Below are positions 1 to 35,091 of a stretch of 35,091 nt of DNA, one piece after another. The stretch's first letter is position 1. Every line of letters begins with the position of its first letter. Made by a program: the position numbers and the translations under genes. The notes beneath the pieces are model-generated. The model did not search any database. It was not told where the DNA came from and worked only from the letters and a program-made list of their open reading frames with translations. This stretch comes from Hyphomicrobiales bacterium (lineage in GTDB: Bacteria > Pseudomonadota > Alphaproteobacteria > Rhizobiales > Methyloligellaceae): the NCBI GenBank assembly GCA_021775575.1, contig JAJFHO010000088.1, positions 1 through 35,091 of the forward strand, written 5' to 3'.

Positions 1-47
1 CATTGTGATAATTGCCTGCAAGTTGGCGCAAAGTGTATGCCATAACC

Positions 48-1310
48 ATGGTCCAAACAAAATATGACGACAGGTTCTTGCAGAAAGCCTGGCGGACACT
101 CCCCAAATGGGCGCGCCGACTGATATTTCATGAACTGATCCCGCTTATAGCCCCCCGTCCGTCACGTCAGCCTATACCAAAGCCACCTGTTACAGTTCTG
201 GCTCCGTTCTCCAGTTCCATTGGCATCGGCTGGGGCGGGCGCGAAAACGCCAAAATACTCGATAGTGCCGGATTCGATACGCACTTATTTGACTGGACGA
301 GCCTCCTGTTCTCAAGCGACCTGCCCAACAGCAAGCCTGTGACCCAACAGAAACCCGACGCCGGTCCAGGAGTATTACTATTCCACGCCAATCCCAATCA
401 CCTTCCTGTACTATTGCTGCAGTTGGGGAAACGAGTGATCGCCGAAAAATATGTTATCGGCTACGCAGTTTGGGAACTCCCCCGACTCCCGCCAGACTGG
501 GAACACAACCTCCGCTTTGTCCATAATATCTGGTGCCCGAGTTCCTTTGCCGCGAAAGCCTTTCGTAAAGCCACCGACAAGCCGGTTCACGTGGTGCCCC
601 ATTGCATTGATCCTCCGGATGATATTGTCCCCGAGCGTGAGAGATTCGGTATCGCGAGAGACTTATTTGCCGTGCTGACGGCGATACACTTGGGATCCGG
701 TCTTTCTCGGAAGAATCCCTTGGCCGCAATTGAAGCTTTCCGGTCTGCGTTTCCGAACGATCAAAAGGCAGTCCTTCTGGTTAAGGTGTCCCAGGCAGAC
801 GCTTATCCTGATCGAATGAAGGAAATTGAGCTTGGCCTCGAGAGCGCCGAGAACATATGTGTGATCAAGGATATGCTTAATGAGAAGGACTATTGGACAC
901 TTTTGGCAAGTATCGACGCTGTCCTGTCCCTGCACCGGTCAGAAGGCTTTGGGCTGATCCCAGCTCAGGCCATGGCTCTAGGTAAACTGGCGATAGCCAC
1001 AGGCTGGTCCGGAAACATGGATTATATGACAACCGAAAATTCGCTCCCTATCGATTATTCACTGGTTCCGGTCGAGGATCCTGAAGGCAATTATTTCGCC
1101 GACGGTCAGAAGTGGGCGGAACCCGATGTCGGTCATGCAGCCGCTTTATTGCGTCAGGCAGCAAAAGACAAAGCCATGCGGCGATCCCTTGGCAAGGCCG
1201 CTGCGCGCACTCTGCACGACGGCTTCAGCCGGAAGGCCGTGGCTCAGGTGATCCAAAGCCAACTCTCCGACCTCGGCATCACTCCAGGGAGTAATGATCA
1301 ACGTCCGTAA
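48..1310 (+). CDS. GT-B (GT4-like) glycosyltransferase
   Basis: Likely transfers a sugar from an activated donor in cell-surface polysaccharide or glycolipid assembly. The protein is 420 aa from the ATG used here. An in-frame TAA lies at 9-11 followed directly by TTG at 12, so TTG would be the only earlier start; neither start has a clear Shine-Dalgarno. The C-terminal half has the GT4 pattern around RSEGFGLIPAQAMALGK and then ATGWSGNMDYM, which fits a nucleotide-sugar-binding GT-B domain. The EX7E motif is altered: the second Glu is Gln (E-G-F-G-L-I-P-A-Q). No signal peptide or membrane segment is seen. The next gene is over 500 bases away beyond IS debris, so no operon partner is visible. 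Acceptor and donor cannot be read from the sequence. Confidence 0.8.
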   Translation: MVQTKYDDRFLQKAWRTLPKWARRLIFHELIPLIAPRPSRQPIPKPPVTVLAPFSSSIGIGWGGRENAKILDSAGFDTHLFDWTSLLFSSDLPNSKPVTQQKPDAGPGVLLFHANPNHLPVLLLQLGKRVIAEKYVIGYAVWELPRLPPDWEHNLRFVHNIWCPSSFAAKAFRKATDKPVHVVPHCIDPPDDIVPERERFGIARDLFAVLTAIHLGSGLSRKNPLAAIEAFRSAFPNDQKAVLLVKVSQADAYPDRMKEIELGLESAENICVIKDMLNEKDYWTLLASIDAVLSLHRSEGFGLIPAQAMALGKLAIATGWSGNMDYMTTENSLPIDYSLVPVEDPEGNYFADGQKWAEPDVGHAAALLRQAAKDKAMRRSLGKAAARTLHDGFSRKAVAQVIQSQLSDLGITPGSNDQRP

Positions 1311-1589
1311 CCGTTAATTCTCACAAGTTGTTTGAGCGATTGCGCGATACACTTATTTGACGCATTGACGGTCTAGAGCATTGAAGATTCATCTCCAATA
1401 ACCAAAAAATCGAAAAACAACGACCTCCGTGCAACAATATGGAAGAATCACGAATAGATGTCTATTTTGTGAGACTGCCCGTCTGGAAATTTTCCCTTAG
1501 AGCATGTCCGGCGTCAGCATTCATGAGACGGACACAAACATCGTGGCCGGCCCATGGATGGTAATCGTAGAGAATTCTACACTCAGTAG
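1311..1589. other. Intergenic stretch, no gene seen
   Basis: AT-richer sequence between the glycosyltransferase and the transposase fragment. No credible reading frame, RNA gene or strong terminator was recognised. The octamer tagagcat occurs twice (about 1373 and 1498), which may be a trace of mobile-element debris. Confidence 0.4.
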
Positions 1590-1740
1590 TATTGTGGGGG
1601 TTGGGGAGCTGAGTTGTACAATACCGAAAGGCCACACAGTTCGCTTGGTTGTCGTCCTCCGGCCCCAAAAGCCACCTTGCCACCGGAAATTCGGCGGGCC
1701 TACGCTATGGAGCGGGCCAGCCTACCGTTGTCCATAAACA
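1590..1740 (+). pseudogene. Transposase C-terminal remnant (IS3/rve type)
   Basis: An in-frame stretch following a TAG at 1587 reads ELYNTERPHSSLGCRPPAP and then PPEIRRAY. YNTxRPHSSLGxRPPAP is the well-known C-terminal signature of integrase-core (rve) transposases of IS3-like elements. Only this tail is left: there is no DDE catalytic core, no orfA and no recognisable terminal repeat. After about 40 residues the frame runs into unrelated sequence. It is a dead fragment. Confidence 0.7.
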
Positions 1741-1906
1741 TGCCAGATTCTAACTCCGGAGAGTGCAAAATGCGTTTCTGTAGCAGAGTTGACGCCGCTT
1801 CTACACGGTCTGATGGACAAAGATCTGAAATATTGAGCCCGGCTTTGGCCGGAGAGCGGCAAGTTCCATGGCCTCAACTATCTCACGCCCGCGCGGTGAT
1901 ACCGTC

Positions 1907-2671
1907 ATGACGCGGCAAAATGAGTTGGGTCTTTCCGATGGAACACGGCAAACCGGCCCGTATCGGGCATTTTCGGCAGACCCTGGCTGGCGCGAAGCTT
2001 GGTGGTGGCTTTGTATTCCCGCCGGGCTTGCAGTCTTCCTTATCGCCGTGAGCAGGATTTCCCCCACCTTCTACGAGGCATGGATTCTTCCCGAAGGCTA
2101 CGGGTTCCTTGAGCTCGGGCATTTCTTCATTCCGCTAGCCGGCTTGATCATCGCCCTGCGGTTGCTCTCCCGCCCTTTTGTGCGTGCGCGCGCCCCGCAT
2201 GCGGGATTGCTGGTTCTGGCGGCCTTGGCTTGTCTTTACATTGCCGGCGAAGAGCACAGCTGGGGCCAGCATTTCTTTCAGTGGACCACACCCGACTATT
2301 GGGGGGAACTCAACCGCCAGCAAGAAACGAATCTGCACAATATCGATGATATTTTCGACAAAAAGCCCCGGCTGCTTCTTGAGCTCGGAACTTTTGTGGG
2401 TGGCCTGCTGATCCCGCTGGCGGCCCTGTTTAGGCCCCGGGTCAGGCGAAACCGTTGGTCGGTGTTCATGCCTGCTGATGCGATGGTGCCTGTGGCCCTG
2501 GGCGCATTGTTCTTCAAGGTCTCCGCCATACTGCAGAATAACGCGTGGTTTTCCGCGCCAGTATATCGTCCTGCCGAGGCGACTGAGAGCTTCCTTTATC
2601 TATTTATTTTGTTCTATCTGATCATTCTGGCCCGCCGGATCGGCGAACTCGATTCTGCGGTGGCCAAGTGA
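1907..2671 (+). CDS. Multi-span inner-membrane protein of unknown function
   Basis: About 254 aa with five or six hydrophobic stretches: near the N-terminus (WWWLCIPAGLAVFLIAV), then FIPLAGLIIALRLL, a stretch ending in LACLYIAGEEHSWGQ, TFVGGLLIPLAALF, and a C-terminal FLYLFILFYLIILA. The conserved-looking GEEHSWGQ and QETNLHNIDD motifs recur in a family of uncharacterised bacterial membrane proteins whose role I do not know; the acidic and His residues could bind metal. An upstream ATG at 1868 is possible and has a GGAGAG some 11 bases before it. The ATG used here gives a more usual N-terminus but has no clear ribosome binding site. IS remnants flank it on both sides. Confidence 0.7.
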   Translation: MTRQNELGLSDGTRQTGPYRAFSADPGWREAWWWLCIPAGLAVFLIAVSRISPTFYEAWILPEGYGFLELGHFFIPLAGLIIALRLLSRPFVRARAPHAGLLVLAALACLYIAGEEHSWGQHFFQWTTPDYWGELNRQQETNLHNIDDIFDKKPRLLLELGTFVGGLLIPLAALFRPRVRRNRWSVFMPADAMVPVALGALFFKVSAILQNNAWFSAPVYRPAEATESFLYLFILFYLIILARRIGELDSAVAK

Positions 2672-2717
2672 TTGGCCCGCAGTGTTCTCTGAAACCGGCT
2701 GAGGTGACAGACTAAGG

Positions 2718-3332
2718 TGATCCACTCCCCAGAACTCGGACAGTGACGTAAGCTACTGAAAGCGGTCTGCTGGTCTTCAACGAAGAGGAGGCTGGCGATG
2801 TCGAAACGCAAGAAACACAATCCCGAATTCAAGGCCAAGGTCGCACTTGAGGCGCTGAAGGGCGAACACACGGTTTCCGAGCTGGCGACCCGGTTCGGCG
2901 TTCACCCGACGATGATCCATCAATGGAAGCACGCACGGCTGGAAAGTGCGTCAGGCGTCTTTGAGCGTAGTGGCAAACCCAGGGAACCGGTGGTCGATGA
3001 GGCTGCGGTGAAGGAGCTGCACGCCAAGATCGGGGAGCTGGCAGTGGCCAACGATCCCCGATCAAGTCGTGGACAAGCTTTTTGGAACGAAAGCTTAAGC
3101 CCTGGACCGGGAAGTGAGGCGCGCGATGATAGATAAAGATCATCCCCGCCTGTCGATTGCCGAGCAATGTAGGTTGCTGTCGATCTCGCGCTCGTCCTTC
3201 TATTACGCCCCCAAGGGCCAGACGGCGCTCAACCTGGCGCTGATGCGCCTGATCGACGAGCAGTTCCTCAATACACCATTTTATAGTGTCCGCCAGATGA
3301 CATGGCATCTCCAAGCTGAGGGTTATCTGGTC
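2718..3332 (+). mobile_element. Truncated IS3-family element (copy 1)
   Basis: Left end, orfA and the beginning of orfB of an IS3-family insertion sequence. The left terminus is placed at TGATCCACTCCCCAGAACTC because it begins with TG and precedes orfA by about 80 bases; this end is inferred, not proven by a matching right repeat. Homology to orfB stops abruptly after the residues GYLV. The catalytic core and right end are missing, so the element cannot move by itself. Confidence 0.7.
2798..3136 (+). pseudogene. IS3-family orfA, frameshifted
   Basis: The first 85 or so residues are a normal IS3-family OrfA: a helix-turn-helix (FKAKVALEALKGEHTVSEL, then ATRFGVHPTMIHQWK) followed by the leucine-zipper-like KELHAKIGELAVAND. 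After AND the frame is lost. The expected ending, LERKLKPWTGK then a stop, is present in another frame at about 3081-3117, displaced by an apparent insertion of 23 bases (about 3056-3078). The natural stop TGA at 3115 overlaps the GTG start of orfB, the usual arrangement. An AAGAGGAGG ribosome binding site precedes the start. Confidence 0.75.
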
Positions 3333-3365
3333 ATGTTCGGCATCAGCACTCATGGAACAGATTGA
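3114..3365 (+). pseudogene. IS3-family orfB, 5' fragment
   Basis: About 73 residues of the N-terminal HTH_21 region of an IS3-family OrfB transposase (motifs HPRLSIAEQCRLLSISRSSF and MRLIDEQFLNTPFYSVRQMT). Homology ends at GYLV. The last ten codons before the stop are unrelated sequence at the junction with the next element. The DDE domain is absent, so the product would be inactive. Confidence 0.75.
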
Positions 3366-3972
3366 GGCATTTGCGTAAGGGAGTGTTTTTGGCTCATCGT
3401 CACCATTGAGGAGTGAACGATGAGACAGAAGACAGAACGGCATCAGGGTGCCGCTGAACGCACGATCAAGGACATTCGCCGCCGTACGCGAAAGCGCTAT
3501 TCGTCTGAAGAGAAGATCCGGATCGTTCTGGCCGGGCTCAGGGGCGAGGACAGCATTGCTGAGCTCTGCCGCCAGGAAGGCATCGCGCAGGGTCTGTATT
3601 ACAGCTGGTCGAAGGAGTTCCTTGAAGCCGGCAAGAAGCGGCTGGCAGGCGATACGGCACGAGCGGCCAATTCAGATGAGGTGAAGGATCTGCGGCGCCA
3701 GGCACGCGATCTCAAGGAGGTCGTTGCCGAGCAGGCACTGGAACTCCGCCTCCTCAAAAAAAGCATGATCGGGGATGGGGAGGATGTCGAATGAGGTATC
3801 CTGCATCCGAGAAGCTGGAGACCATCCGGCTCGTTGAGCAATCGCATCTGCCAGCGAAACGCACACTGGACATGCTCGGTGTTCCACGAACCACATTCTA
3901 CCGCTGGTACGATCGGTATCTGAAAGGCGGTGCGGAAGCATTGGAGGACAAATCTCCCAAGCCAGGGCGTGA
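3366..3972 (+). mobile_element. Truncated IS3-family element (copy 2)
   Basis: A second, different IS3-family element that begins where the first one is cut. It retains a leader, complete orfA and the first 60 or so codons of orfB, then is truncated. The left end is approximate (around TGAGGCATTTGCGTAAGG); no right end is visible. Its position suggests that it inserted into, or recombined with, copy 1. Confidence 0.65.
3420..3794 (+). CDS. IS3-family OrfA transposase subunit
   Basis: An intact 124-aa OrfA: a DNA-binding helix-turn-helix (EEKIRIVLAGLRGEDSIAEL and LYYSWSKEFLEAGKKRLAG) followed by a coiled-coil/leucine-zipper segment (AEQALELRLLKKSM) for dimerisation. GAGGAGTG precedes the ATG. 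Its stop overlaps the ATG of the orfB fragment (ATGA). The protein may be expressed, but with orfB truncated it cannot transpose this copy. Confidence 0.8.
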   Translation: MRQKTERHQGAAERTIKDIRRRTRKRYSSEEKIRIVLAGLRGEDSIAELCRQEGIAQGLYYSWSKEFLEAGKKRLAGDTARAANSDEVKDLRRQARDLKEVVAEQALELRLLKKSMIGDGEDVE

Positions 3973-4069
3973 GAAGTCCAGGATCACACGCTTCTGGCAG
4001 GCCTACAGATCGAGGCCCCGGGAGATAAAATCAGGAGCAATGCCGAATGATCTTCGGTCTCAGCCTTAG
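3791..4069 (+). pseudogene. IS3-family orfB, 5' fragment (copy 2)
   Basis: The first 60 or so codons match the N-terminus of the partner OrfB (RTLDMLGVPRTTFYRWYDRY is the second helix-turn-helix). Beyond SPKPGR the similarity ends and roughly 30 unrelated codons follow to the stop. The integrase core is missing. Confidence 0.75.
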
Positions 4070-4220
4070 ATTGGATATATTGCCGACCTTGCATCACAGG
4101 AGTAAAGACGGCGAAATAAACGATACCCCAAATTGTTTGCTTGATAGGCATCGATCGATTAATTTGTTAAACAATACACCGGGTTGGTAAAATCAATATT
4201 GTCTCCTTAAACAAGCACTC

Positions 4221-5183
4221 ATGACTAGCGCAAAGAGCACTGCGCCGCGTCGGGGCAAATCAAAATCTAGCCCGGTCGTTAGCGCAATCATCCCCGTCTA
4301 TAACCGTTCACGTTCAGCCCGGCGCGCGATCCAGAGCGTCCTCGCCCAGACTTGCCAGGTTTATGAACTGATCGTCGTGGACGACGGCTCCACCGACGAC
4401 CTTGCCGGATCGCTTTCGGATATCGGCGACACCAGGCTGCGGATCATAACTCACGACAACAACAAAGGGGCTGCCGCGGCGCGGAACACGGGCGTTGCCG
4501 AGGCCAGCGGGCAATATGTCGCCTTTCTCGATTCCGACGATCTCTGGCTGCCAGGGAAGCTTGAACTCCAGCTTCGCTTCATGGGCTCGAACGGCGAAAA
4601 TCATCGCGTAAGCTGTACCGGTTACGAGATCGTCACGCCCTATCATCCCGAGGGAGAAATCCGGCACGGCCCGGCGATCTTGCGGCAAAGGGATATGCAG
4701 ATGGGGTGCCGGATTTCGCCGGGTTCCACGCTAATGGCGGAAAGGTCGCTGCTTGAGGAAGTCGGCCCGATGAAGGAATCGCTGCGGCGTCTGGAAGACT
4801 GGGACTGGCTATTGCGCTGTACCGGGATTTCGAATATCGCGATTCTGCCCGACGTCCTGAGCCGGATCGACTATCGGTTGCCCAAGGGGATCAACTATGA
4901 AGATGTCCGCGCCTCGGTCGACCTGATGAAGAGCGAACATTTCGTCGGTCCCGGTATCCTGCCATCGATTGCGCGGCTCAGATATCTGGCCGCCCTCGAA
5001 AATGAACTGGCCGCGGCTGCCTATAAAAACAGTCGTTTTGCACTGGCAACGAGGCATTTTCTCAAGTCACTCTTTCATTTTCCTTTCCGCAGCGTCGATA
5101 CCCTGAGACGCCTGGTGTTTGGCGTCCTGCTCGACATATTCGCCAGCATGCCAGGCATCGGCAAGAACCCGGCTCGAAAGTAG
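4221..5183 (+). CDS. GT2 family glycosyltransferase
   Basis: A 320-aa GT-A fold enzyme expected to add a sugar to a surface polysaccharide or lipid carrier at the cytoplasmic face. The N-terminal domain has the standard GT2 motifs: VVSAIIPVYNRSRSARRAI, ELIVVDDGSTDD (nucleotide binding) and AFLDSDDLWLPGKLELQL (the DxD metal-binding region). RRLEDWDWLLRC corresponds to the ED acid/base region. The C-terminal 100 residues are helical and basic, with no clear membrane span. The start has no strong ribosome binding site but is the first ATG after an AT-rich intergenic stretch (4070-4220) that may hold its promoter. It converges on the phosphopantetheinyl transferase gene and seems unrelated to it. 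Confidence 0.85.
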   Translation: MTSAKSTAPRRGKSKSSPVVSAIIPVYNRSRSARRAIQSVLAQTCQVYELIVVDDGSTDDLAGSLSDIGDTRLRIITHDNNKGAAAARNTGVAEASGQYVAFLDSDDLWLPGKLELQLRFMGSNGENHRVSCTGYEIVTPYHPEGEIRHGPAILRQRDMQMGCRISPGSTLMAERSLLEEVGPMKESLRRLEDWDWLLRCTGISNIAILPDVLSRIDYRLPKGINYEDVRASVDLMKSEHFVGPGILPSIARLRYLAALENELAAAAYKNSRFALATRHFLKSLFHFPFRSVDTLRRLVFGVLLDIFASMPGIGKNPARK

Positions 5184-5263
5184 CTGCGACAGCCCGCCAG
5201 CTTTTTGCCTCCGGCAGAGACAAAGATGCCGCCGCGTTGGCCGGGCCTGTGAAAGCTCGTTGA

Positions 5264-6037
5264 TCAGCTGCTTTCGTCCTGCGGATTGCCGCTTTTTGAG
5301 ATGGCCGGCGCCTGTGCCATACGCGGCGTGTCCGGCGCTTTGAAGCAGAAGGATGCCCTGCTTGCCGCTTTGGTGATTGTAGCGACCGCGAGGCGGTAGG
5401 GATTGCCGGCAATAACGACTTGCCGCGACTCGATATGGAAGGCTTCGCCATGGCCGAGCAGCCCGTGCGGCGTCCGCACGCGAAAAGGCTCCAGCGTCAC
5501 CTCCAATTCGCGGAAATCGAGCGTGACACCAAGGCCGAGCGCCTTGGCGCAGGCCTCCTTGATTGTCCAGAGCTGGAGAAACGCCGCCCTTTTACGGTCA
5601 TCGGGCAGCCGGTTGAGATTGTCGCTTTCAGGCCCGGTTAGCGCATCCTCGACAATCCCCGCATGCTCGGCGGCGGCGATAATTTCGACATCGACGCCGA
5701 TCGCTCCCGCCTGGCTGACGCAGGCAATAACGCAATCGCCCGCATGGGACAGGTTGAACTCCAGCGGCGGCAGCCCGGGCGCCATGACCGGCTTGCCGTG
5801 AGTTCCCTCGCGGTAGCGCCAGCGCCCGGGTGCGACCTCGCCATCGAGCGCCTCGCTCAGGGCGTGACGCAGCAGCGCCCGCGCGCCCAGAAAACGGTTG
5901 CGATCGCCCGCCTTTTGCAGCCGGCCGGCCTGCGCCATTTCCTCCGCGTCGAGGCGCACCTCGTCTCCCATCAGGGCAAGAGCCTCATCCGTGGACGCCG
6001 TCCAGATGGTCACCATGTGGCCGTGAGGGCTGCTCAT
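5264..6037 (-). CDS. 4'-phosphopantetheinyl transferase (Sfp/EntD type)
   Basis: Transfers 4'-phosphopantetheine from CoA to the conserved Ser of carrier proteins, here most likely the PCP of the synthetase directly upstream. The 257-aa protein has the Sfp signatures: EFNLSHAGD (about 93-101), GVDVE (114-118, with the Mg-binding Asp116 and Glu118) and LWTIKEACAKALG (156-168, with Trp157, Lys160 and Glu161). The last 35 residues are a polar tail of unknown role. The gene starts 16 bases after the stop of the synthetase, so it is the last gene of that operon. A dedicated activating enzyme next to a carrier-protein megaenzyme is the usual arrangement of a biosynthetic cluster. Confidence 0.93.
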   Translation of the reverse strand: MSSPHGHMVTIWTASTDEALALMGDEVRLDAEEMAQAGRLQKAGDRNRFLGARALLRHALSEALDGEVAPGRWRYREGTHGKPVMAPGLPPLEFNLSHAGDCVIACVSQAGAIGVDVEIIAAAEHAGIVEDALTGPESDNLNRLPDDRKRAAFLQLWTIKEACAKALGLGVTLDFRELEVTLEPFRVRTPHGLLGHGEAFHIESRQVVIAGNPYRLAVATITKAASRASFCFKAPDTPRMAQAPAISKSGNPQDESS

Positions 6038-6053
6038 CTTTGCTGTGCCGCGC

Positions 6054-9000
6054 CTATGCCGCTGCCTTGAGATTCGGGAGCTCCGGCTGCGCCGCCTGGC
6101 ACCGCACCGCGGTCGCCGGATTGCCCTGCCAGATCGAATTGGGCTGAACCGTTTCGCCTTTCATCAGGAAGGCATTCGGACCCAGCACGGAATTGTCGCC
6201 CATGTCGACGCCATAATGCACGAAGGAGCCGCAGGCCAGCGAGCAGCCCTTGCCGATCTTGATGTGATCAGCCTTGAATACCCCTTCTTCCAGGGAGTGG
6301 CACTGAACCACGCTGCCGGCATTCAGGTTGGCATAGTCGCCCACTTCGATCAGCGTCTTGTCGTAGAGATTGCCACCGTCGTCGAAAACCTTCCGGCCGA
6401 GCCTGACCCCCAGCAACCGGGTGATGACATTGCGCAAGGGCGTGCCCGCGAACAGCGAGGCCAGCGGATGCCCGCAAAACTTCCAGTGCCGCTCGTGGAA
6501 CCAGAAATAGGGATCATACATGGACACTTCTCCGGCCCGCAGACGGCCGAAATGCAGGCTCGCTTTCTCGGCCAGCGTATAGAACAGCACCGTGAACAGG
6601 GACATGAACGCGCCATAAGCCAGCAGCGAGGCCATGCCATAGAGCGGATAGTAGAGAATAGCGGTATAGCCAAACAGCATCGCCACGAAGAGCGCGAACA
6701 GGTTCCGGCTCAAAAACATCGCCATGGTCGCGATATTGCGGCGGTTTTTCCGGGCGATCATTTCGTTCTTGGCGGCAGGGGTGAGGACTTCGCTAAGCCC
6801 CTTGTCGCGGTCGACCACGCGCGGAATTTCGATGCAGGGCGAACCCAGCAGGCCGACATTCTCGCGCACCGGTCCGTCGACCGGGATCATGGCCTTGGTC
6901 GCCAGCAGGACATTGGCGCCGGTTTTCCCGCCGGCCGGATAAAGGATGTTGTTGCCCAGATAGTTGCGGTCGCCGATTTTGACCGCGCCCAGCCGAAACG
7001 AGCTGCTCGACATCTCGGTGTTCATCATCGCCAGCCCGTCCGACACCATCGTGCCCGACCCGATATCGCACAGGAAGGGATTGTCATGCACCTGATCCAG
7101 CCCGAAATTGGCACCGGTTTGTTCGACCCGGTTCAGCGTGTAGCCGACCCATTTCAGGTAGTGGACGATATAGGAGCTGTCGCCGAAAAGGAGGTTGAAC
7201 GCGCCTGCATTGCTCACCGCCGATATGACGCTCTGAACGTAGTAGTGGAAGCCGAACAGCACATAGGTTTTCCCCTCGCTCAGCAGCATGTTGAGCAGGC
7301 GGGGAATGATAAGAACGCCCGACAGGCCGAAAACGGATAACCCTGAAAACAGCACCAGGGAGAAGACCAGCATATCGGGAGCCAGTGCGAGGAGAACGGA
7401 GAGCGGTTCCGCGTAATCCAGTGCTCCGGCTTCCGTATACGCTAATGCATGGGGGAAAAGATAATAGAGTGTCATGATCACCACCGGCACCAGAACAGCA
7501 AAAAGTGGCAGCGCGGCCAGGACAGAATATGTCCAGCGGCGCCGAGGCGAGCAGTCCATAGACTCGACTTTGCAATAGTTGGCCTGCGTCTCTTCCGCCG
7601 GCGTGCCGTGATAACGCGTGCACATCGGTATGCGCTGCCCCTGCTGCAGGGTCGATGAGTGGCCGAGCTGGGAGCGATCGTCTATTTCCGTATCGATATC
7701 CAGCACGCTCGCCGATCCGACAAAGACGCCGTGGCCCAGCCGGATAGCGCCGGTGTGGATATAGTTCGATTCAGCCTTGTAGCCCGGCAGCATCGTGCGG
7801 CCCCGGACGATCGTATTGTCGCCGACGGAAAAGAGATCGGTGCACACCGGCGCCGGCGAGCCGAGAACCACATTGCGGCCGATTTTCGCGCCAAGCAGGC
7901 GCAGATAAACATTGTAAACAGGTCCGCCGGGAAACCAGGCCATGGGCGCGCTTCGCACCAGAAATTTAACGGCCCAGAACCGGAAATAACGCAGGCTCCA
8001 GACCGGAAAGATGTCTTCTTTCCATTTCCCGATCAACAGCCATTTCGCGGCGATGGGAAGCGCGCTCAAGCCGACATAGGCGCCGGCCAGGAACAGCATT
8101 ATGCGGGCATAGAGAAGGCCGGTATTGCCGACCGCCGCGTAGGTCCAGTGAAATCCGGTGAGGAGAACCGACAGGGCGAACACGCCCATCACGGTATAGA
8201 ACAGGAGCTGCAACGCGCCACAGCCGTAATATTCCAGGTTGGTGGGTATCCGGTATTGCTCCTGCCGGGTCGCGACGGGAGCTTCGGTTTCCTGCGATCC
8301 GATCTGCGTCGCGAGCTTTTCTATCGTCGGGTTGAGATACACGTCGCGTATCGAAATACCGGAAATTCCGGGCATCCGCCTGACCTCGGCGCAATAACGC
8401 GCCATCAGCAGCGAGTGGGCGCCCAGATCATGGAAGAAATGATCTTCGACGGAAACGGCGTCGACCTTGAGGATGCCGGCAAGCGCCGCCGCCAGCTTGG
8501 CTTCGATGCCGTTGCGCGGCGCGACGATCGTGCCGCTGCCGCCGGCAACGCGCGAACCCTTGGGTTCGGGCAAGGCCTTGCGGTCCGCCTTGTTGCTCGG
8601 CGTCATCGGAACGACGTCCAGCTTCTCGATATAGGCCGGCACCATATAACCGGGGAGACGCGCGCGCAGCGTCTCGGCAATTTCGGTATGGGGAATTTCG
8701 GCGCTGCCCTTGTTGAGGGCATAATAGGCGACCAGCTCCACCGCGCCGGGCTCGGCCTCCCAGGTATCGACAACCGCCTGGGCAATCTGCGGCAGCTCCA
8801 TCAGGATCGACTCGATTTCCGTCAACTCGATGCGGTAGCCGCGGACCTTGACCTGGGTATCGATACGGCCATGGAATTCTACCTCGCCCGCATCGTTGAT
8901 GCAGCCCAGATCGCCTGACCGGTAGATGCGTCGCGACGGGTTGTGCGGAATATCAAGAAAGTCGGGAATGAACTTCTCCGCCGTGAGGTCGGGACGATTG

Positions 9001-10112
9001 AGATAGCCCTGCGCCAGGCCGATGCCGGCGATACCGATCTCTCCCATGCCGCCCTCTTCGACGATTGCATCGCTATCGGGATCGAGAATGACGATGGTGT
9101 AGGTCGGCAGCGGCCCGCCGATGGTCACTTCCTTTTCGGGAAGCAGCTCGGTGAGCGTGCAGGTGACCGTCGCTTCGGTCGGGCCATAGGCGTTGAGGAT
9201 TTTGCGCCCGTCGCGCGCCCAGCGCGTCACCAGATTTTGCGGGCAGGCCTCGCCCGAGACGATCAGCAGCCGCAAAGCGGGAAGATCCTTTTCAATCGTC
9301 GCCAGCAGCGTCGGCACGCAGGCCCACCCCGTTACCTTGTGGTCGCGCAGATAGTCGGCGAGATCGTCGCCGACAAGGCTCGTTCCCGCCTTACCGGGAA
9401 CCAGCGCCGAGCCGGCCAGCAGCGGCACCCAGAGCTCCTCGACGGAAAAATCGAAGGCAATGGTCATGCCCTGATAGACCCGATCTTCGGGCCCATAGCC
9501 ATAAATCTCCGCCGCCACGCGAACGAAGTTGCAGATGCTGGCATGCTCGATGACGACGCCCTTGGGCTTGCCTGTCGTGCCCGATGTGTAGATCAGATAG
9601 GCGGTTTCATCCTTGGGGGCGCCTTTTTCGGCATCCGTCAGCCGGCCCTTGCTCTGCCGGCAAATCGCATCTGCGTCGCCATCGAGGAATATGGCCGGCA
9701 CAGCGAATTCGGCAACTTTTTCCGCGAAAACCGACTGCGACAGCATCGCCGTAACGCCGGCATCTTCGAGAATGAAAGCGATCCGGTCATTCGGGAAGCC
9801 GCCATCGAAGGGTACATAGGCGGCATTGGCCTTCAGCACCGCCAGCAGCGCCACATATGTATCCACGCCCTTGTCGAACAGGAGGCCGACCTTGTCGCCC
9901 GGCTTCACGCCTTGCGCGATCAGATGGCGCGCGGTCTGGTTGGCGCGCTCATCCAGCTCGCGGAATGTGTAGGACTTCGCATCGGTGATGACGGCTAAGT
10001 GGGCGCCGCGGCTCGCGGCATCGAGTTCATCGCAGCGCTGCTCGAAGAGATGATCGAGCCTCTCGCCCTGCCGCCATCGAACATTGTTGTCAGCATCTTC
10101 GCAAATAAGCAT
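6054..10112 (-). CDS. Pls/PosA-type membrane-bound single-module NRPS
   Basis: Architecture by residue: adenylation domain 1-515 (A3 YTSGTTGKPKG 175-185, A5 NAYGPTE 307-313, A7 YRSGDLG 397-403, A8 around GRIDTQVKVRGYRIEL 415-430, A10 Lys near 509); peptidyl carrier 535-605 with DLGAHSLL (Ser567); then three soluble hexapeptide-repeat (left-handed beta-helix-like) domains at about 735-830, 1003-1095 and 1235-1335, interleaved with six membrane spans (about 632-652, 663-690, 862-884, 903-935, 1130-1150, 1152-1180). This A-T-six-TM-three-domain layout is that of epsilon-poly-L-lysine synthetase (Pls), which makes homopolymers of a basic amino acid without a classical condensation or thioesterase domain. 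Aligned by eye to GrsA, the binding-pocket code is D-F-E-A-I-S-A-V-T; the Glu in the third position suits a basic side chain. The upstream aminotransferase gene points to diaminobutyrate. GAGGGAA precedes the ATG. Confidence 0.9.
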   Translation of the reverse strand: MLICEDADNNVRWRQGERLDHLFEQRCDELDAASRGAHLAVITDAKSYTFRELDERANQTARHLIAQGVKPGDKVGLLFDKGVDTYVALLAVLKANAAYVPFDGGFPNDRIAFILEDAGVTAMLSQSVFAEKVAEFAVPAIFLDGDADAICRQSKGRLTDAEKGAPKDETAYLIYTSGTTGKPKGVVIEHASICNFVRVAAEIYGYGPEDRVYQGMTIAFDFSVEELWVPLLAGSALVPGKAGTSLVGDDLADYLRDHKVTGWACVPTLLATIEKDLPALRLLIVSGEACPQNLVTRWARDGRKILNAYGPTEATVTCTLTELLPEKEVTIGGPLPTYTIVILDPDSDAIVEEGGMGEIGIAGIGLAQGYLNRPDLTAEKFIPDFLDIPHNPSRRIYRSGDLGCINDAGEVEFHGRIDTQVKVRGYRIELTEIESILMELPQIAQAVVDTWEAEPGAVELVAYYALNKGSAEIPHTEIAETLRARLPGYMVPAYIEKLDVVPMTPSNKADRKALPEPKGSRVAGGSGTIVAPRNGIEAKLAAALAGILKVDAVSVEDHFFHDLGAHSLLMARYCAEVRRMPGISGISIRDVYLNPTIEKLATQIGSQETEAPVATRQEQYRIPTNLEYYGCGALQLLFYTVMGVFALSVLLTGFHWTYAAVGNTGLLYARIMLFLAGAYVGLSALPIAAKWLLIGKWKEDIFPVWSLRYFRFWAVKFLVRSAPMAWFPGGPVYNVYLRLLGAKIGRNVVLGSPAPVCTDLFSVGDNTIVRGRTMLPGYKAESNYIHTGAIRLGHGVFVGSASVLDIDTEIDDRSQLGHSSTLQQGQRIPMCTRYHGTPAEETQANYCKVESMDCSPRRRWTYSVLAALPLFAVLVPVVIMTLYYLFPHALAYTEAGALDYAEPLSVLLALAPDMLVFSLVLFSGLSVFGLSGVLIIPRLLNMLLSEGKTYVLFGFHYYVQSVISAVSNAGAFNLLFGDSSYIVHYLKWVGYTLNRVEQTGANFGLDQVHDNPFLCDIGSGTMVSDGLAMMNTEMSSSSFRLGAVKIGDRNYLGNNILYPAGGKTGANVLLATKAMIPVDGPVRENVGLLGSPCIEIPRVVDRDKGLSEVLTPAAKNEMIARKNRRNIATMAMFLSRNLFALFVAMLFGYTAILYYPLYGMASLLAYGAFMSLFTVLFYTLAEKASLHFGRLRAGEVSMYDPYFWFHERHWKFCGHPLASLFAGTPLRNVITRLLGVRLGRKVFDDGGNLYDKTLIEVGDYANLNAGSVVQCHSLEEGVFKADHIKIGKGCSLACGSFVHYGVDMGDNSVLGPNAFLMKGETVQPNSIWQGNPATAVRCQAAQPELPNLKAAA

Positions 10113-10235
10113 GTTTCCCTCGTATGAATTTCCGGGCCTGTCGGCCGGCTGGCTATTGTCTGGATCGATTGCGTGGGGGAAATGGGCCGGAGCACGGCAA
10201 TCTCCGGCCCCGGTCCTTTGACTTTTCCGTTTGGA

Positions 10236-11669
10236 TCAGGCGACGGCGACCGGTGAAAAGTCCGGGTAGCCGACGGCGCGGCCATGACCGCCGAACTGGG
10301 CTTCGAACACGCGCTCCAGGATGTCGAGGCCCTCATCCAGCTCGGCGAAACTGGCGGTAAGCGGCATCATGCATTTCACGACCTCATCCTTCGGTCCGCA
10401 GCGCTCGATGATAAGGCCCTGCTCGAAGGCCAGCTTGCTCGCGCTGGCGGCGGCGGCCGGATCGGCGAAGCGGATGCCGATCATCAGGCCGCGTCCGCGC
10501 ACGTCGACGAGTTCTGAAGGGAAGCGGTCGACCATCGCCTGCAGGCGTCCGCGCAGATGCCGCGACTTCGCATTCAGCTCCTGCTCGAAGCGGCCGTCGC
10601 GCCAGTAATGCTCCAGCATGGCGGCCGCGGTAACGAAAGCGAGGTTGTTGCCGCGGAAGGTGCCGTTATGCTCGCCGGGCTTCCACTGGTCGAGTTCGCG
10701 CCTGATCAGAACGACGGAGAAGGGCAGACCATAGCCGGAAAGCGATTTGGACAGGGTCACGATGTCGGGCTTGATGCCGGCCGGCTCGAAGCTGAAAAAG
10801 GTGCCGGTGCGCCCGCAACCCGCCTGAATATCGTCGACGATCAGCGGGATGTCCTTGAGCCGGCAAAGCGCTTCAAGCCGCCGCAGCCAGTCGATGCGGG
10901 CGGTGTTCAAACCGCCTTCGCCCTGAACCACTTCGAGGATCACGGCGGCTGGCAGGTCGACGCCGCTGGAGGGATCGTCGAGCATCTGCTCCAGATAGGC
11001 GATAGTGTCGACGTCGTCGCCGAAATAGCCGTCATAGGGCATCGGCGTGGTGTTGTGCAGCGGCACGCCGGCCGCGCGGCGAAGCGTTTCGTTGCCGGTG
11101 ACGGCGAGCGCACCCATCGACACGCCATGGAAACCGTTGGTGAATGAAATGACGTTACTGCGGCCGGTGACCTTGCGGGCGATCTTGAGCGCGGCTTCGA
11201 CGGCGTTGGCGCCGGTGGGCCCGGTGAACTGCATGACATAGTCGAGCCCGCGCGGCGCAAGAATGATATCGCGCATCGCCTCGATGAAGCGCTGCTTGGC
11301 CGAGGTATGGAGGTCGAGGCTGTGGGTGACCGCGTCCTGCTGGATATAGTCGACCAGCTTTTCCTTGAGCACGGGATTGTTGTGCCCGTAATTCAGCGAC
11401 CCGGCGCCGGCGAGAAAGTCGAGATAGCGGCGGCCATCGACGTCCCACAGCTCAGCGCCGACGGCACGATCGAATATGCGCGGAAAGGCGCGTGCGTAGG
11501 ACTGTACTTTCGACTCAAACTGTTCAAAGACCTGGTTGTCCACCACGTCCTGGCTTGCGCCTCGTCTGGCGAGCGTCGAAAAACCGCACTCATAAGGATG
11601 AAGGTCCGATTCGGACCGGGACTGGTCGGCATCATCAAAAGCAAAATAGTTTTCTTGAGCGGTCAGCAT
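10236..11669 (-). CDS. Diaminobutyrate-2-oxoglutarate aminotransferase (EctB-like)
   Basis: Class III PLP aminotransferase expected to convert L-aspartate-4-semialdehyde and glutamate to L-2,4-diaminobutyrate. The 477-aa protein has EctB-type motifs: FLAGAGSLNYGHNNPVLKEK (84-104), GPTGANAVEAALK (150-162, cofactor phosphate), FTNGFHG (176-182), LIVDDIQAGCGRTG (276-289) and the PLP lysine in TLSKSLSGYG (Lys308). It has about 45 extra N-terminal residues (FDDADQSRSESDLHPYECGF) compared with usual EctB proteins of about 420 aa. There is no ectA or ectC nearby, which argues against ectoine synthesis. It lies 123 bases upstream of the Pls-like gene on the same strand and probably supplies its monomer. 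AAGAGAGA serves as ribosome binding site. Confidence 0.9.
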   Translation of the reverse strand: MLTAQENYFAFDDADQSRSESDLHPYECGFSTLARRGASQDVVDNQVFEQFESKVQSYARAFPRIFDRAVGAELWDVDGRRYLDFLAGAGSLNYGHNNPVLKEKLVDYIQQDAVTHSLDLHTSAKQRFIEAMRDIILAPRGLDYVMQFTGPTGANAVEAALKIARKVTGRSNVISFTNGFHGVSMGALAVTGNETLRRAAGVPLHNTTPMPYDGYFGDDVDTIAYLEQMLDDPSSGVDLPAAVILEVVQGEGGLNTARIDWLRRLEALCRLKDIPLIVDDIQAGCGRTGTFFSFEPAGIKPDIVTLSKSLSGYGLPFSVVLIRRELDQWKPGEHNGTFRGNNLAFVTAAAMLEHYWRDGRFEQELNAKSRHLRGRLQAMVDRFPSELVDVRGRGLMIGIRFADPAAAASASKLAFEQGLIIERCGPKDEVVKCMMPLTASFAELDEGLDILERVFEAQFGGHGRAVGYPDFSPVAVA

Positions 11670-11723
11670 TGTCGTTGATCTCTCTTGGGGCTGGGGTCAG
11701 CGATTTACGGTGAGGATGATGTT

Positions 11724-12008
11724 TCAGCGGCTAGCTTTGATCTGCTGCGCCATGCGCCGTTGTCCGGTGTTGGACAGACGCCTTGTGTTTGCTGTCGCCA
11801 GAGGCTTTTGCGCGATGATTTGTGAATTCGCACCGAATTCGCGCCTGACGAATTTGACCGCCGAGCGGCGGTCGGCGAAACGTCCGCCGCGGCGGTTTGC
11901 GTCGTCATGGACAATCCAGGCTCCGGAAGGGCACTCGCGCAAATGCGCGCGTGCCCCGGGTTGAGTCGGGTCTAGGGTCTCCGCTGTATTTCCAGAATCT
12001 GCCGTCAT
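11724..12008 (-). CDS. Small conserved-looking protein, unknown function
   Basis: 94 aa; the ATG is chosen because it follows AGGAG at an ideal 8-base spacing, although the frame stays open further upstream. The middle reads SGAWIVHDDANRRGGRFADR and then SAVKFVRREFG, a short beta-beta-alpha-like unit similar in spirit to small DUF2188-type domains, but I cannot assign a family. The tail is basic (RRLSNTGQRRMAQQIKASR). It is the first gene of the aminotransferase-synthetase-PPTase operon (54 bases before the aminotransferase start), so a cluster-specific regulatory, self-protection or accessory role is possible but purely inferred from position. Confidence 0.65.
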   Translation of the reverse strand: MTADSGNTAETLDPTQPGARAHLRECPSGAWIVHDDANRRGGRFADRRSAVKFVRREFGANSQIIAQKPLATANTRRLSNTGQRRMAQQIKASR

Positions 12009-12284
12009 TTGTGTATCTCCTGAGCCATAAACTGTTGGTCGTTTGTCCGTTGGTGACCAGAGATACGTGAATGCGCTTGTATCGAAGCTGAACCGCGCTG
12101 TTATCCACCATTCATGTTCGGGGGGCCGAGGGCGGCGGCATGGGCACAAATTGGCCAAAAATTCAGGTGATATGCTGTATCGTCAACGAATCGGCGAAGG
12201 CTTCCGGGGTCCGGCGTCGGCAAGCGTTGCGCATTTTGTCCTGATCTGGGGATTGGGACCGGCGCGGCGGTTCAGGAGGACTTC
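12009..12284. promoter_or_regulatory. Divergent promoter region of the Pls-type operon and S41 peptidase
   Basis: A 276-base gap between two divergently transcribed genes, so it must hold the promoters for both the biosynthetic operon (minus) and the peptidase (plus). I see no convincing -35/-10 pair or operator. The only clear signals are the ribosome binding sites at its two ends: AGGAG on the minus strand and AGGAGGA on the plus strand. Confidence 0.45.
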
Positions 12285-13706
12285 GTGGTGCTGGCGGCAC
12301 GGATATTTCTTATTTTTGCGATTGCGGTCTGTTGTGTCCCTTTTGCCGGTCAGTCAAAGGCAGCGCCTGGCGATGATGCGCCGGTTTTCCGGCAAGGCCG
12401 GAATATTGCGGATCTGGCAGGCGTCTGGCGGTCGCGCGGATATGGCTGGCTGGTGTCGGTGGAGGGCGGACAGGCCCGTTTTTACGACGAAAGCTCCAGC
12501 CATTGCATAAGCGACCCTGATGCGGGCGAAGACTTGAGCCAATTCGCCGAGGGGTTTGAGATAACCGCCGGCAAGACGGCTATGCGCCTGCCGCTGGGCG
12601 ACGCGGCGTATAAATATACCTTCGACAGGATCGCGGCCCTGCCCGGGCGCTGCCGCGCCGCGCCCGATGCAGATCCGGTGTCCGTGGTTGACGCCGTCAT
12701 CGACATATTCTCCAGACATTATGCCTTTTTCGGCATCCGGAGCATCGATTGGCCCGGTTTGGCCAAGGCGGCCCGCGCCAGGGTGAATGCCGGCACCACC
12801 GCCCCCCAGCTCCTCGGCGTCATTCAGGACCTCCTGTCGCATTTCGACGATGATCATGTGAGCCTGGCCGCGCATGTCGCCGGCCGCGATGTGATCTACA
12901 ATACCGGGGCCGGGAAAACGCTGCGATCCGTCAGCGGGCAACCGCGGCGCGGCGAACTGGATGCGTCGCATCTGCACGAGCGGTGGATGCGCAATATCTG
13001 GGTCAAGGAGATCGGCGGCAAGATTCTTGCCGGCACCGGCGTGAGGGCCGCGAACGGCAAGGTCATCTACGGCCTCATCGGCGGCGATATCGGCTATCTC
13101 GCGGTCCGGTCGATGGAAGACTTCGCCGATGATGAAACCGATGACGAGCCGGGCGATCTTGCCGCTCTCGACAAGGCGATGGATGGCGCCTTGGCGCTGT
13201 TTGAGCGGGCCAGGGCCGTCATCGTCGATGTCAGCATCAATGACGGCGGCTTCGACACCGCCGCGCGGCTATTGGCCGGACGCTTCGCGGAACAGCGGAC
13301 GCTTGGCTATTACAAATATGCCGGCGACAGCCCCGCCGACAGACGCCAGGCGGTTTTTGTCGAACCCAGCCGCAAACGCCGTTATCTCGGACCGGTCTAT
13401 CTGTTAACGAGCGACGTGACGGTCAGCGCCGCGGAAATCCTGACGCTTTCGATGCGCGCCCTGCCCAATGTGATCCATGTCGGCGAACGGACGCGCGGCG
13501 CACTTTCCGACATGTTGTGGAAGCCGCTTCCCAATGGATGGACGCTCAGCCTGTCGAATGAAGTGTATCTGGATAGGGATGGCAGACTCTGGGAGGGCAC
13601 GGGGATACCGCCCGACCTTGCGCTGCAGGTGTTCGCCGCAAAAGACGTTGCCGCCGGACATCGGCGTGCGGTTCGCTTGATTGCGGAGCGGGCCCGGCGT
13701 CGTTGA
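12285..13706 (+). CDS. Secreted S41-family peptidase (tricorn/TSPc-like)
   Basis: 473 aa starting at GTG, five bases after AGGAGGA (a second GTG follows at once). A hydrophobic signal peptide (residues 3-20) ending near GQSKAAPGD points to export. After a small N-terminal domain (about 40-115) comes a TSPc-type catalytic region: LLSHFDDDHVSL (His191), VDVSINDGGFDTAARLL (about 314-330), SDVTVSAAEIL (nucleophile candidate Ser381) and VGERTRGALSD (399-409). In CtpA/Prc peptidases a catalytic Lys sits 25 residues after the Ser; here that position is Ala406. A tricorn-like Ser-His-acid arrangement is therefore more likely than a Ser-Lys dyad. No PDZ domain is evident. It is divergent from the Pls-type operon; whether it acts on that product is unknown. 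Confidence 0.82.
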   Translation: MVLAARIFLIFAIAVCCVPFAGQSKAAPGDDAPVFRQGRNIADLAGVWRSRGYGWLVSVEGGQARFYDESSSHCISDPDAGEDLSQFAEGFEITAGKTAMRLPLGDAAYKYTFDRIAALPGRCRAAPDADPVSVVDAVIDIFSRHYAFFGIRSIDWPGLAKAARARVNAGTTAPQLLGVIQDLLSHFDDDHVSLAAHVAGRDVIYNTGAGKTLRSVSGQPRRGELDASHLHERWMRNIWVKEIGGKILAGTGVRAANGKVIYGLIGGDIGYLAVRSMEDFADDETDDEPGDLAALDKAMDGALALFERARAVIVDVSINDGGFDTAARLLAGRFAEQRTLGYYKYAGDSPADRRQAVFVEPSRKRRYLGPVYLLTSDVTVSAAEILTLSMRALPNVIHVGERTRGALSDMLWKPLPNGWTLSLSNEVYLDRDGRLWEGTGIPPDLALQVFAAKDVAAGHRRAVRLIAERARRR

Positions 13707-13707
13707 C

Positions 13708-13842
13708 CTTCATGGCTCTCCGGTCGCCGCCTATGAGCAGAGAATGGGAAACCGCCCGGCCGGAACAGCCGTTGCGGTAACCGGCCTGCCAAAAAAAGGC
13801 GCGCTGGTAACGATGAACCTGACCGCTGTCGCAAAACAGTAA
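13708..13842 (+). pseudogene. RidA-like (YjgF) C-terminal remnant
   Basis: A reading frame overlapping the stop region of the peptidase gene reads HGSPVAAYEQRMGNRPAG followed by TAVAVTGLPKKGALVTMNLTA and stops at 13842. The pattern AAYE...NRPAxTAVxVxGLPKGALVxxxxxAVA matches the C-terminal 40 residues of RidA/YjgF enamine deaminases, including the conserved Arg-Pro-Ala segment. No N-terminal half exists upstream, because that sequence is the peptidase gene. Probably a vestige left by a deletion or insertion at this boundary; a short expressed peptide from ATG 13744 is less likely. Confidence 0.5.
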
Positions 13843-13947
13843 ACCGAGAGCCACCGAGGAGCTTTCCATCAGGGCTGGGGCAGGTTTAGCCAATTCCGGG
13901 CCGTTCCGACGTTTCGAAAATAATTTGAACTCAAGAATTCTTCCCCA

Positions 13948-13974
13948 CCGATGTGCGGATAACGCAGGCATCGG
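13948..13974 (-). terminator. Hairpin downstream of the thiocyanate/sulfur operon
   Basis: CCGATGTGCG and CGCAGGCATCGG pair with a GATAA loop and a two-base bulge, giving about ten base pairs just after the stop of the DUF1641 gene. There is no T-run on the minus strand, so it may be a 3'-end stabiliser or a weak or Rho-assisted terminator. Confidence 0.35.
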
Positions 13975-13996
13975 GCGGCATCGGCGATCATGCTTC

Positions 13997-14452
13997 TTAC
14001 GGCGACTTTCGGCCGACCTGCTGGTGCAATTCGCGCAGGCTATCGTTCCAATATTGTCCGAGCAGCGAAAGCGCACGCAACCCTTCCTCCGTGCCGGGCT
14101 GACGGGCCAGTTTCAATAACGCGAAGAGACCGCCTTTGGCCGGCGGAGCGTTCGCGAGGTCCCGGCTCATTGAGCCGACTGCATCCGCCAGGCTTAACAG
14201 AAGGAATTGGCTTTCCGGGCGATCGAGAACTTGGAGCAAGCGCATCAAACCTTGGTTGCGCGTTAGACGATCGAGTAGCGTAATGCCCTCGCTGGCTGCG
14301 GAAGACAGCCGCGTAACGATCTCATCCGACATCGCATCCCGGGCCGATGTAACGAGCGTGGCGAGCTCGGACAGCTGCTCGAGATCGCGGATAAGATCGT
14401 CGCTATCCAGTGTCGACTCGGCGAGGGGCTCTTTTTTTGTCCGGGTAGTCAT
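13997..14452 (-). CDS. DUF1641 family protein
   Basis: A 151-aa soluble helical protein. The central part (AASEGITLLDRLTRNQGLMR, DRPESQFLLLSLADAVGSM) resembles DUF1641 proteins, which are commonly encoded next to sulfide:quinone oxidoreductase-like flavoproteins and may help them at the membrane; that partnership is from genome-context knowledge. It starts 14 bases after the SQR-like gene and is the last gene of the long thiocyanate/sulfur operon. No cysteine is present, so it is not itself a sulfur carrier. Confidence 0.72.
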   Translation of the reverse strand: MTTRTKKEPLAESTLDSDDLIRDLEQLSELATLVTSARDAMSDEIVTRLSSAASEGITLLDRLTRNQGLMRLLQVLDRPESQFLLLSLADAVGSMSRDLANAPPAKGGLFALLKLARQPGTEEGLRALSLLGQYWNDSLRELHQQVGRKSP

Positions 14453-14465
14453 GGGTTCGTGCTCC

Positions 14466-15623
14466 TCAGAGTAGACCGCGTACGCTTGTCCAGTACATCT
14501 GGTTGTAGGACATTTTAAACCAATGCATTGATTTGTTCGGCGGCTTCAGATCCGGCGGATTGAGATAGTCGAACATTGCGTAAGTCGCTCGATCGTGGCC
14601 AGCCTCGATGAAGCAGTACACCTTGCCTTTATAGTCACGCACGGGAGCGCCAATCTTGATGATCGAAGCAATATTCTCGGAGACCACTTCCGCTTGGAAA
14701 TGCGCGGCCGAGCCGGTCTTGCTGACCGGCAGGTTGGTGGTATCGCCCAGCACATAGATGTTATCCTGGCCCTCCATGGTGAGCTGGTGACGGTCGGTCG
14801 GAATCCAGCCGCCCGGGCCGAACTCGTGCTCCTCAATAACCTCCATGCCGCGATGTTCCGGGATGGAGATGAGCAGATCATACTCGGATTCCGTGCCTTC
14901 CAAACTCTTCACGATCTTATTTTCCGCATCCACTTCCTCGACATTGAACAACGTCTCATATTCGACGCCGATGCGGTCGAACTCGGGCTGGGCCCATTTG
15001 GCGACATTCTCGATGCTGTGAATACGGTTGATCGGATAATGGTACTTGATTTGGACCTTGTCGCGAATGCCGCGCGCCTTGAAATAGTCGTGCAGCGAAA
15101 ACGTCACTTCGACCGGGGCTATCGGGCACTTGTGCGGGACGCCGACAGTTATGGCGACTTTTCCGCCCTCGAATTCGCGTAATTTCTTGAACATTTTTAT
15201 CGCGGATTCTTCGGTATAAAAGAACTCGGCACCTTCCTCTAACCCGGGAATTTCATTAGGTACCATGCGCGATCCAGTAGCGATCACGAGGACATCATAT
15301 TCGTGGACGTCGCCGCTTTTGGTCGTGACCTGTTTCTTTTCGAGTTCGAATTTCACCACCGGGTCTACGCGAAAATCTATGGTTGGCTCGAGCAGGCTCG
15401 CCTGATCGCGATAAAGCTCATCCGGCATCATCTGTCCAAACGCGACATACAGCAGGCCAGGCTGATACATATGCTGGTCGGAGGCCGACAGCATCGAAAT
15501 CTGAACTTTGTGTTCGCGAATCTCGCCGTGCAACCGCCGCGCGAGATTGTTGGCCACAATGGTACCGCCCGTGCCACCGCCGACGATCAAAATTCTCTTT
15601 GCGCCAACGACTGAATATTTCAT
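14466..15623 (-). CDS. Sulfide:quinone oxidoreductase-like flavoprotein
   Basis: 385 aa. An N-terminal FAD-binding Rossmann motif (RILIVGGGTGGTIVANNLA, 10-28), the second dinucleotide-fold signature DVLVIATGSR (110-119) and the late FAD motif NIYVLGDTTNLP (288-299) define the SQR/FCC flavoprotein group. Only two cysteines exist: Cys166 in VPHKCPIAPVE, where SQR has a redox Cys, and Cys337 in KVYCFIEAG. They could form the polysulfide-carrying pair, while the third Cys of many SQRs is absent. The C-terminus (MHWFKMSYNQMYWTSVRGLL) is amphipathic, as in membrane-attached SQRs. Expected role: oxidise sulfide released from thiocyanate-derived COS and pass electrons to quinone. A sulfur-transfer oxidoreductase acting with TusA and DsrE is an alternative. 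Confidence 0.85.
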   Translation of the reverse strand: MKYSVVGAKRILIVGGGTGGTIVANNLARRLHGEIREHKVQISMLSASDQHMYQPGLLYVAFGQMMPDELYRDQASLLEPTIDFRVDPVVKFELEKKQVTTKSGDVHEYDVLVIATGSRMVPNEIPGLEEGAEFFYTEESAIKMFKKLREFEGGKVAITVGVPHKCPIAPVEVTFSLHDYFKARGIRDKVQIKYHYPINRIHSIENVAKWAQPEFDRIGVEYETLFNVEEVDAENKIVKSLEGTESEYDLLISIPEHRGMEVIEEHEFGPGGWIPTDRHQLTMEGQDNIYVLGDTTNLPVSKTGSAAHFQAEVVSENIASIIKIGAPVRDYKGKVYCFIEAGHDRATYAMFDYLNPPDLKPPNKSMHWFKMSYNQMYWTSVRGLL

Positions 15624-15698
15624 TGCATTCTCCAGTTCAAAATCACCAGGGCGCTTTTTGCGGCTGACCGGACGTATCTCGGCTCGGCTCGGGGCGCA

Positions 15699-15929
15699 CT
15701 ATTTGGCCTTGCGAACCTTGATATGCCAGATCTCACCGATTTTCTCGGTGCCGACCATTTCATGCCCGCACTTTTCAACCCATTCCGGGACATCGTCAGC
15801 CGAGCCCTGGTCGGTCGATAGCAGTTCCAGCGTATCGCCCACATCGGCCTGTCTCATGTAGGTAATAAGCTCCATGAGAGGACCTGGACAATATGTGTTG
15901 CACGCGTCGACGATCTTGGTTTCACTCAT
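15699..15929 (-). CDS. tusA: TusA-family sulfur carrier
   Basis: 76 aa from the ATG preceded by AGGAGACATTGGAA; a longer in-frame start upstream is less likely. The N-terminus carries the TusA signature C-P-x-P in DACNTYCPGPLMELI, whose first Cys carries the persulfide. The rest (VGDTLELLSTDQGSADDVPE, WHIKVRKAK) fits the two-layer alpha/beta fold. In sulfur oxidisers TusA works with DsrE-type proteins to relay sulfane sulfur; both partners are adjacent here, between the DsrE-like and SQR-like genes. The context suggests catabolic sulfur handling rather than tRNA thiolation. Confidence 0.9.
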   Translation of the reverse strand: MSETKIVDACNTYCPGPLMELITYMRQADVGDTLELLSTDQGSADDVPEWVEKCGHEMVGTEKIGEIWHIKVRKAK

Positions 15930-15969
15930 TTCCAATGTCTCCTGTAAACTTCCGTCCGTGCCGCCGCAT

Positions 15970-16362
15970 TCAGAAAGAAAGCAGCTGGCCGCCTTCGGAG
16001 TCACTCAGAAAGCGCGTCAACCCCGTTGGTGGACCAAAATCAGGATCGAGATCATTCTGCGTTAACTTCAGTAAATCGATCGCCATGGAGCACGGCAGCA
16101 GCTTTGCATCGCCCAGCTCGGCCGCCTGATTGAACAGCTGCCTGAATGGCGGCACGCCCTGCTTCTCCATCAGCGTTCCGAACTCGCCTTCGACCGGCGC
16201 GGCGTCGGTGTTACCCTTGATGAAATAGTTCAGAGCGTTCATTGAGAAGAATACTGTCACCGCATCACCGCACGCGGCCGAGACAGACGCAATCATCGCC
16301 GCCATCTGCAGCTTCTCGCGTGTGCCGGACACGCAAATGATGTGGATTTCCCTAGCGGACAT
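15970..16362 (-). CDS. DsrE-family sulfurtransferase-like protein
   Basis: 130 aa; start at ATG 16362 (MSAREIHIICVSG) preceded by GGGAAGAA, rather than the longer frame beginning MGRGKKK. It has a DsrE/DsrF-like Rossmann-type fold: an N-terminal beta strand IHIICVSGTREKLQMAAMIA, FFSMNALNYF, and a conserved Cys in AKLLPCSMAIDLL that matches the active-site C-S/T-M segment of DsrE2-like proteins. It lacks the membrane anchor of full DsrE2. Probably accepts or donates sulfane sulfur with TusA, whose gene starts 40 bases downstream. Confidence 0.8.
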   Translation of the reverse strand: MSAREIHIICVSGTREKLQMAAMIASVSAACGDAVTVFFSMNALNYFIKGNTDAAPVEGEFGTLMEKQGVPPFRQLFNQAAELGDAKLLPCSMAIDLLKLTQNDLDPDFGPPTGLTRFLSDSEGGQLLSF

Positions 16363-16469
16363 TATTTTTTTCTTCCCGCGTCCCAAGAGCGGCGCCGGAT
16401 ATCATCGGCACTTTTGCGCTCCATGGCCGGAAGCCCTTTTTTGGTTTTTGAAATATCATTCTGAGAAAA

Positions 16470-16664
16470 TTAGTGACAGGGGAAGGCCAGCGAGTGCCGC
16501 ACGTCATGGGCCGCGTTATGCACCGCGGACGTTTGTACGAAGCCAGCGCCAAACAGGAAGACCATCCCCAACAAAAAAGCGGTGGCAAGCTGCACCGGAG
16601 TCGATATCGTCGCCGAAGCCGTTGTGGCCTGCATGTTGGCGGTGGTTGAATTATGATTTGCCAT
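16470..16664 (-). CDS. cbtB: CbtB cobalt-transport subunit, copy 2
   Basis: 64 aa, one membrane span (VQLATAFLLGMVFLFGAGFV) followed by a His-rich C-terminus, AVHNAAHDVRHSLAFPCH, the hallmark of CbtB. Predicted to work with CbtA in cobalt uptake. Almost the same protein is encoded on the other side of cbtA; the C-terminal 40 residues differ at about one position (FLFGA/FLYGA). GGAGAAAAAACC precedes the ATG. Confidence 0.9.
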   Translation of the reverse strand: MANHNSTTANMQATTASATISTPVQLATAFLLGMVFLFGAGFVQTSAVHNAAHDVRHSLAFPCH

Positions 16665-16682
16665 GGTTTTTTCTCCTATGGA

Positions 16683-17453
16683 TCAATCCGACGGCGTTAG
16701 AATTCGAGGTATTGTCCAGACGGAAATGAGTCCCAGCGTGAGCCAAAGCGCACCGTTGGCGATTGCTGTTGCACCGATGAATTGCCGGGCGAGTTCCGTC
16801 AGTTCGGCAGCGGCAGCCGGTGGCTGGCCTGCGAACATTTCCGTGTGTGGATGCGGGGCACCCACCAGGTGTGGCAGCACGAGCAATATGAGAAATGCCC
16901 AGCGCCATGGTGATTTTCCGAAAGCGGCTCCTGCGAGCCCTGCTGCCGTGCATACCACGGCAAATAGCCACCATGCCTGGCGACTTTCCAGGGGCGCCGC
17001 TGCCGCGCCCGGGATTTCGGGCGGAAGACCCAGCGCCGGCGCCACGAAAAAGGCGGCATATCCCGCAACGCCCCAGAGTAGCCCGTGACGCCAGTCAAGC
17101 TTGTTTGCGGCGTTGAGCCTGAGTGACGCGACCATCGCAGCCAATACCAGCAAGGCCAAACCGGTCGCGCTCAACATATTCGACAAGAGCGTAAAGCCCG
17201 TCCGCTCGGCTCCGTCCGCCGGCGCCCACGCGTCTGCATCATGCTCATGGCCACCATGATCATGAGCCGCATGGTCATGGGCCTGAGCGGCCTGGCCCGC
17301 TTTCTCGGCGGCCGGTGCTGCCGCAGGCTCGCCTTCAAAACGCTCCGCACTCTGAATGATCGGAATAACCTGCAACAGCTGGACGCCGGTCAGCAATATT
17401 CCCGACAGCGCACCGACCAGTAACGCATAGAGTACGATACGACGGAAAATCAT
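16683..17453 (-). CDS. cbtA: CbtA cobalt transporter
   Basis: 256 aa with about six membrane spans (IVLYALLVGALSGILLTGV at the start; later LLSNMLSATGLALLVLAAMV, LLWGVAGYAAFFVAPALGL, WWLFAVVCTAAGLAGAAF, FLILLVLPHLVGA, GALWLTLGLISVWTI). CbtA is the proposed partner of CbtB in cobalt import. Between spans 1 and 2 is a strongly His-rich loop (AHDHAAHDHGGHEHD), likely a metal-collecting site. HPHTEMF in the C-terminal half is another possible ligand cluster. It sits between two cbtB genes inside the thiocyanate hydrolase operon, which fits the cobalt need of that enzyme. No cobalamin riboswitch is seen upstream. Confidence 0.9.
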   Translation of the reverse strand: MIFRRIVLYALLVGALSGILLTGVQLLQVIPIIQSAERFEGEPAAAPAAEKAGQAAQAHDHAAHDHGGHEHDADAWAPADGAERTGFTLLSNMLSATGLALLVLAAMVASLRLNAANKLDWRHGLLWGVAGYAAFFVAPALGLPPEIPGAAAAPLESRQAWWLFAVVCTAAGLAGAAFGKSPWRWAFLILLVLPHLVGAPHPHTEMFAGQPPAAAAELTELARQFIGATAIANGALWLTLGLISVWTIPRILTPSD

Positions 17454-17473
17454 AACCCAATCTCCTGTTCAAT

Positions 17474-17668
17474 CTAGTGACAGGGAAACGCCAGCGAGTG
17501 ACGCACGTCATGGGCGGCGTTATGCACAGCGGACGTCTGCACGAAACCAGCGCCATACAGGAACACCATTCCCAACAAGAAAGCGGAGAAGAGCTGTACA
17601 GGTTTCGAAATAGTTGTCGAAACAGTTGCGGTTTGCATGGTTGTAGCAGTCGACGCTTGGTTCTTCAT
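17474..17668 (-). CDS. cbtB: CbtB cobalt-transport subunit, copy 1
   Basis: 64 aa; a Thr-rich N-terminus, one membrane span (VQLFSAFLLGMVFLYGAGFV) and the CbtB tail AVHNAAHDVRHSLAFPCH. It ends 20 bases before cbtA. A near-duplicate follows cbtA, and the two genes are clearly alike at DNA level, so they come from a recent duplication. AGGAGAAAGTACCC precedes the ATG. Confidence 0.9.
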   Translation of the reverse strand: MKNQASTATTMQTATVSTTISKPVQLFSAFLLGMVFLYGAGFVQTSAVHNAAHDVRHSLAFPCH

Positions 17669-17759
17669 GGGTACTTTCTCCTGATATTAAACAGCATTAT
17701 TTCAATACTACTGGTGAAATGCCTGCCAATAATTTCTCCAGCCCCGGGTCCCATTGGAT

Positions 17760-18602
17760 CTATTCCTCACGCACCCAGCTATATTTCTCGATCATTTTCA
17801 TAAAGCTGAAATCGAGCGCAAAACCAATGACGCCGATTACGACAACCACCGCTGCCAGAAAATCATATTCGAGCGTGTCGCGTGCGTCGTTGATGGAGTA
17901 GCCGAGACCCGACGTAACGCCCAGATACTCCGCGGGCACCAAAACAATCCAGGCAACACCCAGCGCAAGGCGGATACCGGTCAACACATCCTGGGCAATG
18001 GCCGGCAGGACAATGATAAACAGCATATGCCAGGCCTTGGCGCCCAGATTTCTTGCGACGCGGAACCACGCAGGGTCCACCTTCCGTAGCCCGTTTGCGG
18101 TCGCGAATGTCACCGGCCACACCGCAGCGATGGCGATGAGGAATATGATCGCAGCGTCCCAGGTATCAAAAGCCAACACCGCGATTGGCATCCACGCCAA
18201 CGGAGAAATCATCCGCAGGAACTGAAACGGGATATTCGTCGTCGAACGCATCAGTCGGCTGCCGCCGATGATAATGCCAAGCGGCAAGCCTAGCCCACAG
18301 GCCCAAAGGAGACCCACGCCGATCCGATAAAGGCTTGGCAGGACCATCACCACAATTTCCCCCTGCACGACCATGTCTATCAATCGTGACAGTGTCGGGC
18401 CCGGGGCAAAGTCGGCAAAGGAGGCGGTATCGGGGTTGGACGCAATGAGCCAGCCGCCCAACCACCAAACCGCGAGCAGGCAGGAAACGCCGACAGTCGT
18501 CGGTCCGACCGCGTTCACCACCGCCAGGAAACAACCCCTGACGGTGGTGCCCGTGCACTCATCGGGCTGGGCGATTGGATCGATTGCCTTGATCTCGCTC
18601 AC
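17760..18602 (-). CDS. ABC transporter permease (SsuC/TauC/NrtB type)
   Basis: 280-aa BPD-type permease with about six spans (VGVSCLLAVWWLGGWLIA, a span ending GLGLPLGIIIGG, IIFLIAIAAVWPVTFATA, MLFIIVLPAIAQDVL, VAWIVLVPAEYLGV, FLAAVVVVIGVIGFALDFSF). The cytoplasmic EAA-like loop is seen at VARNLGAKAWHMLFIIVLPAI. Family members import anions such as taurine, sulfonates, nitrate and bicarbonate/cyanate. It overlaps the substrate-binding-protein gene by four bases (ATGA), showing translational coupling. Placed between the thiocyanate hydrolase and cobalt genes, it most plausibly imports thiocyanate, which is an inference. Confidence 0.88.
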   Translation of the reverse strand: MSEIKAIDPIAQPDECTGTTVRGCFLAVVNAVGPTTVGVSCLLAVWWLGGWLIASNPDTASFADFAPGPTLSRLIDMVVQGEIVVMVLPSLYRIGVGLLWACGLGLPLGIIIGGSRLMRSTTNIPFQFLRMISPLAWMPIAVLAFDTWDAAIIFLIAIAAVWPVTFATANGLRKVDPAWFRVARNLGAKAWHMLFIIVLPAIAQDVLTGIRLALGVAWIVLVPAEYLGVTSGLGYSINDARDTLEYDFLAAVVVVIGVIGFALDFSFMKMIEKYSWVREE

Positions 18603-19864
18603 AGCTTCAGGATCTCCGTACGATTGAACGGATCGGCGGGATTGACGCTGGGATCCTTTTTCCAGTCCGGATATTTAGCGAGCGCCGCCTTCACATGCCT
18701 ATAGTCGACCAGATCTTTGGCGACGAAGTTGGGATCAAGGTCTTTCAGGAAGGTCGTATTGCCACTGACCACAGACTTGTTCATCTCTTCGACGATGAGC
18801 CTGGTGGCAGACGGATAAGGCCAAGGCGAGAAATCGATACGGCCGTTACCCCAATCAGCATGTTTGATTGCGTCCGGGGCCTCATAGTCCTTGTCGTCAT
18901 AATACGTCATCGCCCGTTCCACGACCTTACCCGGCATCGGAAGATATTTTTTGCCGTCACGCGACAGCATATGCGCGACTTCCTTTTTGTTCTGCGAAGC
19001 GTAGACCGATGCGCGGACCACCGCATTGATGACCTTCTGCGTCCATTCCGGTTTCTTTGCCGTCACTTGCTCGTTCATGCACACGACACAACAGGGATGG
19101 TTCTTCCAGATATCGCCGGTAAAGCGCAGCATAACGGCGCCGGCCTTGAGTTCACCCATGGCGTTGAACGGTTCCGCGACAATGTATGCGTCGATCTTTT
19201 TGGCAGCCAGAGCGGGTGGCATATCCGGCGGCGGCATGACCTGCAGGTTGACCTCTTTTGGTCCGAGCGGGTCGCCCTGGGCTTTGATAACGGCCTGGAG
19301 ACCGCTTTGGCGCAGGGCGTATTGCAGCACAATATTGTGCATGGAATACCAATAGGGAACGGCCACCTGTTTGCCCGCCAACTGGGACCACTCTGTCACA
19401 CCCGTATGCTTGCCGACAACGAGGCCGGAACCGTTGGTGTGCGCCCAAGCCATGACCTTGACCGGGAATTTATTGTTGTAGCGCATCCAAACGGGGATCG
19501 GCTTGAGCAAATGAACCAGGTTGAATTTACCCGACGCGAACGCTTCAACCAGCGGCGACCAGCCGCGGATCAAGGTCGGACGCTCCGCCTCCAAACCCTC
19601 GTCTTTGAAAAATCCCATGCCATGGGCCGTCAGCAAGGCTGTGGCGTCGGTGATCGGTATATAACCGATACGCACAACGTCATCATCGGGTGCGGCGTGA
19701 GCCAAATTGGCAAGGCCCGGTATCATAGATGCGGCGCCAGCGAGCGCACCGGCTGCCATCATATCAAGCGTATTTCTCCGGGTGAAATCCGAGCTGAAAT
19801 AATCGTCATCCCAACTTAGATCATCTGGGTCCACGGCTTTGTCGTCTTTTTTATGATCTGCCAT
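18599..19864 (-). CDS. ABC transporter substrate-binding protein (NrtA/TauA-like)
   Basis: 421 aa from the ATG preceded by GGGAGGAATTAGAACT; the longer open frame upstream overlaps the ATPase gene and is rejected. The N-terminus has 25 acidic/polar residues, then TRRNTLDMMAAGALAGAASM and a segment ending LANLAHAAP, a Tat-like twin-arginine signal (Arg29-Arg30). The mature part begins VRIGYIPITDATALLTAHGM, typical of NMT1/THI5-like and NrtA-type receptors; KHTGVTEWSQLAGKQVAVPY and KKIDAYIVAEPFNAM are domain-closure segments. The Cys pair in HPCCVVCMNE is notable. It probably delivers an anion, plausibly thiocyanate, to the permease. Confidence 0.87.
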   Translation of the reverse strand: MADHKKDDKAVDPDDLSWDDDYFSSDFTRRNTLDMMAAGALAGAASMIPGLANLAHAAPDDDVVRIGYIPITDATALLTAHGMGFFKDEGLEAERPTLIRGWSPLVEAFASGKFNLVHLLKPIPVWMRYNNKFPVKVMAWAHTNGSGLVVGKHTGVTEWSQLAGKQVAVPYWYSMHNIVLQYALRQSGLQAVIKAQGDPLGPKEVNLQVMPPPDMPPALAAKKIDAYIVAEPFNAMGELKAGAVMLRFTGDIWKNHPCCVVCMNEQVTAKKPEWTQKVINAVVRASVYASQNKKEVAHMLSRDGKKYLPMPGKVVERAMTYYDDKDYEAPDAIKHADWGNGRIDFSPWPYPSATRLIVEEMNKSVVSGNTTFLKDLDPNFVAKDLVDYRHVKAALAKYPDWKKDPSVNPADPFNRTEILKL

Positions 19865-19883
19865 AGTTCTAATTCCTCCCTTT

Positions 19884-20780
19884 TTATACTTGTGGGGCCC
19901 CGGCCAGCACGTTGCTGTAGCCGGGTTCGGACGTGATTCCTTCCTTGTTGTCCCGCTCATGCCCTTTAAGCGGACTCGTTTCCGTAACATCAGAGGCTTC
20001 GGAGTCCTCGTCGGACATCGCACCGGCCACGTCTTCGAATTCCTTTTGAAGACTGGCAGTGGCCTTCTCGTAGGCTGGCCCTGCCTGCAATCGATCTTTG
20101 TCGCTCAGCTCGATCGCTACATCACTGCGTGCGCGGCCCGGATTGGCCGACATGACAATTGCCCTATCGGCCATGATCGCGGCCTCGCTGATGTCGTGCG
20201 TAACAAGGACAACCGTGATGCCGATTTCACTTGAGATGCGGCGCATGTCGCGCTGCAGTGCCGAACGGGTAAACGTGTCGAGCGAGGAAAAGGGTTCATC
20301 AAGAAAAAGCACTTCAGGATGCACCGCCAGCGAGCGCGCCAGCGCAACGCGTTGCTGCTGTCCGCCGGACAGATCCTGGACGTTGCGGTCGGCGAAGTCG
20401 CCAAGTTCCACCAGTTCAAGAAGCTCGGGAACCCGTGTTTTTGCTTCAGCCTTACGGCCGATGAAGCGGAGGCCAAGTGCCACACTCTGGCTCACCGTCA
20501 TCCAGGGATAGAGCGATGCCTGCTGGAACATTACGATCCATTTTGGCGATGGCGCCTTCACAACCTGTCCATCGATACGTATCTCACCCTGGGTTGGAAG
20601 GAGGAGACCCGCCATGAGGTTGAGAAGCGTTGACTTGCCGCAGCCTGAGCGTCCGACCAATGCCGTAGTCTGGCAGGGCTGGACTTCAAAATTGATGCTT
20701 TCGATGGCATTCATTTGCCCGTGGCGATACCGATGAGTGACATCCAAGACTTCGATATGCCCACCACGAAATCCCGTCAT
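19884..20780 (-). CDS. ABC transporter ATP-binding protein (NrtD/SsuB/TauB type)
   Basis: 298 aa. Walker A GRSGCGKST (43-51), Q-loop near FQQASLYPW (85-93), signature LSGGQQQR (137-144), Walker B VLFLDEPFSSLD (157-168) and the H-loop VTHD are all intact. The C-terminal 60 residues are a polar tail rich in Asp/Glu/Ser (SDEDSEASDVTETSP), longer than in usual SsuB/TauB proteins. It ends 19 bases before the binding-protein gene, so ATPase, binding protein and permease form one unit. Confidence 0.92.
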   Translation of the reverse strand: MTGFRGGHIEVLDVTHRYRHGQMNAIESINFEVQPCQTTALVGRSGCGKSTLLNLMAGLLLPTQGEIRIDGQVVKAPSPKWIVMFQQASLYPWMTVSQSVALGLRFIGRKAEAKTRVPELLELVELGDFADRNVQDLSGGQQQRVALARSLAVHPEVLFLDEPFSSLDTFTRSALQRDMRRISSEIGITVVLVTHDISEAAIMADRAIVMSANPGRARSDVAIELSDKDRLQAGPAYEKATASLQKEFEDVAGAMSDEDSEASDVTETSPLKGHERDNKEGITSEPGYSNVLAGAPQV

Positions 20781-20841
20781 ATTCTATGTCCCACGCGTTC
20801 GATTGAAGGTCTTTGCATTTCCACTATCCGGCTTTATTGCG

Positions 20842-20862
20842 GACGCAGGCGATTGCTGCGTC
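20842..20862. repeat. Inverted repeat in the ABC operon leader
   Basis: GACGCAG and CTGCGTC form a perfect 7-bp stem with a 7-base loop, 60 bases upstream of the ATPase start. On the plus strand it is followed by TTCTCTTG; on the minus strand no T-run follows. It could be an operator, an mRNA hairpin or chance. Confidence 0.35.
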
Positions 20863-21005
20863 TTCTCTTGTTAGGAGGAGGTGAATCGGCTGTCGGGTAA
20901 AACAGACGATTTATGCGTCAAGCCGGCAAATCGCCGATAGCACTGGGCTGATAGAGCTCCGGGAACCGCATCGAAGACAGCGAATTTGTCGCCGCACATG
21001 CCTCC
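20863..21005. other. Leader/spacer between the repeat array and the transporter genes
   Basis: Part of the 470-base gap in the otherwise compact minus-strand operon. No coding frame is convincing. A plus-strand AGGAGGAGG at 20873-20881 is not followed by a useful reading frame. A secondary promoter for the transporter genes could lie here, but none was recognised. Confidence 0.3.
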
Positions 21006-21160
21006 GGATTACGCCTGTGCTTTTCGCGCTCGAATGCCGTCGCATCACGTGCTGGCTTGGCGCTTCTGTCCTCCCTTTTCCTCCCTAAAAACTTGCCAGC
21101 AGCTATTGAGCCGGTCGCCGACTTTCTTCATTCGGCTAGCAAGTTCGTCCTCACCTATCT
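21006..21160 (-). pseudogene. Degenerate direct-repeat copy of the P15K gene 3' end
   Basis: Begins with GGATTacgcctgtgc and is a diverged copy of the adjacent 21161-21316. On the minus strand it encodes GEDELASRMKKVGDRLNSC, closely parallel to the true C-terminus DEDELASTMKKVGQRLNSC, but the stop after Cys is replaced by TGG and no upstream body of the gene exists. It includes the 3' flank as well as coding sequence. The first 65 bases differ at about seven positions from the other copy. Confidence 0.75.
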
Positions 21161-21316
21161 GGATTGCGCCTGTGCTTTTCGCACTTGAATGCCGTCACAT
21201 CTCGTTCTGGCTTGGCGCTTCTATCTTTACGTTCCCCCCGTCCGAAACCATGCTAGCAGCTGTTAAGCCGTTGACCGACCTTCTTCATTGTGCTGGCAAG
21301 TTCGTCCTCATCCATA
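21161..21316. repeat. Direct repeat, second unit (3' end of P15K gene and flank)
   Basis: Head-to-tail partner of the preceding repeat, starting GGATTgcgcctgtgc. It contains the last 20 or so codons of the P15K-like gene plus about 90 bases of its downstream flank. The mismatches in the coding part are mostly silent or conservative, which suggests that both copies were once part of functional genes. Confidence 0.75.
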
Positions 21317-21642
21317 ATGCCGCGCTTGATCATCGAATGGGCCAAGGCCAGGAGCTGCCGCTCCGGGAAAGGGATGTCCGCGTAAAGTTCGTCGGACAAC
21401 TCATCCTCTTCCCAACGGCGCTCCAGCAGTGGCAGCGCACAATCCTCAGCGGCGAGCATATCGCAGGTGCCGTCCATATTGACCTTCCAGGGAGGGAGGG
21501 GATTGTCTACGCCATATTGCTCGCATAGATCCTCCCAGACCCTTCCCTCGGTCCGGACTTTCTCAAGCAGTCCGATCGGTGACGTGTCCAAGTCCGGCAA
21601 TGTCTGCCCAGTTTCCGTTTCATTTTGGTCAGAGGTTGTCAT
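21253..21642 (-). CDS. P15K-like thiocyanate hydrolase cobalt chaperone/activator
   Basis: 129 aa, located directly after scnC, where Thiobacillus thioparus carries P15K, the protein that promotes cobalt insertion into thiocyanate hydrolase. The sequence has the NHase-activator/NHase-beta-N-terminus look: WEDLCEQYGVDNPLPPWK in the middle and FPERQLLALAHSMIKRGIMD then DEDELASTMKKVGQR at the end. CDMLAAEDCALPLLERRW supplies two cysteines that could handle metal. The ribosome binding site TAGGAGCGG overlaps the scnC stop codon. Its 3' end is duplicated just downstream. Confidence 0.85.
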   Translation of the reverse strand: MTTSDQNETETGQTLPDLDTSPIGLLEKVRTEGRVWEDLCEQYGVDNPLPPWKVNMDGTCDMLAAEDCALPLLERRWEEDELSDELYADIPFPERQLLALAHSMIKRGIMDEDELASTMKKVGQRLNSC

Positions 21643-21651
21643 TGCCCGCTC

Positions 21652-22365
21652 CTAATGGTGTGGCACCGGGTTGACTGCCGGGTGAACCGGGAGCTTGACA
21701 TTCGCCGTCACCCCTGGCGTCGGCATAGCCACACCGATCAGGCAATCCCGGGTCACGATCTCGGTCAGCTGATCTTCACTCCAGCCCTCAGTCCCCTCGG
21801 GCCGCACCGGCAGCACGATAAACCGGGACTTCTGGTTGGAGTCTTCCACCCGAACCTCAACGTCCGAGGGGAGTATCAGGCCGAACTCGGTCAGCACCTG
21901 GCGCGGATAACGAACCAGCCGGCGGCGATAGTTTGGCGTCCGATACCATTCCGGCGACTGTCCGAGGATAGGCCGCGGGTAGCAGGAACACAGCGTGCAC
22001 ACAACCACATGCTTCAGGGTTGGCGTGTCTTCGAGAACGCGCAGATTGCAATAGTCACTTGGCGTGCCGAATTGGGTCGGCATGTCTTTGACCCAATCGA
22101 CACCGACTTCCAGGCTGGCCTTGACGCCATCCTCCACGGCGAGCTTCTTGAACTCCGGATCAAGCCACGCCTTGGCAACCAGCCGGGCGGCTGGCAGCGG
22201 TCCGAGGGTATGGACATACTCCGTCCACCGCCGATGGTCTTCGGCACTGAAAAGACCCTTCTCAATAGCAAGCTCGCGTACGGCGACTTCCAAAATTTCG
22301 AATTCGCTGACTTCATCGACCATTGGCGCCGGCTCGTGCCGATGATCCCCGTCCTTCTTAGCCAT
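21652..22365 (-). CDS. scnC: Thiocyanate hydrolase gamma subunit
   Basis: About 237 aa from the ATG (MAKKDGDHRHEPAPMVDEVS); a TTG 11 codons upstream is the alternative. Homologous to the NHase alpha subunit and carries the metal-binding claw CTLCSC (Cys123, Cys126, Ser127, Cys128); the Thr in V-C-T-L-C-S-C marks the cobalt type. The following CYPRPILGQSPEWYRTPNY, with Arg where nitrile hydratases usually have Trp (CYPWP), points to thiocyanate hydrolase. The enzyme converts SCN- and water to COS and NH3 in the cytoplasm (established for T. thioparus, where ScnC is 243 aa). Two Cys of the claw are expected to be oxidised to sulfinate and sulfenate. Gene order scnB-scnA-scnC matches the known operon. 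Confidence 0.95.
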   Translation of the reverse strand: MAKKDGDHRHEPAPMVDEVSEFEILEVAVRELAIEKGLFSAEDHRRWTEYVHTLGPLPAARLVAKAWLDPEFKKLAVEDGVKASLEVGVDWVKDMPTQFGTPSDYCNLRVLEDTPTLKHVVVCTLCSCYPRPILGQSPEWYRTPNYRRRLVRYPRQVLTEFGLILPSDVEVRVEDSNQKSRFIVLPVRPEGTEGWSEDQLTEIVTRDCLIGVAMPTPGVTANVKLPVHPAVNPVPHH

Positions 22366-22412
22366 CTGCTTTACTCTCTCTCTAATTCTGTCCTGCAATC
22401 ATTAGGATCGTT

Positions 22413-22781
22413 CTATGCGGACTCCAGCCAACGCTCCGACAGCTCAGTTTCCAGAGTGTCACTCTCGTATGCAGCGGGATATTCAGGCCAAAGATCCTTT
22501 TGTCGGAAAATCAGGCTGTAGAACCATTCGGGACTTTCCGTGTTATCCCAGGCCTCGTCTTCCGCGGCGGGGCTTTCATAGACCAACGCGGCGACAACAG
22601 CGGGCGCACCGCGCGTGTACATTTGGCAGCGGGTATAAAAAATGTCTGGCAGGTTCTTGATCTTGACCTTGTCGCCGACCTTGAACTTCGGCGCACCGGC
22701 CTCGCCCTTGAAGCACTGGGGATCGCCGATCCCGGTGGCTTTCTTGACGTGGTGATCTCTGTCGTAATGTGGCTTACTCAT
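22413..22781 (-). CDS. scnA: Thiocyanate hydrolase alpha subunit
   Basis: 122 aa (T. thioparus ScnA is 126). Corresponds to the C-terminal half of the NHase beta subunit: an SH3-like barrel seen at PKFKVGDKVKIKNLPDIFYT and later WFYSLIFRQKDLWPEY. It packs against ScnB and ScnC in the (alpha-beta-gamma)4 enzyme. GAGGAAACACG precedes the ATG; the gene begins 24 bases after scnB. The split of the beta subunit into two genes is the defining difference from nitrile hydratase operons. Confidence 0.93.
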   Translation of the reverse strand: MSKPHYDRDHHVKKATGIGDPQCFKGEAGAPKFKVGDKVKIKNLPDIFYTRCQMYTRGAPAVVAALVYESPAAEDEAWDNTESPEWFYSLIFRQKDLWPEYPAAYESDTLETELSERWLESA

Positions 22782-22805
22782 CGTGTTTCCTCGACCTCAT
22801 CAATC

Positions 22806-23243
22806 CTATTGATTGTCATGACGCTTTTTGACTTCATCAATCTTGTTGACCAATTCCGTTAGCGTGCAGAACTGTTTATCGACCATAATCAGCGCGGCGG
22901 TCATCAACCACCGACCGTAATAGGGCAGACCCAGATATATGGTCTGGCCGACATCAACATTTTGCCGACGGCGCCTCTCCTCGGCGTTCCAGACCCCGCG
23001 CCAAGCCAGACATTCGCAAGTCGCGAAGGTATTCAGCTCCCAAATTTCTTCTTCTTTTTCTTCATATTGGATCGGCACATCCGGTTCACCGCCGACATCA
23101 TGCGCACTTCGCGTATACGCTCTGTAATGCTCGTTATCGACGTGATCGGGATATGGCGCATGCTGCGGCTGATGCAGAGCCGGCTGAAGCTGGCCGACCA
23201 AGTCGAGATGCCGCATCACTTTTTGCCTGGTGGACGATGACAT
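22806..23243 (-). CDS. scnB: Thiocyanate hydrolase beta subunit
   Basis: 145 aa (T. thioparus ScnB is 157). Equivalent to the N-terminal half of the NHase beta subunit, with AHDVGGEPDVPIQYEEKEEE, the helical segment around EIWELNTFATCECLAWRGVW and a C-terminal TLTELVNKIDEVKKRH. First gene of the long minus-strand operon. GGAGG lies 11 bases before the ATG. It is divergent from the LysR regulator gene, so its promoter lies in the shared 182-base region. Confidence 0.92.
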   Translation of the reverse strand: MSSSTRQKVMRHLDLVGQLQPALHQPQHAPYPDHVDNEHYRAYTRSAHDVGGEPDVPIQYEEKEEEIWELNTFATCECLAWRGVWNAEERRRRQNVDVGQTIYLGLPYYGRWLMTAALIMVDKQFCTLTELVNKIDEVKKRHDNQ

Positions 23244-23425
23244 TAGGCTGGAACCCTCCGTTTATATATGCCTGGCGAGCCTTCCTGCGCTTCACGCCAG
23301 ATCGGCTCTTGAGAAATCGGAAAACACCGTATTTTTGAATCTTTCTTTTGACCTATCAATGATTTTATTGAATGTGGTACTATAAGTCTAAGTGTTATTT
23401 GTTATTAAACTTATAGGAATTTCCT
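23244..23425. promoter_or_regulatory. scn/lysR divergent control region with palindromes
   Basis: An AT-rich divergent intergenic region. It contains a perfect 7-bp inverted repeat TATAAGT (23381-23387) / ACTTATA (23409-23415), a TCAAT/ATTGA pair around 23356-23371, and a compact palindrome ATAGGA-ATT-TCCTAT (23413-23427) that overlaps the ribosome binding site and start codon of the regulator. LysR-type regulators usually bind such dyads between divergent promoters, so this is the best candidate operator for thiocyanate or cyanate control and autorepression. Core promoter boxes were not assigned. Confidence 0.6.
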
Positions 23426-24391
23426 ATGGCTGGAAAACGTGTTTTCCCACGCTCCCTGCAATATCTGCTCGCCATAGCGGAACATGGCAGCTTTACCCGA
23501 GCCGCCGAGGCGCTGCGTGTCTCCCAGCCGAGCCTGTCGCAACAAATCAAGCAATTGGAAGAGTCCTTGCAGTCGCCACTATTCAGCCGATCCGGGCGGA
23601 CCGTACGACTTACCAATGCCGGCGAAATCTATATACGCCATGCCCGTCGCGCCCGGGGGGAACTGGAGGCGGGAAGACGGGCCGTCCACGACGTGCAAAA
23701 TCTGAGCCGCGGTTCACTCCGTTTGGGGTGGACGCCGATCACCGATTACCTGACTTGCTCCTTGTTGGAGGATTTCAACAGCCGCTATCCCGGCATCACC
23801 CTGAAAACTTTGGAAATGCCCCAGGGCGACTTAGAGGTAGCCGTGGCGGAAGACAGCATCGATGTCGGTATTGCTTTTGGCAAACCGTTCTCGGGTGAGT
23901 CGCCATCGAGCGAAATCCAGACTGACTTGCTCTTTGAAGAAACCCTCTGCCTTGCCGTCGGTAACGCTCATCCCCGTGCCGGACAGCAGGTGCGGATGAG
24001 TGTGCAGGAATTCGGGCGAGAATCGCTGGCGCTGCTGAACACCAATTTTGCGATGCGGCATCACATAGACCAGTATTGCCTTGAGCACCGCATCGCGCCG
24101 AATGTCGCAATCGAATCCAATTCGCTCAACGTGATCATAGAAATGATCCAATTCGGCCCGCTCGCCACCGTGGTTCCCAAAAGCATCGTTCGCACGCAGT
24201 GCGGGCTTTATTCGATCAATCTCTCCCCGGAAATGCCCCGTAAGGCAATCATTCTGTTCTACCGTAATGTCGGCTACATGAGTCCGGCCGTTCTGGCCTT
24301 TTCAAGGCTGGCTTCGGATTGGTCAGTTCGCAGGCTCACGCAGACGCCAATTCGCAAGCGAAGGCCCTGCCCCCTGGCAGAGGCCCCTTAA
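23426..24391 (+). CDS. LysR-type regulator (CynR-like)
   Basis: 321 aa. N-terminal winged helix-turn-helix (LQYLLAIAEHGSFTRAAEAL, RVSQPSLSQQIKQLEESL, residues about 10-55), then the linker helix and a periplasmic-binding-like effector domain (SLRLGWTPITDYLTCSLLED to about residue 300). The domain style and the neighbours (cyanase, thiocyanate hydrolase) suggest a CynR-like sensor responding to cyanate or thiocyanate. AGGA lies seven bases before the ATG within a palindrome. The last 15 residues (PIRKRRPCPLAEAP) are a basic, unusual tail. Confidence 0.9.
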   Translation: MAGKRVFPRSLQYLLAIAEHGSFTRAAEALRVSQPSLSQQIKQLEESLQSPLFSRSGRTVRLTNAGEIYIRHARRARGELEAGRRAVHDVQNLSRGSLRLGWTPITDYLTCSLLEDFNSRYPGITLKTLEMPQGDLEVAVAEDSIDVGIAFGKPFSGESPSSEIQTDLLFEETLCLAVGNAHPRAGQQVRMSVQEFGRESLALLNTNFAMRHHIDQYCLEHRIAPNVAIESNSLNVIIEMIQFGPLATVVPKSIVRTQCGLYSINLSPEMPRKAIILFYRNVGYMSPAVLAFSRLASDWSVRRLTQTPIRKRRPCPLAEAP

Positions 24392-24405
24392 CGAGGCGGA
24401 ACCCT

Positions 24406-24531
24406 GTGAACAACGGGAATGACACAACGCCAGGCCTCAACTCCGAGAGGCAAGTGCTGGACAAGGTCAGCGCCGGACTACGCGCCGAATCCGGCCTGCA
24501 ATACAACCTCAACGCCATACTGACCGGATAG
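24406..24531 (+). CDS. Possible small protein between regulator and Fe-S gene
   Basis: 41 codons from a GTG preceded by GAGGCGG (MNNGNDTTPGLNSERQ, later LRAESGLQYNLNAILTG). No family is recognised. It ends four bases before the ATG of the Fe-S protein, which has no good ribosome binding site of its own, so translational coupling is possible. It may equally be non-coding leader sequence. Confidence 0.35.
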   Translation: MNNGNDTTPGLNSERQVLDKVSAGLRAESGLQYNLNAILTG

Positions 24532-24535
24532 ATCA

Positions 24536-25834
24536 ATGCTCTTGAATTTAACTCCCGAACAAATGTCCAATCCTGCCATGGCCGATTCCGCCGGCGAGCT
24601 GGGCGCCTGCCTTCAATGTGGCCATTGTCTGACCGTCTGCCCGACCCAGCAGATTCTGAGCGGCGAGTTCGACAGCCCGCGCGGGCGGATCGTTCTAATC
24701 AAGAACATGCTGGAGAGCGACTGCAAGCCGGACAAAAAAACGGTCAAGCATATTGACCGGTGCCTGTCCTGTCTGGCGTGCCTGTCCAGCTGCCCGTCGC
24801 GCGTGAATTATATGCATCTGGTGGATAATGCCCGAATCCATATCGAGGAAAATTTTCGGCGTCCGCTGTTTGACCGGTTGCTCCGCTGGTCGCTGGCACA
24901 GATCCTGCCCCGTCCGGGCCGCTTGCGGCTGGCCCTGCGCGGGGCACAGTTGGCAAGGCCGATAGCCTTTGCCATGCCGAGGAAAATTCGCGGCATGATC
25001 GAGTTTACGCCCAGCAAGCTTCCGCCACCCAGCCCGAATGACGAGCCGCAGGTCTTCCCGGCGATTGGGAAACGCAAACAGCGCGTTGCGCTGTTGACGG
25101 GGTGCGCGCAAAAAGCACTGAACACGGATATCAATGATGCGACTATCCGCATCCTGCGCCGTCACGGCTGTGAAGTTGTGGTCGCGAAAGGCGCGGGATG
25201 CTGCGGGGCGCTGACCTACCATATGGGCAAATCCAGGGAAAGCATTGCCGCGGCCGCGAACAACATCCGTGCGTGGATGAAAGAGGTGAATGGCGCGGGC
25301 CTCGATGCGATTGTGATCAACACAAGCGGCTGCGGCACCGTGGTCAAGGACTATGGTCATATATTCCGGAACGACGTACTGGCGGAAGAAGCGGCGGCGG
25401 TCTCCGCGCTGGCCAAGGACATTTCCGAGGTGCTGTCGGATATCGAACTCGATCTCAAGGCGATGCCCGATTTACGCGTTGGCTATCATACCACCTGCTC
25501 CCTGCAATACGCCCAGCGGATCAGGTTTACGCCAAAGAAGTTGCTGAAGGCCGCCGGCTTTACCGTCCTCGAGCCGAGAGACTCGCAAACCTGCTGCGGC
25601 GCGGCCGGCACCTATGTTCTGACGCAGCCGGACATTTCGAACCAGTTGAGAGCGCGCAAGGTCGAGGCGCTGGAGTCGATCGCTCCGGATGTAATCTCCG
25701 CGGGCAATGTCGGGTGCATGATGCAAATCGGCTCCGGCACCGGGGTGCCGGTCGTCCACACGGCGGAATTACTGGATTGGGCGACAGGCGGACCCGTGCC
25801 CCGCGCCCTGGAAGGTGTGGCCAAAACGGTTTGA
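24536..25834 (+). CDS. GlcF/CCG-type (4Fe-4S) heterodisulfide-reductase-like protein
   Basis: 432 aa. Two N-terminal ferredoxin-type clusters: CLQCGHCLTVCP (Cys25, 28, 31, 35) and CLSCLACLSSCP (Cys76, 79, 82, 86). Two CCG domains follow: CAQKALN...GCCGAL in the middle and CSLQYA...TCCGAAGTY in the C-terminal half. This is the layout of GlcF, the glycolate oxidase iron-sulfur subunit, and of related LldE/HdrD-type electron carriers. No GlcD or GlcE flavoprotein gene is adjacent, so it is an orphan here and may take electrons from another dehydrogenase. It is on the same strand as the regulator and cyanase. Confidence 0.85.
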   Translation: MLLNLTPEQMSNPAMADSAGELGACLQCGHCLTVCPTQQILSGEFDSPRGRIVLIKNMLESDCKPDKKTVKHIDRCLSCLACLSSCPSRVNYMHLVDNARIHIEENFRRPLFDRLLRWSLAQILPRPGRLRLALRGAQLARPIAFAMPRKIRGMIEFTPSKLPPPSPNDEPQVFPAIGKRKQRVALLTGCAQKALNTDINDATIRILRRHGCEVVVAKGAGCCGALTYHMGKSRESIAAAANNIRAWMKEVNGAGLDAIVINTSGCGTVVKDYGHIFRNDVLAEEAAAVSALAKDISEVLSDIELDLKAMPDLRVGYHTTCSLQYAQRIRFTPKKLLKAAGFTVLEPRDSQTCCGAAGTYVLTQPDISNQLRARKVEALESIAPDVISAGNVGCMMQIGSGTGVPVVHTAELLDWATGGPVPRALEGVAKTV

Positions 25835-25900
25835 AACAAAAGAAATCGCAGGGTAACGACCGGGTTGTTTTTGTAACTTTTTTTCAACGGAGGAAATGCA

Positions 25901-26341
25901 ATGAACAAGGAAGAAATGACCGATCTCATCATCGCGTCAAAGAAAGCCAAAGGACTGACTTGGGAGGCCATAGCCGGCAAGCTGGACATGGGCGAGACGT
26001 GGGTTGCGTCGGCTTGCCTTGGAATGAACAGCATGCCGGAAACCGCCGCGAAAGGCCTCTGCGAAGTCCTTGACCTCGACGATGGCGTTTGCGCGGCGCT
26101 GCAGGAATACCCCCACAAATCATGGGATAAGGCGATTCCGCAAGATCCGGTTGTCTATCGGCTATATGAAATCGTCGGCGTCTATGGCGATACCATTAAG
26201 TCGGTCATTCACGAAAAATTTGGCGACGGCATTATGAGCGCCATCGACTTTTCGATGGATATCAAAAAAGAAGAGAACCCTAAAGGCGACCGTGTCATCC
26301 TCACACTGAATGGGAAATTCCTGCCATATACGTCGTGGTAG
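25901..26341 (+). CDS. cynS: Cyanase (cyanate hydratase)
   Basis: 146 aa (E. coli CynS is 156). Catalyses bicarbonate-dependent decomposition of cyanate to ammonia and CO2 as a homodecamer. The three catalytic residues are in place: Arg87 and Glu90 in VYRLYEIVGVYG and Ser113 in FGDGIMSAIDFSMD, each exactly nine positions before the E. coli residues (96, 99, 122). The N-terminal helix-turn-helix-like domain (LIIASKKAKGLTWEAIAGKL) is typical. GGAGGAAATGCA precedes the ATG. Cyanate often accompanies thiocyanate, which explains its place divergent from scn. Confidence 0.97.
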   Translation: MNKEEMTDLIIASKKAKGLTWEAIAGKLDMGETWVASACLGMNSMPETAAKGLCEVLDLDDGVCAALQEYPHKSWDKAIPQDPVVYRLYEIVGVYGDTIKSVIHEKFGDGIMSAIDFSMDIKKEENPKGDRVILTLNGKFLPYTSW

Positions 26342-26486
26342 TCGCCGGCTCTGGACTAACGCTTCGGCTACCCGCAAGAACGCGCATTTGACGTATTGCG
26401 CAGGCTTGTTGCGGGAGCCGGGCAAGAAGGCGACTGGCGCCACAGGACGTCAGACTTGGGACTTCGCTAACAGACGGGCTTGAACA

Positions 26487-27143
26487 GTGCCGGAAAAAAT
26501 CAGGCTATTTGGATTTTGGCGGTCGCAGGCGGCCTACCGGGTCCGGATCGCATTGGCGCTCAAGGGCCTCGATTGGGAGGAAACGTCCGTCGATTTGCTG
26601 GCGGGTGAGCAATTCCAGGGCGACATCGCCGCGCATAATCCCCAGCACGCTGTACCGGTGCTGATCGATGGCGGTCCGCCGCTGACGCAGTCGCTGGCCA
26701 TCATCGAATATCTGGAAGAGTGCTATCCGCGGCCGGCCTTGTTTCCTCAAGACCCATACGCACGCGCTGCGGCGAGGTCCTTCGCCCTGACAACAATTGC
26801 CGATGCGCACCCATTCACGGTACCGCGCGTCCGCAAACATCTCGCAACGAGATTCGGAGCGGACGACACGGAAATGAAGTCGTGGATACGCCATTGGCAG
26901 GAACAGGCGTTGCAGGCCATGGAAGAGCGGCTGGCAACGCGCCAGCTCGACGCCAGTTTCTGTTTCGGCGATCAGCCGGGCATCGCCGATATCGGCCTTG
27001 CATCGCATGTCTCCAGCGCCATGATGAATGATACGCCGATTGACGAATACGCCAATGTCACCGCGATCTACCAGCGCTGTCTCGGGTTGGAAGCGTTTGC
27101 GTCACATTCGCCGCAGGCCCTGAAGCCGGACGGTATTGGCTGA
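26487..27143 (+). CDS. Glutathione S-transferase, zeta/maleylacetoacetate isomerase-like
   Basis: 218 aa starting at GTG. The thioredoxin-like N-terminal domain reads LFGFWRSQAAYRVRIALALKGL; zeta GSTs have SSCSxRVR here, so the catalytic Ser/Cys pair is partly changed to RSQAAYRVR. QHAVPVLIDGGPPLTQSLAIIEYL is the glutathione-binding cis-Pro and E/DS segment. The C-terminal helical domain ends with GDQPGIADIGLASHV (N-capping motif). No fumarylacetoacetate or homogentisate genes are nearby, so a detoxifying role for isothiocyanate-like or cyanide-related compounds is possible but only inferred from context. The ribosome binding site is weak. Confidence 0.85.
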   Translation: MPEKIRLFGFWRSQAAYRVRIALALKGLDWEETSVDLLAGEQFQGDIAAHNPQHAVPVLIDGGPPLTQSLAIIEYLEECYPRPALFPQDPYARAAARSFALTTIADAHPFTVPRVRKHLATRFGADDTEMKSWIRHWQEQALQAMEERLATRQLDASFCFGDQPGIADIGLASHVSSAMMNDTPIDEYANVTAIYQRCLGLEAFASHSPQALKPDGIG

Positions 27144-27162
27144 CAGCGGCTGAGGTTTTTCA

Positions 27163-27492
27163 ATGCAGGCCATCGAACGAGCACTTGTCTCCTTTTTTGA
27201 ACAAGTGGCCAAAAAAGACTTGGTCCGGCTGGCGACGCTGAAACAGGAAAAGCGTTTCACCGTGGATGAGGATCGCTGGTATTTTACGTTGCCCGATCTA
27301 CATCGCTTCCTGCAACATCGCGATGCGCTTTTTGGCGGTATCGATTACAGACAATTTCGGCAATTGATTTTCAACAGCCCCATCAATCAGACCACCAAAT
27401 TATATGGCGCCGAGATCGTCATTGCCGACAATCTGGGCAAGGTGGACACGTCGCGCTATGCCCTGGTTTGGCACGCGAAGGATGGTCGATAG
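27163..27492 (+). CDS. Hypothetical protein, last gene of the cyanase strand
   Basis: 109 aa with no recognised family. Mixed alpha/beta, no signal peptide, no cysteine. Notable segments: EQVAKKDLVRLATLKQEKRF, DRWYFTLPDLHRFLQHRD and NQTTKLYGAEIVIADN. GAGG sits seven bases before the ATG and the gene starts 19 bases after the GST stop, so it is surely in that operon. Confidence 0.7.
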   Translation: MQAIERALVSFFEQVAKKDLVRLATLKQEKRFTVDEDRWYFTLPDLHRFLQHRDALFGGIDYRQFRQLIFNSPINQTTKLYGAEIVIADNLGKVDTSRYALVWHAKDGR

Positions 27493-27539
27493 CGTCTCTG
27501 TTCAACCTGGCGTCAGGCTCTGAGGTTTTTTGGCCGAAC

Positions 27540-28316
27540 CTACCGGCTGACTTCAAAAATCGTACGGCTTAAGGAAAAGAAATACCGGCCCAGCGCACCC
27601 AATTCCCGCAGCTCTTCTTTCCAGGCCTGGAGCTCCACCTCATCAAGAGTACCCTGACCTCTAATATAGCCTGCCATGAACTCAACGTTTCGCGGGCTAT
27701 AGCAAACGTCATCCCAGTTGAGATTAATGATTGCATATATCGAGACACCGTCAACCGTAAAGCCGGCTTCGCGCAGGAGCGGCACGAGCTTTTGCGGCAG
27801 CCGGGCGTGCGCACAATGGGGCTTGTAGGCATCGAGCACCCGCCTCATCCGGCTGCGATCCTCGGTGTACCAGGCGACGGTGTCCCAGTCGGTCGCCATG
27901 ATCAATCCCCGACCGCCCGGCTTGAGCACGCGGAAAGCCTCGGCACAAAGGCGCTGAGTATCCGGAACATATTCCGCCACCTGGACACTGGCCACGACGT
28001 CGTAGCTTTGATCGTCTTCCGGCAACGCCGTCGCATCGCCTTCCCCGTAGCTCAACCACTCATATGAGTTCCGGTTGCTGGCCCTGTCGACCATGACGGA
28101 TGACAGATCGATGCCACGTACGCGCCCTGATGGTCCCACCGCTTCCGCCATTTGCCGGCACATGAAACCGGGCCCGCTGCCGACATCGAGAACATGCTCA
28201 CCCGGCTTTAGCGCCAGGCGCTGCATAGTGTCTTGCCTCTGTGCATCCAAATCAAGTGTCAGATACATAGACTCAAGACGCTCGGCGGCAGCGTCGTCAA
28301 ATTCCATCACGGCCAT
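27540..28316 (-). CDS. Class I SAM-dependent methyltransferase
   Basis: About 258 aa from the ATG after TTGGGGATTTGCA; an upstream GTG at 28349 is possible. Motif I HVLDVGSGPGFMCRQMAEAV, motif II around GRVRGIDLSSVMVDRA, GEGDATALPEDDQSYDVVAS and FRVLKPGGRGLIMATDW make a UbiE/COQ5-like Rossmann methyltransferase. The C-terminal part (about 160-250) supplies substrate specificity and is not recognisable. It converges on the 109-aa gene, with 47 bases between their stops. It might methylate a sulfur or small-molecule product, but nothing shows its substrate. Confidence 0.85.
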   Translation of the reverse strand: MAVMEFDDAAAERLESMYLTLDLDAQRQDTMQRLALKPGEHVLDVGSGPGFMCRQMAEAVGPSGRVRGIDLSSVMVDRASNRNSYEWLSYGEGDATALPEDDQSYDVVASVQVAEYVPDTQRLCAEAFRVLKPGGRGLIMATDWDTVAWYTEDRSRMRRVLDAYKPHCAHARLPQKLVPLLREAGFTVDGVSIYAIINLNWDDVCYSPRNVEFMAGYIRGQGTLDEVELQAWKEELRELGALGRYFFSLSRTIFEVSR

Positions 28317-28349
28317 TGCAAATCCCCAATTTATTGAATTGTCGAGCAC

Positions 28350-28959
28350 CTCGGGACCGCTTTACACGGCTTTGCATTTCGTGTTTCGCACTAAAGCCGA
28401 TGGGGTCCAAATCAGAAAGCGGAAACGGATATTGTTGGCACGATTATGCCAAATAATGAAAGAGCTGGCGGCCAGCGCGCGACAAAATGACTTGGTTGCG
28501 CGGAACGGGAAGATTGAATCTTCGGTGTCCGGCACCCCGGCGATCTCGTCCTCCAGAAGCTGGTCGCCGCCGGTCAGCGCTCAATGCTCGCTGACACCGC
28601 AAGCACCTGTTTTGCTCCCGCAAAGGGCCGCAAAAACCGTATATCTCACCAGACTTCGAGGGGCCAACCCGGCTAAATCAATACGATATTTGGTGCGCCG
28701 TGGGTGATGAAACTGGGCACTGGGTAGAATTGGTATGCTTAGTGTGAGCAGCGGCAAATTAAACCGTTCCAGAGTGCGGGTAGCTTGTCTCTGCGAGAAA
28801 CATATAAGAGTCTGATTTCTATTGAGAATATAATTTCTTAGGTGTTGTTGATCTTTATGAACTTTGCTTCTCTCACAACCTGACCTGAGATGCGCCCAAT
28901 TTAAAAATTAGTCAGTGAACAAATTTCTTCCTCGAACCACCATATAATTCCATTCGAAA
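28350..28959. other. Gene-free stretch between methyltransferase and Clp-WD40 operon
   Basis: About 610 bases without a credible gene on either strand; base composition falls in the second half. A perfect inverted repeat GTCAGCG (28573-28579) / CGCTGAC (28589-28595) with a 9-base loop is present. It probably holds the methyltransferase promoter and the 3' region of the next operon. This boundary may also be an integration point of the following module. Confidence 0.45.
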
Positions 28960-30318
28960 TTACCGCGCAGAGCTGAATGACAAGCTGGCCTCATCGCATG
29001 AGGCACAGTAGAGAACGTCCATCTTTTCATGCACTGTTTTCCTTTCAGTCTTGTATCTCGGATAATAAGATACATCTCCGTGCGACAATCTCTTATCCAT
29101 GACCTCGACTTTTACGGTCTTTTCTTCATGACGCGTTTTCCATGTGACCGTTGCCCCACATACCGGGCACAGTTCGATCTTTTGCGCCGCCTCTCGGGAC
29201 AATGTTCGGATTTGTGATGTGTTTTTTGCGAGCAGGCCTTGAATGTCCTTGCCCTTGTCCAAACGCCTAAGCGCGGCGTCAAGCAGAAACCCGGGACTAT
29301 CGTTTGCTGCCGCGATGACATTTGTTTTCAGACGAATATGCTCAAACAGATTTGTCGCGGCTGATATGCTGTCGCAATGGCGGATCAGTTCGCGATAGAC
29401 CGTATCGACGCCGTTTTGGGATTCGGTCTTGGTTGTTGCGTCTGGATCAGTATTCTTGTCGCTTCCATCCAAGCTTGATGGTTTGTCCGGTTTTTCTTCT
29501 TTCGTGCCCAGCCATTCGCGCACCGCTGGATTGGCAAGCTCCATAATGGCTTCATCGGAATTTTGTTCGACAAGGACGGCAAAAACCGCCTCGGCGTGGG
29601 GGAGACGCTTCCAGCATAACAGCCGGTCGGCGGCAAGCCGACGCGTCGCCTCACGATCGGCAAAAACCGCGATAAACAGCAGGATATCAGGCGACTTGAT
29701 GGTATCGACGACCCAGGCAATATCCTGATCATCGCCATCTTTCCAAACCGCTTCGTCGACACTCTTCAGGATCAGCCGCCAGACGCCTTCGGCCGGTTTG
29801 TCCAGCATCCTGGAGGCCTTTACCCTTAGAGCACGGTGGCGACCGTCGACAAATTCTTGCAGCAACGGTTCGGGGAACAGCTCCATGGTCTGTGCAATCA
29901 ATTCCGGAGCGCATCTGATTTTTATTGGTATGAGCAGGTCTTCGCTGGCCATCCGATCAAGAATATGAGCCTTCAATACATCATCGGACCGTCCGTGTCT
30001 GGCCAGTAATGCCATGAGGAATCTGGCGATAGATTCTTGGTCGCAAAGAAGGGGGATCGCTGTAAGACGTTCGGCAGCTTTCAGCCGAAGGTTACCGGGA
30101 ACCGATATTGCCGCTTCAAATGTCGGGCGATGCAACAGCCCCGCAAGCCTCATCCTGTCAAAAAGATCGCTCTGATCGTTCAAGGCAAAATCATACAACA
30201 CGTGCTCATCCACCGACCCCTGTATCCGTTTCCAGCGCTTGGCGGGCTTATAGGGCTCGTGCCAAGGCAGCAAATAATCGTGAAACAAAATGGCGGCTTT
30301 CGTTAGCGCTTTCCTCAT
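28960..30318 (-). CDS. Helical-repeat protein with C-terminal zinc ribbon
   Basis: 452 aa, unknown function. Residues about 60-270 are a chain of amphipathic helices (LRLKAAERLTAIPLL, PEPLLQEFVDGRHRALRVKA, DREATRRLAADRLLCWKRLP) that resemble HEAT-type repeats. A low-complexity acidic linker follows (KPSSLDGSDKNTDPDATTK). The C-terminus has a two-part CxxC zinc ribbon (CPVCG and later YCASCDEA) separated by about 50 charged residues, some possibly forming a hairpin. Its start overlaps the WD40 gene stop by four bases, so the two are translationally coupled. A scaffold or substrate adaptor for the neighbouring AAA ATPase is plausible. Confidence 0.75.
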   Translation of the reverse strand: MRKALTKAAILFHDYLLPWHEPYKPAKRWKRIQGSVDEHVLYDFALNDQSDLFDRMRLAGLLHRPTFEAAISVPGNLRLKAAERLTAIPLLCDQESIARFLMALLARHGRSDDVLKAHILDRMASEDLLIPIKIRCAPELIAQTMELFPEPLLQEFVDGRHRALRVKASRMLDKPAEGVWRLILKSVDEAVWKDGDDQDIAWVVDTIKSPDILLFIAVFADREATRRLAADRLLCWKRLPHAEAVFAVLVEQNSDEAIMELANPAVREWLGTKEEKPDKPSSLDGSDKNTDPDATTKTESQNGVDTVYRELIRHCDSISAATNLFEHIRLKTNVIAAANDSPGFLLDAALRRLDKGKDIQGLLAKNTSQIRTLSREAAQKIELCPVCGATVTWKTRHEEKTVKVEVMDKRLSHGDVSYYPRYKTERKTVHEKMDVLYCASCDEASLSFSSAR

Positions 30319-32651
30319 GTCTTATGTTCCAGAGCCTTGGGATGTGCTGTTCCAATTCGCAGGGCATCCTCCAACTTCATTTGTTCTCTGATGGTAAGGT
30401 ATTGACAATAGGCCTGGCTGCCGGTGACACCGGCCATGACGAGTTCGCGCTTGTTGTGTTCTGCGAGGAACTCCTCCCGCTCTTGTTGAAAAATTGGTTT
30501 CCCGTGATCCCCGGAGTTGGCTGCGTCTTTCTTCAATACACCGATTACAGAGGTGCCTTCCGCCCAAAAAGCCCCCGAGCCGTCGTGAAGAAACCAAACG
30601 GGGTTCGCTTCAATACAATAAAAATTAGCGCATAGATTACCGTTTTCCGTATCCCGGAATTCAATTGGCCCCACTCTCGGTTTAGCAACAAATCGCCTGC
30701 CGTCACCGATGAAACCACCGGCGGAGTAGGACATATCCCGCTTTTGGTTTTCGACTCTCATGCGCATGGTCAAATCAGGAAGAGTAACGGCAAGAGTGGC
30801 ATAGTGTCGGGTCTCGTAATCCGTCAATCCCGTAATCCAAGCCTCTTGGCTATCTGGGCTGAAGTGAACAGTATCGACCTTTACTAGCGGAAGCGGTGCT
30901 TCCTTTTCCACCGCGAGCGTCTCGGCGTTACACAACACTAAATTTCCACCGTCAATGAAGAGAATCCATCGCCCATCCGGACTAAATCCATAGTGGCTTG
31001 CCCGCGCATTCAATCCCGAAACCGCTGCAAGCTGCTCATCAGCGATGTCGCAAACCGCCAGGGAACCGCGGTCGATTGAAACCAGAAGCCGTCCGTCCGG
31101 GGAAAGCAGAATGGGAGAGCCGGATTGCTTGATCTGCCCAAAAGGCAACGAGGCGACCTTCTCGAAAGGATCCAGGCGAAAGATATTCGTGACTTCGCCG
31201 TCGCTGCAAACAAAGTGTGCAGACGCGGCATCGAATCCAAATGAGATGTCATGCCATCCTGAAATGCCCAGGCCAAATTCCGGCGTATCCTCGGCAATCC
31301 CCTGCCCGCGGATCACATCGAACAATTCAATAGTATTCCATTTCAATGCAAGGTACCGACCGTCCGGCGAAAGCAATATTCGGAATTCGCTCGAAATATA
31401 ACCGGTGTAGAGGCGCTTCTTCCAAAAGCAACGGCCGGTTTCTAGATCGTAACATTCGAGATATAAGCCAGGCTTCGCATCTTGTGGTCGTCGAAAACCC
31501 ACACTTGCCAAGACGCTATTTGAGCAGGCGCAGGCGTCCTCGAAAATGGTGACCTGTCGAACACCGAAAAAGTCGTTATGGAAATGCGCCACTTGGAATT
31601 CGGTCAACCGCGCCTGATACTCCCCGGTATCCCGTGCGTCTATCGCGGTACGCAACGGCAGCCAATTCATGAGCGGCTTATGTAAGCGCAGACTAAATTC
31701 GCCCACATCCATCAGCAACCGGCCATCCTGCCAGGAATGGATTGTTGCGCTTGTTGCGCTGACGGCAGCTTCATCGGGCTTTACGGCAAGATATTGTATT
31801 GGCGAGCCGAAATGCGCATAGATTCCGTGAGGTACCTTTTCCCGCAGCAACCGGGGTGGCTCGCGGCGAGGCCGAAGGGTTTGTTCCCATTGGTTGTAGG
31901 TATAACCCAAATTGCGTTCATTGCCGTTACTTGTCTCCAGCATGACCGTGTCGGCATCCAGCCAGCCGCAATATCTGAGTTCCGACATTTCTTGATGAAA
32001 AAGCACCGATCCGTCCTGCGGATCCAATTCGGCAAGTCCAACACCGTAGCACCAGATTAAAAGCCGGTTTTGTTCTTCAAGAAACTCTACACGCACCGAG
32101 CGCATCACACTGCCGGGCTCAGTCTTTGCCAGGGGAAACGGCGTTTGCCAGACAATCGTCAGGGACGGCACACTTAGACAGTAGATCATTCCATCACCAG
32201 TGGTTACGACAACGCGATCCGGGGCAATCGGCAACGCTGGATCCGATGACAGTTTTGCCTCAAACACGGCTGTCTGCCGGCTGGGAACACCTGATTGAAT
32301 ATCAAAAAGCTGCAATTGCCTTTCTTTGGTGCTGGTGAGCAGTGTCGTATCCGATTGCAGAAAAACCGGTGATCCCATCAGATGATCTGACCCGGCATGA
32401 AACCGCCTGACGAAATGGTGCTGATGAATATGCCAAACATCAATCCCCTTCCCATGGCGGATAGCGATCCATTTCTGGTTTTCCGACAATGCCAGAGATG
32501 CATTGAATGAGATCAGATGGCAGGAGCCATTTTCCAGCGCATAGGTTGACCTTTGGCTGTGTTTCAGGAGCACCTCGAACAGGGGCTGCTTTGCGACGTC
32601 CAGCGCGTAAAGCCGGTTTTGCGTAATTACTGTGTTTTCTTCTTTTTCCAT
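30315..32651 (-). CDS. Large WD40/beta-propeller-like protein
   Basis: About 778 aa from ATG (a GTG four codons upstream, 32663, is possible). The sequence is a series of beta-propeller blades with repeated S-P-D-G-R turns (LLSPDGRYLALKW, LLSPDGRLLVSID, GFSPDGRWILFID, HFSPDSQEAWITG) and intermediate blades such as LALSENQKWIAIRHGKGIDV, probably two propellers. No signal peptide or membrane span is seen, so it is cytoplasmic. The last 60 residues (FQQEREEFLAEHNKRELVMA...) are helical. It starts 22 bases after the Clp-like gene and is likely the recognition platform of the system. Confidence 0.8.
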   Translation of the reverse strand: MEKEENTVITQNRLYALDVAKQPLFEVLLKHSQRSTYALENGSCHLISFNASLALSENQKWIAIRHGKGIDVWHIHQHHFVRRFHAGSDHLMGSPVFLQSDTTLLTSTKERQLQLFDIQSGVPSRQTAVFEAKLSSDPALPIAPDRVVVTTGDGMIYCLSVPSLTIVWQTPFPLAKTEPGSVMRSVRVEFLEEQNRLLIWCYGVGLAELDPQDGSVLFHQEMSELRYCGWLDADTVMLETSNGNERNLGYTYNQWEQTLRPRREPPRLLREKVPHGIYAHFGSPIQYLAVKPDEAAVSATSATIHSWQDGRLLMDVGEFSLRLHKPLMNWLPLRTAIDARDTGEYQARLTEFQVAHFHNDFFGVRQVTIFEDACACSNSVLASVGFRRPQDAKPGLYLECYDLETGRCFWKKRLYTGYISSEFRILLSPDGRYLALKWNTIELFDVIRGQGIAEDTPEFGLGISGWHDISFGFDAASAHFVCSDGEVTNIFRLDPFEKVASLPFGQIKQSGSPILLSPDGRLLVSIDRGSLAVCDIADEQLAAVSGLNARASHYGFSPDGRWILFIDGGNLVLCNAETLAVEKEAPLPLVKVDTVHFSPDSQEAWITGLTDYETRHYATLAVTLPDLTMRMRVENQKRDMSYSAGGFIGDGRRFVAKPRVGPIEFRDTENGNLCANFYCIEANPVWFLHDGSGAFWAEGTSVIGVLKKDAANSGDHGKPIFQQEREEFLAEHNKRELVMAGVTGSQAYCQYLTIREQMKLEDALRIGTAHPKALEHKT

Positions 32652-32673
32652 GCGCTCTTTCACTTTCGCCGGA

Positions 32674-34761
32674 CTACGACACCGCCTGATAATGCGATGC
32701 CATCAATAGAGTTTCCACAGCCTTTCGTATCGCCCGTTTCGCCGCCCGTGCATCGCGCCGTGATCCTAGTTGCTTGAGAATGATCTGAACGATCGTCTCC
32801 GTTTCGGTGTTGCCTACGAGATTCGCATAGGTATTAAGCTCTTCTCTGATGATGCACGACAAGGCTTCGTCATCCAGGTTTTCAAAAATCAGAACATCAT
32901 CGAAGCGGTTCAAAAATTCGACTCTGAAATGCTCGCCAAGAGCTTCCCGAGGATCGATTTCTCTGGAATCTATAGAAAACCCGATTGGATTTTTCGAAAG
33001 ATCATCGGATTGCAAGACGTTTGTCGTGGCTATGAACACACAACCTCTGGCGTCCAACCGGTAACCCGATGCTGTGGTCACGGTGCCGTGGTCCAGCAAT
33101 CCCAGTGCCATATCCATGATATCGGGATGCGCCTTTTCGATCTCATCGAATAGCAGGACTCCCTCAGGATGCGCATCCAGGAAGGTTGGCAGCAAACCGT
33201 GCTCCCCCATGCCAGACAAACCTGGAGAACCCAAGATTTTCGTGACGCTGAGAGAAGAGTTATATTCCCCCAAATCCAGATGCAGACATTGCTTGGCGTC
33301 ACCGAAAAATACTGTTGCAATGCTCTTTGCGAGCGATGTCTTGCCGACGCCACTGCCGCCAGCGAACAGGAACGAAAGCGGTCGCAGGATTTGTGTGTTG
33401 TCCATCAGCTTGCGCATTGCAAACGTCCTGGAAACTGTCTCGACGACGTTTATTTGCCCCAGAGTTTTTTGGCTGAGTTGCTCGGTAAGATTGCGCGCCT
33501 CAGACGCGAGATCGCTAGAATGGCTGACCTTCCCGCCCATGGGGCCAAATGCCTCGCGCAGATCTTTTTTCCAGATCTGGATGCGTCCTCCGGCGGTAAT
33601 TTTTGCGGCGATGGTATCCAGAAGATCAATTGTCTTGTCCGGTTGCTGCCTGTTCGGCAGAAAACGGTTGGTTAGGTCAATCGCTTCCCCAATGCATCCA
33701 GTCTCAAAGTTGACACCATGAGACCGTGCCAGAGTGTCGATCTGCCGTTCGATCATACGGCAGGTTAAATCGGCATCCGGTTCTGTAAGCTTGATCTCTT
33801 CGAAACGCCGCGCCAGGGCCGGATCGCGCAAGATATAGCGGCGATAGTCTTCAGACGTGGTTGCGCCGATTACCCGGAGATCGCCTCGCGCCAGATGCGG
33901 TTTCAAAATATTGGCGGCGTCCATGGCGCTCTCAGATGTCCGCCCGGCACCCCATAGAAGATGAACCTCGTCAATAAACAGAATAACCGGCTTGCAAAGC
34001 TCGACTTCGGTAATTACTTGCTCCAGCCGCTCTTCGAACATGCCCCGGTATTGAGTGCCGGCAAGAAGCGAGCTCATACGAACTTCAAACAGCTTTATTC
34101 GCGGGAACGTGGCTTCCAGTACACCTCCTGCCAGTTCATTTGCCAGGTATTCGACCAGTGCCGTCTTTCCCGCACCCGCGGGACCGGTGATGATGACGTT
34201 ACCCTTACGGCTTTTGCGCAGGATATTCAGCATCTGCTCAAAAGCGGGTGAGCGTTTCACTAACCCCTCAAATTCGCCTCGCCGGGCACACTCAAGAAGG
34301 TCGCGACCATTGCGAGCCAAATGCTTTGGGGCTTGCGCCGCGTTTTCTTGAATGATCGTCAGCACGCGCTGCCTTTTTTCAGCCTCGCATTGCAGTACAA
34401 TCTCGTCGGGGTTTACGGCGTATTCTTCGAACAGACCTCTCAACGCACCGCTGCTGGCAGAGATGCAATCGCGCAAAAACATAAACGTGCTCACAGCATC
34501 CAAATCTTTCGTCTGCGAGATGTATTGCAAAATCCATGGATCGCCATTCGAATGGGGCCTTTGCACCATTGCTTCAAGATCACCTTTGAACGGATCGAGT
34601 TCGACATTCTGGCTAACCAACATTTCGGCCAAAACATTTGGCGCGGGCTGCTTCAACCAGTAATACAGCAAGGATGCAGCTGACAGAGAGCCCGCCGGCT
34701 CCTGTGCCAGAAAAGCTTCAAGCAACTCTTTGAAGGGATGAAACTCTTCACTCATGGTCAT
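32674..34761 (-). CDS. Two-domain AAA+ Clp ATPase (ClpA/ClpB-like)
   Basis: About 695 aa; possible starts TTG 34764, ATG 34761 and ATG 34755. A divergent helical N-terminal domain (1-165) replaces the usual Clp_N repeats. AAA-1: Walker A GPAGAGKT (194-201), Walker B ILFIDE (261-266), pore-loop region AGTQYRGMFEERL (235-247), Arg fingers near DPALARRFEEI (314-324). AAA-2: Walker A GGSGVGKT (469-476), Walker B VLLFDE (536-541), sensor ATTN (579-582) and arginine finger region VEFLNRFDDV (615-624). The roughly 35 residues between the domains leave no room for the ClpB M domain, so it is not a classic disaggregase. NPIGFSID (592-599) aligns with the ClpP-docking IGL loop of ClpA. It lies in an operon with propeller, helical and small proteins. 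Confidence 0.9.
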   Translation of the reverse strand: MTMSEEFHPFKELLEAFLAQEPAGSLSAASLLYYWLKQPAPNVLAEMLVSQNVELDPFKGDLEAMVQRPHSNGDPWILQYISQTKDLDAVSTFMFLRDCISASSGALRGLFEEYAVNPDEIVLQCEAEKRQRVLTIIQENAAQAPKHLARNGRDLLECARRGEFEGLVKRSPAFEQMLNILRKSRKGNVIITGPAGAGKTALVEYLANELAGGVLEATFPRIKLFEVRMSSLLAGTQYRGMFEERLEQVITEVELCKPVILFIDEVHLLWGAGRTSESAMDAANILKPHLARGDLRVIGATTSEDYRRYILRDPALARRFEEIKLTEPDADLTCRMIERQIDTLARSHGVNFETGCIGEAIDLTNRFLPNRQQPDKTIDLLDTIAAKITAGGRIQIWKKDLREAFGPMGGKVSHSSDLASEARNLTEQLSQKTLGQINVVETVSRTFAMRKLMDNTQILRPLSFLFAGGSGVGKTSLAKSIATVFFGDAKQCLHLDLGEYNSSLSVTKILGSPGLSGMGEHGLLPTFLDAHPEGVLLFDEIEKAHPDIMDMALGLLDHGTVTTASGYRLDARGCVFIATTNVLQSDDLSKNPIGFSIDSREIDPREALGEHFRVEFLNRFDDVLIFENLDDEALSCIIREELNTYANLVGNTETETIVQIILKQLGSRRDARAAKRAIRKAVETLLMASHYQAVS

Positions 34762-34816
34762 CAATCCTGCGTTCCAATCAGGTGCTCAACGCCTGGCGCA
34801 TCTCGCGCGTTACGGC

Positions 34817-35077
34817 CTATTCCGCCTCCTCAAAAACACGCTTCACTCGCTTGCCCATTTCTTCACTCGCCTGATTGGCCAGAACATCAAGCATTCTGTC
34901 CTTGTGGCGATACTTTGTAGTCAGCACCTCACCGGCGCCCATGGCGGCGTCGGCGCCGGTGTTCCAGTAATGCGCCAGAACGCGGCGCTCTGAGTCCGTG
35001 AAATTTATGGTGTTCTGCAGCCTGTTGGCCCAGTCGAAAAGCTCTCGAATGCGAATGCCATGTTTGAAGAGCGCCAT
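34817..35077 (-). CDS. Small helical protein, first visible gene of the Clp operon
   Basis: 86 aa, highly charged and predicted helical (LFDWANRLQNTINFTDSERR, HKDRMLDVLANQASEEMGKR). No family is recognised. GAGAAG lies nine bases before the ATG, at the very edge of the window, so more genes of the operon may lie beyond. It starts 53 bases before the Clp-like gene on the same strand. It could be a substrate, adaptor or toxin-like component; nothing in the sequence decides this. Confidence 0.65.
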   Translation of the reverse strand: MALFKHGIRIRELFDWANRLQNTINFTDSERRVLAHYWNTGADAAMGAGEVLTTKYRHKDRMLDVLANQASEEMGKRVKRVFEEAE

Positions 35078-35091
35078 TTGCTTGACTTCTC

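Follow-up and report, generated by a model that had tools for sequence, protein, structure and literature searches.

Does a Clp/Hsp100 ATPase that carries an IGF tripeptide and has no M domain hand its substrates to ClpP, and is that what sets it apart? The question is raised by a gene near the end of a 35,091-nt stretch of DNA from a Hyphomicrobiales bacterium (the window). The gene and its parts are as follows.

32674..34764, minus strand: Clp/Hsp100 double-ring ATPase (N domain, D1 and D2; no M domain), from the open reading frame, Pfam, an AlphaFold model and a fold search
34333..34755, minus strand: divergent N domain, modelled by AlphaFold as eight helices
33208..33225, minus strand: altered D2 pore-1 loop PGLSGM, residues 514–519, replacing PPGYVG (alignments)
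32977..32985, minus strand: IGF tripeptide, residues 594–596, a putative ClpP-docking loop (alignments, codon mapping and motif survey)
32674..32766, minus strand: sensor-2 segment of D2 together with the shortened C-terminus (length measured from the G of GSR)

As listed, the minus-strand reading frame has 696 codons from TTG 34764, and its translation contains ATTNVLQSDDLSKNPIGFSIDSREIDPREALGEHFRVEFLNRFD. Comparison with an orthologue at locus L009, in a Lysobacterales MAG (G745), makes ATG 34755 the more likely start, for a protein of about 693 residues. Pfam matches to AAA and AAA_2 mark two AAA+ modules; read by eye, D1 and D2 each retain the Walker A and Walker B motifs, sensor 1 and the arginine-finger segment, and both ATPase sites look intact. 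The D1 pore loop, QYRG, is also intact. The linker between D1 and D2 spans only 35 residues, compared with 41 in the ClpA proteins of the window's genome, G745 and Escherichia coli, 98–99 in two ClpC-like comparison rows and 159 in two ClpB rows (where rows were unannotated, the labels ClpA, ClpB, ClpC and ClpK were assigned in the present analysis). The protein therefore has no M domain, as the initial annotation had claimed. Membership of the ClpB/TssH group, which has an M domain and no docking tripeptide, was considered and ruled out by the short linker together with IGF.

The initial annotation had also placed IGF within positions 32905–33010, at the site of the ClpA docking loop. Its codons lie at 32985–32977, and it shares alignment columns with IGF in the ClpA of the same genome (contig C153), IGF in the ClpA of G745 and IGL in E. 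coli ClpA, one residue farther from sensor 1 than the tripeptide of ClpA. The further statement that ClpB and ClpV lack this element agrees with the comparison rows: the tripeptide is absent from three of three ClpB-like rows and from the single TssH/ClpV row, and the ClpB-type proteins of both genomes are without it. A ClpK row (ClpK_Kp), with AGL under a looser pattern, was counted neither with nor without. Given the composition of the protein, a tripeptide fitting [ILVM]G[FLYIM] has a chance of 0.0047 of falling at one exact position and of 0.13 of falling anywhere in a random 30-residue stretch; the weight is carried by the exact placement of IGF and its retention at L009, not by its mere presence in the sequence. 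Conservation among orthologues holds for the one that was found (1/1, 62% identity over the Clp proteins), so it concerns two sequences. In that pair NPIGF is identical, with two of its five codons synonymously changed, and the following eight residues all differ. Within the limits of two sequences, this pattern fits a binding motif retained in a loose loop. AlphaFold models the loop, at low confidence, as coil and not as helix or strand, with a pLDDT of 69 for residues 581–590 and 53 for residues 591–600.

How ordinary such a loop is can be judged from viral relatives. We surveyed the best 80 of at least 484 confirmed Clp ATPases on viral contigs, 41 of which entered the structure alignment. 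The docking tripeptide occupies the exact columns in 79 of these 80: in 46/46 with linkers of 50 residues or fewer and in 33/34 with longer ones. Among the same 80, the sole protein without it is encoded at L124, 2462–4573. The loop is also described as a marker that tells ClpC from ClpB, in the parts of that report consulted (PMC10149685). Because viral relatives carry the tripeptide almost universally and the ClpB-like and TssH rows do not, IGF is the expected ClpA/ClpC signature; the missing M domain is likewise typical of ClpA, so neither feature is surprising, and the docking tripeptide by itself is textbook. One viral contig (IMGVR_UViG_3300035698_012105) encodes a single-ring Clp of 415 residues at L066, 5545–6792 on the plus strand, consisting of the N-terminal part and D1 only; its final three residues are LGF, as if a ClpP-docking tripeptide had shifted to the C-terminus.

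Both genomes contain a high-scoring clpP that shares its contig with a ClpX-type gene about 1 kb or less away, and a candidate partner for the IGF loop is therefore available. The proposal that the enzyme feeds ClpP or another barrel survives in its first half: docking onto ClpP is the most straightforward interpretation, whereas nothing points to another barrel. On sequence grounds, ClpP docking is the best-supported reading, probable and ordinary for such an architecture. The unusual features are others: the D2 pore, the short C-terminus and the surrounding operon, which the initial annotation passes over, and a long branch in trees.

In place of the GYVG of ClpA, the D2 pore-1 loop of both the window's protein and its L009 orthologue reads GLSG (PGLSG), with one residue deleted. 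The pattern G[YF][VI]G is present in all 80 of the best 80 (of at least 484) viral relatives and in ten ClpA-type reference rows. The sections consulted of a study of ClpA describe the pore-1 tyrosine as contacting substrate and translocating it, and term D2 the principal motor (PMC9663308). The C-terminus is short as well: from the sensor-2 GSR to the end there are 30 residues in the window's protein and 35 at L009, compared with 59–60 in ClpA from E. coli and from G745, 122 in ClpA from the window's own genome and 50–53 in ClpB, TssH and ClpC-like rows. A tail of similar length (29 residues) occurs in one of the best 80 of at least 484 viral Clps.

Placement in a family is loose. The best NCBIfam match is ClpA (TIGR02639) at 384.6 bits, far below the cut-off of 993.15, with ClpB at 366.2 and TssH at 362.6, and identity to the ClpA of the same genome is 35% over 494 residues. 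In trees built without the docking-loop columns, the window's protein and its orthologue form a separate long branch (the C278 Clp described below and IMGVR_L049 were omitted from both trees, TssH and phage RaK2 from the second). Constraining the pair to group with ClpA (p-AU 0.255), with two ClpC-like rows (0.161) or with two ClpB rows (0.121) was not rejected. The AlphaFold model (mean pLDDT 82.5, pTM 0.52, 43-row alignment) has as its top fold match a ClpC complex, 9a66_A, an integrative model (Z 31.9, r.m.s.d. 10.2, 669 residues aligned), followed by ClpC 9if4_D (Z 30.9, r.m.s.d. 5.8, 535 residues), ClpA 7uiy_D (Z 30.6, r.m.s.d. 6.2, 539 residues) and ClpB 6qs4_B (Z 30.4, r.m.s.d. 6.2, 540 residues); for this model, the search leaves ClpA and ClpB tied, with ClpC chains leading. 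Some ClpA, ClpC, ClpB and Hsp104 chains align across the N domain with high r.m.s.d., and this part was barely tested by the fold search; the 25 Pfam families listed for the protein, out of 36, do not include Clp_N.

Set against known systems, the protein shares with ClpA (ClpAP) the two AAA+ rings, the short M-less linker, the IGF/IGL loop in register and, in the model, a helical N domain; it differs in the D2 pore and its deletion, the shortened C-terminus, the score below the ClpA cut-off and an operon with propeller and helical/zinc proteins. By its parts it looks like a ClpA-type unfoldase, but it is better not classed as ClpA. With ClpC and ClpI it shares the plan of a double-ring unfoldase whose LGF-type loop separates it from ClpB; according to the parts of that work consulted, those proteins have a short M domain, which is missing here, and ClpI is described from Actinomycetota, with the motif LGF in ClpIa and without it in ClpIb, so that extra Clp paralogues of either kind have a precedent (PMC10149685). 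ClpB and TssH/ClpV resemble it in the sequence and fold of D1 and D2, and the rows examined differ in having a long, M-domain linker and no tripeptide.

The window and L009 share the gene order gene B, Clp, propeller protein, helical/zinc protein. The neighbours of the Clp gene in the window are as follows.

34817..35089, minus strand: gene B, C-terminal 90 residues, HEAT-like by eye; 81% identity to L009 gene B
30315..32663, minus strand: beta-propeller-like protein, 782 residues as listed; 61% identity to its L009 counterpart, with weak propeller Pfam matches
28960..30318, minus strand: helical protein (gene 3), 452 residues, with a zinc-ribbon-like C-terminal CPxC...CxxC, from the open reading frame and comparison with L009

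The listed Clp and propeller reading frames are ten bases apart, and that of the propeller overlaps gene 3 by four bases. The window is exactly as long as its contig and gene B is cut off at the end, so the more upstream part of the operon is missing. L009 has an additional upstream gene A, coiled-coil-like by eye; a search of the window's genome, where the contig ends inside gene B, did not turn it up. The propeller assignment comes from Pfam matches that all fall under the cut-off. When aligned with its counterpart at L009 9586–11211, gene 3 of the window is missing about 90 residues, among them a DnaJ-type CxxCxGxG half zinc finger (at L009, Pfam E 0.00096, under the curated cut-off). The structure model of gene 3 is poor (pLDDT 42). 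Pfam reported no peptidase family and no vWA domain for the operon genes scanned. PADLOC matched Clp to DolB and others, a link to defence systems that we set aside because the AAA+ domain they have in common is its simplest explanation; for the other operon proteins it returned nothing except a weak BrxC match (E 0.0029) to L009 gene A. In PHROGs, L009 gene 3 had matches that were all weak, the best at E 0.00015. The MoxR-vWA beta-propeller ternary systems also encode an AAA+ ATPase with propeller and repeat proteins, as far as the consulted portion of their description goes; there the ATPase is of the MoxR type and is accompanied by vWA, whereas here it is Clp-type with no vWA among the genes scanned (PMC7159879). 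The gene after the operon at L009 (11355–12443, plus strand) has a very weak likeness to translation GTPases (Pfam GTP_EFTU E 0.058, under cut-off).

The operon is rare: among the genomes searched, it was found in the window's genome and the Lysobacterales MAG only. The L009 protein is the sole Clp orthologue found, by a scan of genome contigs that depends on exact short peptides and that distant orthologues may escape. In five overlapping samples of 385, 299, 398, 369 and 30 genomes, full-length propeller matches occurred only in those two genomes, and the other matching genomes (8, 0, 3, 6 and 1, respectively) gave short, weak hits of at most 27 bits; a gene-3 profile run across 398 genomes matched G745 only. 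Plasmids gave no match to the propeller protein, L009 gene 3 or L009 gene B, phages none to L009 gene 3, and viral contigs none to gene 3 or the propeller protein. Clp itself matched 154 phage and 2,285 plasmid records, all below 60% identity. The titles and abstract openings searched, a scope that mostly excludes subscription literature, contained no description of the operon. Its G+C content is about 52%; when the rest of the window is cut into 14 bins of 2 kb, the first bin has 53% and the other 13 have 54–62%. The ClpA of the window's genome groups with an alphaproteobacterial ClpA (Shinella), and the L009 genome bears the name Lysobacterales. Transfer between lineages is suggested by the rarity of the operon, its lower G+C and its distant hosts, a reading of the sequences that is unproven because the 62% identity of the orthologues is on par with the 61% between the ClpA proteins of the two genomes. 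The assembly of the window's genome comprises 281 contigs, with contamination estimated at 4.45%.

What, then, might the enzyme do? On balance we favour a specialised ClpP-docking unfoldase of the ClpA/ClpC kind, with operon-encoded adaptors and D1 doing most of the pulling. A Clp hexamer would dock onto ordinary cellular ClpP through its IGF loops; substrates would be chosen by the divergent N domain, with the HEAT-like, propeller and helical/zinc proteins as adaptors, roles that we infer from gene order. Since D2 no longer has an aromatic residue for gripping, D1, with its QYRG loop, is probably the main gripper, and D2 would serve as an ATP-driven docking and gating ring. Going further, the operon might encode a dedicated AAA+ protease module, with D2 confined to ATP-driven docking and gating and with D1, together with the propeller and helical/zinc adaptors, selecting and pulling the substrate; this is speculative and unlikely.

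The lost D2 grip, in what is the principal motor ring of ClpA, could by analogy also mean that the protein no longer translocates into ClpP, and IGF could have been inherited without function. A ClpP-independent chaperone that keeps IGF as an ancestral remnant and remodels a complex of operon proteins, with no threading through D2, is thus possible, if doubtful. The pore aromatic is gone and a residue deleted in both copies, the C-terminus is shortened, the ClpA score is low and the partners are conserved in two genomes, one of them with the DnaJ-type half zinc finger at L009, all of which would suit it; a relic, however, would be unlikely to persist beside eight fully diverged residues, a consideration drawn from two sequences. 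That the genes stay together in two genomes would also be expected if the IGF loop docked onto a non-ClpP partner such as an operon-encoded protein, an idea we regard as improbable given a standard clpP in both genomes and no peptidase family among the operon genes scanned. As for an unremarkable duplicate of ClpA, the protein does have the domains of ClpA in the same order, its docking loop and a linker of similar length, but the low identity to the ClpA of its own genome, the separate long branch, the altered D2 pore and the conserved gene order make this very improbable.

The part worth following is the altered D2 pore within a rare conserved operon. A docking loop and two apparently intact ATPase sites combined with a non-aromatic D2 pore would make a natural test of the division of labour between the rings, and the operon could supply a new set of Clp adaptors. 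A separate case of an altered D2 pore is found on contig C278 of the window's genome, where L160 9945–13346 (plus strand) encodes a 1,133-residue Clp-type ATPase that has lost the D1 Walker B motif. Its D2 pore-1 GYVG is deleted, an LGF loop is present and its C-terminus carries a release-factor PCRF domain (Pfam E 1.1e-6).
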